From Bacteroidales bacterium (lineage in GTDB: Bacteria > Bacteroidota > Bacteroidia > Bacteroidales > UBA12170), in assembly GCA_021158405.1 (NCBI GenBank), contig JAGGUP010000059.1, forward strand, positions 1 through 55,352: a DNA stretch of 55,352 bases, given 5' to 3'. Below are positions 1 through 55,352 of the stretch, in pieces. How positions within the stretch are numbered: position 1 is the stretch's first letter; every line of letters begins with the position of its first letter. Both the position numbers and the translations under genes were made by a program. Under the pieces are notes generated by a model. The model worked only from the letters and a program-made list of their open reading frames with translations. It was not told the DNA's origin and made no database searches.

Positions 1-445
1 GAAAATTATCATGTTTGTCCAGATTTGCAGCTAATTCTCTATCAGACTTTGGAATAACTCTAAAGGAATCAAGAGCTTTCTTTACATTTTCCAGTTGATG
101 CTTAATTCTGTTATCATTTCTATGTTCAGTCGAATAAATATATTTTGCCATACACAACATATCATCCACTTGTGCATGATATAATAAAACATCAAATTCT
201 TCATCATCCATCCGTGATTCTAACCACTCAATTTTAGAATTATTCTTTTGAACTGGAAAAGTTGGGTTAACACCTTTTTCCGATAATGGATAACAACTTA
301 ATTGAAAACAACCTAAAGAATTCTCATATGACTCAAAACTATAAGGAGATTTTTCTTCAATGTTCTCAATCACTGAGTTTCTATATTGCCATTCAACAGG
401 AATATTTACTATAAAAATTCCATTCGGTTCTGTCCAATGTTTCAT
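1..445 (-). CDS. Hypothetical protein, C-terminus cut by window edge
   Basis: An open frame runs leftward from an ATG at 445-443 and leaves the window, giving 148 visible codons without a stop. The protein begins MKHWTEPNGIFIVNIPVEWQ and is rich in charged and aromatic residues. It has no signal peptide and no membrane segment, so it is probably a soluble cytoplasmic protein. The composition looks like real coding sequence: mixed hydrophobic and charged residues over the whole length and no low-complexity stretch. A short opposite-strand frame at 360-548 overlaps it and is the weaker reading. I do not recognise the family. Only the N-terminal part can be seen and the true length is unknown. 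Confidence 0.7.
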   Translation of the reverse strand, partial: MKHWTEPNGIFIVNIPVEWQYRNSVIENIEEKSPYSFESYENSLGCFQLSCYPLSEKGVNPTFPVQKNNSKIEWLESRMDDEEFDVLLYHAQVDDMLCMAKYIYSTEHRNDNRIKHQLENVKKALDSFRVIPKSDRELAANLDKHDNF

Positions 446-714
446 TATTTACTTATATGTTTCGGTTTTCTCAAATAGCATACAACATCGTTATATAAAC
501 AATTGCTTTTATTTCTCTTATATCATTTATCCTTTCCAAATTTTGTAAATCGCAAATAATCAGTCAAAAACCCCTTATTAATCAATCACAAATGCTTAGT
601 ATCGGATAATCTAATTTTTATAAACCATAAAATGCTTGTAATGCGTTAATACTGTCTTTTCAAAATTACAATAAAATTTTGTTAATCCCACAAAATGAAC
701 TGTTTATTTATATG
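446..714. other. AT-rich intergenic spacer
   Basis: Spacer between the start of the left-edge gene and the end of the MFS transporter, both on the minus strand. It is very AT-rich with scattered stop codons in all frames. I see no convincing hairpin terminator and no RNA gene. Confidence 0.5.
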
Positions 715-2094
715 CTAAGTATGCATCTTGCCTCTTGCCAGTGAAGCAAAAATACCTATCCCACACAATACTGCAAAAACAAAAAAGGCCACCTGCTGCG
801 ATTGCAGCAATTGTGGTAGATTGCTCTCATCTATAGTTTTTTGTCCAATGAAGAAGGAAAAAAGCATCATGGCAATACCCATACTAAGCATTTGACCAAT
901 CATTCGCATAGTTCCTAAAGTTGCCGAAGCGATTCCTAAATGTTTTCGTTCTACAGAACTCATAATTGAATTGCTGTTTGGTGAGGAAAACAAAGCGAAT
1001 CCAAAGCCTAAGAGCATTAATATTAAAATTAGAACAAGCAATGATGTTTCAGATGAGATAAAGCCTAATAATACTAAACCTATTGAAGAAACAGCCATCC
1101 CCGCCGAAGAAATAATACGAGGCTCAATTCGGTCGGACAGTCGACCGGCCCAGGGAGAAAAAACAGTCATAATAATGGGTTGTGCTACCAATACAAAACC
1201 TGCGCCTTGAGGATCTAAGCCCTTGAAATATTGAAGGTAAAAGCTCAATAAAAAGGCCACGGCAAAAGTCGCAGCATAATGAATAAGCGCTGCCAGGTTA
1301 GAATAACGAAAAGTGATATTGTTTTTAAAAATTTGCAAGTCGAGAACAGGGTGTTTTAATCTCAATTCCAAAAAAATAAATCCAATTAGAAAAAGTGTTC
1401 CAATTGCCAAATACGATATTCCAAGTATTCCGGGTAATTTTGGGAATCCCATCATTATAAAAAACAAGGAGATGGCATATAAAACTGAACCTCCCCAATC
1501 GAAAGATTCACCTTTAGAATCGGCCCATTCGTTTTTTAGTTTTGTAAGCACAAAATAAATTGCAATTAGCCCAAGCGGAACAACAAAAAAGAAAATGCTA
1601 CGCCAACCAAAATATTGTGTTAGGATGCCTCCGACAAAAGGACCAAGCGAAAGTCCGAGATATACTGCACTAACTGCAATGCCCATTGCTCTTCCTCTTT
1701 CTTTAGCCGGAAAAACAGAAGTAATAATGGCAACGCTTGTGCTAAAAATCATTCCGCTACCAATAGCTTGTAAAACCCTAAAAAAAATAAGTATATTTAT
1801 GTTGGGTGCTAAACCATTGAGTAGAGATGTTATCGTAAATATGATTAATCCGTAAAGAAATATTTTTTTTCTACCGTATATATCGGCAATTCTGCCAAAG
1901 GGAATTAAAAATATAGCCACTGTTAATAAATAAGCTGTTGCTACCCAGCTTAATGCAATAGCATCAGCAGAAAATTCAGTTCCGATGGTTGGAAGTGCAA
2001 TATTGATAGCAGAGCCCATAAAAGGTGTAATAAAACTGGCTACCGAGGCGACAAAAAGGGTGGAGTTTTTTTCAGTTGAAGAAGCAATATTCAT
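715..2094 (-). CDS. MFS transporter, DHA2 (EmrB/QacA-like) drug exporter family
   Basis: Predicted inner-membrane proton-driven efflux permease of the major facilitator superfamily; the substrate cannot be read from sequence. Near residues 67-77 it carries the loop 2-3 signature GRIADIYGRKK (motif A). In helix 5 it carries GLSLGPFVGGIL (motif C), the antiporter motif. An early segment, SAINIALPTIG, is typical of DHA2 members. Hydrophobic helices cover nearly the full length of 459 residues. The ATG at 2094 is preferred over an in-frame TTG at 2112, because the extra six residues add nothing to the family N-terminus. No regulator or membrane-fusion partner adjoins it; its neighbours are an unrelated truncated gene and a MITE-like element. 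It probably exports small toxic compounds, but this is a family-level inference. Confidence 0.85.
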   Translation of the reverse strand: MNIASSTEKNSTLFVASVASFITPFMGSAINIALPTIGTEFSADAIALSWVATAYLLTVAIFLIPFGRIADIYGRKKIFLYGLIIFTITSLLNGLAPNINILIFFRVLQAIGSGMIFSTSVAIITSVFPAKERGRAMGIAVSAVYLGLSLGPFVGGILTQYFGWRSIFFFVVPLGLIAIYFVLTKLKNEWADSKGESFDWGGSVLYAISLFFIMMGFPKLPGILGISYLAIGTLFLIGFIFLELRLKHPVLDLQIFKNNITFRYSNLAALIHYAATFAVAFLLSFYLQYFKGLDPQGAGFVLVAQPIIMTVFSPWAGRLSDRIEPRIISSAGMAVSSIGLVLLGFISSETSLLVLILILMLLGFGFALFSSPNSNSIMSSVERKHLGIASATLGTMRMIGQMLSMGIAMMLFSFFIGQKTIDESNLPQLLQSQQVAFFVFAVLCGIGIFASLARGKMHT

Positions 2095-2287
2095 TCTTAA
2101 ATAGTTTATCAAAGACTAATGTAATATTTTTTTGCTATATAAAAATAATGATTTGAAATGTTGATAATCATTTAGAGTTTTGTTTTTTTGTATATATCTT
2201 AGTATTAATCAATTGGATAATTATAAAAACATTTATCATTTTCCGATAAAAATCAGAACTAGAGTAAATTATCTCTTTGTTGTTGAT

Positions 2288-2449
2288 GAACTTGTTTAAA
2301 GTCAAACAGCAAAACTGCTAGCGAACCCTAGGTGCCATTGACTTTAGCTATTTTTGATTCCGTAGCTAAGGCTATGCAATAAAAAATGAGATTCGTCACT
2401 GGACACCAATGGTTTACTCTCGAAATCACTCTTTAAATTAAACAAGTTC
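2288..2449. repeat. 162-bp imperfect palindrome with 12-bp terminal inverted repeats (MITE-like)
   Basis: The ends are exact 12-bp inverted repeats, GAACTTGTTTAA at 2288-2299 and TTAAACAAGTTC at 2438-2449. Further pairing continues inward: GGTGCCATTGAC on the left answers GTCACTGGACACC on the right with small bulges. A central 7-bp pair, TTAGCTA/TAGCTAA, closes the middle. There is no open reading frame inside. The form fits a non-autonomous miniature inverted-repeat element or a long structured RNA; only one copy lies in this window. Confidence 0.5.
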
Positions 2450-2524
2450 GATTAGAAAAATGAAGAGTAAAACAGCGTATTGAAATTAAATGCCTAACTT
2501 GTGCACAAATTAAAAAAAATCAAA

Positions 2525-2719
2525 ATGCATTATTACTATGCAAATAAAGTTGCCCGGAGTGACGGTGTGAACGAGGTACACAAAAGTGATTGCAAGTTAC
2601 TACCCGAAATATCTAAACGCGAATATTTAGGTTATTATTCAGATTATCAGGATGCTATATTAAAAGCACAAACAAAATTTGAACTTGTCGAGGGATGTAA
2701 AAATTGTATCCTTGATTAA
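2525..2719 (+). CDS. Small conserved Cys-containing protein
   Basis: A 64-residue protein beginning MHYYYANKVARSDG. The in-frame ATG at 2501 would add eight Lys-rich residues; the start at 2525 is preferred because the MxYYYANK opening looks like the true N-terminus of a small Bacteroidota family I have seen under 'hypothetical protein'. Three Cys remain at the positions expected for a metal-binding or redox knuckle: one in SDCK and a CxxC in GCKNC. His also occurs in EVHKSDC. There is no signal peptide, so it is likely cytoplasmic. The function is unknown. It stands alone on the plus strand, downstream of the inverted-repeat element and convergent with smpB. It is followed in frame by a further open stretch to a TAG at 2843. 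Confidence 0.65.
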   Translation: MHYYYANKVARSDGVNEVHKSDCKLLPEISKREYLGYYSDYQDAILKAQTKFELVEGCKNCILD

Positions 2720-2864
2720 CTTAAAAGTTTATCATGGCTAATTCTTTTCTTAAAAGATATAAAAGTAGATTTATATATTCCTGGCAATCCGTCGCATCCA
2801 CTAACAATTGTAAATGAAATTTTGGATTTAACAAGGAAAAGGTAGATGCAAAAATAGTAGAAAA

Positions 2865-3314
2865 TCAAGAGCGTTCTCTATCCGTATCTCGTTGAATATC
2901 TTTTTGTTTTATTGTTTCACGTTTATCATAGGTATGTTTTCCTTTAGCCAAAGCAATTTCCAGCTTTGCCAAGCCGCGATCGTTAACAAATAATTTGGTA
3001 GGGATAATAGTAAATCCTTTTTCGTTGATCTTTATTTGAAGTTTTTTGAGCTCTTTTTTATTGAGCAAGAGTTTGCGGTCGCGTTTAACAACATGATTAT
3101 AATGCGTTCCAAGCGTATATTCTGATATATGTAAATTACGGACAAACAGTTCGTTATCTATAAAAACACAATAAGCATCCGAAAGGTTGGCTTTGCCGTA
3201 GCGAATAGATTTAATTTCTGTTCCCTGTAACTGAATACCAGCTACAAAGCGTTCGACTAAAAAATATTCGAAGCTGGCACGTTTGTTCTTTATATTGACT
3301 TTTGGGAGACTCAT
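2865..3314 (-). CDS. smpB: SsrA-binding protein SmpB
   Basis: SmpB binds tmRNA and delivers it with EF-Tu to ribosomes stalled on broken messages, so that the nascent chain is tagged for proteolysis. The 149-residue length is normal. The OB-fold core is clear: NKRASFEYFLVERFVAGIQL, then TEIKSIRYGKANLSDAYC, then RNLHISEYTLGTHYNH, then the KRDRKLLLNKKELKKL helix. The C-terminal tail, YDKRETIKQKDIQRD, is the segment that mimics a codon in the decoding centre. The tmRNA gene itself is not in this window. The gene stands alone on the minus strand, about 115 bp after the HMG-CoA lyase gene. Confidence 0.97.
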   Translation of the reverse strand: MSLPKVNIKNKRASFEYFLVERFVAGIQLQGTEIKSIRYGKANLSDAYCVFIDNELFVRNLHISEYTLGTHYNHVVKRDRKLLLNKKELKKLQIKINEKGFTIIPTKLFVNDRGLAKLEIALAKGKHTYDKRETIKQKDIQRDTDRERS

Positions 3315-3429
3315 TTTCTTTGAAAGAATTACTGGGCAAAGATAGAAGAATTCAGGAAAACGTAATTAGCTATACAAACAATAAATTTTGAATGAAAATT
3401 GATTAGTTACATAATTTCGTACAAATAGC

Positions 3430-4302
3430 TTAAAATTTAGGAATATTCAAGCCACTTGGAAAAGTTGATGATTCTAGCGAAATAGCATTATGAAAGGCTC
3501 GTAAATTAAGACCGTGTTCAATATTTCTTTCTTTAAGAAAAGCGAGTAGATTTCTGGTTTTTAAATTGCCAATCATTTCTTGTTTAGACATTGGACATCC
3601 TCCCAATCCATTAATAACCGTGTCAAATCGTCTACATCCATTATCGAATGCTGCTTTAATATTAATAGTACAATTTTCTGGAGTGGTATGTAAATGAGCA
3701 CCAAATTCAATATCGGAAAACTCTTTTATAACTGCTTGAAATGCAGCGCCAATAGAGTCAGGTGTGCCAACTCCGGTTGTATCAGAAAGTGCAATAATCT
3801 TAACGCCAATTTGATACAGTTTTCTTGTCCATTCATAAACTATTTCCGGATTCCATAAGTCGCCATAAGGATTTCCAAAAGCCATAGAAATATATAATAC
3901 CAGTTCTTTTCCTGTTTTTTGGCAAAGGTTAAGGATTCTTTCTGTTTCTTCAAATGATTTGCCGATGTCAGAATTTATATTCAGTTGTAAAAATGTATTA
4001 GAAATAGAAAACGGATAGCCCAGATAGCTGATCTGTTCGAAGGGTTCGGCAATTTGAGCACCTTTTAAATTAGGGATAATGGCAAGTAACTTTGTTTTTG
4101 TATCTGATAAATCAAGACCCTTAAGGACTTGAGCCGTATCTCGCAGTTGTGGAATTGCTTTTGGACTTACAAAGCTTCCAAAATCAAGTGTGTCAAATCC
4201 AACTTTTAAAAGTGCATTGATATAGGCAATCTTTTTTCCCGTAGGAATAAATTCTTTGATGCCTTGCATAGCATCACGAGGGGTTTCAATAATCTTAAAC
4301 AT
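3430..4302 (-). CDS. Hydroxymethylglutaryl-CoA lyase
   Basis: Predicted to cleave HMG-CoA to acetyl-CoA and acetoacetate, the last step of leucine degradation. It is a TIM-barrel enzyme of the HMGL-like family, 290 residues. The catalytic Arg-Asp pair is at R9-D10 in ETPRDAMQG. The metal-binding HLH pair is at H203/H205 in GAHLHTT. The mobile-loop nucleophile is C236 in NGLGGCPM, followed by the conserved Asn in GNLKTRN. All key residues known from the family are therefore present. It is not in an operon with the other leucine genes, which lie about 48 kb away near the right end of this window. The related family members homocitrate and citramalate synthase are less likely, because the GLGGCP loop is specific for the lyase. 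Confidence 0.85.
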   Translation of the reverse strand: MFKIIETPRDAMQGIKEFIPTGKKIAYINALLKVGFDTLDFGSFVSPKAIPQLRDTAQVLKGLDLSDTKTKLLAIIPNLKGAQIAEPFEQISYLGYPFSISNTFLQLNINSDIGKSFEETERILNLCQKTGKELVLYISMAFGNPYGDLWNPEIVYEWTRKLYQIGVKIIALSDTTGVGTPDSIGAAFQAVIKEFSDIEFGAHLHTTPENCTINIKAAFDNGCRRFDTVINGLGGCPMSKQEMIGNLKTRNLLAFLKERNIEHGLNLRAFHNAISLESSTFPSGLNIPKF

Positions 4303-4334
4303 TTGCGTCGGTCATTGTGGTTTTCAAATATACT

Positions 4335-4386
4335 AAAAAAAGAGAATACATGCATAATAAATTTTTACACATGCATTCTCTTTTTA
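4335..4386 (-). terminator. Rho-independent terminator after the prohibitin-like gene
   Basis: A long inverted repeat pairs AAAAAGAGAATACATG with CATGCATTCTCTTTTT with a single mismatch and a short AT-rich loop. Read on the minus strand it ends in a T run. It lies just downstream of the minus-strand stop at 4409. Confidence 0.75.
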
Positions 4387-4408
4387 TGAGAACAAATTAA
4401 AGAAAATA

Positions 4409-5245
4409 TTATTTCGAATCTCCTAATATTAAAGGCATTCCGTCTTTTGAATTTCCTATAATCACAATTTTAGCATTTGGTGATTCTGCTAATTTTAAAG
4501 TAGCTTCAATTCCTTTTTCACGTAATATTTTATCAGTTAAACTGGCGTTTAGGATATCATTTGCTTTTGCTTTTCCTTTAGCGTCTATTGCAATACGTTG
4601 GGCTTCTTTAGTTGCTTTTTCCAATTTAAATTCATATTCCAAACTTTCTTGCTCTTGTTTAAGTTTGTTTTCAATAGCCATTTTTAGTGTTGTAGGCAAA
4701 GTGATGTCGCGAACTAAAACTTCGTTGATTTGTACATATTGACTAATCAAAAGGTCTCTAGTTTCCTCATAAATTTCAGATTGAATGGCATCACGTTTAG
4801 AAGAGTAAATTTGTTCTGGAGTGTAGCGACCAATCACCGAACGAGTAGCCGAACGTATAGACGGTTTAACTACAGTTCCCAAATAATTCTGTCCTTTTTC
4901 TTGATGTAGCTTACCTAGCTCGGAATATGAAGGTTGATACCATACTGAGAGCTCCACATTTATTTCCAAACCATTAGAGGAGAGTACATCCATTGTTTCT
5001 GTTACTTCCAATTGGCGAACATCATAAACAAACATTTTATTCCAAGGAAGAATAAAATGGAAGCCTTCACTATAAGTTGTTTCCGTATCAACTCCTTTAT
5101 CTAATAAACGGAAGAGAACACCAGCTTGGCCGGAGTTAATTGTAACAGTCATACTGCTCCAGGAAATGATAAGGATTAATAGGGCAAATACTCCAATTCC
5201 AATTGGAAGTACTTTTTTCTTGTCAAATTCTTGTTGTTGTTGCAT
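4409..5245 (-). CDS. Prohibitin-like SPFH/band 7 membrane protein
   Basis: A 278-residue SPFH-family protein. One transmembrane helix near residues 13-32 (VLPIGIGVFALLILIISW) anchors it. The band 7 domain follows (VTINSGQAGVLFRLLDKGVD, then GFHFILPW, then VYDVRQLEV). Next comes a charged helical, probably coiled-coil, segment rich in Lys, Glu and Ala (LEKATKEAQRIAIDAKGKAKA). It ends in a short Gly/Pro tail. The order and spacing resemble eukaryotic prohibitins, so it probably forms ring-shaped oligomers in the inner membrane and helps to organise lipids or proteases such as FtsH. No protease or NfeD partner gene adjoins it. It has its own terminator and is separated by about 50 bp from the sodium symporter gene upstream, so it could be co-transcribed with it. 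Confidence 0.85.
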   Translation of the reverse strand: MQQQQEFDKKKVLPIGIGVFALLILIISWSSMTVTINSGQAGVLFRLLDKGVDTETTYSEGFHFILPWNKMFVYDVRQLEVTETMDVLSSNGLEINVELSVWYQPSYSELGKLHQEKGQNYLGTVVKPSIRSATRSVIGRYTPEQIYSSKRDAIQSEIYEETRDLLISQYVQINEVLVRDITLPTTLKMAIENKLKQEQESLEYEFKLEKATKEAQRIAIDAKGKAKANDILNASLTDKILREKGIEATLKLAESPNAKIVIIGNSKDGMPLILGDSK

Positions 5246-5296
5246 ATCTTTCTTTTTTCTTCAAAGATACGCTTTTTCTGAACGATATATGAGCGA

Positions 5297-6751
5297 TTAA
5301 TTTGATTCGGGTTTTGAAATAATTGCTAAGCCACCAAACATAAGCAGCCCATTTATTATTAATAGTTCAAAACCAAACTGATAACCATTTAAAAGTTGAG
5401 GTGAGTAGGCTTGAATCAGATAAGATATTACCGGCGAAAGCAAAGCAATAATAGGAACCCAACGATCTTTTACTTTTCGTTTTAAGAAAATACCAAAACT
5501 AAATAATCCAAGCAAAGGGCCATAGGTATATCCGGCAATCGTAAACAGTTTAGTAATGATTGCTTGATCATTGATCAATTCATATCCTAAAATTACAATT
5601 ATCAGTACTAAAGCCATGCCTAAATGGCTTATTTTGCGGAGTCTTATTTTCTTGTTCTCGGAGAGATTGGATTTTCTTTCGATGCCCAAAATATCGATAG
5701 TAAAAGAAGTTGTAAGAGCAGTAAGCGCGCTGTCAGCACTACTATAAGCGGCGGCAATCAATCCGATTATAAAAATAATTCCAGCAAAATTTCCTAAATG
5801 ATTGAGTGCAATTTCAGGAAAAAGATTGTCGGTAGTCCCAGCAAATGTAACGCCTTTTGCTTGTGCATAAAATGCTAAAAAAGCACCAAGAATTAAGAAA
5901 AGAAAATTTACGGGAACAAGTGCCCAGCTCATCCAACGAATATTTTTTTTAGCTTCAGGCAAATTTTTGCAACTCAAATTTTTCTGCATCATATCCTGAT
6001 CTAAACCAGTCATTACGATAGCAATAAAAGCCCCGGAAATAAATTGTTTTACAAAGAAATATTTGTCTCTCCAATCGAAGAAAAACATTTGGGTATAATT
6101 TGCTTCCTGTATTTTTTTAAATAATTCGGGAAGTGATGTTTCTAATTGACTTGAAATTGAAAAGACGGAAATTAAGACAGCCAAAAGCATAAAGGTAGTT
6201 TGAAGCATATCGGTCCAAACAATCGTTTTTATTCCACCTTTCCAAGTGTAGAGTAAAATAAGCGTAACGAAAACAATTACAGTTATAAAAAACGGAACTC
6301 CAAATTTATTTAGCACGAAATATTGAAGCACATTTACTACTAAAAACATTCGGAAAGATGCCCCAATTATACGCGATAGCAAAAAGAAAGAAGCTCCCGT
6401 TTTATAGGATTTCATTCCAAATCGTTGGAGTAAATAGGTGTAAATTGAAGTTAAATTAAGTTTATAATAGATAGGAAGTAAAACATTGGCAATCACAAAA
6501 TAACCAACCAAATATCCAAATACGATCACCATATAGGAAAACTTAGTTGAGCTTACCACGCCGGGAATCGAAATAAAAGTCACTCCGCTGAGTGAAGCCC
6601 CAATCATTCCATAAGCAACCACATACCAAGGCGACACTTTATTTCCAATAAAAAAGCTTTCGTTGTTTGCCCTTCTGCTACTGATCCAGCTTACACTAAA
6701 AAGAAAAATAGTATAGGCTAAAAAACTATATAGGATTAATTGAGGTGACAA
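5297..6751 (-). CDS. Sodium:solute symporter family protein
   Basis: An inner-membrane permease of the SSS (LeuT-fold) family, 484 residues with hydrophobic helices throughout, about 13 in all. Typical segments are WYVVAYGMIGASLSGVTFIS in the first core helix, WKGGIKTIVWTDMLQTTFM in the middle, and IAAAYSSADSALTALTTSF, which carries the sodium-site Ser residues of helix 8. The solute cannot be deduced. The start is a TTG at 6751, one base after the gmhB stop. No in-frame ATG occurs until a family-conserved helix, so initiation at TTG coupled to gmhB translation is the best reading. It is the third gene of a gmhA-gmhB-symporter operon on the minus strand. Confidence 0.85.
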   Translation of the reverse strand: MSPQLILYSFLAYTIFLFSVSWISSRRANNESFFIGNKVSPWYVVAYGMIGASLSGVTFISIPGVVSSTKFSYMVIVFGYLVGYFVIANVLLPIYYKLNLTSIYTYLLQRFGMKSYKTGASFFLLSRIIGASFRMFLVVNVLQYFVLNKFGVPFFITVIVFVTLILLYTWKGGIKTIVWTDMLQTTFMLLAVLISVFSISSQLETSLPELFKKIQEANYTQMFFFDWRDKYFFVKQFISGAFIAIVMTGLDQDMMQKNLSCKNLPEAKKNIRWMSWALVPVNFLFLILGAFLAFYAQAKGVTFAGTTDNLFPEIALNHLGNFAGIIFIIGLIAAAYSSADSALTALTTSFTIDILGIERKSNLSENKKIRLRKISHLGMALVLIIVILGYELINDQAIITKLFTIAGYTYGPLLGLFSFGIFLKRKVKDRWVPIIALLSPVISYLIQAYSPQLLNGYQFGFELLIINGLLMFGGLAIISKPESN

Positions 6752-6752
6752 A

Positions 6753-7307
6753 TTAAATGGAATTAAGAGTTCTTACAAATTCTAATAATGAAGAATAGAC
6801 AGGGATATTTTTGGTGATGGTTTTATCTTCTTCATCAGAACGAATAAACACACAATGCATTTCAGCATTTTGACCAAATTCCATATCTCCTATCGAATCT
6901 CCTACCATATAGCTTTTGTGAAAATCGAGGGAGGGAAATTCTTTTTTTGCCATTTGAGCCATAGCCAAACGGGGTTTTCTGCAATTAGGCGATTTAGAGG
7001 CGAGGTCAGGACAAAAAAAGATGCGATCAATCCGGCCTCCTTTTTCTTTAATCTGACCCATCATTTGTCGATGGACGTCTTCTAAATCATAAATCGTCAT
7101 CAATCCTTTTCCTATACCTTGTTGATTGGTTACGATAAAAATATTTTTAAAAATGTCTGACAGGATTCTGATAGCTAAGAGGCTTCCCTGTAAAAAATCA
7201 AATTCAGATGGTTTTTTTACATAGCCCCCCGGGAAACGTTTGTTTATTACGCCGTCTCGATCGAGGAATATACTCCATTCGTTTTTTAGTTCGCTTCGGG
7301 TTGTCAT
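6753..7307 (-). CDS. gmhB: D-glycero-D-manno-heptose 1,7-bisphosphate phosphatase (HAD-IIIA)
   Basis: Removes the C7 phosphate of heptose bisphosphate in ADP-heptose synthesis for LPS. The protein has 184 residues. HAD motif I is LDRDGVIN with D16 and D18, the motif II Thr is in IFIVTNQQGIGKG, and the late acidic motif is MVGDSIGDMEFG. The zinc loop is reduced: C99 (FFCPD) and C109 (NCRKP) remain, but the extra His and Cys of the enterobacterial CPHH...CDCRKP form are absent, so metal binding may be weak or lost. The ATG overlaps the gmhA stop as ATGA, showing translational coupling. A histidinol-phosphatase role is possible in principle for HAD-IIIA enzymes, but the gmhA neighbour argues for heptose. 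Confidence 0.9.
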   Translation of the reverse strand: MTTRSELKNEWSIFLDRDGVINKRFPGGYVKKPSEFDFLQGSLLAIRILSDIFKNIFIVTNQQGIGKGLMTIYDLEDVHRQMMGQIKEKGGRIDRIFFCPDLASKSPNCRKPRLAMAQMAKKEFPSLDFHKSYMVGDSIGDMEFGQNAEMHCVFIRSDEEDKTITKNIPVYSSLLEFVRTLNSI

Positions 7308-7882
7308 TGTTTTTGTGGAAATATGGTTTGTTCAACAATTTCGCAAAGACAATGTCCAACGATTATATGTAGTTCTTGAATCCGGGGAGTGTCAGTCGAA
7401 GGAATTTGAATGGCATATTCTGCAAGTTCTCTTGCTTTCCCTCCAGTCATTCCTGTCAAGAGAGCTGTTTTCATTCCAATTTCATTTGCGGCTTCTAGGG
7501 CCTTAATAATATTTGTAGAGTTTCCGGAAGTGCTGAGCGCAATCAACATATCGGTTTGGTTACCATACGCTTTAAGCATACGGGAATAAACTTCATCAAA
7601 AGAATAATCGTTTGCAACAGCTGTTAAAAAGGAGGTGTTTACATGCAATGCTTCTGCCGCCAATGGAGGTCTGTCGTAATAAAAACGTCCTGATAGCTCG
7701 GCGGCAAGGTGCTGAGCATCAGCTGCACTACCTCCGTTTCCACAAAATAAAACTTTTCCTCCCGAGTTAAAAACCTGAACCATTTCTTTAGATAGAATAT
7801 CTACTGTTTTAGCAATTTGAGTGTCGCTTAAGACTAGCTCTTTCAAGTTTATGGATTCTTCTAGAGCACGTTTTAAAACCAT
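7304..7882 (-). CDS. gmhA: Phosphoheptose isomerase (SIS domain)
   Basis: Converts sedoheptulose 7-phosphate to D-glycero-D-manno-heptose 7-phosphate, the first committed step of LPS inner-core heptose synthesis. The SIS fold is evident: CGNGGSAADAQHLAAELSGR near residue 50, IALSTSGNSTNIIKAL, and the late helix IQELHIIVGHCLCE, which carries active-site residues. The start at 7882 gives 192 residues, the usual length. A longer frame reaches an upstream start at 7936, but a TATTTTTG promoter box on the minus strand (7904-7897) lies between the two, so the shorter start is right. gmhB follows with a 4-base overlap. Confidence 0.92.
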   Translation of the reverse strand: MVLKRALEESINLKELVLSDTQIAKTVDILSKEMVQVFNSGGKVLFCGNGGSAADAQHLAAELSGRFYYDRPPLAAEALHVNTSFLTAVANDYSFDEVYSRMLKAYGNQTDMLIALSTSGNSTNIIKALEAANEIGMKTALLTGMTGGKARELAEYAIQIPSTDTPRIQELHIIVGHCLCEIVEQTIFPQKQ

Positions 7883-7896
7883 AATTGATTTTTTTA

Positions 7897-7904
7897 CAAA
7901 AATA
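7897..7904 (-). promoter_or_regulatory. -7 box of the gmhA promoter
   Basis: Minus-strand TATTTTTG matches the Bacteroidota -7 consensus TAnnTTTG and sits 15 bases before the gmhA ATG. The surrounding bases, CCTATTTTTGTAAAAAA, recur before hldD. No clear TTTG -33 box is present. Confidence 0.45.
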
Positions 7905-8033
7905 GGATAAGTTTTTGAATGCGCCGAAACAAGCACTCTATAAGAGTAAAATAATTTTTATTTTTATCGCTTGAAAGGATGAGTTTGTTTACATTAAGTT
8001 GTTTAAAAGATAATTAAATGCTTTAAGAATACG

Positions 8034-8041
8034 TATTTTTG
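8034..8041 (+). promoter_or_regulatory. -7 box for the secreted-protein gene at 8073
   Basis: TATTTTTG fits the TAnnTTTG consensus, 31 bases before the ATG. A second partly matching copy lies at 8046-8053. A -33 element is not obvious. Confidence 0.4.
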
Positions 8042-8072
8042 CCGCGTATTTTTGTATAAAAATTGGAGAGAT

Positions 8073-9608
8073 ATGCGAGCGAGAGTAATTATACTACTAT
8101 CCATTTTAAGTTTAAGCCAAATAAGTGTGGCTCAGCAATGGATTGAAAATGGACAATTAAAAGCCATCAATATTAATTTAAAATACCAATGGAATGGAGA
8201 TATTCATCAAAAAGAGATAAACAGTATTCTTGGCTCAATAGCCTATACGCATCAAAAACCGGTAGAGCTTATTAGCACTCAGTGGGAAATGATTACTTCT
8301 TATCAGGTTTTGAGAGAAGAAAAAGGGAATTTCAAAAGTGATATTTTTATTAAACCTAAAGAGCCACAAGGCGATTTTGAGCTTTATGAATTTAATTCCG
8401 CCAAATATATTTTGCCGGTTCTTCAATCGTTTCGCATGCGCATTTTTAAGGAAGACAGTACCTTGGTTTATTTGAAGCAGTTTAACCAAAATCCAATTTC
8501 CGTGAGTTCGGTGGGAAAAATTGCCCATTTTACTTTCGTACATCAACGTTGGGCTAAAGGTTGGTATATGAAAATTGATCAATTCGAATTTCGACCAGCT
8601 AATGAAGATTATACTTTTGAACAATGGTTTCAGTATACAAACGATTATAAATCTGCTAATTATCTTGTTGAATCGTTATTGGAGAATTACAAAGAATTAC
8701 AAAAGACAAAGCAAGAGACTTGCCCATTTCTTATTAAAAGTCTACGGCAATACAATTATCTAAAGAAACTTTATGAAATGCCTTTTTATAAAGCGACCGT
8801 AGCAAAAGGATTGGATCCGGATGAATTGGGTAGAAAAATGAATATCTTGACTACGCTATACGATTTGAATATTGTAAAATACAATCCGATTTTTAAAGAA
8901 TCAATTTCTTCCAACCCCATTTCTATAGAACGTATGGTGAATACTTATTTAGCGGAAGAAGAAAATTTATTGTCTATACAGCAAAGTTATGGAAGTATAT
9001 ATGATCAGCTCTTTCAGCAACTTGCAAAAACAAATTATCCGGCAAATTTATCATTTAAGAATTTTGAGTTTTTTGAATTAATCGGAATTGACCCTGCAGA
9101 AAGAGAATTGACTATTGCTTCTTTTGAAAACAGACTCTACTCTAAAAGCATGGTAAATATTGATAATTTAATCGTAAACCAACAATTTGCAGAAGCGTTA
9201 TATTCTATTGATAATTTGGAAAATTTTGTGTTTTATTCAAAGGCTTTGAAGTTGAATGATTATTTTAATCAATACAAAGCAAAGGCAGCTTATGGAATGT
9301 ATTATAGTTATGCGCATTTAGTGGATAAAGCAATTCAACTTAAAAACACCATATTGGCGGAAAAATACATTGTAAAAGCCAGTCTTGTGCAACAGACTTA
9401 TCCTGAACTCATACTTACCAATAGTTTGATAGATGGTAAAATACGGCGATTAATTGATGATTGCTATTCGGATTTTAATCTCATGCTGGAGCAAAATAGA
9501 TATACGGAGATGGTGGCAAAACGAGATACGATACGCAATCTTATTAGTGCTTTTCAACTGACCGGCGTTGATTTTATTCTCGATCGCTTAGAAAAATTTA
9601 CCGAATAG
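8073..9608 (+). CDS. Secreted protein of unknown function
   Basis: A 511-residue protein. The ATG at 8073 gives a classic signal peptide, MRARVIILLSILSLSQISVAQ, cleaved before QWIENG. An upstream in-frame TTG at 8052 would only bury that signal. After export, the first 170 or so residues look like a mixed beta-domain (for example IFIKPKEPQGDFELYEF and FRMRIFKEDSTLVYLKQF). The remainder is mostly helical with many Tyr, Lys and Glu, resembling irregular helical repeats (SIDNLENFVFYSKALKLND). There is no lipobox, barrel or enzyme motif that I recognise. It stands alone: gmhA diverges on the left and about 370 bp of empty sequence follows. It is probably periplasmic or surface-associated. Confidence 0.75.
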   Translation: MRARVIILLSILSLSQISVAQQWIENGQLKAININLKYQWNGDIHQKEINSILGSIAYTHQKPVELISTQWEMITSYQVLREEKGNFKSDIFIKPKEPQGDFELYEFNSAKYILPVLQSFRMRIFKEDSTLVYLKQFNQNPISVSSVGKIAHFTFVHQRWAKGWYMKIDQFEFRPANEDYTFEQWFQYTNDYKSANYLVESLLENYKELQKTKQETCPFLIKSLRQYNYLKKLYEMPFYKATVAKGLDPDELGRKMNILTTLYDLNIVKYNPIFKESISSNPISIERMVNTYLAEEENLLSIQQSYGSIYDQLFQQLAKTNYPANLSFKNFEFFELIGIDPAERELTIASFENRLYSKSMVNIDNLIVNQQFAEALYSIDNLENFVFYSKALKLNDYFNQYKAKAAYGMYYSYAHLVDKAIQLKNTILAEKYIVKASLVQQTYPELILTNSLIDGKIRRLIDDCYSDFNLMLEQNRYTEMVAKRDTIRNLISAFQLTGVDFILDRLEKFTE

Positions 9609-9981
9609 TTTTGAGATTGTTTAATTTGCTTTTATTAGCGATATAATTTCATGAAAAATTCTTGGTTTTCAATATTCTAGTCTTAGAAAGCTTTTTAATC
9701 GTTTCGTGTAGTTTTTGAGAAAATTAATTTCCAAATAAAGTTATTGATTCAGAGGAATTGTAAAAAAAATCGTCTGTTGAAAAACGAAAAAATAGGCTAA
9801 AGTTCAAATTAAACAAAATAACTGTATCTTTAGGCTTGTGTTTTGAAGTAAAATAAATTATGGACAAATACATTTTATATGATAACGAGAATTTTTTGAA
9901 CGAAAATGAAATAATTCGGTTATTATTTTGTTGATCAAAAGGTTCATTGATTTTTTGTTTTAAACTAAGCACTTAGAAATT
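9609..9981. other. 373-bp intergenic region without a convincing gene
   Basis: AT-rich spacer between two plus-strand genes. An 82-codon minus-strand frame (9972-9724) is low-complexity Phe/Asn/Ser sequence and looks spurious. A 24-codon plus-strand frame from the ATG at 9860, MDKYILYDNENFLNENEI and on, follows a promoter-like TATCTTTA, but nothing else supports it. No terminator hairpin was found. Confidence 0.4.
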
Positions 9982-10941
9982 ATGAAAAAACGCACTTTTC
10001 TTATTTATTTAATGACACTGTTGATTAGTAACAGTTTGTTTTCGCAAGATTATCAACAGGTTGATTCGGTAGTTAAAAAGTACCCTACTTCCATAGCAAA
10101 TCCTTATGACTTAATTAATTTAATTAATTATGATTTTAAGTCTGATGAAGATAAAGCCAGAGCAATTTACACTTGGATATCCTTAAATATAGTTTATGAT
10201 GTGGAAGCTAGTTCGTTGGAAGAAACCTATTCATATAAATCAAATAGAAACAAAGCGTCTAAAGAGAAAAGAATTAGGGAAAAATGGGGTTTAAAGACCT
10301 TGGCAACAGGAATGGCAGAATGTGAAGGATATGCAACTCTATATTACTATTTATGTGATCTAATGGGTATAGAATGTATGGTTGTTCCGGGAACTTCCAG
10401 AACAAGTTTAGATCAAATTGGACAATTACCGGAGCATGTTAATCATGCTTGGAATGTGGTTAAAATAAACAATGGATGGAAATTTGTGGATGTAACTTGG
10501 GGCGCTGGTTCTTTTGATCATTCTACTAAAATATTTAGGCAAAAATTTGATGAAACCTATTTCCTAACCTCACCTGATAGATTTTTTCTCGAGCATTTCC
10601 CTTATGATCCTAATTACCTATTTGTGAATAAAACAAAAGAAGATTTTGCAAACTTGCCCATCTTTTATTATGACTATATCAAATCCGATTATGAACTCGT
10701 TTCTCCTAAAACGGGTATTTTGGATTTTAAAAAAAATGGAACAGTCAAATTTGCATTCAAATCTGAAAAAGGAATAAAAAACATATCTTATACGTTTGAT
10801 GATGAGTGGACTACAAATCCATTAGAAATTACAAAAGAAGATGATTTTTATGAAGTGGAAGTGCCCTTTTCTGATCAAAAAACGAATTACCTGACCTTAT
10901 ATTATGAGAATAGAGGCTTGATGACCTTTAAAATTAAATAA
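9982..10941 (+). CDS. Secreted transglutaminase-like domain protein
   Basis: A 319-residue exported protein; the signal peptide is MKKRTFLIYLMTLLISNSLF, followed by SQ. The core is a transglutaminase/cysteine-protease fold with the expected Cys-His-Asp triad: C114 in MAECEGYA, H155 in VNHAWNVV and D170 in KFVDVTWG. The order, spacing and flanking residues match the kyphoscoliosis-peptidase/CYK3 type of transglutaminase-like domain, so it may act as a periplasmic protease or cross-linker. The C-terminal 90 residues are probably a small beta domain (FKSEKGIKNISYTFDDEW). The substrate is unknown. prfA follows after about 90 bp and has its own promoter. Confidence 0.8.
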   Translation: MKKRTFLIYLMTLLISNSLFSQDYQQVDSVVKKYPTSIANPYDLINLINYDFKSDEDKARAIYTWISLNIVYDVEASSLEETYSYKSNRNKASKEKRIREKWGLKTLATGMAECEGYATLYYYLCDLMGIECMVVPGTSRTSLDQIGQLPEHVNHAWNVVKINNGWKFVDVTWGAGSFDHSTKIFRQKFDETYFLTSPDRFFLEHFPYDPNYLFVNKTKEDFANLPIFYYDYIKSDYELVSPKTGILDFKKNGTVKFAFKSEKGIKNISYTFDDEWTTNPLEITKEDDFYEVEVPFSDQKTNYLTLYYENRGLMTFKIK

Positions 10942-10989
10942 GCCCAATCTTTGAATTAATTATTCTTTTTTATCTGGCTTTTAAGCTTG

Positions 10990-11019
10990 TTTGGGAAGTC
11001 TTATTATTTTGTATTTTTG
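10990..11019 (+). promoter_or_regulatory. Promoter of prfA
   Basis: TTTG at 10990-10993 and TATTTTTG at 11012-11019 are separated by 18 bases, a close match to the Bacteroidota -33/-7 arrangement. The prfA ATG lies 15 bases downstream. Confidence 0.6.
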
Positions 11020-11034
11020 CACAAAATTTTTGAG

Positions 11035-12111
11035 ATGTTAGATAGGTTGGCCGGAATTAAAAGGCGTTACGAGGAAATTGGTGAACAAATGACCGATCCT
11101 GCTTCAATGGCAGACATGAAGAAATTTGTTCAGCTGAATAAAGATTATAAAGAACTTGAACCTATTGCACAGGTTTATGAAACCTATAAAAATATTGTAG
11201 AAAATATTGAATCTTCGCGCGAAATTCTAAAAACAGAAAAGGACGAAGAATTTAGAGATATGGCCCGTGAAGAGTTGGAGGATTTAATTGCTCAAAAAGA
11301 GCAACTCGAAGATGATATCAAAACTCTTTTAATTCCTAAAGATCCACAAGATGCAAAGAATGCAATTCTCGAAATAAGAGCAGGTACTGGCGGAGATGAA
11401 GCAAGTATTTTTGCTGGTGATTTGTTTCGTATGTATTCAAAATATTGCGAAACCAAGGGCTGGAAATTCGATATTGTTGACATGACCGAAGGAACGGTGG
11501 GAGGTTATAAGGAGATCATTGTAAATGTTAGCGGTAAAGATGTTTATGGAACACTTAAATATGAATCTGGTGTTCATCGCGTACAACGTGTGCCTCAAAC
11601 AGAAACGCAAGGACGTGTACATACTTCTGCAGCTACAGTTGCTGTTTTGCCGGAAGCGGAAGAATTTGATATCGAGTTGAATCCTGCTGATATTCGGAAA
11701 GATACCTATTGTTCTTCCGGTCCAGGCGGACAAAGTGTTAACACTACTTATTCGGCTATTCGATTGACTCATGCACCTACAGGAATAGTGGTGACTTGTC
11801 AGGATGAAAAATCGCAATTAAAAAATCTCGATAAAGCCATGAAGGTCTTGCGTTCAAGAATTTACGAGTTAGAATATGCCAAATATATGGATGAAATTTC
11901 ATCGAAGCGAAAAACAATGGTTTCTTCAGGCGATCGCTCTGCAAAAATTAGAACCTATAATTATCCTCAAGGTCGGGTAACGGATCACCGCATTAGTCTT
12001 ACGCTTTATAATTTAACAAGTATTGTAAATGGTGATATTCAGGAGATTATTGATAAACTGCAAATAGCTGAGAATTATGAGCGCTTGAAAGAGCAAGAAG
12101 AAAATCTATAA
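11035..12111 (+). CDS. prfA: Peptide chain release factor 1
   Basis: RF1 recognises UAA and UAG in the ribosomal A site and triggers peptide release. The catalytic GGQ is at residues 231-233 ([15 protein letters not shown]). The codon-reading tripeptide is PQT in [14 protein letters not shown], the PxT form of RF1, not the SPF form of RF2. The start at 11035 ([14 protein letters not shown]) gives the usual 358 residues. The frame is open upstream to 10987, but that would overlap the promoter. pyrF starts 11 bases after the stop, so the two are probably co-transcribed. Confidence 0.97.
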
Positions 12112-12122
12112 ATTAGTAAGGA

Positions 12123-12941
12123 ATGACAAAGCAGGAATTGATTGATCAAATACGGAAGAAAAGATCCTTTCTTTGCATAGGTTTGGATACCGATATTGAG
12201 AAAATTCCCAAACATTTGCTAAGTGAAGAGGATCCTGTTTTTGCTTTTAATAAACAGATAATTGATGCAACGCAAGATTTAGCAGTTGCTTATAAACCCA
12301 ATACCGCTTTTTACGAAAGTAGAGGTGCTGAAGGCTGGGAGAGTTTGAAAAAGACTATCCGGTATCTAAACAATTTAGAAAATCCTGTTTTTACGATTGC
12401 CGATGCCAAAAGAGGTGATATTGGAAATACTTCCACACAGTATGCAAAAGCGTTTTTCGAAACGCTTAATTTCGATTCTGTTACTGTCGCACCTTATATG
12501 GGACGTGATTCTGTTTCTCCTTTTTTGCAATTTGAAGGGAAATGGGCCATTGTTCTTGCCTTGACTTCCAACCAAGGTGCCTTTGATTTTCAGTTTATAA
12601 AAAATGATGAAAATCAAGAAAAGCTGTTTGAAACAGTACTTGAGACTACAAAAAGCTGGGGAAGTGAAGAAAATATGATGTTTGTTATTGGGGCTACAAA
12701 AGCAGAAATGTTAGCTCAAGTCCGAAAGCATATTCCCAATCATTTTCTATTGGTTCCAGGAGTAGGAGCTCAAGGAGGAAGTTTGGAAGAAGTTGCAAAA
12801 TATGGAATGAATAGCGATATTGGCTTGCTTGTCAATTCCTCTCGAGGAATTATTTTCGCTTCCAACGGATTGAATTTTGCTGAAAAGGCTAGGGAAGAAG
12901 CTTTGAAATTACAAATTCAAATGGCTAAACTAATTTGTTAA
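12123..12941 (+). CDS. pyrF: Orotidine 5'-phosphate decarboxylase (type 2)
   Basis: Last step of UMP synthesis, OMP to UMP. The protein has 272 residues, the length of the longer type 2 enzymes. The N-terminus has [14 protein letters not shown] with the substrate-binding Asp. The catalytic Asp-Lys-Asp set lies in [17 protein letters not shown]. Phosphate binding is by [11 protein letters not shown] and LLVNSSRGI. It follows prfA by 11 bp. hldD converges from the right after a 44-bp gap with no obvious terminator hairpin. Confidence 0.95.
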
Positions 12942-12985
12942 TTAATTTTAGTTTCTATAACCACTTAATTCATTAGAACATTAAT

Positions 12986-13951
12986 TTAATAGATTCGATT
13001 ATTGATTAGATAATTTTGAACATAGTCCCTAACACCCTTATCAAGAGTCTGGAAGTTTAACTTATAACCTTGAGCCCTTAGTTTATCCATTTTAGCCTCA
13101 GTAAAATATTGATACTTATCTCTGATGTTCTCCGGAGTGGGTACAAATTCAATAATCGGCTCAAGGTTTAAAGCAGAAAAAGTGGCGTTGGCTAAATCTA
13201 AAAAGGATTGTGCTTTACCAGTTCCTACATTATACAATCCTGATTCAGTGTTGTTTTTCATTAGAAACAGCATAACATTCACAACATCTTTCACATAAAC
13301 AAAATCGCGTAATTGCATTCCGTCTTTATAATCAGGATGATGAGATTTGAAAAGTTTTACCTTTCCTGTATTTTTTATTTGATGAAAAGCATGAAGAATA
13401 ACAGAGGCCATAGAGCCTTTATGATATTCGTTAGGACCGTAAACATTAAAATATTTTAATCCAGCCCAAAAAGGAGGCGTTTTTTCTTGTTTCAAAGCCC
13501 ATTTATCAAAATCATTTTTCGAACGTCCGTAAGGATTTAGTGGTTGAAGATTTTCAATGATTTTGTGACTATCTTCATAGCCAAATTCCCCCATTCCATA
13601 AGTGGCAGCAGATGAAGCGTAAATCATTGGAATTGTATATTTAGCACAAGTGTTCCACATTTTTTGAGTGTAATGAAGATTCAATTTATTTAGAACATCA
13701 ACATCAAATTCTGTAGTAGCCGAACGTGCTCCAATATGAAAAATATAATCTATTTTTTGATGATTAATTTCCAGCCAATCGAAGAAATTTTCACGTTCTA
13801 TTTTAGTTAAAAACGATTTGTTTTCAAGATTTCTATCTTTCTCGGATTTTGAAAAATCATCAACTAAAATTAAGTCCGTTAGTTGATTTTCATTTAATTT
13901 TCCAACCAAAACACTTCCAATAAATCCGGCAGCACCAGTAACTACAATCAT
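12986..13951 (-). CDS. hldD: ADP-L-glycero-D-manno-heptose-6-epimerase
   Basis: Inverts C6 of ADP-heptose, the final step of LPS heptose precursor synthesis. It is an extended short-chain dehydrogenase of 321 residues. The NAD(P)-binding motif GAAGFIGS is at residues 6-13. The catalytic Ser/Tyr/Lys set is in YASSAATYG and LNPYGRSKNDFD. Family-specific stretches include IFHIGARSATTEFD and YFNVYGPNEYHKGSMASV. The gmhA and gmhB genes of the same pathway lie about 5 kb away on the same strand; the bifunctional hldE is not in the window. A TATTTTTG box on the minus strand (13974-13967) precedes the ATG and resembles the gmhA promoter. Confidence 0.93.
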   Translation of the reverse strand: MIVVTGAAGFIGSVLVGKLNENQLTDLILVDDFSKSEKDRNLENKSFLTKIERENFFDWLEINHQKIDYIFHIGARSATTEFDVDVLNKLNLHYTQKMWNTCAKYTIPMIYASSAATYGMGEFGYEDSHKIIENLQPLNPYGRSKNDFDKWALKQEKTPPFWAGLKYFNVYGPNEYHKGSMASVILHAFHQIKNTGKVKLFKSHHPDYKDGMQLRDFVYVKDVVNVMLFLMKNNTESGLYNVGTGKAQSFLDLANATFSALNLEPIIEFVPTPENIRDKYQYFTEAKMDKLRAQGYKLNFQTLDKGVRDYVQNYLINNRIY

Positions 13952-13966
13952 GTTTTTCTTTTTTTA

Positions 13967-13974
13967 CAAAAATA
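13967..13974 (-). promoter_or_regulatory. -7 box of the hldD promoter
   Basis: Minus-strand TATTTTTG, 15 bases before the ATG at 13951, at exactly the same distance and with the same flanks (CCTATTTTTGTAAAAAA) as before gmhA. No clear -33 element. Confidence 0.45.
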
Positions 13975-14030
13975 GGAAATTTCTAGGGTTATGATTTTTT
14001 TTCTTGTATTAGCCGAGCAGCGTATGCAGT

Positions 14031-14612
14031 TTATTCGCGTATGATTGTGTATTTCCCCGAATTTTCTAATTTAATAATTGTGCTGGCCATATTCACCGTT
14101 TTTATATCTTGTTCCAAATTAACAATATAATCCACTTTTGTTTTGATATGATCCTGAATATGAGCGAAAAAATGCGGACTTTGAGCACCGGAAAGATTAG
14201 CAGAAGTTGAAACTAATGGATGCTCCAATGTTTGGATAAGCGTACGGCAAAAATCGTGTTTTATTATTCTAATAGCTATTGTACCATCTTTAGCAATCAA
14301 GTTGGAAGCCAGATTTTTTGCTCCATTGTAAATGATTGTCAAAGGTTTATCTATGGATTGTATTAAATCGGCAGCAATAGAAGGAACTGTTTTAATATAA
14401 TATTTAAGTTGCTCATAATCAGCAAGCAGTATGATCATGCTTTTACTCTCAACACGATTTTTAATAGAATAAATCTTATCCACTGCTTTTGCATTTGTAG
14501 CATCGCAACCAATACCCCAAATGGTGTCTGTTGGGTATAAAATTGTTCCGTCCTTTTTTAAGGTTTCAAGCGATTTTATAAGATCATCTTTGTAGTTAGA
14601 TAATTGATTCAT
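14031..14612 (-). CDS. tsaC: L-threonylcarbamoyladenylate synthase (Sua5/YrdC family)
   Basis: Makes threonylcarbamoyl-AMP from threonine, bicarbonate and ATP for the universal tRNA t6A37 modification. The protein has 193 residues of the YrdC fold only and lacks the C-terminal Sua5 domain. Recognisable segments are ILYPTDTIWGIGCDATN, the KNRVESKSMIIL substrate region and LVSTSANLSGAQ near residue 135. It overlaps the 3' end of the upstream glycosyltransferase gene by 17 bases and is the last gene of a dapD-glycosyltransferase-tsaC operon on the minus strand. Family paralogues such as YciO exist, but the full set of conserved motifs favours TsaC. Confidence 0.88.
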   Translation of the reverse strand: MNQLSNYKDDLIKSLETLKKDGTILYPTDTIWGIGCDATNAKAVDKIYSIKNRVESKSMIILLADYEQLKYYIKTVPSIAADLIQSIDKPLTIIYNGAKNLASNLIAKDGTIAIRIIKHDFCRTLIQTLEHPLVSTSANLSGAQSPHFFAHIQDHIKTKVDYIVNLEQDIKTVNMASTIIKLENSGKYTIIRE

Positions 14613-15711
14613 AGATTTTAAATAATGATTTTATTATAGTTTTGGTCTCAAATTTTTTTGAAAATTCAAGGCCTTTGATTTTCATTTCATTTCTAAGTTT
14701 AGAGTTATCCAGAACCAGATTAATTGCATGGGCAAATTCCTCAATATTAAAGGGGTCAATATAGACGGAGTGCTTTCCTCCGGCTTCTTCCAGACAACTC
14801 CCTTTTGCAGCTATTACGGGCGTTCCCGATTGCAGGGACTCTAAAACAGGTAAACCAAATCCTTCGAAAGAGGAAGGATAAATAAACAGTGTGGCCAATT
14901 GATAAATGCCAGATAACTCAGCGTTTGAAACATTTTTTAGAAACAGAATATTAGCAATATTATTTTCTGAAATAAAATTATGCACTTCGTTAGCGTAGTC
15001 CTTTTCTTTGCCAACGACTACAACAGGTATTTTTGATTTTGAATGCTGAACCGCCTGTAGAAGTTTTAGAAGATTTTTTCTTTTTTCGATAGTTCCGACA
15101 GATAGAATAAATTCTGAAGGCAGATTGTATTTTTTCTTAATTAGAAAAAGTTGTTCATTCTCTAATTGTATATTATACAGAGGGTTTGAAGATTGATATA
15201 GAACTTCAATTTTCGACTCTTCAACATTAAGAAAACTTATGATATCCCTTTTTGTTTGATTACTGATAGCAATTATTTTATCAGCAACTCTTACGGCATG
15301 TTTAAGTTTTTTATGATATATTTTCCTGTCGATAATATTATATAATTCAGGATACCGATAATAAATAAGGTCGTGTATAGTTACAATTGATTTGCTACCT
15401 GATTTTTCAATATTTTGAGGGAGCTCATGACTCAAGCCGTGATACAAATCTATTTTTTGGTCCTTTAAAGAATCTGCTATTTTATATGTTCTCCAATAGG
15501 AACTGAACTTCTTATTAAATAAAGATTCGGGGAATACAATTTTTGCGTCTTTAGGAGGGAAATCCTTAAAATTATTTTCTTTTGATGGCGTATATAAAAA
15601 ATATTCGTTATCCGGATAATATGTAGATGCAGAATGAATTAGGGTGCGACTGTAATTACCCAATCCACTATAATTCATAAAAGCTCTTTTTGCATCGAAG
15701 GCGATTTTCAT
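14596..15711 (-). CDS. Glycosyltransferase, GT4 family
   Basis: A 371-residue cytoplasmic GT-B glycosyltransferase. The N-terminal acceptor domain starts MKIAFDAKRAFMNYSGLGNY. The donor domain carries LSVGTIEKRKNL and the GT4 signature GFGLPVLESLQSGTPVIAAK followed by SCLEEAGG, which hold the nucleotide-sugar-binding Glu residues. Such enzymes add mannose or related sugars to LPS, capsule or glycolipid. The neighbouring dapD and tsaC say nothing about the substrate, though hldD lies nearby. It starts two bases after the dapD stop and overlaps tsaC by 17 bases, so translation of the three is probably coupled. Confidence 0.9.
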   Translation of the reverse strand: MKIAFDAKRAFMNYSGLGNYSRTLIHSASTYYPDNEYFLYTPSKENNFKDFPPKDAKIVFPESLFNKKFSSYWRTYKIADSLKDQKIDLYHGLSHELPQNIEKSGSKSIVTIHDLIYYRYPELYNIIDRKIYHKKLKHAVRVADKIIAISNQTKRDIISFLNVEESKIEVLYQSSNPLYNIQLENEQLFLIKKKYNLPSEFILSVGTIEKRKNLLKLLQAVQHSKSKIPVVVVGKEKDYANEVHNFISENNIANILFLKNVSNAELSGIYQLATLFIYPSSFEGFGLPVLESLQSGTPVIAAKGSCLEEAGGKHSVYIDPFNIEEFAHAINLVLDNSKLRNEMKIKGLEFSKKFETKTIIKSLFKIYESII

Positions 15712-15713
15712 AT

Positions 15714-16532
15714 CTAAACAGCTACATTATAATCCCGTAAGGCATCATTTAAAGAAGTTTTTAAATCGGTTGAAGCTTTACGTTTACCTATTATTAAAGC
15801 ACAAGGAACTTGATATTTTCCAGCAGAAAATTTCTTGGTATAAGTACCCGGAATTACCACCGAGCGAGCAGGAATGTAACCACTAAATTCGATGGGGTCA
15901 TCTCCACTAACATCAATTATTTTAGTAGTTTTTGTTAAAACCACATTGGCACCCAAAACAGCAGCTTCTTCAATACGAATACCTTCAACAACAATGCAAC
16001 GAGAGCCGATAAAGCAATTGTCTTCGATAATTACAGGAGCTGCTTGAACGGGTTCTAAAACTCCGCCAATTCCTACGCCACCACTCAAATGTACATTTTT
16101 CCCAATTTGCGCACAAGATCCAACGGTTGCCCATGTATCAACCATGGTATAACTATCGACATAAGCTCCAATATTTACATAACTTGGCATCAATACCACT
16201 CCGGGCGCAAGGTAAGAACCATAACGAGAGAGCGCATGAGGAACCACACGAACTTTCAATTTAGCATAATTCGTTTTGAGGGCAATTTTATCATGAAATT
16301 CAAAGGGAGGCATAGCAATTGTTTCCATTTCTTGAATAGGAAAATATAGAACAACTCCTTTCTTAATCCATTCATTAACAACCCATTGATCACCTTCTTT
16401 TTGTGCAACACGAACTTTTCCGCTATCGAGTAAAGCAATAAGTTCTCGAATGTCGTTTTGAATAGTCTCTTGCTCTAATAAGGATCGGTTTTCCCAAGCT
16501 GCTTCAATGCTTTTTCTTAAATTAGTGTACAT
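15714..16532 (-). CDS. dapD: 2,3,4,5-tetrahydropyridine-2,6-dicarboxylate N-succinyltransferase
   Basis: Succinyl-CoA-dependent step in the diaminopimelate/lysine pathway. The protein has 272 residues, the normal length. The helical N-terminal domain (LRKSIEAAWENRSLL) is followed by a left-handed beta-helix of hexapeptide repeats (VVLMPSYVNIGAYVDSYTMV, then CAQIGKNVHLSGGVGIGGV, then VIIEDNCFIGSRCIVVEG). The succinyl-CoA region is near the C-terminus (YIPARSVVIPGTY). It heads the dapD-glycosyltransferase-tsaC operon. A TAATTTTG box on the minus strand (16562-16555) lies 23 bases before the ATG. The next enzyme of the pathway in this window is dapB at 37254. Confidence 0.95.
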   Translation of the reverse strand: MYTNLRKSIEAAWENRSLLEQETIQNDIRELIALLDSGKVRVAQKEGDQWVVNEWIKKGVVLYFPIQEMETIAMPPFEFHDKIALKTNYAKLKVRVVPHALSRYGSYLAPGVVLMPSYVNIGAYVDSYTMVDTWATVGSCAQIGKNVHLSGGVGIGGVLEPVQAAPVIIEDNCFIGSRCIVVEGIRIEEAAVLGANVVLTKTTKIIDVSGDDPIEFSGYIPARSVVIPGTYTKKFSAGKYQVPCALIIGKRKASTDLKTSLNDALRDYNVAV

Positions 16533-16554
16533 GCCTTATTAATTTAATTTGATG

Positions 16555-16562
16555 CAAAATTA
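16555..16562 (-). promoter_or_regulatory. -7 box of the dapD operon promoter
   Basis: Minus-strand TAATTTTG fits TAnnTTTG and lies 23 bases before the dapD ATG. No clear -33 box. Confidence 0.4.
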
Positions 16563-16657
16563 GCGATAATCTTTGTCTTCGTTTATGCCCTTTTCGTGAA
16601 TTATTTTATAGATTTCTTGGCATTAATTTTGATAATTAAATACGTGAATCTTTTTAT

Positions 16658-16665
16658 TATCTTTG
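16658..16665 (+). promoter_or_regulatory. -7 box of the ruvX-def promoter
   Basis: TATCTTTG lies 14 bases before the ruvX ATG and fits the TAnnTTTG consensus. A TTTG lies 26 bases further upstream, which is more than the usual spacing. Confidence 0.45.
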
Positions 16666-16678
16666 CGCCATAAAAATT

Positions 16679-17098
16679 ATGGGTAGAATTTTAGCAATCG
16701 ATTATGGTCAAAAGCGCTGCGGCATTGCCGTAACGGATGAATTGAGGATAATTGCAAATGCATTGGAAACCGTTTCATCTAAAGAGTTGATTGCTTATTT
16801 GACCAGATATGTTAGTAAAGAAGATGTGAGTTTATTTGTAATTGGCGAACCAAAACAAATGAATAATCAACCTTCAGATGCGTCGCGATTTATCAATCCT
16901 TTTATTGGACGTTTAAAAAATGCTTTTCCAACCATTCCCATTGAAAGAATGGATGAGCGGTTCACTTCCAGGATGGCTTTTCAAAGTATGATTGATGCGG
17001 GTTTGGGAAAAAAAGCCAGACAAAATAAAGAGTTAATAGACAGTATTAGTGCTACCCTCATTTTACAATCTTATTTAGAAACTAAAACACATAATTAG
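16679..17098 (+). CDS. ruvX: Putative pre-16S rRNA nuclease / RuvX (YqgF)
   Basis: RNase H-fold nuclease family involved in 16S rRNA 5' processing, formerly called a Holliday junction resolvase. The protein has 139 residues. The three acidic active-site positions are visible: D7 in ILAIDYGQKRCGIAVTD, the Glu/Asp in FVIGEPKQMN and MDERFTSRMA, and the late Asp in LIDSISATLILQSYL. The def ATG follows the TAG with no spacing, so the two genes form an operon. Confidence 0.93.
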   Translation: MGRILAIDYGQKRCGIAVTDELRIIANALETVSSKELIAYLTRYVSKEDVSLFVIGEPKQMNNQPSDASRFINPFIGRLKNAFPTIPIERMDERFTSRMAFQSMIDAGLGKKARQNKELIDSISATLILQSYLETKTHN

Positions 17099-17671
17099 AT
17101 GTTTTTACCAATTGTGGCCTATGGTCACCCAACTTTAAGGAAAATGTCGAAGGATATAGATAAAAATTATCCGGGTTTAACAGAATTGATTGATAATATG
17201 TGGGAGAGCATGTACGAATCGAATGGCGTTGGTTTGGCTGCTCCTCAAATTAATTTGAATATCCGCCTTTTCTTAATTGATCCCAATCCATTTAAAGAAG
17301 AATATACTGAAGCTGCAGGACAAAAAAAGGTGATTATCAACGCTCATATAATGGAGGAAGAAGGAGAGGACTGGAGCTTTCAGGAAGGTTGCTTAAGTGT
17401 TCCTGATATTCACGAAGAAGTCATGCGGAAACCGCGTATTCATATCCAATATTATGATGAGAACTGGGAATTTCACGACGAATGGATAGATGGGATTGTA
17501 GCACGCATTATGCAACATGAATACGATCATATCGATGGTAGAATATTTATTGAGCGTTTAAGTTCCATGCGTAAAATATTGCTTAAGCGTAAATTAGCTG
17601 ATATTACCGAAGGAAATATTGAAACCAGTTACCGTATGATTTTCCCTAAATTAAAAGGAAAAAAGCGCTAA
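17099..17671 (+). CDS. def: Peptide deformylase
   Basis: Removes the formyl group from N-terminal Met of nascent proteins. The 190-residue protein carries all three family motifs: GVGLAAPQI (motif 1), EGCLS (motif 2, with the metal-binding Cys) and QHEYDHIDG (motif 3, HExDH, with the two His ligands and catalytic Glu). The insertion between motifs 1 and 2 (DPNPFKEEYTEAAGQKK) is typical of Bacteroidota. It begins directly after the ruvX stop. Confidence 0.97.
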   Translation: MFLPIVAYGHPTLRKMSKDIDKNYPGLTELIDNMWESMYESNGVGLAAPQINLNIRLFLIDPNPFKEEYTEAAGQKKVIINAHIMEEEGEDWSFQEGCLSVPDIHEEVMRKPRIHIQYYDENWEFHDEWIDGIVARIMQHEYDHIDGRIFIERLSSMRKILLKRKLADITEGNIETSYRMIFPKLKGKKR

Positions 17672-17817
17672 TTGAAATAGTATTTATTGCGGAATTTAAT
17701 TTGCCTGTTTGTCTTAAAAAGCATTTTTCAGTTTAAAGAACTGGCATTGCTAACGAGCGAATTTTTGCAAATTTTCGAAAAAAGTGGCGCGTATTGTATT
17801 TTAGAAAATTTTATCAT

Positions 17818-17825
17818 TATCTTTG
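17818..17825 (+). promoter_or_regulatory. -7 box of the TPR/caspase-fold gene
   Basis: TATCTTTG, 31 bases before the ATG at 17857, fits TAnnTTTG. A weak ATTG lies about 21 bases upstream in the place expected for -33. Confidence 0.4.
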
Positions 17826-17856
17826 GAGGAATCTTTTTTCTTAAAATATAAATGCA

Positions 17857-20346
17857 ATGAAATTAAAATCTACTCTCCTAATCATTAGCCTGTTTATTTC
17901 CTTTTCAGGAATATTTGCTCAGGAAAAAGCCAAAACTTTTTATAAAGACGGTTCAAAAGAATTTAAAAAAGGATTGTTTGCCGCTTCAATTGCCAATTTT
18001 ACAACAGCAATTCAACTGGACGAGAATTATATTGATGCTTATTTTTATAGAGCTAAAGCCTTTAGCGCCACAGATCAACCCGAAAAAGCAATTGAAGATT
18101 TTGATGTAGTAAACAATCTTGATATTGAAAATAAAAAGGCATGGTTAAGCAATGGCGAGTTGAATTTCAAATTAAAGAATTATTCAAAAGCGTCAGAAAA
18201 ATATGCACAATATCTTAATTTTGAAAAAAAAGATTTAGCTATCTACAATAAGATAATAAGTTCATTATATGCTATTCAGGAATGGCAGAAAGCATTGAAA
18301 TACGCAAAACAATCGCTCGAAATAAAGGATTTAATCGAGACCTATTATATTATTGGAGACATAGATTTTATTATCAAGGATTATACAAATGCTGAATCTG
18401 CATTTCGTTCTGTTCTTGAAGAAAATTCGGATCATTTAAATGCTCGCTTAGCGCTTGCTGAAACTTTGTACGCACAAGGTCGTTATGACGAGGCTATACG
18501 TGAAGCGGATAAAGCGATTGCAAGTACCAGTTACAATAAGAAAGCCTATCTCACGCGTGTTCACGCTTTTCATAAAAAACTAGATTATCCTCAAGCCATA
18601 AAGGATCTAACTAAAATTATTGAAGTCAATAAAGAGGATGATGATATATTGAATTTGATAAATGATAGAGGCGATTTATTTTTGGAATATAGTCAACCGA
18701 TGAAAGCCATTGCTGATTATACTTTTGTGATTAATCAAGATGCGAAGAACCTTTATGCGCTTTCTCAAAGGGCAAAAGCCTATGTGGATATTACTAGAAA
18801 TGATGCTGCAATTATCGATTATTCAGAAATTGTTAATCTATCGAATACGATGGAAATCGATAAAAATTTATTGAACAAAACGAAATCGTTTTTGATTGAA
18901 TTAAAAAGAGAAAAGAATAAACCAAGAATCGATATTATAGACGATAATTTTTCGGAAGAAGAATTATGTGTTCCCTTTGGCCAGAATGAAGTGACTATTC
19001 GGGTAGTGGTGAAAGATGAAAATCCGATTAAAAAAATTACTATTCAAGATGGTGAAATTAGTGAACAACCTTCAACCGCAGATAAATCTGATCCAATACC
19101 TAAAAGTGAACAGAGCTATGATTATTTGGCAAAATTAGATTTATCAGAAAGAGATAAAATAACGATTACAGCCGAAGACACCTATGGAAATGCTACTGAG
19201 AAAATTTTTACAATAAAGCGTATTGAAAAAAATACTCCGAATTTGGTATTTATAAACCCTGTTGTTGTAGGGAATGATACTATTGTCGTTAAAAGTGATT
19301 CCTCCATGGTTTCCTTCGAAGGAAAAGCTAAAGATGAAAGCCTCATTAAATCGCTTACATTTAATAGCCAGCCTGTTTCGTTTAATATGGAAGAAAAAAA
19401 TCCATCTTTTACGGCAGCTGTAAATTTGGAGAATCTCTCAAAGTTAACGGTTGAGGTATTCGATATATATAACAATCGATTGACTCGTGAATATGTTATT
19501 CAGCGTGATACTCTTGAGGCAGATCAGAAACCATTAAAACAAGCCGTAAAGCAGAAAAGTAAACCAATTATTAAGCCAATACCGGTTGCTATACCGGTTG
19601 TTGAACAAGAAGTTGAAGCCGTTGCAGTGCCTATAATTGGTGAATCTTGGGTGGTTTTCATCGAGAATTCCGCTTATACTTCCTTTGACACATTACAGCG
19701 TGCTATCTCAGAAGTTAAGCTGATGCAATCAGCACTTTCGAATTATAAGGTTGATAAAATTCTCCTTAAGCAGAATATGACAAAAGATCAAATGGCTAGA
19801 TTCTTCTCTATCGAATTGCGCGATTTGATTAATTCAAATAATGTAAATTCACTCATTATTTGGTATGCTGGACAAGGACTGTATTTAAACGAAGCCGGTT
19901 ATTGGATTCCAGTTGATGCTGTATCTGACGATGAATTCAGTTATTATAATACGAATAATTTGAAGACAAGTATGCAACTGTATGTAGATAAGATTCCGCA
20001 TATACTGGTTGTTTCGGATGCTTGTTTAGTTGGAAGCTCTTTTCATGAACCATTCGAGATCTTCCTCGACGTTAGAAAGTGTACAGATGAAAACGCTATC
20101 AAAAATAGGTCGGCTCAGATGTTTTTTGCGGAGGATTCTAATTTATCAACAGAGAATACTATTTTTGCTGAAATATTTTCTAATATGCTGATTTATAATA
20201 CAGAAAAATGTATTTCAATTGAAGCCATTGTATCAAAAGTAACAGAAACGATGGTAAGTAAAAATCTGAAAAGGCCTCAATTTGGTAAGATATCCAACTT
20301 TTCTGATGAAAATGGTACTTTTTTCTTTCTTAAGAATCAAAAATAA
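17857..20346 (+). CDS. Exported TPR protein with degenerate caspase-like (C14) domain
   Basis: An 829-residue protein with the signal peptide MKLKSTLLIISLFISFSGIF, followed by AQ. Residues about 22-350 form TPR-type helical repeats (SIANFTTAIQLDENYIDAYF, AIIDYSEIVNL). Residues about 355-560 look like two Ig-like beta domains (EVTIRVVVKDENPIKKITIQ). A Pro/Lys/Val linker follows. From about residue 595 there is a caspase-like fold (GESWVVFIENSAYTSFDTLQ). The catalytic Cys position is kept (C723 in SDACLVGSS). The catalytic His position, GHG in active family members, reads YAGQG with Gln at residue 673, codon CAA at 19873-19875. The usual DACxSG is also altered. It may therefore be a binding pseudoenzyme. 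It stands alone with its own promoter. Confidence 0.8.
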   Translation: MKLKSTLLIISLFISFSGIFAQEKAKTFYKDGSKEFKKGLFAASIANFTTAIQLDENYIDAYFYRAKAFSATDQPEKAIEDFDVVNNLDIENKKAWLSNGELNFKLKNYSKASEKYAQYLNFEKKDLAIYNKIISSLYAIQEWQKALKYAKQSLEIKDLIETYYIIGDIDFIIKDYTNAESAFRSVLEENSDHLNARLALAETLYAQGRYDEAIREADKAIASTSYNKKAYLTRVHAFHKKLDYPQAIKDLTKIIEVNKEDDDILNLINDRGDLFLEYSQPMKAIADYTFVINQDAKNLYALSQRAKAYVDITRNDAAIIDYSEIVNLSNTMEIDKNLLNKTKSFLIELKREKNKPRIDIIDDNFSEEELCVPFGQNEVTIRVVVKDENPIKKITIQDGEISEQPSTADKSDPIPKSEQSYDYLAKLDLSERDKITITAEDTYGNATEKIFTIKRIEKNTPNLVFINPVVVGNDTIVVKSDSSMVSFEGKAKDESLIKSLTFNSQPVSFNMEEKNPSFTAAVNLENLSKLTVEVFDIYNNRLTREYVIQRDTLEADQKPLKQAVKQKSKPIIKPIPVAIPVVEQEVEAVAVPIIGESWVVFIENSAYTSFDTLQRAISEVKLMQSALSNYKVDKILLKQNMTKDQMARFFSIELRDLINSNNVNSLIIWYAGQGLYLNEAGYWIPVDAVSDDEFSYYNTNNLKTSMQLYVDKIPHILVVSDACLVGSSFHEPFEIFLDVRKCTDENAIKNRSAQMFFAEDSNLSTENTIFAEIFSNMLIYNTEKCISIEAIVSKVTETMVSKNLKRPQFGKISNFSDENGTFFFLKNQK

Positions 20347-20399
20347 TTTCGTTTAATCAGCTAGTCTGAATAAAAATTAGAACTCAATGTTTTGGAAAA

Positions 20400-20560
20400 T
20401 GAACTACCTCGCCGCAAGCGGACGAGGTGTCAGCGAAGGATTTCTTTTTTTAATTCGCCCCAAGGGGTGTGAAACCGATTCCGGCATGGCCGGAAGAGCT
20501 CAACGATTTAATATAAACCAAGAGATCCTTCGACTACGCTTAGGATCAGTTCGACTAAAT
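20400..20560. repeat. Cluster of GC-rich hairpins in a convergent intergenic region
   Basis: Four short inverted repeats follow each other: CCTCG/CGAGG (20407-20427) enclosing CCG/CGG, CCCC-AA-GGGG (about 20458-20467), TTCCGGC-ATG-GCCGGAA (20479-20495), and GATCCT/AGGATC (20524-20547). The last contains CTTCGACTACGCTTAGGATC, a type of intergenic repeat common in this phylum. The stretch is far richer in GC than its surroundings. A 64-codon frame across it is not credible. It separates two convergent genes and could act as a transcription barrier. Confidence 0.55.
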
Positions 20561-20593
20561 AATTTTGTTTCTCAAAATTAAAGTCTCAATGAT

Positions 20594-22633
20594 TTAATTG
20601 AAAAGCTGCCAAATTAGTCCAAATGAAATGCTGGCATCAGGGTTTGGATAATGCGGACTGATAAAATAATTCTGAGGCATAAAGCTCGTATTCAGTTGCT
20701 CGTATTTAAAAAATAGACGTGCTCGTTTTATTTTGGCATTTACAAACACATCAAAATAAGGATAATTCCCAAAAGTCTGTTCATTTTGAATATAAAAAGA
20801 GCGTAAGGCTGGCATATATGCATTCGCATAATAAGCACTAAAATACCGGATATTTAGGCCAAGCTCCAAGTCTAAGGCACCATCAAAAATAGTATTTGTA
20901 TAATATAGTTTAGTATTGGAATATAAGTTGGGGACTCGTAATATGTTTTTATCGCTAACTCCTTGATAGATAATATTAATATCAATTCCAAAATCTCCTA
21001 ATCGAATGCCTTGAAAGGCAGATACGCTAAAATAGGAGAGTGGTACATTATATTGTTGAGGAACAATTGAAGTATCGAAATATAGATAATCATGAATCAA
21101 TCCTAACTTGGCTATAATTAGAGTTGACTTTCTGTTATATTGGAGCTTGAATTCCTGATATTTCTGGTTTTGAAAATTATTTTCCCATTGAAAATAAGTA
21201 CTATAAAAATGTTGGTAAATCCAGGAAGCCTGAGTTGAAGCAGAGCTAAAGGATAGATTTAGCTTGTTCTTTTTTACAGAAAGTTCAGCTTCTCCTTTCA
21301 GTTGGTATGCAGCTGTATTATCACTTCTATAAGAATAAATTCCCGATCCTTTCAGGTTTATGTTATTCGTTAATGAAAACTGTAATTTTCCTTGCGGATT
21401 GAGTTCTGACAATGTATTAAGCAGAGTGTCTTGCGCATAGCGATTTGAAACCAATCCAAGTCCAAAAGAATAAGTTAAAAATTTCAGATGTTCACTATTG
21501 TCTTTATAGGCGGCATTGCTATAGAAAAAAATATTTTCTATTTTTCGATGACTAATACTATCAAAGATATTAGTTACATCCTCAGGAAAATTAGGAATAT
21601 TTGCATAAAAGGTGGATGCTCCATCACTATCAGTGTATAAATATATTTCCTTGCTATAAGTAAAAGTATGCGACAAACGGCCATGAGGTGTAATAGGATC
21701 AAAATAAGGTTTCTTGTAATGATACACACTATAACCCTCTAAATTGAGTACATTGGTGTCTGGGATGGCGGAAAAATCGGGTTCCGCTTTAGAAAGATAA
21801 AAATTTTGTATTATGCCAACACCGGAGTATTTAACAAGATTTTCAGCATTTGCTAAATTCACACTGATAATTTGTCTGTTGGGTTCATTATTTTGCTCAT
21901 AAAGAGAATCATATGTAATACCGCCGTTTTCACTTAATACCAGCTTGTTGTGAAAATAGACCCCTTCCACTGAATAACGATGATCTTTTGTCCTATAAGC
22001 AATATTCCCATTGAAATTTTTAACATCGGTATTCTGATTGGCATAATAGCCGACCGTATTAAAAAGTTTAAAATCAATACCTGCCTTTATTTGTTTGTCT
22101 AGAAAGCTTTGGGCATGTTGAACCCTAAGAATATTTTCTTTTTTAGCTCCTTGCACATAAGAGAGCTGGGTAAAAGGAGTAGGTGTTTCAATTAATTCGA
22201 CCTCCGATAAATCACGAATAAAAAGATCATACGATTTAATGCCCAGATTAAAAGAAACTTGTGGTTTGAATTGAAGAATTAAAGGAGTATTTGCGGAACC
22301 GGTAATTCCCAGATCTTGGGAAAAGGATTGAGGCTGTTTGTTGGGATTGTAAAACTCAAAATCATGTAATGTAGTATCAATGGATGTCAGTTGGTGATAA
22401 CTAATATTTTGAGAGTAAAATGAGTAAAGTTTCACGTTTAGAAGATTTCCAATATTTAATAGAGAATCATTTTTTATTAAATTTTCATTAGGAGATTCAT
22501 TATCAGAAAGGGCTTGAGTGTTCGTTGAATTTGATGAAAAAGACTTATTGCCTATCAATTTTTGCTGAGCAAAAACAGTCATAGAAAAAGTAAAATAAAG
22601 CAGTAGAAAAAATGTTCTGATATAGTGCTTCAT
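20594..22633 (-). CDS. Putative outer-membrane porin (Porin_10 type)
   Basis: A 679-residue protein with the signal peptide MKHYIRTFFLLLYFTFSMTVFA, followed by QQ. It then has a roughly 60-residue Ser/Asn-rich leader and a long run of alternating-hydrophobicity strands rich in Tyr, Asn and Phe (RYSVEGVYFHNKLVL, NINLKGSGIYSYRSD, GIDINIIYQGVSD). It ends in SISFGLIWQLFN with an aromatic residue near the terminus, as in outer-membrane beta-barrels. There is no N-terminal plug or carboxypeptidase-regulatory domain, so it is not TonB-dependent. The pattern fits the Bacteroidota 'putative porin' family; the substrate is unknown. It is followed on the left by the hairpin cluster and preceded by rlmH on the same strand. 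Confidence 0.8.
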   Translation of the reverse strand: MKHYIRTFFLLLYFTFSMTVFAQQKLIGNKSFSSNSTNTQALSDNESPNENLIKNDSLLNIGNLLNVKLYSFYSQNISYHQLTSIDTTLHDFEFYNPNKQPQSFSQDLGITGSANTPLILQFKPQVSFNLGIKSYDLFIRDLSEVELIETPTPFTQLSYVQGAKKENILRVQHAQSFLDKQIKAGIDFKLFNTVGYYANQNTDVKNFNGNIAYRTKDHRYSVEGVYFHNKLVLSENGGITYDSLYEQNNEPNRQIISVNLANAENLVKYSGVGIIQNFYLSKAEPDFSAIPDTNVLNLEGYSVYHYKKPYFDPITPHGRLSHTFTYSKEIYLYTDSDGASTFYANIPNFPEDVTNIFDSISHRKIENIFFYSNAAYKDNSEHLKFLTYSFGLGLVSNRYAQDTLLNTLSELNPQGKLQFSLTNNINLKGSGIYSYRSDNTAAYQLKGEAELSVKKNKLNLSFSSASTQASWIYQHFYSTYFQWENNFQNQKYQEFKLQYNRKSTLIIAKLGLIHDYLYFDTSIVPQQYNVPLSYFSVSAFQGIRLGDFGIDINIIYQGVSDKNILRVPNLYSNTKLYYTNTIFDGALDLELGLNIRYFSAYYANAYMPALRSFYIQNEQTFGNYPYFDVFVNAKIKRARLFFKYEQLNTSFMPQNYFISPHYPNPDASISFGLIWQLFN

Positions 22634-22706
22634 GTTTAAATTTTAGTCGTCAAATATAGGAATAAATTAGATGTTGAAAATCGTTTGGAAGCCATTCCTA
22701 TTCATT

Positions 22707-23180
22707 TTATTCATGATGATAAGGTTCATTATTTAAAATGGTAAATGAACGGTAAATTTGCTCAACAAACAGCAGTCGTATCATTTGGTGTGAAAAAGTC
22801 ATTTTTGATAGTGAAAGCTTAAAATTAGCTCGTTGATAGACTTGATTAGAAAATCCATAAGGACCTCCAACAACGAAAACCAGACTTTTAACACTTTGAT
22901 TCATTTGTTTTTGCAGAAAAACAGACAACTCCAGTGAAGAAAACATAGTGCCATTTTCATCTAATAAAACAAGTGTGTCTGTTGATTTTATTTTGGCTAG
23001 AAGAAATTCTCCTTCTTTTTGCTTGATTTCCTCAAAACTAAGGTTTTTTGCGTTTTTAATGGCAGGAATTATTAGTTCAGAAAATGAAATATAATGTTTA
23101 AGTCGTTTGTAATATTTGGATATTCCTTCTAGCAAATAGGCTTCCTCAGTTTTTCCATGTAGGATTAATTTGATATCCAT
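22707..23180 (-). CDS. rlmH: 23S rRNA (pseudouridine(1915)-N(3))-methyltransferase
   Basis: SPOUT-fold methyltransferase acting on helix 69 of 23S rRNA in the assembled 70S ribosome. The ATG at 23180 gives 157 residues (MDIKLILHGKTEEAYL), the usual size; the frame is open to 23204 but the extra residues are not family-like. The SAM-binding knot is LVFVVGGPYGFSNQVYQ, and the C-terminal signature LSKMTFSHQMIRLLFVEQIY ends in NNEPYHHE. It lies divergent from the DUF4783-nadC operon, an arrangement frequent in Bacteroidota. Confidence 0.96.
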   Translation of the reverse strand: MDIKLILHGKTEEAYLLEGISKYYKRLKHYISFSELIIPAIKNAKNLSFEEIKQKEGEFLLAKIKSTDTLVLLDENGTMFSSLELSVFLQKQMNQSVKSLVFVVGGPYGFSNQVYQRANFKLSLSKMTFSHQMIRLLFVEQIYRSFTILNNEPYHHE

Positions 23181-23294
23181 GGTACGTTTTTTGTTAAAGA
23201 ACAAAAGTACAAATCTTTGTCATTTTATTTAATAGTGTTTGAGATAGAAATAAAAAGGAAAATAGGGCATTATATAATCGTGTCGAAAATTTGG

Positions 23295-23302
23295 TAATTT
23301 TG
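23295..23302 (+). promoter_or_regulatory. -7 box of the DUF4783-nadC-yihY operon
   Basis: TAATTTTG fits TAnnTTTG in the divergent region between rlmH and the DUF4783 gene. Transcription from here would leave a leader of about 57 bases before the ATG at 23366. No good -33 element. Confidence 0.4.
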
Positions 23303-23365
23303 CATAGAGCCTTTGTAACTATTATTATTTTATAAAGGGAAATGTGTTTTGTAATATATAAAGCA

Positions 23366-23767
23366 ATGAGAAATAGAACAATATTGATGGTATTAATTTT
23401 AAATATCATTTTGGCACCATTGTCAGCACAATCGCTAGATGATGCATTTAAACAAATGAAGTCGGCTCTTAGTGTGGGGAATTATAATAGTCTATCGAAA
23501 TTATTTTCAGAGTCGGTAGATTTAACTATACGTGATACGGATGGGATCTATAGTAAAACACAAGCCAAAGGCGTGCTCAAAAGTTTTTTTGAAAATGATA
23601 AGCCCAAATTATTTCAGATTACGCATCAAGGTTCTTCTACTGATGGTACTGTATATGCAATTGGTTTATATATTTCTGTAAATCGATCCTATCGAGTTTA
23701 TGCGTTGTTTAAAGAAAAGCAAGGAAGTGTAAAAATTGTTCAGTTGCAAATAGAAGAGGAACTTTAA
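23366..23767 (+). CDS. Exported DUF4783 domain protein
   Basis: A 133-residue protein. The ATG at 23366 puts a signal peptide at the N-terminus (MRNRTILMVLILNIILAPLS, then AQ). The upstream ATG at 23342 would add eight residues in front of it and is less likely. The mature part, LDDAFKQMKSALSVGNYNSL then VDLTIRDTDGIYSKTQAKGV, has the cone-shaped NTF2-like look of the DUF4783 family, which is confined to Bacteroidota and has no known function. Its stop overlaps the nadC start as TAATG. Because the fold is small and cupped, ligand binding is possible but unproven. Confidence 0.82.
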   Translation: MRNRTILMVLILNIILAPLSAQSLDDAFKQMKSALSVGNYNSLSKLFSESVDLTIRDTDGIYSKTQAKGVLKSFFENDKPKLFQITHQGSSTDGTVYAIGLYISVNRSYRVYALFKEKQGSVKIVQLQIEEEL

Positions 23768-24600
23768 TGACCATTAAAGAAATAATAAAACAAGCATTTA
23801 AGGAAGATATTGGAGACGGAGATCATACTTCATTATCAACAGTTCCTATAGAAAGCCACGGAAAAGCTCAATTGATCGTCAAAGAAGAGGGGGTAATTGT
23901 GGGAGTGGAAATAGCTAGACAGGTTTTTAAAGAAGTTGATTCCTCACTAAAATTTACACGATTAATCGAAGATGGTTCTGCTGTTAAGGTAGATGATATT
24001 GTTTTTGAAATTGAGGGGTTTTCTAGATCCATTCTAGCCGGAGAAAGATTAGCTTTGAATTTTATGCAACGAATGAGCGGAATTGCAACCATCACGTCTA
24101 TTTATAAAGAGAAATTGAATGGGTTGCAAACGCGACTGCTCGATACAAGAAAAACCACACCGTTATTGCGTGAATTAGAAAAACAAGCGGTTAAGTTAGG
24201 TGGTGGAGAAAATCATCGAATGGGTTTATACGATATGATTATGATAAAGGACAATCATCTTGATTTTGTCGGAGGAATAGATAAGGCTATTGATGCTTGT
24301 TCAGCCTATATCAATCAGAATAATTTAGATTTGAAAGTGGAAATTGAAGTTAGGAATTTACCAGAGCTAAGACAGGTATTGGTAAAAGGAGGTGTAAATC
24401 GAATCATGCTCGATAATTTTAATGTGGCAGAAATGATGGAAGCAGTTAAGTTAATTGGGGGAAAGTATGAGACAGAAGCCTCGGGAGGAATCACCTTGGA
24501 TACAATCAGAAAGTATGCGGAAACGGGAGTCGATTTTATTTCTGTTGGAGCTTTAACACACCATATTAAAAGTTTGGATTTAAGTTTGAAAGCAATTTAA
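23767..24600 (+). CDS. nadC: Nicotinate-nucleotide pyrophosphorylase (carboxylating)
   Basis: Quinolinate phosphoribosyltransferase, which makes nicotinate mononucleotide for de novo NAD synthesis. The protein has 277 residues. It carries EDIGDGDHTSLSTVP at the N-terminus, then FMQRMSGIATIT, LLDTRKTTPLLRELEKQAVK and GGGENHRMGLYDMIMIKDNH, which hold the basic quinolinate/PRPP pocket residues. The later barrel strands are IEIEVRNLPEL, RIMLDNFN and EASGGITLDTI. Translation is probably coupled to the DUF4783 gene through the TAATG overlap. yihY follows after 10 bases. Confidence 0.97.
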   Translation: MTIKEIIKQAFKEDIGDGDHTSLSTVPIESHGKAQLIVKEEGVIVGVEIARQVFKEVDSSLKFTRLIEDGSAVKVDDIVFEIEGFSRSILAGERLALNFMQRMSGIATITSIYKEKLNGLQTRLLDTRKTTPLLRELEKQAVKLGGGENHRMGLYDMIMIKDNHLDFVGGIDKAIDACSAYINQNNLDLKVEIEVRNLPELRQVLVKGGVNRIMLDNFNVAEMMEAVKLIGGKYETEASGGITLDTIRKYAETGVDFISVGALTHHIKSLDLSLKAI

Positions 24601-24610
24601 TTTATTGAAG

Positions 24611-25513
24611 ATGATCGAATTAAAAAAACTTTATATTAAAGCTTATCGATTTGTTCACAGTGTTACTTTACCCGGCTTTGATGGTTTGCCGATATCAAGA
24701 GTTTTTTCTTTTTTTTACAAGGGAATAATAAATGGTGCAATTACTACACGTTCGTCGGCAATAAGTTTCAATTTTTTTGTTGCTATTTTCCCAACATTAA
24801 TCTTTTTATTTACTCTTATTCCGTTTATCCCAATTGATAATTTTCAAGAAACATTATTGAGTTTATTAGAAGATGTTATTCCGCAATCGGCTTGGAATAA
24901 TGTTCAAGGAACCATGCTGGATATTATAATGCGTCCTCATGGAAACTTGTTGTCAATAGGTTTTGTTTTAGCCTTATTTTTTTCAACTAATGGAATAAAT
25001 TCTATGATAGAAGCTTTTAATGCCTCCTATCATTCTATGGAGACTCGTGGCATATTAGCTCAACGTTTGGTGGCCTTTGTCTTGATTTTGGTATTGGCTT
25101 TTATGCTGGTTTTAGCAATTACGTTTATTATTGCGGGATCGGCCTTGCTCCAGTATTTTAGAAACGAAGGTCTTTTGCAGGATAGATTTATTTATCTCTT
25201 ATTAGATTCGCTTCGCTGGATAGTATTGGTTGCCTTGACTTATTTTGGGATTTCTATTATTTATTATTGGGCTCCGGCAAAAAAACGACCCTTCAAATTT
25301 TTCTCAGCAGGTTCTAGTTCTACCACTTTAGTTATAATGCTTACTAATATTGGATTCAATTATTATGCAAATAATCTGGCGACATACAATGCTTTGTATG
25401 GATCTATCGGAACATTGCTTCTTATTTTGTTGTGGATTTATTTTAACTCCACTATCCTTTTGATCGGATTTGAACTTAATGTGAGTATTTTAAATGCTAA
25501 ACTTGAAGATTAG
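24611..25513 (+). CDS. YihY/BrkB-family inner-membrane protein
   Basis: A 300-residue polytopic membrane protein, third gene of the DUF4783-nadC operon. The start is ATG 24611; a TTG six bases earlier is also in frame. Six hydrophobic helices are visible, with the family's ITTRSSAISFNFFVAIFPTL in the first and LYGSIGTLLLILLWIYFNST in the last. Members were once called ribonuclease BN by mistake and BrkB in Bordetella; the true function is unsettled. The long C-terminal extension seen in some species is missing here. Confidence 0.88.
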   Translation: MIELKKLYIKAYRFVHSVTLPGFDGLPISRVFSFFYKGIINGAITTRSSAISFNFFVAIFPTLIFLFTLIPFIPIDNFQETLLSLLEDVIPQSAWNNVQGTMLDIIMRPHGNLLSIGFVLALFFSTNGINSMIEAFNASYHSMETRGILAQRLVAFVLILVLAFMLVLAITFIIAGSALLQYFRNEGLLQDRFIYLLLDSLRWIVLVALTYFGISIIYYWAPAKKRPFKFFSAGSSSTTLVIMLTNIGFNYYANNLATYNALYGSIGTLLLILLWIYFNSTILLIGFELNVSILNAKLED

Positions 25514-25821
25514 GGGGCAATACTTTTTATTTCTCCTTAGAATAGGAACAATTTGTAACTCAAATATCTATTCTTTTAGAATAGCCACAAAGCCCTCCCT
25601 CAAATCATGGGTTTTATTTTGATATCTGAAAACGGGTATCTAAATCCTGTATTTTGCTAAATCATAGTTTTAATATTCTGAATTAGTGTAGAATACATGT
25701 TAAATCTAGTTCAGCGATTAATCAAAAGACGAATTTTACTAAGTATATTCCTTCTTCTGATTTACAGAAAAAAGCCATTCGTCTAATGACGAATGGCTTC
25801 CAAATATCAGAATTGAGATTA
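25514..25821. other. 308-bp convergent intergenic region
   Basis: Between the stops of yihY (plus) and the OmpA-TPR gene (minus). Apart from the terminator at 25768-25797 I see only AT-rich sequence with no gene, no RNA fold and no repeat shared with other parts of the window. Confidence 0.5.
25768..25797 (-). terminator. Terminator of the OmpA-TPR gene
   Basis: A perfect 10-bp stem, GCCATTCGTC (25774-25783) with GACGAATGGC (25788-25797), and a 4-base loop. Read on the minus strand it is followed by a run of Ts (25773-25768). It lies about 25 bases beyond the minus-strand stop at 25822. Confidence 0.85.
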
Positions 25822-28245
25822 TTATTTAATGAGAGCTAAGAATTCAGCATTTTCAAAATAACGAATAAATTCTCTATCGTTCAATGCACTTCCTTTTAGT
25901 TTAGGATTTATAGCGAAAGCTTTCTTTAAGCTAGCAAAAACTTCTGCATCCTTCTCTGTTCTAGCGCCAACAACTGCCAATAAATAATTGGTTTTACAAG
26001 TTTCTACTGCACAGCTTAAATTGGCTTTTGCACTTTCGTATTTACCTGTCATTAGTTGAGCGAGACCAACATTTACGTCACATTTTCTAGATCCGAAAAG
26101 AGATAAAGCATTGTCGTATTCACCATATTGAATAGCTACAACACCAAGGTTGTAATTTTCATTAGCACCTAAGTTTTTAGCATTAGTGAAATATTTTTTA
26201 GCTTTTTCCCAATCGCCTTGTTTTGCATATATGACACCCATATCATTTAAGACAGTAGGATTATTTGGTGAAAGAGTATTTGCTTTTTGAAGATATGTAA
26301 GCGCATTGCTTAAGTTCCCTTTTTGAATTTCAGAAGTAGCAAAATTTGTATTTGCTTCATAACTATTGCTGAATAAATCAACAGCAGTCTTGTAAATTCC
26401 AGCTTGAGCACCTTTATCATTTGTTAAAGTTGCAGCAAATAATAATTCTTCAAGTGTCAGGTCTTTTGGACTAGTAATTGCTAAGGCAGCAATTTCTTCA
26501 TTTGAACGTTTAGGCTCTGAAGCATTAACAACAATTTTTGCTCTACGTAAAGGAGAAAGGATTTTTTCAAGTTCAGGATACATTAAAATCATATTCCTAA
26601 TTTCTTCTTCTTTTTTAGAAGGAGCAGCTGATTTAATAACATTTAAAATAGTGCTTTTTCCAGCAATACTTGAAGATTCTAATGCGATCATAAATCCATT
26701 CCAATCTGGGCCATTACCTGTAACGCTGAAATTGACACCGCTACAATCTTTCATCTTAATCTTAGAATCTTTTGCTTTAATTAAACCAAGCAATTCGGTA
26801 TGGATGTATTTATCAGCAACTTTAGCACGGTTTTCAGATAAGCTAGCATTGAAAGATTCTTCTCCTTCAGGAGAAGCGTAAGCATTAATAGTAATATTTT
26901 TAATCTCCCAACCTTGAGCAAGGAAACTGTTTACAGCATTGCGCGCGGCAGTTGCTGTCTCAGTATTATTTAATCCTGATCGTTTATTATAAGTAAATAA
27001 ATTCTTAGGGAAGAATAATTTAGCGGATTTGTTAACGATGCTAACTTCTTTGTAGCCAGCGTCAGCCATCAACACTTCTTCGTTTCCACCAGCGAAATTT
27101 TCTGTATGAATAATACCATCAGCTAGTTTGATTTGATCAAGTCCTAGGTTTTTAAAATCGGCAGTAACATTGTCCTTAGGAGTAAAGATTACAGGAGTAA
27201 CAACAACTGTAGAGTTTGCCATTTCAGGAGTATAATCAAATTCACCTTTAAAAGTATAAGTTCCGCCGGTTAAATAAGGAACTTTCTGACCTTTAGCTAT
27301 GACTTTTTCGCCAATAAATACTTGAGAAGCTAAAGCAAATTCTTGATCACCATATTTTAATACAGGAGCTACTTTAACAGCAGCTAATTGTCCAAAATAG
27401 TTAGCAGGGAAAGTGACGCTTACTTCGTAAGGTACTTTATTTCCCTTTTCTTGAAGAATAGCGGGAGTTACTTTATAAGAAACGGTTTCATGATTACGAA
27501 TCATTTTGCTTGCTCCGGATCCTCCAAGAATACCAATAGCTGATGCTCCAACAAATTTATAAGTAAGACCTACAGAAGCATATTTAACAGCATCCATTGT
27601 GTAAAAAGGTTGTTTCCCATTTGCATCTTCTCCAGACATTCCTTCTAATTTATCAGTACTGGAATAATGAAAACTACCCTCGACAGTAACATCAAGATTT
27701 TCGGTTACATTATATTTGAATCCTAAACCTGCAGGGAAAACCATGGCTGTGCTTTTGTAACTTCCTGGAAAGACAGCGTAATTATCATACCCCATTGGAA
27801 TAACAGCATCTCCATTATAGAACATTATTCCAAATCCACCAAAACCATATAGGTTTAATTTATTATTATTGTCTTTATATAATAGATTTGTAAGATCCAC
27901 TGTTAATTGAGCGCTAAGATCAGTAAATCCACCATCATATAATAAATGATCTAAAGTTGATTTAGTTTTGCCACTTGTCATATTCAAACGAGCGCCAATA
28001 ATTGGTGAATACTGATAACCTACATTTAAACCAAAGCCAAATTCAGGCTCTAATAATAAATCTTTTTTATCAGTAATATCACCCCAAAGAGTGTTAATAC
28101 CCAAATTACCATTTACATAGAGGTGTTGTTGAAAGACAGTTCTCTTTTTAGCTGTCTGCTCAGTGTCTTGAGCTTTTGCTGTACTGACGCTTAAAGCAAA
28201 AACAAGCGTAAATAGCGTTAAAATAATTTTGTGAAAGTTTCTCAT
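25822..28245 (-). CDS. Outer-membrane OmpA-family protein with beta-barrel and TPR domains
   Basis: An 807-residue protein with the signal peptide MRNFHKIILTLFTLVFALSV, then STAKA and QDTEQ. Residues about 35-235 form an outer-membrane barrel (LYVNGNLGINTLWGDITDKK, FGFGLNVGYQYSPIIGARL). Residues about 240-400 look like beta-rich linker domains. An OmpA-like domain at about 400-560 has INAYASPEGEESFN and the peptidoglycan-binding signature NASLSENRAKVADKYI. The C-terminal 200 residues are TPR repeats (ALTYLQKANTLSPNNPTVLN, DWEKAKKYFTNAKNLGANEN). It would tie the outer membrane to peptidoglycan and offer a periplasmic interaction scaffold. It is transcribed alone and ends in a strong terminator. 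Confidence 0.85.
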   Translation of the reverse strand: MRNFHKIILTLFTLVFALSVSTAKAQDTEQTAKKRTVFQQHLYVNGNLGINTLWGDITDKKDLLLEPEFGFGLNVGYQYSPIIGARLNMTSGKTKSTLDHLLYDGGFTDLSAQLTVDLTNLLYKDNNNKLNLYGFGGFGIMFYNGDAVIPMGYDNYAVFPGSYKSTAMVFPAGLGFKYNVTENLDVTVEGSFHYSSTDKLEGMSGEDANGKQPFYTMDAVKYASVGLTYKFVGASAIGILGGSGASKMIRNHETVSYKVTPAILQEKGNKVPYEVSVTFPANYFGQLAAVKVAPVLKYGDQEFALASQVFIGEKVIAKGQKVPYLTGGTYTFKGEFDYTPEMANSTVVVTPVIFTPKDNVTADFKNLGLDQIKLADGIIHTENFAGGNEEVLMADAGYKEVSIVNKSAKLFFPKNLFTYNKRSGLNNTETATAARNAVNSFLAQGWEIKNITINAYASPEGEESFNASLSENRAKVADKYIHTELLGLIKAKDSKIKMKDCSGVNFSVTGNGPDWNGFMIALESSSIAGKSTILNVIKSAAPSKKEEEIRNMILMYPELEKILSPLRRAKIVVNASEPKRSNEEIAALAITSPKDLTLEELLFAATLTNDKGAQAGIYKTAVDLFSNSYEANTNFATSEIQKGNLSNALTYLQKANTLSPNNPTVLNDMGVIYAKQGDWEKAKKYFTNAKNLGANENYNLGVVAIQYGEYDNALSLFGSRKCDVNVGLAQLMTGKYESAKANLSCAVETCKTNYLLAVVGARTEKDAEVFASLKKAFAINPKLKGSALNDREFIRYFENAEFLALIK

Positions 28246-28402
28246 AATTCTGATTTTTTATTGAATTCAATATTGTTTGTGAATTAACATGTAAAAGTAT
28301 AATATATTTCTTATTAAAAAAAATATTTATTCGTTAAACGTAATAATAATATGGTGTAAATATACTGAATTATTATTTGTAATGCAAAAAAAGTGTAAAA
28401 TG

Positions 28403-28933
28403 TTATTTTAAAAGCTTTTGATACATCTCCCATAAAACAATTCCAACCGAAATTGAAATGTTAAAAGAATGCTTTGTGCCATACTGCGGAATCTCTATAC
28501 ATCCGTCTGAAATATTGATTGCTTTTTGCTGAACTCCCTTCACTTCGTTACCGAAAATAAAGGCGCATTTTTTTTTAAGATCAGGAATAAATTCACCTAA
28601 TTTGAAACTTCCTTCTGCTTGCTCTATAGCATATACTAGATAGCCTTTGTTTTTTAATTCTTCAATAGCGTCTGTAGTATTGTCGAAATATTTCCAAGGA
28701 ACTGACTCAGTGGCTCCAAGAGCTGTTTTTTGTATCTCCCTATGAGGAGGTTGAGCTGTAAGTCCACAAAGAAAAATGGCCTCTAAACGAAAACAATCAC
28801 TTGTTCTAAATACAGAACCTATGTTGCTTTGACTACGAATATTGTCTAAAATAATGACAAAAGGCGTTTTTTTTGCCGCTTTATATTCTTCAATGCTGAT
28901 ACGATTTAGCTCTGAATTTTTTAATTTTTTCAT
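28403..28933 (-). CDS. TrmH/SpoU-family RNA methyltransferase
   Basis: A 176-residue SPOUT 2'-O-ribose methyltransferase. The three family motifs are present: motif 1 NIRSQSNIGSVFRTSDCF, motif 2 CAFIFGNEVKGVQQ and motif 3 QYGTKHSFNISISVGIVLWE, which form the SAM-binding knot. The size matches single-domain TrmL/TrmH-like enzymes that act on tRNA or rRNA; the exact target nucleotide cannot be told. It follows the DHOD-like gene by 18 bases on the same strand and is probably in the same transcript. Confidence 0.88.
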   Translation of the reverse strand: MKKLKNSELNRISIEEYKAAKKTPFVIILDNIRSQSNIGSVFRTSDCFRLEAIFLCGLTAQPPHREIQKTALGATESVPWKYFDNTTDAIEELKNKGYLVYAIEQAEGSFKLGEFIPDLKKKCAFIFGNEVKGVQQKAINISDGCIEIPQYGTKHSFNISISVGIVLWEMYQKLLK

Positions 28934-28951
28934 TTGAATTAGTACAGATTT

Positions 28952-29938
28952 CTATTCTATACCTGAAAAATGTTTCATAAACTGAACTCGTTCATAAGCT
29001 CCAGGACTTGCTGTTTTACTAACACTTAGTTTTCCTTTAAAGGAATCTATATCAGCAAAACCTTTTTTATCCATCCACTTATCTATTGTTTCTAGTATTA
29101 CAGAAACGAACTCAATTCCTTCTTTATAAAGCACGGAAGCAACTTGTACCGTTTGTGCACCGGCCAATAATTCTTTTATAACAGCTTCGCCACTATGGAC
29201 TCCGGTAGAAGCCGAAAGTTCGCAACGAACCCGATTAGATAGTAATGCAATCCAACGTAGCGATATGCCAAGGTCTTCTGCTTTACTAAAAACAAATGAA
29301 GGTTTAACTTCCATTTTATCCAAGTCAATATCGGGGGAGAAAAACCGATTAAAAAGAGTGAGAGATTTAATACCTGTCCAGCTTAATTTCTCTAAAGTAT
29401 TGGCTAAACTGGAAAAATGATAAGAAAGTTTTATCGAAATAGGTAATTTAGTTTCTTTCTCAACTTTATTTATAATATCAAAATAGAGTTGCTCATTTTC
29501 AGTAGAGCTTCTGTTAATATCAGAAGGCATTATAAAAATATTAAGTTCAAGACCATCCGCTCCAGCAGCTTCTATCGATTTAGCAAAAGAAGTCCATTCA
29601 TTTGCCGATGTACAGTTAATACTTGCAATAATTGGGATGTTAACTCTCTTTTTAGCTTCTTTTATTAAATCAAGATAATGGTTGACACTATTTTGCTTTG
29701 TGTAATTTTTAATGTAATCTTCCGCTTCAGGATAAGCGTTTGTCAAAGGATCTTGTTTTAATGTATAGCTTACCTCGTGCATAATTTGCTCTTCAAAAAG
29801 CGATTTTAAAACAATTGCTCCGGCACCCAATTTGGCAAATTTTTCAATATTCTCAATTGAATTAGTGAGTCCGGAACTTCCAATGATAAGTGGACTTTTA
29901 ATCTTCAAGCCCATATATGTAGTAGCTAAGTTGGCCAT
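28952..29938 (-). CDS. Dihydroorotate dehydrogenase-like FMN protein
   Basis: A 328-residue TIM-barrel protein of the DHOD-like family, probably FMN-binding. It shows MANLATTYMGLKIKSPLIIG, AKLGAGAIVLKSLFEEQ and the late FMN phosphate region TGVHSGEAVIKELLAGAQTV. The catalytic segment differs from true PyrD: where PyrD has NxSCPN with an active Cys or Ser, this protein has LELNIFIMPSD. It is therefore unlikely to be the pyrimidine enzyme, and is closer to the 'dihydroorotate dehydrogenase-like' proteins common in Bacteroidota, of unknown substrate. It lies upstream of the TrmH-type gene on the same strand and divergent from pyrG. Confidence 0.8.
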   Translation of the reverse strand: MANLATTYMGLKIKSPLIIGSSGLTNSIENIEKFAKLGAGAIVLKSLFEEQIMHEVSYTLKQDPLTNAYPEAEDYIKNYTKQNSVNHYLDLIKEAKKRVNIPIIASINCTSANEWTSFAKSIEAAGADGLELNIFIMPSDINRSSTENEQLYFDIINKVEKETKLPISIKLSYHFSSLANTLEKLSWTGIKSLTLFNRFFSPDIDLDKMEVKPSFVFSKAEDLGISLRWIALLSNRVRCELSASTGVHSGEAVIKELLAGAQTVQVASVLYKEGIEFVSVILETIDKWMDKKGFADIDSFKGKLSVSKTASPGAYERVQFMKHFSGIE

Positions 29939-30111
29939 TTTTATTTATCTTTTGATTAGTTTTTTCATTACAAAAGTACGGATTCCTTTTTATATTCCTA
30001 TTTCTTTGGAGATATATATTCTTTTGATTCAGTATATTTTGAAGTTTGAAATAGTGGGTATTATTTTTTGATTAATTGCAAAGTAAAAAAGCTTTTTTCA
30101 GTAAAAAGTGC

Positions 30112-30119
30112 TAATTTTG
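30112..30119 (+). promoter_or_regulatory. -7 box of the pyrG promoter
   Basis: TAATTTTG fits TAnnTTTG, 30 bases before the pyrG ATG at 30150. No clear -33 box. Confidence 0.4.
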
Positions 30120-30149
30120 CTGACTTATTTGTACAAAATAAGAGTCATC

Positions 30150-31763
30150 ATGGCACATACTAAATTTATCTTCGTTACAGGAGGTGTCACCTCTTCCTTA
30201 GGAAAAGGGATTATTTCTGCATCTTTAGCAAAGTTATTACAATCAAGGGGGTTTAAAGTCACTATTCAAAAGTTCGACCCCTATATTAATATAGATCCCG
30301 GAACTTTGAATCCTTATGAACATGGCGAATGTTATGTTACCGAAGATGGAGCCGAAACTGACTTGGATTTGGGTCATTATGAGCGTTTTTCAAATGAGCC
30401 TACTTCACAGGCAAATAATATAACTACAGGTCGTATTTATTTATCTGTTATTGAGAGAGAACGAAAAGGAGAATATCTGGGTTCTACAGTGCAAGTAATT
30501 CCTCATATTACGGATGAGATAAAAAAAAGTGTAAAAGAACTCGCTAAACGAAATAAATATGATTTTGTTATCACCGAAATTGGAGGAACAGTTGGTGATA
30601 TTGAATCGTTACCATATATAGAGGCTGTTCGGCAAATGAAATGGGAAATGGGAAAGGATGTTTTAGTCATCCATTTAACTTTGGTCCCTTATTTGGCTGC
30701 TGCAGGCGAATTAAAAACAAAACCCACTCAACATTCAGTTAAAATGTTGCTTGAGCAAGGAGTCCAACCGGATATTATTGTGGCTAGGACTGAACATCCA
30801 TTGAATAGTCATTTGCGTGATAAAATTGCGCGTTTTTGTAATGTGGCTCCAAGCAGTGTTATTGAATCGATTGATGCAGAAAGTATTTATGATGTTCCAA
30901 TTTTAATGCATCAAGAGAAATTGGACACCGAGGTTTTGAAATTGGTAAATGTTCCTGTTGAAAATGATTTGGATATTTCGGATTGGGAGAATTTCTTAGA
31001 AAAATTAAAGCATCCTAAAGAAGAAATAGAGATTGCCTTGGTTGGAAAATATGTGGAACTTAAAGATGCGTATAAATCTATCTTTGAATCTTTTGTTCAT
31101 GCAGGTGCCAGTAACGAGGCAAAAGTAAGTATTCGATTAGTTCATTCGGAACTGATAGAAAAAGAGGGAACAGAAGAGTTATTAAAAGATGTTGATGGAA
31201 TTCTTGTGGCTCCCGGATTTGGTGAACGTGGAATTGAAGGTAAAATTAGTGCTGTACGTTATGCAAGAGAAAACAAAATTCCCTTTTTAGGAATATGTCT
31301 TGGAATGCAATGCGCTGTTATTGAATATGCTCGTAATGTTTTAAATTTAAAAGACGCACATTCAACAGAGTTTAATGATAAAACAAAATTTCCTGTTATC
31401 GACATCATGGAAAATCAAAAGAAAATCTCGAGCTTAGGTGGAACTATGCGTTTAGGTGCTTATCCATGTAAAGTAAAACCGGAAACTATTGCTTTTGATA
31501 CCTATGGAATTATGGATATTAGTGAGCGGCATCGTCATCGCTTTGAGTTTAATGACAAATATTTAGCTCAATTTGAAGGCGCTGGAATGATGGCTACGGG
31601 AATCAATCCCATAGAAAATTTAGTAGAAATTGTAGAAGTAAAAGATCATCCTTGGTTTATGGGAGTTCAATTTCATCCTGAATATAAAAGTACTGTTGCA
31701 AAGCCCCATCCTATTTTTGTAAATTTTGTTAAAGCAGCTTTAAAAAGAAAAAAAGGAATGTAA
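30150..31763 (+). CDS. pyrG: CTP synthase
   Basis: Converts UTP to CTP using ATP and glutamine. The start at 30150 ([20 protein letters not shown]) gives 537 residues, the family length; the frame is open to 30108, but that would include the promoter region. The N-terminal synthetase domain has the P-loop-like [10 protein letters not shown] and [20 protein letters not shown]. The C-terminal class I glutaminase has the nucleophile Cys in FLGICLGMQ and the His/Glu pair in [10 protein letters not shown]. It is monocistronic and ends in a strong bidirectional terminator. Confidence 0.98.
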
Positions 31764-31780
31764 AAGAGATTAATTGAAAC

Positions 31781-31818
31781 ACATAAAAAAAGCTCCTTTT
31801 TAGGAGCTTTTTTTATGT
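31781..31818. terminator. Bidirectional terminator between pyrG and lolA
   Basis: A perfect 17-bp stem, ACATAAAAAAAGCTCCT (31781-31797) with its complement (31802-31818), and a TTTT loop. It has T runs on both strands and so serves pyrG (plus) and lolA (minus). Confidence 0.92.
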
Positions 31819-31822
31819 TAGC

Positions 31823-32461
31823 TTATCGCATATCAATTATATCTACCCCGGGATATTTGGAGGCGTCAAAAGTAAATGCATTTTCACCTAAAGCAACATT
31901 TGTTAGATATTCTTTAATTAGGTAGGAGAAAATATTGTGATCGAAATCGTATAAATTAAAGGCAGCAAGCTGCATTTTATCTTTTTCTATTATGAGATGA
32001 ACATATTCAAAACCGCTATTTTTATCTTTAGGAACCAATTTCATTAAATAATAGGCGCGGTTGTTTTCTGTATATTCCTTTTCCAAAGTAGCGTTATAAT
32101 CATCGGAATAGGAAGATAATAGTTTGGTTGGACTAAAAGATTCGTCTTCATTTACTTCATTAATTTGAACTTCTTCGGCATCTGCAATATAGGTCCAAAT
32201 AGTTTTACCATCGCAAATAATTTCCTGACCGGCAATTTTTAATTGATATTTATCGCCTGAAACAACTAATGATCCTTCGGTTATTTCATGAATGTCTGCC
32301 TCGGCATTGTCCATTTTGTAACTAAATGCAACTTTTATATTTTTTGCAGCATTGGTTTTATTTGCCAAATCGTCTAGTATTTTTTGGCTGTTGGGTTGTG
32401 CTTGCAATGAACCACTCAAGGCAATGGCTAGCAACAGAATAATTTGTTTGAACAGTTTCAT
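31823..32461 (-). CDS. lolA: LolA-family outer-membrane lipoprotein carrier protein
   Basis: A periplasmic chaperone-like protein predicted to carry lipoproteins to the outer membrane. The ATG at 32461 gives a 212-residue precursor with the signal peptide MKLFKQIILLLAIALSGSLQ, then AQ; a longer frame to 32503 would hide this signal. The mature protein has the half-barrel LolA pattern: NIKVAFSYKMDNAEADIHEI, VVSGDKYQLKIAGQEIICDG, then TIWTYIADAEEVQI with the conserved W. It follows ftsK, a gene pair often kept together in Bacteroidota. Transcription ends at the terminator shared with pyrG. Confidence 0.88.
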   Translation of the reverse strand: MKLFKQIILLLAIALSGSLQAQPNSQKILDDLANKTNAAKNIKVAFSYKMDNAEADIHEITEGSLVVSGDKYQLKIAGQEIICDGKTIWTYIADAEEVQINEVNEDESFSPTKLLSSYSDDYNATLEKEYTENNRAYYLMKLVPKDKNSGFEYVHLIIEKDKMQLAAFNLYDFDHNIFSYLIKEYLTNVALGENAFTFDASKYPGVDIIDMR

Positions 32462-32551
32462 AAGATTAATATTTGTTTTACAAAGGTCATATTGTTCCTT
32501 CATAAAATAATGATTTTGTTAAGTGAGATTTTTGCTCACTTATGTTTCAAG

Positions 32552-34969
32552 TTAAAATTTGCTTTCTTGTTCTTTTGCATAAAGATCCTTCAAAAACTGT
32601 TCCAAAGCCATCTCGCTCCCAACTCTTACTTCTCGGGCTTTGCTGCCTTCAAATTGACCAACAATTCCACAGGCTTCTAATTGGTCTATAATTCGACCTG
32701 CCCGATTGTAACCTAGTTTTAGCTTTCGCTGAATAAGTGACGTTGAGCCTTGTTGAGCCAATACAATTACTCGAGCCGCATCTTCAAATAATTCGTCTCT
32801 ATCATCGGCCGAAATATTGGATGATAAATCAGTTTCTTCATCTTCACATTCAGGAAGTATAAAAGCCGTTGGATAGGCTCTTTGAGAGCCAATAAAGTTT
32901 GTGATTTCATCAATTTCAGGAGTGTCAATAAAAGCACATTGCAAACGAATAATATCAGATCCTGAAGACATTAACATATCTCCACGTCCAATCAACTGAT
33001 CGGCTCCGCCTGAATCTAAAATAGTACGTGAATCAATTTTTGATGTGACACGGAATGCTATTCTGGCAGGGAAATTGGCTTTGATTGTTCCGGTAATAAT
33101 ATTTACAGAAGGTCGCTGAGTAGCAATAATCAAATGGATACCAATGGCTCTGGCCAATTGTGCAAGTCGAGTAATGGGGCCTTCCACTTCTTTACCGGCA
33201 GTCATCATTAAATCGGCAAATTCATCGACAACTAAAACAATATAAGGCATAAAATGATGACCGTTTTCAGGATTCAATCTACGCGCTGTAAATTTAGCAT
33301 TGTATTCTTTTATATTTCTTACCTGAGCATCTTTTAATAAATCGTATCGAGTATCCATTAATACCGTTAAAGATTTTAAGGTTTTGACAACCTGACTGGT
33401 ATCCGTAATAATGGCGTCTTCAACATCGGGAAGTTTTGCCAAATAATGACGTTCTATTTTTGCAAACAAACTCAATTCCACTTTCTTAGGATCCACCATA
33501 ATCATTTTCAATTCGGCAGGATGCTTTTTATAAAGCAAAGAGGCAATGATGGCATTTAATCCAACAGATTTTCCTTGGCCGGTTGCTCCCGCGAGCAGAA
33601 GGTGAGGCATTTTTGCTAAATCAAAGACATAGCTTTCATTGCTAATGGTTTTCCCTAAACCTACTGGTAAATCATATTTGTTGTTTTGAAAAGTTTCGGA
33701 TAGAAAAATGCTTTTCATTGGAACAATATCCGGGTGAGAATTAGGAACTTCAATTCCAATACTTCCTCTTCCGGGAATTGGAGCAATTATTCGAATTCCT
33801 AAAGCAGATAGGCTCAAAGCAATATCATCCTCCAGATTTTTAATTTTTGCAATGCGAATTCCCGCAGCCGGAACAATTTCGTAGAGCGTAACAGTAGGGC
33901 CAACCGTAGCCTTAATTTTCTGAATTTTTATACTGTAATTATTCAGCGTTTCAACAATGCGATCTTTGTTTTTTTCGAGTTCTTCTTTATAAATACTAAT
34001 TTTGTCGCTTCCGTAATCCTTTAATAAATCGAGCGTTGGGAATTTGTAATCAGCTAAATCTTCTGTTGGATCGTAGGGCGTATCAATGCTGTGAGGCTTG
34101 ATGGAAGTCACTTTCTTTTCTTCTATAACTTCAACACTTAGATCTAAACTATCATCTAAATCATTTTTTGCAGGATTGACGATTTTTTCAGAGAGTTCTA
34201 TTTCAAGATCATTTTCTTTATTGATGTTTTTATCTTGAGCAATAAACTGTATTTCTTTATCTGATTCTTCAACCTTAATTTCGTCTTCCTGATCATTGGA
34301 AACTATGTTTTCAGTTTCTTCTGAAATTATTTTCTGCTTTTTCTTCTCCCGAAATTTGTTTAAATAGCGAGAAACAAAATTAAACTGAATGATTAGAAAT
34401 GCGAACAAACTGAAAATAAGTAATATTATTAATCCACTAAATCCAATAATATTTTGAAGCCAAAGGCTTAATTGATAACCAAAAATTCCGCCTAGAATTC
34501 CCCAAGAACTATCTCCAAAAAAGGTTCCGAAAAGAGGGGCTATCCAAATGGTAATTAAAAAAGAAATTTTATAGCTTTTACTTATGGAAATTGCTTTGAA
34601 ATGAAATCCAAATCTTAAGCCTGTAATTAAAGTTAAATAGGCAATCAGAATACTGGAAACGCCAAATAGTTTATAAATAAACAAATGACTAAGCCAGGCA
34701 CCGATGAAACCGCCCCAATTTTTTATGGGGACACTTCCGCTTAAATCGCTTAATTCAAAGGAGTATATCTTGTCAAAATCGATTGTCCAATAGAAAAAAT
34801 AGGAAATAAAAGAAAAAAGGAGATAGAAGGAGAATAGAATTAAAAAAGCGCCAAATGTCAATCTGAGTTTTTCATTTTTCAGAAATTTAAATGAAGATGA
34901 TTTAGGCGTTTTTGGTTCTTCTGTTACTGCCTGATTATCTGATTTTAAAGTATTTGTTTTGCGGCTCAT
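32552..34969 (-). CDS. ftsK: DNA translocase FtsK/SpoIIIE
   Basis: A septal DNA pump that clears chromosome termini during division. The ATG at 34969 (MSRKTNTL) gives 805 residues; a TTG one codon earlier is also in frame. Four membrane helices occupy about residues 35-200. An acidic Glu/Asp/Ser linker follows (about 215-295). The motor domain has Walker A GATGQGKSVGLNA, Walker B IVLVVDEFADLMM and LARAIGIHLIIATQRPSVN. The C-terminal gamma winged helix (STSLIQRKLKLGYNRAGRII) reads polarity sequences in DNA. It is upstream of lolA on the same strand. Confidence 0.96.
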   Translation of the reverse strand: MSRKTNTLKSDNQAVTEEPKTPKSSSFKFLKNEKLRLTFGAFLILFSFYLLFSFISYFFYWTIDFDKIYSFELSDLSGSVPIKNWGGFIGAWLSHLFIYKLFGVSSILIAYLTLITGLRFGFHFKAISISKSYKISFLITIWIAPLFGTFFGDSSWGILGGIFGYQLSLWLQNIIGFSGLIILLIFSLFAFLIIQFNFVSRYLNKFREKKKQKIISEETENIVSNDQEDEIKVEESDKEIQFIAQDKNINKENDLEIELSEKIVNPAKNDLDDSLDLSVEVIEEKKVTSIKPHSIDTPYDPTEDLADYKFPTLDLLKDYGSDKISIYKEELEKNKDRIVETLNNYSIKIQKIKATVGPTVTLYEIVPAAGIRIAKIKNLEDDIALSLSALGIRIIAPIPGRGSIGIEVPNSHPDIVPMKSIFLSETFQNNKYDLPVGLGKTISNESYVFDLAKMPHLLLAGATGQGKSVGLNAIIASLLYKKHPAELKMIMVDPKKVELSLFAKIERHYLAKLPDVEDAIITDTSQVVKTLKSLTVLMDTRYDLLKDAQVRNIKEYNAKFTARRLNPENGHHFMPYIVLVVDEFADLMMTAGKEVEGPITRLAQLARAIGIHLIIATQRPSVNIITGTIKANFPARIAFRVTSKIDSRTILDSGGADQLIGRGDMLMSSGSDIIRLQCAFIDTPEIDEITNFIGSQRAYPTAFILPECEDEETDLSSNISADDRDELFEDAARVIVLAQQGSTSLIQRKLKLGYNRAGRIIDQLEACGIVGQFEGSKAREVRVGSEMALEQFLKDLYAKEQESKF

Positions 34970-35084
34970 CAATACGTTTGAAATTGAGTTTGTTATTGGA
35001 TTTTAGTACAAAAGTATTAAAAATAAAATGGGTTTTACAGACAAGATCAAAAGCTTATTAACGTCTAAATGTTTGAAAAACCAA

Positions 35085-35118
35085 AAAAAAGACCCGAACG
35101 AATGCACGGGTCTTTTTT
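35085..35118 (-). terminator. Terminator after the cyclophilin gene
   Basis: A 12-bp stem, AAAAAAGACCCG (35085-35096) with CGGGTCTTTTTT (35107-35118), and a 10-base loop, about 15 bases beyond the minus-strand stop at 35134. T runs flank both sides. Confidence 0.9.
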
Positions 35119-35133
35119 AAAGATCTATTTTGA

Positions 35134-35571
35134 TTAAGCTTCCGTAAGCGTAATTTTTTCTATTTTGTCACCGGCTTTAATTTCATCCACGATATCCACG
35201 TTCTCAATAACTTTACCAAAGCAAGTATGATTGCGGTCTAGATGAGCAACATTTGCTCTTGAATGACAAATAAAGAACTGAGATCCTCCGGTATTTCTAC
35301 CTGCGTGAGCCATAGATAAAACACCACGATCGTGATACTGATTTTCGCCAGTTAGTTCACAGTCAATAGTATATCCTGGGCCACCGGTTCCGTCCCCTTT
35401 TGGGCATCCTCCCTGAACTACGAAATCAGGAATTACGCGGTGGAAAGTTAATCCATCGTAAAAGCCTTCTTTGGCTAATTTTACGAAATTTGCAACCGTT
35501 TTTGGCGCATCATTGTCGTAAAATTCGACTTTCATCACACCATATTTAGTTTTAATCTCTGCAGTTGTCAT
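35134..35571 (-). CDS. Cyclophilin-type peptidyl-prolyl cis-trans isomerase
   Basis: A 145-residue single-domain cyclophilin that speeds proline isomerisation in folding proteins. Core residues are visible: [13 protein letters not shown] with the catalytic Arg, then [20 protein letters not shown], then [18 protein letters not shown]. The N-terminus begins [20 protein letters not shown] with no signal peptide, so it is cytoplasmic. It is transcribed in the same direction as lepB, 28 bases downstream of it, and ends in a clear hairpin. Confidence 0.95.
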
Positions 35572-35599
35572 AATTATATATTGTTTTGTTTATAATTTC

Positions 35600-37150
35600 T
35601 TAGTTAATAATGCGGAACAATTTGTTCCAACGAATTTTCCCATCGAAGAGTGACTTATTCTTATCCAAAGAAAGCCAAACGAAGGAGGCTTTTCCTACGA
35701 TGTGATCTTCAGGCACAAATCCCCAATAGCGAGAATCTGCTGAATTGTGACGATTGTCGCCCATCATCCAATAGTAATCTTGTTTAAAGGTATAACTATC
35801 AGCATTTTTGCCATTAATAAGGATGGCTGTATCCGTGATTTTCAAACTGTTATTTTCATATTTGCTGATAATCTTTTTATAAAGTGCAATATTTTCTGAG
35901 CTAATGTTTACTATCATCCCTTTTTTAGGAATGACCAAAGGTCCGAAATTGTCTTCATTCCATCGGAAATTTTTGGTGTCGTGAGGAAAAATAGGAGAGT
36001 AGGGTTGTCCTTTTTCTCTGTTTCTCACAAGAACTGATGTAACATTTGCAAATTTTTCCAGTTTAATTTTTTTGTCTTCACTTAGAGGAATAATGTAATG
36101 ACTATTACTTATTTGAGACGCTTCAGAAATTTCCAGTTTTTCCAGAGCTCTTGGATTCAAACCCATTCCATTTGTAAACACATCATACATATATTGCATA
36201 TTTTCAGGATTATCAGCCTGATTCCCATTTATATATACTTGGCGGTCGATAATTTTAATTGTATCGCCTGGAATTGCAATACAACGTTTGATGTAATTTT
36301 CGCGTTTATCAACCGGACGAGCAGTTACATGATAACGATCCCATACAATATCTCTTCCCATTCCTTTCCGATACAAATCGCCTTGTCTGTTTTTTTGATC
36401 CATCTCCATGGTTCGAACAATTTGATAATAGTCTTCGTTTTGACGTTCTAGAACTACAGTATCACCACTTGGATAATTAAATACAACAATATCGTTGTTT
36501 CTTACTTTCCTGAAGCCCGGAAATCGATGATAAGGCAATTCAAGCCATTCAACATACGATTTTGTAAAAGCTGTAAAAGGTAATGTGTGATGTACAAAAG
36601 GAAAAGCGATTGGAGTTTGAGGGTTTTTAGGTCCATAAGCTATTTTACTGACGAAAAGAAAGTCGCCAACCAGAAGCGACTTTTCCATAGAACTGGTTGG
36701 AATTGTATACGCTTCAATTAAAAATATTCGAATGATGGAAGCTGCAATTACGGCAAAAACTATGGCATCTGTCCATTCGCGTACTGCTGATTTCTCTATT
36801 TTCTGGCGGTCGGCTAATGGAATCCAATTTTCTGGCTTTAAGCTCAACCAAGGTAAATAGATATAAGGAAACAATGCAACCAGCACTTGATCGAGCATGC
36901 TAAATCGGTTGAATCCTTTGATAAGTTCAATAAGTAAAAGTACAAACGTAAATACATTAATGAATGGTATAATTAACCATAAATACCACCAATTAGAGCG
37001 GCCGGTGAGCTGAACTAAAATTACTAAATTATAAAAAGGGATAATCATTTTCCATCCCGGGACGCCTGCTTTTTCGACTAATTTATAAGCAAATAAGGAA
37101 GGAATTGTGAGCAATACGGGAAGACTTAGAATAAATAGTAAAAGTGTCAT
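35600..37150 (-). CDS. lepB: Signal peptidase I with extra N-terminal membrane domain
   Basis: Cleaves signal peptides from exported proteins at the outer face of the inner membrane. At 516 residues it is much longer than enterobacterial LepB. About 110 residues of extra hydrophobic helices (DUF5684-like) come first. They are followed by the usual anchor (DAIVFAVIAASIIRIFLIEA) and the catalytic domain. The catalytic Ser is S154 in IPTSSMEKSLL, and the Lys is in NYIKRCIAIPGDTI. The late signature MMGDNRHNSADSRYWGFVPE is complete. It is downstream of dapB in the conserved parA-parB-DUF5683-dapB-lepB order of Bacteroidota. Confidence 0.94.
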   Translation of the reverse strand: MTLLLFILSLPVLLTIPSLFAYKLVEKAGVPGWKMIIPFYNLVILVQLTGRSNWWYLWLIIPFINVFTFVLLLIELIKGFNRFSMLDQVLVALFPYIYLPWLSLKPENWIPLADRQKIEKSAVREWTDAIVFAVIAASIIRIFLIEAYTIPTSSMEKSLLVGDFLFVSKIAYGPKNPQTPIAFPFVHHTLPFTAFTKSYVEWLELPYHRFPGFRKVRNNDIVVFNYPSGDTVVLERQNEDYYQIVRTMEMDQKNRQGDLYRKGMGRDIVWDRYHVTARPVDKRENYIKRCIAIPGDTIKIIDRQVYINGNQADNPENMQYMYDVFTNGMGLNPRALEKLEISEASQISNSHYIIPLSEDKKIKLEKFANVTSVLVRNREKGQPYSPIFPHDTKNFRWNEDNFGPLVIPKKGMIVNISSENIALYKKIISKYENNSLKITDTAILINGKNADSYTFKQDYYWMMGDNRHNSADSRYWGFVPEDHIVGKASFVWLSLDKNKSLFDGKIRWNKLFRIIN

Positions 37151-37253
37151 ATATTATATTTGTATTTAGTGCAAAAGTCTTGTATTTGCTTGGATATAGC
37201 AAATTTATACTATTAAATTTTGTTAAGCATAAATGTCTTTGTAGATGCGCTTT

Positions 37254-38003
37254 TTATAAAGCCAGCAAATCCGTCATATTGAAAACGCCCTTTTTGTTAT
37301 GCAACCATTCGGCTGCTAATAAAGCTCCTTTTGCAAATCCTTTTCTGCTTTTGGCAGTATGGATTATTTTTATTTCATCAACATCAGACTGATAAAGGAT
37401 TTCATGAGTACCTGGAACATTTTCTATACGATATGCTTTTATGGGTAGCATATCGGCTTGTTTTTTTTCGTCTTTTTTTACTAATTTCCAGGTTTTTTTT
37501 CTCTCCATCTGATTCAAAATAGATTCGGCTAAACTAATAGCAGTACCGCTGGGAGCATCCAGCTTTTGAGTATGATGAGTTTCGGAAAGTTGAAGATCAT
37601 AATCGGGAAAATGATTCATTATTTCGGCTAGTTTCTGGTTAATTGCAGAGAAAATATTCACTCCTAAACTGAAATTACTCGCGTAGAATAAGCTTTGATT
37701 ATTTTCTATACAATCAGTCTTAACCATTTCAAAATCAGCATACCATCCTGTAGTTCCAACAACGATAGGAAGATTGGAATCAAAACATTTTTTGATGTTG
37801 TTAATGGCTGTTTTTGGCAGGCTAAAATCAATAGCAACATCTACTTTATCAAGATTATATCCTTTTTGTTCCCAATCTTTTTCATTATCGATAATAAGAA
37901 CAATATGATGACCTGCTTGTAATGCAAGTTGTTCAATTTCTTTCCCCATTTTTCCATATCCTAGCAGGGCTATATTTAGCAACTTTTTCGAAATTTTTTC
38001 CAT
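37254..38003 (-). CDS. dapB: 4-hydroxy-tetrahydrodipicolinate reductase
   Basis: NAD(P)H-dependent reduction in the diaminopimelate/lysine pathway. The protein has 249 residues. The nucleotide-binding start IALLGYGKMGKEIEQLA is followed by VDVAIDFSLPKTA and VVGTTGW. The substrate region is ETHHTQKLDAPSGTA, carrying the His-His and Lys catalytic residues of the family, and the C-terminus has SRKGFAKGALLAAEWL. It lies 12 bases after the DUF5683 gene in the par-lep cluster. The gap of about 100 bp to lepB is AT-rich. Confidence 0.96.
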   Translation of the reverse strand: MEKISKKLLNIALLGYGKMGKEIEQLALQAGHHIVLIIDNEKDWEQKGYNLDKVDVAIDFSLPKTAINNIKKCFDSNLPIVVGTTGWYADFEMVKTDCIENNQSLFYASNFSLGVNIFSAINQKLAEIMNHFPDYDLQLSETHHTQKLDAPSGTAISLAESILNQMERKKTWKLVKKDEKKQADMLPIKAYRIENVPGTHEILYQSDVDEIKIIHTAKSRKGFAKGALLAAEWLHNKKGVFNMTDLLAL

Positions 38004-38015
38004 GCATTATTTATT

Positions 38016-38636
38016 TCAAGGTTTCCCTATTGTCCAGCGAAGCTGCAAACCAGGTGCTGCGTATATCTGATTCCTATTTTGATATATGATTGGATCAATG
38101 CCAATACTTAAATTTTCGTTGATATCGAAATCGTAAAAGTGAGCATCTACAGTAGCATCAACAATTTGAAGCAAATAAAAGGCGCCAAAAAGTATATAGT
38201 TTAGTTCCAGATTTGATTGATAAAATTCTCGTGCACTTAAAAGTTGATCCTTCGAATAATTATTTATTAATGGATCTTCCGAAGTGGCTTCTCCTAAAGC
38301 TATTTTTGTGGCATAAGCATCGCGATATTTTATATAGTCTTGCTTGTTGATAATGGAAAAATAGGCCAGTGTTGCAAAACCGGTGTAAACGATTGGTATT
38401 TTCCAATATTTTTGGTTGTAGTATTGTCCAAGTCCTGGAAGAGCTGCTGACATCCACATCGCTTTTACCGGATTATGGCCGTTAAAATATTTATGTACCG
38501 GAGCAGTAGTGTTGCTTTCGGTATTTGCTGTTTGACTATAAGCAGGTGTAACAAGATTTAAAAAAAGTACAAGAAATGCAAAAAGACGCAAATACTTTAG
38601 AGGATAGGTTGTGCTATTTAATTGCAGTTTCGTCAT
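38016..38636 (-). CDS. Exported DUF5683 domain protein
   Basis: A 206-residue protein with a signal peptide (LRLFAFLVLFLNLVTPAYSQ). The domain core is NPVKAMWMSAALPGLGQYYN, then YWKIPIVYTGFATLAYFSII, which could be a membrane hairpin, then KQDYIKYRDAYATKIALGE. The family is found almost only in Bacteroidota and is usually placed, as here, between parB and dapB. The function is not known. The stop of parB is 12 bases upstream. Confidence 0.85.
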   Translation of the reverse strand: MTKLQLNSTTYPLKYLRLFAFLVLFLNLVTPAYSQTANTESNTTAPVHKYFNGHNPVKAMWMSAALPGLGQYYNQKYWKIPIVYTGFATLAYFSIINKQDYIKYRDAYATKIALGEATSEDPLINNYSKDQLLSAREFYQSNLELNYILFGAFYLLQIVDATVDAHFYDFDINENLSIGIDPIIYQNRNQIYAAPGLQLRWTIGKP

Positions 38637-38648
38637 GAAATAGAGAAA

Positions 38649-39533
38649 TTATTTCTCAAGTAGTGCAATAATACGCAATAAATCAGCTTCGCCAGAATAT
38701 GGGATACTTATTTTTCCACTGCCTTTAGCATTTCGTTTTAAATCCACTCTGGTAGATAGTAAATTGTTTAGTTGAGACCGATAACTAATAAAGTTTGAAG
38801 GAAGGTAATCATCTTTTTTTCTTTCTACTTTATCTATTGGGCTCACAAGGTCTTTAACCAGATTTTCGGTATCTCTAACAGAAAGATCGCGAGCGACAAT
38901 TTGTTCTAAGATTTTAAGTTGTGTAGTTAAGGTTTCCACATTAATTATAGAACGAGCATGTCCCATACTAATCTGGTTTTGCGAAAGTGCAATTTGTACT
39001 TCTGCAGGCAGTTTTAGTAAGCGAATGTAATTTGTAACTGTAGATCGTTTTTTGCCCACACGTGTACTTAATTCCTCCTGAGTTATTTTACATTCTTCAA
39101 TCAGGCGTGTATAACTTATTGCAATTTCGATGGCATTCAGGTTTTCGCGCTGAATATTTTCAACCAAAGCCATTTCAAGCATTTGTTCATCATTGGCTAC
39201 TCTAATAAAAGCCGGAATATTTTTTAAGCCTGCCATTTTAACTGCTCTTAACCTGCGTTCTCCAGCAATGAGCTGATACTTATTCAAACTTATTTTCCGA
39301 ACGGTAATGGGTTGTATAATTCCTTGTTTTTGAATACTATCTGAAAGCTCCATCAGAGATTGATCTTCAAATTCGTTACGCGGCTGAAAAGGGTTAGCTT
39401 CAATTTGATGTACCGGAAGTTCTGCAACAGCTCCTACAACATAATTGCCCGAAATGTCTTTTGAAGTAATATCAGTATCAGGGCTTCCTAGTATTGCTTC
39501 AAGGCCTTTGCCCATAGCTTGCTTCTTGCTCAT
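38649..39533 (-). CDS. parB: Chromosome-partitioning protein ParB
   Basis: CTP-dependent DNA clamp that loads at parS sites near the origin and works with ParA in segregation. The 294-residue protein starts MSKKQAMGKGLEAILG, as usual. The nuclease-like CTP-binding domain has NPFQPRNEFEDQSLMELSDS, KYQLIAGERRLRAVKMAGL and LALVENIQRENLNAIEIA. The parS-binding helix-turn-helix is LSTRVGKKRSTVTNYIRLLK and MGHARSIINVE, and the C-terminal dimer domain is short. It starts 3 bases after parA. No full parS was found in the window. Confidence 0.96.
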   Translation of the reverse strand: MSKKQAMGKGLEAILGSPDTDITSKDISGNYVVGAVAELPVHQIEANPFQPRNEFEDQSLMELSDSIQKQGIIQPITVRKISLNKYQLIAGERRLRAVKMAGLKNIPAFIRVANDEQMLEMALVENIQRENLNAIEIAISYTRLIEECKITQEELSTRVGKKRSTVTNYIRLLKLPAEVQIALSQNQISMGHARSIINVETLTTQLKILEQIVARDLSVRDTENLVKDLVSPIDKVERKKDDYLPSNFISYRSQLNNLLSTRVDLKRNAKGSGKISIPYSGEADLLRIIALLEK

Positions 39534-39536
39534 AAT

Positions 39537-40334
39537 TTATCCCTTTTTATTTTTGGCCGTCAGGCTAGTCATATTGTTTTTTTGTAAAATTTCTCGAGCT
39601 AGGTTTAAATAATTAACCGCTCCTGTACTTGAAGCATCGTGCATAATTGCAGTTTCGCCGAAACTTGGAGCTTCGCCCAATTGCGTGTTTCTATTTATAA
39701 TAGTTTTAAAAACCATTTTTTGAAAATGAGTCTTGACTTCTTTTACCACTTGCTTGGATAAACGTAAACGAGAATCATACATAGTGAGTAAAATTCCTTC
39801 TATATCTAAAGAAGTATTGAGTCGTGATTGCACGATTTTGATCGTGTTAAGTAGTTTGCCTAATCCTTCCAAAGCAAAGTATTCGCATTGAACGGGTACA
39901 ATTACAGAGTCAGAAGCGGTTAATGCATTAATAGTAATCAATCCCAATGATGGTGAACAGTCGATGATAATAAAATCATAATCAGCTTTAATTTTATCGA
40001 TGGTATTTTTAAGCATAAACTCGCGCTGAGGCATATTTACAAGCTCAATTTCGGCTCCTACCAAATCGATATTTGCAGGAAGAAGAAACAAATGGGGCGT
40101 TTCTGTTTGCACAATAGCGTCTTTTGGTTCCATTCCATCCATTATGCATTCGTAAATACCATTGGTAATGTTTTTTGGATCGAAACCTATTCCGGAAGTA
40201 GAATTAGCTTGTGGATCAGCATCAATAATGAGCGTTTTATGCTCAAGAACAGCAAGTCCGGCAGCTAAATTAATGGCAGTAGTAGTTTTGCCAACGCCGC
40301 CTTTTTGATTTGCAATTGAAATGACTTTTCCCAT
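39537..40334 (-). CDS. parA: Chromosome-partitioning ATPase ParA (Soj)
   Basis: Walker-type ATPase that forms DNA-bound gradients followed by ParB complexes. The 265-residue protein has the deviant Walker A KGGVGKTTTAINLAAGLA near residue 11, switch I DADPQANSTSGIG, and Walker B DFIIIDCSPSLGLITINAL. There is no N-terminal DNA-binding extension, as expected of the chromosomal form. It is first in the par-DUF5683-dapB-lepB run. The PUR-family gene lies 145 bp upstream on the same strand. Confidence 0.97.
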   Translation of the reverse strand: MGKVISIANQKGGVGKTTTAINLAAGLAVLEHKTLIIDADPQANSTSGIGFDPKNITNGIYECIMDGMEPKDAIVQTETPHLFLLPANIDLVGAEIELVNMPQREFMLKNTIDKIKADYDFIIIDCSPSLGLITINALTASDSVIVPVQCEYFALEGLGKLLNTIKIVQSRLNTSLDIEGILLTMYDSRLRLSKQVVKEVKTHFQKMVFKTIINRNTQLGEAPSFGETAIMHDASSTGAVNYLNLAREILQKNNMTSLTAKNKKG

Positions 40335-40479
40335 AAAAATGTAGTTTGTGCAAAAATACTATTTTATCCTTTTTTGAATCGAAATTTTATTAACAATTCA
40401 AATTAAAAATGCGATAATAAAAAGAGTGAGACAAATCTAATTACATCAAAGTGTTTGAATTACAAGCTGAATGGAAATA

Positions 40480-40836
40480 TTAATGTAAGTCTTCAAAAGA
40501 AATGTCAGAATGGGTTTTAAGATTTTCATCCATTGTATTTGTTTCAGAATCAGAGGGATTAAGCAAATCGCTTTTTTGTCCCGTTTCGATAAATTGAATG
40601 ACATCTTTTAACCCATCAGAGAATTTTTCAAAATCCTCTTTAAATAAAAAGATTTTGTGCTTCTCGTATTGAAATTTCCCCGATTCGTTGTTAAAGCGTC
40701 GTTTGCTTTCCGTAATAGTTAAATATAATTCATCCGATTTGGTTGATTTTACATCTAAAAAATAAGTGCGTTTGCCGGCTCGAATTGCCTGTGAATAAAT
40801 ATCTTCCTGTACTCCCTCCGAATATGAATCTCTCAT
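40480..40836 (-). CDS. PUR-family nucleic-acid-binding protein (DUF3276)
   Basis: A 118-residue small protein with a PUR repeat. The beta-strand core reads SQAIRAGKRTYFLDVKSTKS, LYLTITESKRRFNN and KHKIFLFKEDFEKFSDGLKD, ending in a helix (VIQFIETG) and an acidic Ser/Asp/Glu tail. Bacterial members form dimers that resemble eukaryotic Pur-alpha and bind single-stranded DNA or RNA. The role in Bacteroidota is unclear. It is separated from parA by 145 bp and from nusB by a divergent 157-bp region. Confidence 0.85.
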   Translation of the reverse strand: MRDSYSEGVQEDIYSQAIRAGKRTYFLDVKSTKSDELYLTITESKRRFNNESGKFQYEKHKIFLFKEDFEKFSDGLKDVIQFIETGQKSDLLNPSDSETNTMDENLKTHSDISFEDLH

Positions 40837-40960
40837 TATTCAATAAATATGTTTTATATCTAGCAAATGTAATGATTTCTTTTTTCTTTCCAAATTTAAG
40901 ATAAACCCATATTATCTTCTAAATTCCTAATTTGAAAGCACGATGAATTAAAAAAAAAGC

Positions 40961-40968
40961 TAATTTTG
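40961..40968 (+). promoter_or_regulatory. -7 box of the nusB promoter
   Basis: TAATTTTG fits TAnnTTTG and lies 25 bases before the nusB ATG. A TTTG lies 26 bases further upstream, which is rather far for -33. Confidence 0.45.
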
Positions 40969-40993
40969 CAGCACATTAAAAACGTTCATTTCT

Positions 40994-41956
40994 ATGCTTA
41001 GCAGACGACATATCAGAATAAAAGTGCTTCAGGCATTATATGCATATAATCAGACAGATAGCAAGAATCTGATAACTGGAGAAAAGCAATTACTGAAACA
41101 CTTTGAGAAAGTATATGATTTGTTTATTTACCAATTATCTCTTTTGGTTGAAATAAGAGCCTTTGCTGAAGAGCGAATGGATGAGGCTAAGAAAAAATAC
41201 TATCCTACCAAAGAAGAGCTAAATCCAGTCGAAAAATTTATTAGGAATCCATTCTTGATGCAGCTTGCTGAGAATAAAGAATTGGAAAAGAAAACAGATG
41301 CGCTGCATATTAATTGGAAATTTGAGAAAGAGCTCGTTCGGAAACTGTATAATCAAATTCGTGAAACAGAAACCTATAATAATTATCTCACAGATACAGA
41401 ATCTAGTTATAAAGCTGATAAATTAGTTATAGAAAAGCTTTTTGATGAAGTGATTATTCCAAATGAGACCTTGCATTATTATTTTGAAGAAATCAATCTC
41501 AATTGGACAGACGATTATTTTTTAGTGGCACAGCTGGTTTTAATGACCATTTCGTCATACAAGGGTTCTTGGAGCGAAAATCGGGCTCTGCCAACTCTTT
41601 TTAAAGATGAACTGGATGTAGATGGTGGACAAGATTTGATTTTTGCAAGAGAATTATTTAAAAAGACGATCTATTTCTCTGATGAATTCTTGGAAATAAT
41701 TAAGCCAAAAATCGTGAATTGGGAAATTGACCGAGTGGCTTTGATGGACTTGTTAATCCTAAAAATGGCTTTAGTTGAGCTAACAGAAATGGATTCCATT
41801 CCTGTAAAAGTGACTATGAATGAATATATTGAAATATCAAAATATTTCTCTACGCCTAAAAGTAAAATCTTTATCAACGGAATTCTCGACAACCTAATAT
41901 TAGAGCTTAAATCCTCAGGAAGAATAAAAAAAGCAGGCAGGGGATTAATTGAGTAA
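40994..41956 (+). CDS. nusB: Transcription antitermination factor NusB
   Basis: Helps antitermination and rRNA maturation by binding boxA RNA with NusE (S10). At 320 residues it is about twice the size of enterobacterial NusB, as is normal in Bacteroidota. The N-terminus MLSRRHIRIKVLQALYAYNQ is the first helix of the fold. A long helical insertion follows. The classic core returns at the C-terminus (EIDRVALMDLLILKMALVEL, VKVTMNEYIEISKYFSTPKS, FINGILDNL). It is transcribed alone before thrS, with 118 bp between. Confidence 0.93.
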   Translation: MLSRRHIRIKVLQALYAYNQTDSKNLITGEKQLLKHFEKVYDLFIYQLSLLVEIRAFAEERMDEAKKKYYPTKEELNPVEKFIRNPFLMQLAENKELEKKTDALHINWKFEKELVRKLYNQIRETETYNNYLTDTESSYKADKLVIEKLFDEVIIPNETLHYYFEEINLNWTDDYFLVAQLVLMTISSYKGSWSENRALPTLFKDELDVDGGQDLIFARELFKKTIYFSDEFLEIIKPKIVNWEIDRVALMDLLILKMALVELTEMDSIPVKVTMNEYIEISKYFSTPKSKIFINGILDNLILELKSSGRIKKAGRGLIE

Positions 41957-42043
41957 TATTTTGTTTCCAAGCTTTTTAATTGAATTTGCTTAAGAATCTA
42001 TGATTTAATCAGTTTCTTAATAAGCGTTTGAAACATATTTTGC

Positions 42044-42051
42044 TATCTTTG
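42044..42051 (+). promoter_or_regulatory. -7 box of the thrS promoter
   Basis: TATCTTTG fits TAnnTTTG and lies 23 bases before the thrS ATG. The nearest TTTG is only 13 bases upstream, which is short for -33. Confidence 0.4.
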
Positions 42052-42074
42052 CAGGCTCAAAATTATAAATAATA

Positions 42075-44012
42075 ATGATGATAAATATCACATTACCGGA
42101 TGGTTCGGTTAAGCAAATGGCTAAAGGCAGTACTGCTTACGATGTGGCGTTAGATATAAGCGAGGGTTTAGCTCGTAATATATTGGCAGCCAAAGTAAAT
42201 GGAGTAGTAATGGATGCAACTCGTGCAATAAACGAAGATGCAAAGGTTCAGTTGTTTACCTGGAATGATAAGGAAGGCAAAGCGGCTATGTGGCATTCTT
42301 CAGCGCATTTAATGGCCGAAGCTGTTGAACAGCTTTATCCTGGAGTAAAATTTGGGATTGGTCCCGATATTGAAAATGGTTTTTATTACGATATCGATTT
42401 TATGGATTATTCCATATCGGAAAGTGATCTAGAAAAAATTGAAAAACGTATGCTTGAGCTTGCCAGAGAAAAGCAAAGCCTGAGTAGAAAAGAAGTAAGT
42501 AAAAAAGAAGCGTTGGATTTTTTCAATGCTAAAGGCGACGAATATAAGTTAGAATTGATTAACGATTTGGAAGATGGCACTATCACTTTCTACCAATCTG
42601 GTACTTTTACAGATTTATGTAGAGGTCCTCATTTGATTAATACTTCACCAATTAAAGCGATTAAGTTACTCAATATTGCAGGAGCTTATTGGCGTGGTGA
42701 CGAAAAGCGCAAACAGCTTACGCGAATCTATGGTATCACTTTCCCAAAGAAAAAAGAGCTTACTGAGTATCTAGAACTTCTCGAAGAAGCTAAAAAACGC
42801 GATCATCGTAAAATCGGGAAAGAACTTGAGTTATTTGCTTTTTCCGATAAAGTAGGAAAAGGTTTGCCACTCTGGTTGCCAAAAGGAGCAATGCTTCGTG
42901 AACGTTTAGAAAATTTCTTGAAAAAAGTTCAAAAGCAATACGGTTATTTGCCTGTAATTACTCCGCATATTGGACAAAAGGAGCTTTATGTAACTTCCGG
43001 GCATTATGCCAAATATGGAGCAGATAGTTTTCAGCCTATTCATACTCCGACCGAAGGCGAAGAGTTTTTGCTTAAACCAATGAATTGCCCGCATCACTGC
43101 GAGATATATAAAGTCAACCCGCATTCTTATAAAGAGTTACCGATTCGTTATGCGGAATTTGGTACTGTCTATCGTTATGAGCAAAGTGGTGAATTGCACG
43201 GATTAACACGTGTTCGTGGTTTTACTCAAGACGATGCTCACATTTTCTGTATGCCTTCACAAGTGAAAGATGAGTTTAAAAAGGTAATGGACATAATTGA
43301 ATTTATTTTTAAAGCGCTTGATTTTAAAGATGTGATGGTTCAGATTTCGCTTCGTGATCCTGACAATAAAGAAAAATATATAGGAACCGATGAGAATTGG
43401 GCGTTGGCTGAAAGTGCTATTCGTGAAGTTGCCGAAGAACGTGGTATTCCTGCTGTTGTAGAATATGGCGAAGCTGCTTTTTATGGGCCCAAAATGGATT
43501 TTATGGTAAAAGATGCCATCGGAAGAAAATGGCAATTAGGAACCATTCAGGTAGATTATAATTTACCAGAACGGTTTGAATTGGAATATATTGGCGCTGA
43601 TAATGAAAAGCATCGTCCCGTAATGATACACCGAGCTCCTTTTGGTTCGATGGAAAGATTTGTGGCTGTTTTAATTGAACATTGTGCAGGAGATTTCCCA
43701 CTTTGGCTTACACCCGATCAGGTTATTATCTTACCAATCAGTGAAAAATACCAGATATATGCTGAAAAAGTTTTAACTTTGCTGGAAAATTCAGACATTC
43801 GCGCCCAAATTGATGACCGAAGTGAAAAAACTGGTCGGAAAATTAGGGATGCTGAAATGAAAAAAATTCCATATATGCTTATTGTAGGCGAAAAAGAAGA
43901 AGAAATCGAAGCGGTTTCCATTCGTAAACATAAGGAAGGCGATTTAGGAACAAAAAGCATCAATGATTTTATTGCAAAAATAAAAATAGAAACAGAAAAT
44001 ATTTATAAATAA
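42075..44012 (+). CDS. thrS: Threonyl-tRNA synthetase
   Basis: Class II aminoacyl-tRNA synthetase with editing. The protein has 645 residues. Domains in order: TGS ([20 protein letters not shown]), the editing domain with [18 protein letters not shown] and [12 protein letters not shown], the catalytic domain with the zinc-binding Cys in [12 protein letters not shown], motif 2 [20 protein letters not shown], motif 3 [18 protein letters not shown], and the anticodon-binding domain from about residue 545. A second ATG one codon downstream is equally possible. It heads a thrS-infC-rpmI-rplT cluster. Confidence 0.98.
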
Positions 44013-44036
44013 CGGATTGTAAAATCCATAACGAAT

Positions 44037-44053
44037 AGGAGGCATTAGCCATA
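44037..44053 (+). promoter_or_regulatory. Strong Shine-Dalgarno and AUA start codon of infC
   Basis: AGGAGG at 44037-44042 is followed after 8 bases by ATA at 44051. An in-frame TAG at 44036-44038 bars any earlier start, and the first in-frame ATG (44213) is inside the conserved domain. Near-perfect Shine-Dalgarno sequences are rare among the genes in this window. Confidence 0.7.
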
Positions 44054-44608
44054 GCAAAAAGAGCACCATTTAGAGGTAGGCGACCATTTAAACGGCCAGA
44101 AGCCCTACATAAAATTAATGAGTATATCACGGCTCAAGTTGTTCGCCTAGTTGGTGAAAATGTTGAGGATGGGATTTTTAACCTCAGAGATGCTATCGAT
44201 AAAGCGAAAGAATTGGAATTGGATTTAGTGGAAATTTCTCCAACAGCCAATCCGCCTGTTTGTCGTATAATCGACTATAAGAAGTTTCTTTACGAGCAAA
44301 AAAAGAAACAAAAAGAGATCAAAGCAAAAACAGCGAAAGTGGTTGTTAAAGAAATTCGCTTGGGTCCAAATACAGATGATCATGATTTTAATTTTAAATT
44401 GAAACATGCTGAGAAGTTCTTAGAAGATGGAGCCAAAGTAAAGGTAGATGTTTTCTTTAGAGGTAGATCAATCATCTATAAAGATAAAGGAGAAATCATT
44501 TTACTGAAATTTGCCCAAGCTTTGGAAGATTTTGGAAAAGTTGAGCGTTTACCTAAATTGGAAGGAAAACGTATGATTATGATTATCACTCCAAAAAAGA
44601 AGAAATAA
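44051..44608 (+). CDS. infC: Translation initiation factor IF-3, probable AUA start
   Basis: IF-3 keeps the ribosomal subunits apart and proofreads start codons and initiator tRNA. From ATA 44051 the product has 185 residues: a basic N-terminal leader ([18 protein letters not shown]), then [20 protein letters not shown] and [20 protein letters not shown] of the N domain, the linker [18 protein letters not shown], and the C domain [34 protein letters not shown]. The only in-frame ATG, at 44213, would cut off most of the N domain. Non-AUG initiation of infC, AUU in enterobacteria, is known to allow self-repression, and the AUA here fits that logic. It lies between thrS and rpmI. Confidence 0.93.
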
Positions 44609-44657
44609 CTGATAGAAATATCGATTATTTAATATTAATCATTTAATAACTAGTAGA

Positions 44658-44852
44658 ATGCCAAAAATGAAAACTAAATCCGGTGCTAAGAAAAGGTTTA
44701 CCCTTACCGGATCAGGTAAATTAAAGAGGAAGCATGCTTTTAAAAGCCACATTCTAACAAAGAAATCGACCAAACAAAAGCGTAATCTTACGCAAACAGG
44801 GTTAGTTTCTAAAGCAGATGAAGCCAATATAAAGTCATTGCTTGCCATGTAG
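44658..44852 (+). CDS. rpmI: 50S ribosomal protein L35
   Basis: A 64-residue basic ribosomal protein: [20 protein letters not shown], then [19 protein letters not shown], the canonical L35 sequence. It is third in the thrS-infC-rpmI-rplT cluster, 49 bp after infC. Confidence 0.98.
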
Positions 44853-44874
44853 GTAACACAGTTTTAAACCTTTG

Positions 44875-44906
44875 CTTTAGCTAATTAAGCCCGAAAGGCG
44901 CTAAAG
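44875..44906 (+). promoter_or_regulatory. Hairpin in the rpmI-rplT spacer
   Basis: CTTTAGC (44875-44881) pairs with GCTAAAG (44900-44906). Inside lies a second stem GCC-CGAAA-GGC directly against the right arm, leaving a one-sided 7-base bulge. It sits 19 bases before the rplT ATG, in the place of known L20 autoregulatory leaders. Regulation is an inference. Confidence 0.4.
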
Positions 44907-44925
44907 TAAAAAAACAAAAGAAAAA

Positions 44926-45270
44926 ATGCCAAGATCAGTAAATGTAGTTGCGGCTAGAAACAGACGCAGAAAAGTAATGAAGATGGCCAAAGGACAATTT
45001 GGACGTCGTAAAAATGTTTGGACAGTAGCGAAAAATGCTGTTGAAAAAGGATTGGGATACGCATACCGCGATCGCAAAGTTAAGAAATCAGACTTTCGTC
45101 AGTTGTGGATTGTTCGTATCAATGCGGCAGCACGTATGTATGGAATGTCGTACTCTGTTTTTATGGGAAAAATTCATGCCAAAGGTGTGGAGCTTAACCG
45201 TAAAGCTTTGGCCGATTTAGCCATGAATAACCCTGATGCTTTTAAAGCTATTGTCGATGCTGTGAAATAG
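44926..45270 (+). CDS. rplT: 50S ribosomal protein L20
   Basis: A 114-residue ribosomal assembly protein that binds 23S rRNA early. It has [60 protein letters not shown] and the globular end [20 protein letters not shown]. In many bacteria L20 represses the infC-rpmI-rplT message by binding its leader. It is the last gene of the cluster and is followed by a terminator at 45291-45325. Confidence 0.98.
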
Positions 45271-45290
45271 CAAGCATTCGAAAAAATTAA

Positions 45291-45325
45291 AAAAGCTCGT
45301 CAATTTTTTTTGACGGGCTTTTTTA
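45291..45325 (+). terminator. Terminator after rplT
   Basis: AAAAGCTCGTCA pairs with TGACGGGCTTTT, with one G-U pair and a T-rich loop, followed by more Ts. Nearly the same hairpin recurs at 50083-50112. Confidence 0.88.
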
Positions 45326-45332
45326 CGCACGT

Positions 45333-45387
45333 TTCCAACGCTAAGCTGAATCTTTGATTCAGCTTGAAGAACATTGTGGTCTCCTGA
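45333..45387. repeat. REP-like structured repeat, copy 1
   Basis: CCAACGCT, then a perfect 10-bp stem AAGCTGAATC (45343-45352) with GATTCAGCTT (45356-45365) and a TTT loop, then GAAGAACATTG and GTCTCCTGA. It matches copy 2 at 50162-50215, with a compensated base change in the stem. Both copies follow the same type of terminator. Confidence 0.6.
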
Positions 45388-45451
45388 AAGATTAATCAGA
45401 GCCTGAGGCTATGTATTCCGTATTCTGCTACGATAAAAGGATTTAATAAAT

Positions 45452-45489
45452 AAAAAAAGCCCCCATTTTATCTAATGACAAATGGAGGC
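45452..45489 (-). terminator. Terminator of the outer-membrane receptor gene
   Basis: On the minus strand GCCTCCATTT (45489-45480) pairs with AAATGGGGGC (45468-45459), with one U-G pair, and a T run follows (45458-45452). It is about 20 bases beyond the stop at 45511. Confidence 0.82.
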
Positions 45490-45510
45490 CAGATTCACAC
45501 AAATTTTCTT

Positions 45511-47907
45511 TTAGAAAATCCCTTTCGATTTATTCTCAATCTCTTTTTCTATGCTTTTTGATATGTTTCTAACACTTTTCCCTTTTGTAAAGCGATAAGT
45601 AAGTCTGAGCATCAATGTATTTTTAAGCATGCTAATATCGTAGGCTGTAGTGGCACGGTATAATCCCGTATCAATATAACTGCCTTGTTCGTAAGTTACA
45701 CCAAAATCTATTGGTAGCATATAGCTTAGCATCACGGTCATTTTGTTTTTTAAAAGAGGCTGTTGTATAAATATCAACCAGTAATCAGTGTTATAATACT
45801 CATAGCCTTGCGCATTGATTAATTTTTTAATCCCCTTTTGGTAATTAAGTCCGGCAACGGAATGGTATTTCTTATTGATATATAAGAGCTGCGTATTCAT
45901 TACCCAATCGTTTACCGTATTTGATTTTCCGTTGTAGCTAATGCTGCTTTGGAAGAAATCGGCATTGCTTTGCAAGAATAAACTTTGTTTAAACATTGGA
46001 AGGTTGAAATTTATTTTAAAACCCGTACTCTCATAATTACCAACATTATCATAACTGTATTCAAATATGTTTCCATCGAGTGGTGTTATGACTTTATTAA
46101 TCCAGTTATTCGAAAAATGGTAATAGGGTTCTAGAGAAATAAGTCCTTGCATAATACGGAACCTTGCCGATATTTTATGCGTAAGTTCAGGCTCTAAATA
46201 TGGGTTTCCAGTTTCTATTGTGTAGGGGTCGATGGTGTGTGTAAAAGGATTGACTTGCTTCATACTTGGATAATCGCTATCGGCTCTATACTTAAGTTTT
46301 ATATTCAACATTTTATGAGCCGAAATATTGAGGTCGAGATGAGGCTGATAAATAAAATAACTTTGGTCTATTTCTCCAGATTTCGGATGACTATATTCTC
46401 CGGCAAGGCCTAATTTATAACTAACTTTATTTCCCAATTTTGAGGAATAATAAGCATACAACTTATGGCGTGTTTCTGTTTGTGAAAAACTAGTCAACTC
46501 CGTTGTGAAATCTTCTGTAGAGACAAGTCTTGTTTTTGTAGTAAATACATTATCCATTTGACGCCAAGTATTTCCATAACCCACCATTAAAGTAGATTTA
46601 TCATTAATTGTATGATTCAACTCAAGATAGAACTTGGTATAATCTTTTTTATTTTCACCCGTTTCATTAAGTTCAAAACCATTGCTTTGGATTATGCTAT
46701 TGGTATAATCATCGGTATATTTCGAAAATGTAAAATCGGCATTCAAAGTGTTTTTGTTATCAATTTTGAAGATGTAAAAAAGCGAATTAGTAAAATCCTT
46801 AGAATCTATATTGTTTACATTCTGAGAGTTGTAGGTATCTGTAACAACACCATCTTGAGAATGAATAACATTATAATTGTGATCTATGTTTCGTCGGGGT
46901 GATGGAAAGGCTGAAATATTGCTTTCAAAACTAATGGTGTGTTTTGGGTTAATATAATAATCGATACCTGCCGTATAGGTATTCGATAAGAAATCAGTTT
47001 TTAGATTATTCTCATTATTCAAAGGCTTATTCTCAATAAGAAAACCATTAGTGTATTCTTGTTTCGATTCTCCAATAACATCTAAACCCGTGTAGCTATT
47101 ACTGGCTTTTGCATAAATATTTAATTTGTCGTAGGTATAATTATAAGTAAGAGAAAAGTTATTCGTGGGAAAATAGTTATTCTCTTTGGTATCTGTATTG
47201 ATCATTGTCATATTCTCAGCATAGATCTCGGTTCCTTTATAATCACTTTTCAAAAGGATATTTATAATTGCAGAATATCCTTCAAGCGCATATCGTCCGC
47301 TCGGATTTCTAAGTATCTCTACTTCTTTTATTCTTTCGGGCGAAAGATTCCGAATGTACTCCTGGTTTTTTTCAAGTCCATTCACTAATAGTACAATATG
47401 ATCATCACCATCAACTTTGATTGAGTTATTGTATCTATCAAAAGAAAGTCCGTTTATCCTTTCCAATACATCCGAAGTATTAGCTGTGCTGGCACGTATT
47501 TTCGTTGTGATAAATACCACTTCTTTATCGATGCTTGCTTCGTAGAGGGAGCCTTTTACTTCTATTTCTGATAAATCGTTCTGATTGCCATTCAGTTTAA
47601 TGTTTCCTAGAAATTGATCTTTTCCACTTACGTTTAAAGTAAGGGTATCGTTTTGATAACCGATATAGCTGCTCACTAAATTATAAGAGCCTCTCTGAAG
47701 CGGAATTATAAAGTAGCCTTTGTCATTGCTCACTCCACCGGTAATTAAACTATCTTGTAAGTTATACACGCTTAGACTGCAATATATAAGGGCTTCTCTG
47801 GTTTCTCCATCCTTTATCTGACCTGATATTTTTGCTTGAGCATAAGCTTCTGTAAATAAACTGGTAAAGAAAATAAGGAGTAGGGTAATAAGGTAATACT
47901 TTTTCAT
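45511..47907 (-). CDS. TonB-dependent-receptor-like outer-membrane beta-barrel protein
   Basis: A 798-residue outer-membrane protein with the signal peptide MKKYYLITLLLIFFTSLFTE, then AYA and Q. A carboxypeptidase-regulatory-like beta domain follows (KISGQIKDGETREALIYCSL to FLGNIKLNG). Then comes a plug (VLERINGLSFDRYNNSIKVD, YIRNLSPERIKEVEILRNPS) and a long barrel ending at a C-terminal Phe. It resembles the OMP_b-brl_3 group. No STN signalling domain is present. It lies divergent from an ECF sigma operon, and its upstream region carries a GTAATA-N13-GTCGTCTT motif like that of the sigma gene, so it is probably part of that regulon. Its ligand is unknown. Confidence 0.85.
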   Translation of the reverse strand: MKKYYLITLLLIFFTSLFTEAYAQAKISGQIKDGETREALIYCSLSVYNLQDSLITGGVSNDKGYFIIPLQRGSYNLVSSYIGYQNDTLTLNVSGKDQFLGNIKLNGNQNDLSEIEVKGSLYEASIDKEVVFITTKIRASTANTSDVLERINGLSFDRYNNSIKVDGDDHIVLLVNGLEKNQEYIRNLSPERIKEVEILRNPSGRYALEGYSAIINILLKSDYKGTEIYAENMTMINTDTKENNYFPTNNFSLTYNYTYDKLNIYAKASNSYTGLDVIGESKQEYTNGFLIENKPLNNENNLKTDFLSNTYTAGIDYYINPKHTISFESNISAFPSPRRNIDHNYNVIHSQDGVVTDTYNSQNVNNIDSKDFTNSLFYIFKIDNKNTLNADFTFSKYTDDYTNSIIQSNGFELNETGENKKDYTKFYLELNHTINDKSTLMVGYGNTWRQMDNVFTTKTRLVSTEDFTTELTSFSQTETRHKLYAYYSSKLGNKVSYKLGLAGEYSHPKSGEIDQSYFIYQPHLDLNISAHKMLNIKLKYRADSDYPSMKQVNPFTHTIDPYTIETGNPYLEPELTHKISARFRIMQGLISLEPYYHFSNNWINKVITPLDGNIFEYSYDNVGNYESTGFKINFNLPMFKQSLFLQSNADFFQSSISYNGKSNTVNDWVMNTQLLYINKKYHSVAGLNYQKGIKKLINAQGYEYYNTDYWLIFIQQPLLKNKMTVMLSYMLPIDFGVTYEQGSYIDTGLYRATTAYDISMLKNTLMLRLTYRFTKGKSVRNISKSIEKEIENKSKGIF

Positions 47908-47953
47908 GGTTTTTGTTTTTTGTGTGTAAAATGTTTAAATCTTTCTTTCTGGA

Positions 47954-47980
47954 AAGACGACTTAGACTTAGGAATATTAC
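47954..47980 (-). promoter_or_regulatory. Putative ECF-type promoter of the outer-membrane receptor gene
   Basis: On the minus strand GTAATA (47980-47975), 13 bases, then GTCGTCTT (47961-47954). The same motif with the same spacing points the other way at 48029-48055. GTCGTC resembles the CGTC -10 element known for many ECF sigma factors. The receptor ATG is 46 bases downstream. Confidence 0.6.
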
Positions 47981-48028
47981 TTTTTAGTTTTTTATTTGTT
48001 ATAATAAATATCTAAGTGTGAATAAAAT

Positions 48029-48055
48029 GTAATAAATTTGAAATGAGGTCGTCTT
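48029..48055 (+). promoter_or_regulatory. Putative ECF-type promoter of the sigma operon
   Basis: GTAATA (48029-48034), 13 bases, GTCGTCTT (48048-48055), then the sigma ATG only 9 bases later. The motif mirrors the one in front of the divergent receptor gene. Such a short leader implies a nearly leaderless message. Confidence 0.6.
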
Positions 48056-48064
48056 ACAAATAGA

Positions 48065-48568
48065 ATGGAGCAAAAAGAATTTTATACTATATTCACTTCG
48101 CTTAAAGACAAAGTTTTTAGGTACGCCAGAGCAATCTTGTCGGATGTGGAAGAAGCAGAGGATGTTACGCAGGATATTTTTGAGCGTTTACTCTTAAATA
48201 AGAATAGCGTTTTGGAATTCAATAATGTGGAGTCTTATTTAATTCGTTCGACAAAGAATTTGTGTCTCGACCGTGTAAAACATCGGAATGTGGTATTGAA
48301 AAATTCAGAAAATATCAAGAACCTAAGCAATCATGTTGTTGAACCTGAGCTTGAGCAAAAAGAAATGGCGGGTATGATTAGGACAATAATTGATAGATTA
48401 CCCAAAAAGCAAAAAATGATTATTCATTTGCGAGATGTAGAAAGTTATAATTTTGATGAAATTTTTGATGCAACAGGGATAGATCCAAACGCTATACGTG
48501 TTAATTTATCCCGAGCAAGAAAGACAGTTAAAGAGGAGCTTATAAAAACCATGAATTATGGATTATAG
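48065..48568 (+). CDS. ECF-family RNA polymerase sigma factor
   Basis: A 167-residue group 4 sigma-70 protein. Region 2 is KVFRYARAILSDVEEAEDVT, then QDIFERLL, which binds the -10 element and core polymerase. Region 4 is LPKKQKMIIHLRDVESYNFD, then GIDPNAIRVNLSRARKTVKE, with the helix-turn-helix for -35 recognition. There are no regions 1 or 3, as expected for ECF factors. The next gene starts inside its 3' end (11-base overlap), showing coupling. It probably drives its own operon and the divergent receptor gene through the shared upstream motif. Its activating signal is unknown. Confidence 0.93.
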   Translation: MEQKEFYTIFTSLKDKVFRYARAILSDVEEAEDVTQDIFERLLLNKNSVLEFNNVESYLIRSTKNLCLDRVKHRNVVLKNSENIKNLSNHVVEPELEQKEMAGMIRTIIDRLPKKQKMIIHLRDVESYNFDEIFDATGIDPNAIRVNLSRARKTVKEELIKTMNYGL

Positions 48569-49019
48569 AGAAATAAAAACACTGCTTGAAAAATACCTTG
48601 AAGGTGAGAGCAGTATCCAGGAAGAGGATGAGTTGAAGCGGTTTTTTAATGAAAACGAAAATATTCCAGAGGAACTTTTATTTGCAAAGAAGCTATTTCG
48701 ATTTTTTGGAGATGAAAAAACAATAGAATATACCAAGGAATTTGAGCATAAGAAGCCTAGGAGGAAAATCAATCTTTACACGTTATCCGGCATTGCTGCA
48801 ACTCTTCTATTGGCATTATTTTTTGTATTCTCGAATTATAAAACAAAAGAAAAAATTATCTATGCCTATATAAATGGGGAAGCCATAACAGACATAAACA
48901 TTGCAAAAGAACAAACGAAGCAGATATTATATGCTACTTCACAAAAAATAAGTACCGGTATCGAAAGTTTGAATCGCGTTGGCGATTTAATGAACCCAGA
49001 GTTATTAATTAAAAAATAA
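48558..49019 (+). CDS. Probable anti-sigma factor, single membrane helix
   Basis: A 153-residue protein overlapping the sigma gene. The N-terminal 70 residues are acidic and helical (MDYREIKTLLEKYLEGESSI) and would lie in the cytoplasm to bind sigma. One membrane helix follows at about residues 73-91 (LYTLSGIAATLLLALFFVF), then a periplasmic tail of about 60 residues (YAYINGEAITDINIAKEQTK). There is no zinc-binding HxxxCxxC anti-sigma motif and no FecR domain. Its position right after an ECF sigma gene and its topology support the assignment; sequence similarity alone would not. A DUF4252 gene starts 5 bases after the stop. Confidence 0.7.
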   Translation: MDYREIKTLLEKYLEGESSIQEEDELKRFFNENENIPEELLFAKKLFRFFGDEKTIEYTKEFEHKKPRRKINLYTLSGIAATLLLALFFVFSNYKTKEKIIYAYINGEAITDINIAKEQTKQILYATSQKISTGIESLNRVGDLMNPELLIKK

Positions 49020-49024
49020 ATAAG

Positions 49025-49555
49025 ATGAAAAATTTAATAATATTAGCAATTATGATGCTGCCGTTTTTAACAATGGCACAAGAGAGTCCCGCAGTAAAGC
49101 ACTTTGACAAGTACTCGGGCCAAAAAGGATATACCTCAGTTTATATCACCAAGTACACTTTCGATTTTTTTACTGAAGTAACCAGCAAGGAAGAAGGGGA
49201 AGCTTTTAAAGAAAATATTGCAGGTATAAATACGATAAAGGTTTTAATGAACGATGCTCCATCGAAGGTATTAACCGAAAATCTATTTTATAAAGAGTTG
49301 CTACCAACAATTCTTAAATCTACCTATGACGAAATCTTGCTGGTTAAGGAAGACGGGCAGATATATCGTTTTTTTGTCAAGAAGGAAAATAGCAAGATTA
49401 CCGAGTTTATAATTGTTGTTTATGGGCCAGAAGAGAATATTTTAGTAATTATTGAAGGAGATATCGATCTCAAGAAACTTTCTAAGCTCTCTGGAACTAT
49501 GAAAATTGAAGGCTTTGATCGCCTAGAAGATATTGATAAAAAAAGCCAGAACTAA
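49025..49555 (+). CDS. Exported DUF4252 protein, first copy
   Basis: A 176-residue protein with the signal peptide MKNLIILAIMMLPFLTMA, then QE. The mature part (KHFDKYSGQKGYTSVYITKY then TFDFF, ending LKKLSKLSGTMKIEGFDRLE) matches the pattern of DUF4252, a Bacteroidota family of unknown function. There is no lipobox Cys, so it is likely soluble in the periplasm or associated with the outer membrane. Members are often encoded with ECF sigma genes, as here. It overlaps the next DUF4252 gene as TAATG. It may sense or buffer the signal for the sigma system; that is inference. Confidence 0.82.
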   Translation: MKNLIILAIMMLPFLTMAQESPAVKHFDKYSGQKGYTSVYITKYTFDFFTEVTSKEEGEAFKENIAGINTIKVLMNDAPSKVLTENLFYKELLPTILKSTYDEILLVKEDGQIYRFFVKKENSKITEFIIVVYGPEENILVIIEGDIDLKKLSKLSGTMKIEGFDRLEDIDKKSQN

Positions 49556-50052
49556 TGAAAGCCAAGATCGCTATACTATTTTTGCTGTTTACCTTTGGTT
49601 CTAATGTTGTATTTGGCCGATCTGGATCTGAAGGATACCTGGAATTTTACAAGGCTCACAAAAGCCACGAAGATGTCATAAATCTGGATATTCCTACCTT
49701 CTTTGCGCGCTTTTTTCTTCATGGAGAGGATAGAAAGGAGCTGAGAAGTCTGCTAAGAAAGATCGATGATTTTAAGATTTTTGTTGCCGATAGATTAGCC
49801 TATGAACTATTGCCTATTCTAAATGAGTCGCTTAAAAAAGCTTCCTATATTGATGCAATGATTGTTAAAGACGAAGGGGAAATAATCACCTTTAAAACAA
49901 AAGGAAACGATACCCTAATAACAGAAATTATTCTGGTTGTAGATCAGGTTGACTCCTTTGTAGTAGTTAGTGTTATGGGTAAGTTTACGCCAGAGGATAT
50001 GAGGAAATATGTCCGAGCTATCGACACACAGAAGATGTATTCCGGAGATTAA
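49555..50052 (+). CDS. Exported DUF4252-like protein, second copy
   Basis: A 165-residue protein with the signal peptide MKAKIAILFLLFTFGSNVVF, then G. It resembles the preceding protein in length and plan: DIPTFFARFFLHGEDRKELR, LLPILNESLKKASYIDAMIV, KDEGEIITFKTKGNDTLITE, then SFVVVSVMGKFTPEDMRKYV. The two are diverged paralogues, probably an old tandem duplication within the operon. It is the last gene of the sigma operon and is followed by the terminator at 50083. Confidence 0.78.
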   Translation: MKAKIAILFLLFTFGSNVVFGRSGSEGYLEFYKAHKSHEDVINLDIPTFFARFFLHGEDRKELRSLLRKIDDFKIFVADRLAYELLPILNESLKKASYIDAMIVKDEGEIITFKTKGNDTLITEIILVVDQVDSFVVVSVMGKFTPEDMRKYVRAIDTQKMYSGD

Positions 50053-50082
50053 TAGTTTTTTAGGATTCGTAAATAGTATTAG

Positions 50083-50112
50083 AGCTCGTCAATTTTTTGA
50101 CGGGCTTTTTTT
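50083..50112 (+). terminator. Terminator of the sigma operon
   Basis: AGCTCGTCAA (50083-50092) pairs with TTGACGGGCT (50097-50106) around a T loop, and a T run follows. Nearly identical to the rplT terminator at 45291. Confidence 0.85.
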
Positions 50113-50117
50113 ACACT

Positions 50118-50153
50118 GAGCGATGCCGAAGTGTTGTTGAGCGAAGCCGAAGT
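50118..50153. repeat. Two direct repeats GAGCGAnGCCGAAGT
   Basis: GAGCGATGCCGAAGT at 50118-50132 and GAGCGAAGCCGAAGT at 50139-50153, with a 21-base period. The reverse complement, CTTCGGCTTCGCTC, is a kind of intergenic repeat seen widely in this phylum and related to the one at 20524. Confidence 0.55.
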
Positions 50154-50161
50154 TTTGCCTT

Positions 50162-50215
50162 CCAGCGCTAAGCTTAATCTCCTGCTTAAGCTTGAAGAAC
50201 ATTGCAGTCTCCTGA
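50162..50215. repeat. REP-like structured repeat, copy 2
   Basis: CCAGCGCT, the stem AAGCTTAA (50170-50177) with TTAAGCTT (50186-50193), then GAAGAACATTG and GTCTCCTGA. Compared with copy 1 at 45333 one stem pair changes from G-C to T-A on both arms. It lies about 120 bases before the RAYT remnant. Confidence 0.6.
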
Positions 50216-50337
50216 CCGTTTATTTCTAGATAAAGTTTTATTATATTTGTAAGGAATATAAGAGATTGCCTTATATTTACTACCGAGAGAGACGCATTAT
50301 TTGTGCCGAATTATTTTGAGGTGTTATACCATTGAAA

Positions 50338-50917
50338 ATGGATAAATATCAAAATAAATATCGTATAAAATCGGTGCGATTGCCGAATTATGATTATGCC
50401 CGTGCGGGTTTGTATTTTATTACCATTTGTACCAAAAATCGCGAACATTATTTTGGCGAAATTATTGATAATGAAATGCAATTATCAAATATTGGCGTTT
50501 TAGCCGATGCGTTTTGGTATGAAATTAAACAACATTCAAAAAATATTGATTTGCATCAATTTGTGATAATGCCAAATCATATTTAAGGAATTTTGAAAAT
50601 TGTGGATGATGGTGATGGTGGCGTTCGTGGAGACGATGCATGCATCGTCTCCTACCGCGAAGATCCCCACGAATTCAAAATCCGTTATTCCAAAAAATCA
50701 ACAAATGGCAGCAATATCACCAAAATCTGGTTCCGTATCACGTATTATTGGTTCGTATAAATCGGCAATAACGAAATATGTTCATAGTTTAGGATATGAT
50801 TTTGAGTGGCAATCGCGTTTTTACGATCATATACTCAGGGATGAAAATGAATATTTTCGGATTTCAAATTATATCAAGAATAATCCTAAAAAATGGGTTG
50901 AGGATAAATTTCATTAA
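50338..50917 (+). pseudogene. Broken REP-associated tyrosine (RAYT/IS200-like) transposase
   Basis: The first part (MDKYQNKYRIKSVRLPNYDY, then FYFITIC-type strand YFITICTKNREHYFG) ends at FVIMPNHI, where a TAA at 50584-50586 replaces the second His of the HUH motif. After it the frame shifts by one: the rest of the family sequence (SVSRIIGSYKSAITKYVHSL, then FYDHILRDENEYFRISNYIK, NNPKKWVEDKF) is read in another frame up to the TAA at 50917. A stop plus a frameshift make it inactive. Intact relatives are single-copy Y1 transposases linked to REP palindromes. The joint between the halves contains a perfect 24-bp palindrome. Confidence 0.88.
50629..50652. repeat. 24-bp perfect palindrome inside the RAYT remnant
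   Basis: GGAGACGATGCA (50629-50640) followed directly by its reverse complement. It lies in the linker between the HUH and Tyr parts of the transposase, next to the frameshift, and may have been inserted there. Confidence 0.75.
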
Positions 50918-50999
50918 GAACAGTCTTCAATATTTTGATTGGTTTTTTTGCAACAATCCTGCTTATTTCACTTTCTTTAACAAACACACTCGTAAGATT

Positions 51000-51031
51000 T
51001 TTGTCGCATCTAAAAGCATTCTCTATCTTTG
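51000..51031 (+). promoter_or_regulatory. Promoter of the MBL-fold hydrolase gene
   Basis: TTTG at 51000-51003 and TATCTTTG at 51024-51031 are separated by 20 bases, matching the Bacteroidota promoter. The ATG is 18 bases downstream. Confidence 0.6.
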
Positions 51032-51049
51032 ACATTCAAAACAAAGATT

Positions 51050-51901
51050 ATGGAAATATACAGTATCCCAACTGGAAATTTTAAACTCGATGGCGGCGCT
51101 ATGTTTGGCGTGGTTCCAAAATCTATGTGGTCTAAAGTTTATCCTGCAGACGAAAATAATATGTGCTCTTGGGCTATGCGCTGTCTGTTGGTAGTTGATG
51201 GCGATCGGAAAATATTAATTGACAATGGAATAGGTGATAAACAAGATGCTAAGTTTTTAGGCTATTATCATTTGCATGGTGATGAAACTTTAGAAAAATC
51301 ACTGGTAAAGCAAGGTTTTGCAACCGATGATATTACCGATATGGTTTTAACTCATTTACATTTCGATCATACCGGTGGCTCTATCAAATGGAACGAAGAA
51401 AAAACTGCTCTAATCCCTGCCTTTAAAAATGCAAAATATTGGGTGAGTAAAGCTCAATGGGCATGGGCGATTAATCCAAACAACAGAGAAAAAGCAAGTT
51501 TTTTAAGCGAGAATATTCTGCCAATTCAGGAAAGTGGTCAGTTGAATATTGTAGAAGCCGAAGGAGAAATTTATCCCGGCTTTCTTTTGAAAATAGTCAA
51601 TGGACATACAGATGGACAGCTAATTCCGCATATTTCTTATAAAGGAAAAACACTGGTTTATATGGGCGATTTGTTGCCTTCGACAGCTCATATTCCTTTG
51701 CCCTGGATTATGGCGTATGATACGCGACCTTTGATTACACTCGAGGATAAAAAAACCTTCTTTAAGGAGGCCGTTGAGAACGATTATACGCTATTTTTTG
51801 AACATGATATTTTTAATGAATGTTGTAATATAAAGCAAACAGAAAAAGGAGTTCGATTAAATACTACATTTACACTTGAGGAATGGAAAGATTCGATTTA
51901 A
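51050..51901 (+). CDS. MBL-fold metallo-hydrolase
   Basis: A 283-residue metallo-beta-lactamase-fold hydrolase without a signal peptide. The metal-binding motif is H102-L-H104-F-D106-H107 in VLTHLHFDHTGG. Further ligands are in VNGHTDGQLIPH (His), VYMGDLLPST (Asp) and LFFEHDIFN (His), so both metal sites appear intact. The layout resembles the AHL-lactonase/AttM branch, but the substrate could be another ester or lactone. The ATG at 51050 is chosen; the in-frame TTG at 51029 lies inside the promoter. It stands alone between the RAYT remnant and mccB. Confidence 0.87.
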   Translation: MEIYSIPTGNFKLDGGAMFGVVPKSMWSKVYPADENNMCSWAMRCLLVVDGDRKILIDNGIGDKQDAKFLGYYHLHGDETLEKSLVKQGFATDDITDMVLTHLHFDHTGGSIKWNEEKTALIPAFKNAKYWVSKAQWAWAINPNNREKASFLSENILPIQESGQLNIVEAEGEIYPGFLLKIVNGHTDGQLIPHISYKGKTLVYMGDLLPSTAHIPLPWIMAYDTRPLITLEDKKTFFKEAVENDYTLFFEHDIFNECCNIKQTEKGVRLNTTFTLEEWKDSI

Positions 51902-52069
51902 TATTGAAAAGCTAAATTATTTTTCGTCAAACAATTAAGGAATTTAAACCTTTTGTGATATAAGAACTCGAATATTTTATGAAGAAATTCGAATAAATCT
52001 TATGCAAGCATAAGAAAATATTTTACATTTGACAGCTCATTTTGGATAAGTAATTAAAACATAATAATT

Positions 52070-53677
52070 GTGTATCGCATAAAGTCACAAATAGATATAA
52101 AATCAGAAAGTTTTCAAGCAAACAAAAAGGCATATCAAAGTCTGTTGGAAACATTTCGCGAAAGAACAGCTTCTGTAATTGAAAGAGGAAGTGATAGAGC
52201 AGTGCTAAAACATAAGGAACGTGGTAAGCTTTTGGCTCGGGAAAGAATTGATTTATTGGTTGATATAAACACTCCATTTATGGAGTTGTCGACTCTTGGA
52301 GCGTTTGATAAGTACGAAAATAAGTTTCCATCAGCCGGTATTATTACAGGAATAGGAGTCGTTCAAGGGAAAGAAACAATAATCATTGCCAATGATGCCA
52401 CCGTAAAAGGGGGAACTTATATTAAGGAAACCATTCGCAAACATGTTAGGGCGCAAGAAATTGCTATGGACAATCATTTACCTTGCGTTTATATGGTAGA
52501 TTCTGGAGGTGCTTTTCTACCTGACCAAGCAAATGTTTTTCCTGATCGTTTTGATTTTGGTCGATTTTTTTACAATCAGGCTAGGATGTCTGCCGTTGGA
52601 ATTCCTCAAATTTCCATCGTGATGGGAAGTTGTACTGCTGGCGGAGCTTATGTTCCTGCTATGAGTGATGAAACAATTATTGTAAAAGAACAAGGCACTA
52701 TTTTTATTGGAGGACCTCCTTTGGTAAAAGCTGCAACGGGAGAGGAAGTTACAGCCGAAGAACTTGGAGGCGCTGATGTGCATACGAGTATTTCTGGTGT
52801 TGCTGATCATTTTGCAGAAGATGATCGGCATGCGATTTCCATTTGTCGCAATATTTTTGAAACACTGGAAAATAAAGAAAAGCAAAAGATTGATATCGTT
52901 CCTATTGAGGAGCCTTATTACGATCCAAAAGAATTATATGGAATTGCGCAGGTTGATTTAAAAAAAGCGGTGGATGCAAGAGAAATCATTGCCCGCATTG
53001 TTGATGGTAGTCGTTTTCAGGAATTTAAAGCACGTTATGCACCTACAATAATTACTGGCTTTGCACATATTATGGGATTTCCTGTCGGGATTCTGGCCAA
53101 TAATGGAGTTTTATTCTCTGAAACGGCACTGAAAGGAGCTCATTTTATAGAGCTCTGTACAAGCAGAAATATCCCGATTATTTTCTTGCAAAATATTACG
53201 GGTTTTATTGTTGGAAAAGAATATGAACATAAAGGAATAGCACGCGATGGAGCTAAATTAGTACACGCTGTGGCTAATGCGAATGTTCCTAAATTTACAG
53301 TAGTTATTGGTGGCTCTTTTGGAGCCGGCAATTATGCTATGGCTGGTCGTGCTTACGATCCTCGCTTATTGTTTATGTGGCCTAACGCAAAAATTTCGGT
53401 CATGGGTGGTGAACAAGCTTCCGATGTTTTGATTCAAGTGAAAAAAGACCAACTTCAAGCGCGTGGAGAAAAAATGCCGCAAGAAGATATTGATAAGCTT
53501 AAGAAATCCATTTTGGAAAAATACGAAACAGAAGGTTCCGCCTATTACAGCACAGCTCGTATGTGGGATGATGGAATAATTGATCCCGTAGATACACGGA
53601 AAGTATTGGCGATGGGAATCGCAATGTCTTTAAGCAAGAAATGGGACGAAACAAAATACGGTATTTTTAGGATGTAA
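52070..53677 (+). CDS. mccB: Methylcrotonyl-CoA carboxylase, beta (carboxyltransferase) subunit
   Basis: Transfers carboxyl from biotin to an acyl-CoA; by sequence the acyl-CoA is most likely 3-methylcrotonyl-CoA of leucine breakdown. The protein has 535 residues. MCC-type signatures are DSGGAFLPDQANVFPDR and SCTAGGAYVPAMSDE, with GTIFIGGPPLVKAATGEEVT and the C-terminal GSFGAGNYAMAGRAYDPRLL. Propionyl-CoA carboxylases differ in the first of these. The best start is a GTG at 52070 (MYRIKSQIDIKSESFQ), since no ATG occurs before conserved sequence. The methylglutaconyl-CoA hydratase gene follows. The biotin-carrying alpha subunit is not in the window. Confidence 0.9.
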   Translation: MYRIKSQIDIKSESFQANKKAYQSLLETFRERTASVIERGSDRAVLKHKERGKLLARERIDLLVDINTPFMELSTLGAFDKYENKFPSAGIITGIGVVQGKETIIIANDATVKGGTYIKETIRKHVRAQEIAMDNHLPCVYMVDSGGAFLPDQANVFPDRFDFGRFFYNQARMSAVGIPQISIVMGSCTAGGAYVPAMSDETIIVKEQGTIFIGGPPLVKAATGEEVTAEELGGADVHTSISGVADHFAEDDRHAISICRNIFETLENKEKQKIDIVPIEEPYYDPKELYGIAQVDLKKAVDAREIIARIVDGSRFQEFKARYAPTIITGFAHIMGFPVGILANNGVLFSETALKGAHFIELCTSRNIPIIFLQNITGFIVGKEYEHKGIARDGAKLVHAVANANVPKFTVVIGGSFGAGNYAMAGRAYDPRLLFMWPNAKISVMGGEQASDVLIQVKKDQLQARGEKMPQEDIDKLKKSILEKYETEGSAYYSTARMWDDGIIDPVDTRKVLAMGIAMSLSKKWDETKYGIFRM

Positions 53678-53684
53678 TTCTTTG

Positions 53685-53740
53685 TGTCTTGGCGTCTTAG
53701 CGTAATGTTTTTTCTCGCAAAGCCGCAGAGTCGCAAAGTT
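53685..53740. repeat. Diverged copy of the TTAGCG/CGCAAAG intergenic inverted repeat
   Basis: TTGTGTCTTGGCGTCTTAGCG, then a T-rich centre, then GCAAAGCCGCAGAGTCGCAAAG: two arms that are roughly complementary. It belongs to the same general type as the repeats around 54580-55352 but has a different arm sequence. Confidence 0.5.
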
Positions 53741-53769
53741 TTTTTGATGCATTTGCTAAGAAAAAGAAT

Positions 53770-54558
53770 ATGAAGAAATTTGAAACAATAGAGCTAGATA
53801 TAAAAAATGAAGTCGGAACTATTTGGCTCAACCGACCTGAAATTCACAATGCTTTTAACGAAGTAATGATTGCTGAGCTTATCGAAATGTTTAAAGAAAT
53901 TAAAACGATGGATGAGGTTAGAATCGTAATTCTTCGTGGAAAAGGAAAATCATTTTGTGCCGGAGCCGATCTGAATTGGATGCGTAATGTAGCCAAGTAT
54001 TCTTACGAAGATAATTATGCCGAGAGTTTGAATCTTTCCAATTGTTTCTACGAAATATATACTTGCCCAAAACCAACAATTGCAATAGTTCATGGTGCTG
54101 CCATTGGAGGCGCAAATGGTTTATTGGCTGCTTGTGATTTTGCTTATGCCGATGAAAATACAATATTCTCCTTAAGCGAAGTAAAAATTGGTATTGTGCC
54201 AGCTTGTATTTCGCCTTATGTTACCAAGCGTGTTGGTGAATATGGTTCTAAAGAATTGATGCTAACCGGGAAACGTTTTAAGGGGGAAGTAGCAGCTTAT
54301 CATCGTTTGGTAAATAAATCTTTATCAGCTGAAAAATTAGAAGGATATCTGGAAGAGGTAATTGGCCTATTGAAAACGAGCGGTCCAAAAGCAATGAGTC
54401 ATTGTAAGAATTTAATCTATGATATTTCAAATAAACTCACTTTGCAAGAAGCTATTGGATATACCGCTAAAATGATAGCCGATATTCGGGCTTCGGAAGA
54501 AGGCCAAGAAGGAATGGCTGCCTTTTTAGAAAAACGTAAACCTAACTGGGTAGAGTAA
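53770..54558 (+). CDS. Methylglutaconyl-CoA hydratase (enoyl-CoA hydratase family)
   Basis: A 262-residue crotonase-fold protein. The oxyanion-hole segments are RGKGKSFCAGADLNWMRN and VHGAAIGGANGLLAACD. SEVKIGIVPACISPYV carries the catalytic Glu region and the PAxISPYV form typical of methylglutaconyl-CoA hydratases. It would convert 3-methylglutaconyl-CoA, the product of MCC, to HMG-CoA, the substrate of the lyase at 3430-4302. It lies 92 bp after mccB with a repeat in between, so co-transcription is likely but not certain. A general enoyl-CoA hydratase is the alternative. Confidence 0.85.
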   Translation: MKKFETIELDIKNEVGTIWLNRPEIHNAFNEVMIAELIEMFKEIKTMDEVRIVILRGKGKSFCAGADLNWMRNVAKYSYEDNYAESLNLSNCFYEIYTCPKPTIAIVHGAAIGGANGLLAACDFAYADENTIFSLSEVKIGIVPACISPYVTKRVGEYGSKELMLTGKRFKGEVAAYHRLVNKSLSAEKLEGYLEEVIGLLKTSGPKAMSHCKNLIYDISNKLTLQEAIGYTAKMIADIRASEEGQEGMAAFLEKRKPNWVE

Positions 54559-54579
54559 TGATTTGTTATTTTTGAAAAT

Positions 54580-54614
54580 ATAAAAAACCACAGAGACACG
54601 GAGACACAAAGAAA
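54580..54614. repeat. CACAGAGACAC intergenic repeat, half copy
   Basis: AACCACAGAGACACGGAGAC and then ACAAAG, just after the hydratase stop. It is one arm of the palindromic unit seen complete at 54640-54690. Confidence 0.6.
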
Positions 54615-54639
54615 AAATAAAAGCAAATAGGAGAATAAT

Positions 54640-54690
54640 AACTTTGTGACTTAGTGCCTTCGTGGTGAAAAAAACCACAGAGACATAGAA
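54640..54690. repeat. CTTAGTGCC/CACAGAGAC palindromic repeat
   Basis: ACTTTGTGACTTAGTGCCTT, CGTGGTG, an A-rich centre, then ACCACAGAGACATAG. The arms pair imperfectly around the CGTGGT/ACCAC core. It lies directly in front of the GxxExxY gene. Confidence 0.65.
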
Positions 54691-54709
54691 AAAAAAGAAA
54701 AATAATCAA

Positions 54710-55099
54710 ATGACAAAGGAACAGTATAACAAACTATCGAAGCAAATTCTAGATGCCTCTTTAACGGTTCATAAAGAAATGGGACCTGGTTTGCTAGAAT
54801 CTGTTTATGAGTCTTGTTTGTTTCAAGAACTTTCTTTAAGAAATATTGAGGTAAAATCTCAGGTATTTTTGCCCTTACATTATAAGGGAGTTGAGCTGAA
54901 TAAAGATTTTAGAATTGATATGTTGGTTGAGAATGAAATTATAATTGAACTGAAAGCTGTAGATACTATTTTGCCAGTTCACGAAGCTCAGATCATTTCA
55001 TATTTAAAATTAGCTGATAAGAAACTGGGTTTTCTGATAAATTTTAATGTTCCATTAATCAAAGATGGATTTAGGAGATTTATAAATGGATATTTTTAA
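54710..55099 (+). CDS. GxxExxY protein, PD-(D/E)XK nuclease fold
   Basis: A 129-residue single-domain protein. The name-giving motif is G27-L-L-E30-S-V-Y33 (KEMGPGLLESVYESCL). The nuclease-like core is D70 in DFRIDMLVE and E80-L-K82 in IIIELKAVD, followed by HEAQIISYLKLADKKLGFLI. All acidic and Lys positions of the PD-(D/E)XK core are kept, so it may bind or cut nucleic acid. The family is widespread and its role is not settled. The gene lies entirely within an array of CACAGAGAC/CTTAGTGCC repeats, one copy ending just before its start and another beginning just after its stop. Confidence 0.88.
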   Translation: MTKEQYNKLSKQILDASLTVHKEMGPGLLESVYESCLFQELSLRNIEVKSQVFLPLHYKGVELNKDFRIDMLVENEIIIELKAVDTILPVHEAQIISYLKLADKKLGFLINFNVPLIKDGFRRFINGYF

Positions 55100-55103
55100 T
55101 TAT

Positions 55104-55152
55104 AACTTAGTGCCTTCGTGGTAAAAAATCACAGAGACACGGAGACACAAAG
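55104..55152. repeat. CTTAGTGCC/CACAGAGAC palindromic repeat
   Basis: AACTTAGTGCCTTCGTGGTA, an A-rich centre, then TCACAGAGACACGGAGACAC and AAAG. It begins 5 bases after the GxxExxY stop and leads into the tandem repeat. Confidence 0.7.
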
Positions 55153-55352
55153 CAAAAATGGAAAAAGAATACTGAAGAGTAATAAGAAATAAAAAACAAC
55201 AACAATAAACTTCGTGTCTTAGTGCCTTCGTGGTAAAAAACCACAGAGTCACAGAGACACAAAGCAAAAATGGAAAAAGAATACTGAAGAGTAATAAGAA
55301 ATAAAAAACAACAACAATAAACTTCGTGTCTTAGTGCCTTCGTGGTAAAAAA
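55151..55352. repeat. 112-bp tandem direct repeat running off the right edge
   Basis: A unit starting AGCAAAAATGGAAAAAGAAT at 55151 begins again at 55263, a period of 112 bp. The second copy is identical over the 90 bases visible. Each unit holds an AT-rich spacer and one CTTCGTGTCTTAGTGCC...CACAGAG palindrome. The array may continue past the window. Confidence 0.9.

Follow-up and report, generated by a model that had tools for sequence, protein, structure and literature searches.

A mirror-image pair of predicted ECF promoters between a sigma-factor operon and a divergent outer-membrane receptor gene in a Bacteroidales genome

The stretch of DNA analysed here (hereafter the window) comprises 55,352 nucleotides of contig JAGGUP010000059.1 from a Bacteroidales bacterium (genome G000). 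It carries a gene for an ECF sigma factor followed by three genes on the same strand, and 157 bp separate the sigma gene from a divergent gene for an outer-membrane receptor (Table 1). Two predicted promoters lie between the divergent genes, and no Rfam family reaches its gathering score in positions 47700–48300.

Table 1. Genes and predicted promoters of the divergent sigma–receptor locus (window coordinates)
Feature	Position	Strand	Details
Outer-membrane beta-barrel, TonB-dependent-receptor-like protein, 798 aa	45511..47907	-	PF14905, PF13715
Outer-membrane-protein promoter (predicted)	47954..47980	-	-35 AGTAAT, N16, CGTC; motif end to ATG 46 nt
Sigma-operon promoter (predicted)	48029..48055	+	-35 TGTAAT (48028-48033), N16, CGTC (48050-48053); CGTC to ATG 11 nt
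ECF sigma factor, GFO_1088/PG0214 family, 167 aa	48065..48568	+	NCBIfam NF058625; Pfam Sigma70_r2, r4_2
Putative anti-sigma factor, 153 aa	48558..49019	+	overlaps sigma stop codon; one probable membrane helix between an N-terminal helical bundle and a short outer part
DUF4252 protein, probably secreted, 176 aa	49025..49555	+	PF14060 2.6e-18; signal-like N-terminus (by eye)
Second DUF4252 protein, probably secreted, 165 aa	49555..50052	+	PF14060 7e-14; signal-like N-terminus (by eye)

The sigma protein passes the cut-off of NCBIfam family NF058625 (175.2 bits over residues 1–166; cut-off 130), and no relatives were found in viral contigs. The protein encoded next, the putative anti-sigma factor, matches no Pfam family at cut-off. 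Its structural model contains helices only: residues 1–50 form an N-terminal helical bundle (mean pLDDT 93–97) and helix 73–95 is a probable membrane span. With regard to a class I anti-sigma domain, the anti-sigma factors RsiW and MucA occupy ranks 1–3 of its Foldseek search with E values that are not significant (2.8–3.7), and in VIA-align they score Z 2.6–2.8 (rmsd 3.7–9.2 over 50–63 residues), tied with unrelated rows. Fold searches with the anti-sigma and DUF4252 models gave no match at E ≤ 0.001. The model of the first DUF4252 protein (49025–49555, pLDDT 84) matches EagT6, DcrB and PsbP-type folds weakly (best E 2.7e-3), and its sequence has no match among PDB sequences at E ≤ 0.1. Both DUF4252 neighbours pass the Pfam DUF4252 cut-off and score 81.7 and 26.4 bits against NF058626 (GFO_1090 family), under its cut-off of 150; an NF058626 neighbour is a feature of the operon and not of the sigma factor itself.

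The order sigma factor, single-span protein, DUF4252 protein recurs at 25 of 30 loci, the window included, as judged by reading translations by eye without a family scan. The exceptions are L123, L124, L129 and L139, where a larger, different protein follows the sigma factor, and L138, where none is listed. Among 32 named loci, the frames listed next include nothing resembling a DUF4252 protein in several cases (e.g. L055, L058–L060 and L065–L067). After the second DUF4252 gene, an inverted repeat with a T run at about 50085–50112 resembles an intrinsic terminator by eye. Further downstream, two neighbouring open frames at 50332–50917 appear to be pieces of one gene interrupted near 50590, which we take to resemble a REP-associated transposase-type gene.

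The receptor contains an OMP_b-brl_3 domain (PF14905, 7.3e-38) and an N-terminal CarbopepD_reg_2 domain (PF13715, 4.8e-11), with a Plug match under cut-off. It has no match among PDB sequences at E ≤ 0.01, and its matches in plasmid records all fall below 60% identity (20.7–23.6% among the five matches listed).

As a preliminary description of this DNA had proposed, the composite GTAATA-N13-GTCGTCTT occurs once on each strand of the intergenic region with identical spacing, each copy facing its own gene. Read as promoters, the two sites have the layout of a -35 element, N16 and CGTC, which is the usual geometry of ECF promoters such as the Bacillus sigma-W promoter; their -35 elements differ in that the first T on the sigma side is an A on the receptor side. 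Relaxing the spacer (GTAATA-N11-15-GTCGTCTT) yields two matches in the whole 2.94 Mb genome, namely the pair, and the exact composite has a mean of 0.00 occurrences in 100 shuffles of the window. When the 157-bp region is dinucleotide-shuffled 5000 times, non-overlapping inverted and identical 6-mer/N13/8-mer composites arise in 4 of the shuffles, and in 15 once the spacer may be anything from 11 to 18; these exact shuffles supersede a cruder test with a first-order chain, in which self-overlapping matches were counted (177 and 458 of 4000). The suggestion that so exact a match of parts and distance is very unlikely by chance thus agrees with the shuffles, but the identity itself is partly accidental, because the two copies in the nearest orthologous region (genome G241, below) differ in both letters and spacer.

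A weight matrix provides a stronger test of the pair, independent of the shuffles. It was built from 23 sites upstream of sigma relatives in the order, excluding the window genome and G241; these training sites were chosen by the pattern GTAA[CT]..CGTC, and two of them (L120 and L004) lie off the usual promoter distance. Across 110,638 window positions, the sigma-side site ranks first (21.2 bits) and the receptor-side site second (13.9 bits), with the third-best position at 11.6.

The sigma-side site is widely kept. A search of 393 genomes from the order recovered a sigma match at E ≤ 1e-25 in 82, and loci were taken from the best 30 of these 82, giving 29 besides the window's own. Of the 29 relatives, 23 carry the motif GTAA[CT]-N13-17-CGTC within 250 nt upstream of the sigma gene and six do not; the backwards pattern is found in 0/29, and a first-order shuffle gives an expectation of 0.09. 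The core motif is also present at 18 of 28 further loci (27 plus a paralogue from the window's own genome, on contig C81) and at 44 of 79 named loci, one of the 80 having been left out owing to an unusable start; the backwards control is 0 in both sets. All ten named loci titled Paenibacillus, Cohnella, Ruminococcus, Lachnospiraceae or Nocardia lack it (0/10). The conserved unit is about TGTAAY-N16-CGTCWT and not the exact string of the window. The -10-like part had been likened at the outset to the CGTC element of ECF promoters; the core with CGTC recurs in 23 of the 29 relatives, and spacing and letters fit a -35/-10 pair. A -35/-10 pair with ECF spacing ahead of the sigma gene, retained in relatives, is what autoregulation predicts, and these 23 loci display it.

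The mirrored arrangement is much rarer. An additional motif on the other strand was found at 1/29, 0/28 and 0/79 sigma loci in the three sets, the single case being G241. This genome holds the nearest orthologue of the system (sigma 75% identity; receptor 62% over the available stretch) with the divergent order kept, and its sites read GTAACA-N13-GTCGTCAT and GTAATA-N14-GTCGTCTT. In an alignment of the window with G241, the two longest unbroken noncoding blocks, GTCGTCTTTC and ATGAGGTCGTC, fall on the -10 elements. The expectation that the motif be kept in orthologous divergent regions therefore holds in G241, the sole other divergent region found with this receptor. In G212, the orthologues of the receptor (48%) and the sigma factor (49%) lie on different contigs, and the motif precedes both.

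Receptor orthologues (E ≤ 1e-60, window excluded) carry the motif upstream in 12 of 26 cases, compared with 1 of 17 distant paralogues; three of 29 loci were omitted from this count as their start or upstream part is missing or uncertain. The other 14 of the 26 have no motif within 250 nt upstream, and some of these (e.g. L177 and L178, about 35 nt behind another frame) may belong to operons. Three genomes were found with both a close sigma factor (E ≤ 1e-40) and a receptor orthologue (E ≤ 1e-60), i.e. the window's own, G241 and G212, and the motif stands at both genes in all three. In other genomes one often occurs without the other: G099 and G147 carry a close sigma factor but yield no receptor at the E ≤ 1e-60 threshold, and among the 29 receptor-bearing genomes, 26 lack a sigma match at E ≤ 1e-25. 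At the level of sequence, the sites are thus conserved at both genes, and also at a receptor gene unlinked to the sigma gene.

The sigma–receptor cassette as a whole (window 45511–50052) is present in this genome and in G241, which belongs to a different family. Ten other members of the genus have no sigma match above 40% identity among the matches listed, and four other members searched for the receptor (G004, G008, G009 and G010) have none at E ≤ 1e-60. Both lateral transfer and loss are possible explanations of this distribution.

The mirror symmetry about the intergenic region could also suggest a conventional transcription factor site, with the two copies acting jointly on the divergent genes. 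We consider this very improbable: sigma relatives carry single copies, with an other-strand copy in 1 of 29; a single copy lies upstream of the unlinked G212 receptor; and the spacing and letters fit a -35/-10 pair whose distance to the gene is near-fixed on the sigma side.

In our preferred reading, a single ECF sigma factor uses both sites of the pair as promoters, one for its own operon and one for the divergent receptor gene, which we regard as probable from the sequence comparisons. The matrix ranks, the 23 of 29 sigma relatives, the G241 pair, the unlinked G212 receptor and the contrast of 12/26 with 1/17 together point to two ECF promoters, one of them autoregulatory. On the same evidence, the earlier proposal that ECF-type promoters link the sigma factor and the receptor as one regulon emerges as the best-supported reading. 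In this scheme, (i) the membrane anti-sigma factor (48558–49019) would retain the sigma factor until an envelope signal releases it; (ii) the sigma factor with RNA polymerase would read TGTAAT-N16-CGTC upstream of its own operon, giving positive autoregulation that would also raise the anti-sigma and DUF4252 proteins; and (iii) it would read AGTAAT-N16-CGTC upstream of the divergent outer-membrane receptor gene.

Which sigma factor reads these sites is complicated by the paralogue on C81 (L033, C81:12382–12948). It shares 35% identity with the window sigma factor and has the promoter TGTAAT-N16-CGTCTTA, nearly the same as that of the window sigma gene. This site (TGTAATG..CTCGTCTTA) has similar counterparts in three congeneric genomes (G003, G004 and G005), and the gene divergent from the paralogue presumably encodes an HlyD-like adaptor. 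Since the core motif also lies upstream of this paralogue and of many other ECF genes, it does not identify the window sigma factor alone. Both sites might then be ECF promoters whose main reader is the C81 paralogue, or several overlapping ECF sigma factors, with no private regulon. The shared promoter layout is consistent with this, as are the prevalence of the core motif among ECF genes of the phylum (those 44 named loci) and its retention at the receptor genes of genomes (G318 and G295, for example) for which no sigma match at E ≤ 1e-25 is reported. Because several genomes have the receptor-side motif and no such sigma match, other ECF sigma factors presumably read it there. Partly overlapping ECF regulons are also suggested for Flavobacterium in the accessible part of PMC9723704. 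The divergent linkage and the GTCGTC common to both promoters in G000 and G241 argue against the paralogue, as does, weakly, the lack of a receptor at E ≤ 1e-60 in the four genus members named above, one of which, G004, carries a sigma factor and promoter like those of C81. We regard this alternative as possible but rather doubtful. Under the preferred reading, we infer from gene linkage that the receptor site is assigned to the window sigma factor rather than to the C81 paralogue.

The motif had also been put forward as a means to scan for other members. Genome-wide pattern scans with it established no further member that could be separated from background. TGTAAN15-17CGTCTTA has three matches (control 3), i.e. 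the sigma-side site, the promoter of the C81 paralogue and 53673–53699 (+). The last of these, TGTAAT..GGCGTCTTA, overlaps the end of one frame, lies 70 nt ahead of the next (53770) and does not rank among the eight top-scoring positions of the matrix. GTAAN15-16GTCGTC has four matches in G000 (control 12) and five in G241 (control 34), and GTAAYN15-16CGTCTT has six in the window's genome (control 9). GTAAYN14-16TCGTCWT also has six there, and its backwards control 13; the three matches that are neither the pair nor the paralogue promoter all fall inside open reading frames. An order-wide scan for GTCGTCWT 3–20 nt ahead of an ATG has matches in 82 of 393 genomes and is uninformative because the control columns also have matches in many genomes.

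One candidate third member, L165 (C163:12690–12714 of the same genome, minus strand), has the site GTAAC-N14-GTCGTC ending 42 nt ahead of the ATG of a probably secreted protein of unassigned family. Among 19 other genomes, this protein is found in G004 and G005 only; its site is intact in the latter and degenerate in the former. Both genomes also have the C81-like sigma promoter, and we set L165 aside as more likely a target of another ECF sigma factor.

The least expected part of the system is the short leader predicted for the sigma message. The CGTC element ends 11 nt ahead of the ATG at 48065, which the sequence leaves as the only plausible start codon: no start codon separates it from an in-frame TGA seven codons upstream, and the next ATG, GTG or TTG is at codon 25. 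The gap from CGTC to ATG is 9–13 nt in 21 of the 23 motif-bearing relatives from the best 30 of 82 genomes (L116–L142), whose start codons were set by alignment to the sigma N-terminus, independently of the motif. Transcription from ECF promoters generally starts 6–8 nt past CGTC. Such a start would imply leaders of about 2–8 nt in these relatives and 4–6 nt in the window, and hence a near-leaderless sigma mRNA. Among named loci with the motif, the gap is 11–18 nt in 25 of 44. It is 30–56 nt at eight motif loci of the window's genus (L007, L008, L012, L013, L017, L021, L022 and L033, the C81 paralogue) and 20–123 nt at six ECF21-looking loci, which shows that the short spacing does not hold throughout. 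As background, leaders this short are uncommon in the phylum: about 3.7% of 5' UTRs in Bacteroides thetaiotaomicron are shorter than 10 nt and 5.5% are leaderless in Flavobacterium psychrophilum (excerpts of PMC7366714 and PMC9723704, respectively).

A more usual leader, estimated at about 18 nt, would result if the housekeeping sigma factor mainly transcribed the sigma gene from TAAATTTG at 48033–48040, the ECF-like site being secondary. This element is a single TAnnTTTG match, correctly oriented and near the gene. Yet it sits within the ECF spacer and is missing from the matching stretch in the three closest relatives (L116, L117 and L118), and positions 48000–48032 contain no TTTG; we judge such a promoter unlikely. 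With the ECF site as the promoter of the sigma operon, it is tempting to propose that self-induced mRNAs are essentially leaderless across an entire group of ECF sigma factors in Bacteroidota, as a selected translational gate on positive feedback; we offer this idea tentatively. The near-fixed and very short gap to the sigma start is in any case a testable prediction on the translation of such feedback loops.

Several known systems resemble parts of this arrangement. Cell-surface signalling of the FecI/FecR/FecA type places the genes of an ECF sigma factor, an anti-sigma factor and an outer-membrane receptor side by side, as in the window; no Pfam match up to E = 1 was found for the FecR family in the putative anti-sigma factor or for an STN domain in the receptor. 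In ECF21, Dma and EcfO–Reo systems, Bacteroidota ECF sigma factors likewise have an adjacent anti-sigma factor, and at eight ECF21-looking loci (L024, L025 and L027–L032; type inferred from a downstream ORF of 333–407 aa) six have a similar GTAAC..CGTC site. Dma and Reo architectures are described with outer-membrane-spanning anti-sigma factors (available parts of PMC13088901, PMC13114119 and PMC9308784). The ECF21/Dma anti-sigma factor has a C-terminal outer-membrane barrel, whereas the model of the 153-aa window protein shows no barrel but a single probable membrane helix. In F. psychrophilum, motif SM6 (the CGT box) is an ECF-like -10 box from mapped start sites, as described in the accessible part of PMC9723704. 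Its likeness to our sites is that of an ECF-like -10 box in the same phylum, and its genes differ from those of the window, comprising type IX secretion components and others.

The portions available of PMC10101095, PMC10434189, PMC12596196, PMC4800418, PMC7366714, PMC9723704, PMC13088901, PMC13114119, PMC9308784 and PMC3616915, a search that did not include the two main ECF references, contain no description of this divergent pair. Searches for TGTAAC with ECF in the Bacteroid literature surfaced only Bradyrhizobium work, and those for divergent ECF/TonB regulons in Bacteroidetes only a review on two-component systems of oral bacteria. Our results suggest TGTAAY-N16-CGTCWT as an ECF promoter element that sequence comparison supports in relatives of the GFO_1088/PG0214 sigma group. 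They would also tie one sigma factor of this group to an outer-membrane receptor.

Among the closest parallels are sigma operons of the GFO_1088/PG0214 family, whose cut-off the window sigma factor passes, such as PG_0214–0218 of Porphyromonas gingivalis, and the similarly ordered PG_0985–0987 of that species; they share with the window the order sigma factor, hypothetical protein, DUF4252. According to the accessible text of PMC10101095, both are up in a mutant of PG_0686 (a diguanylate cyclase), and more so under peroxide; PG0985-87 change 1.4–1.7-fold in the iron stimulon table excerpted from PMC10434189. What distinguishes the window is a receptor gene divergently coupled by its own predicted ECF promoter, a coupling that the available parts of these P. 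gingivalis sources do not mention. Taken with these systems, the locus is very probably a well-supported new example of a known design, in which an autoregulated ECF sigma operon is joined to a divergently coupled target.
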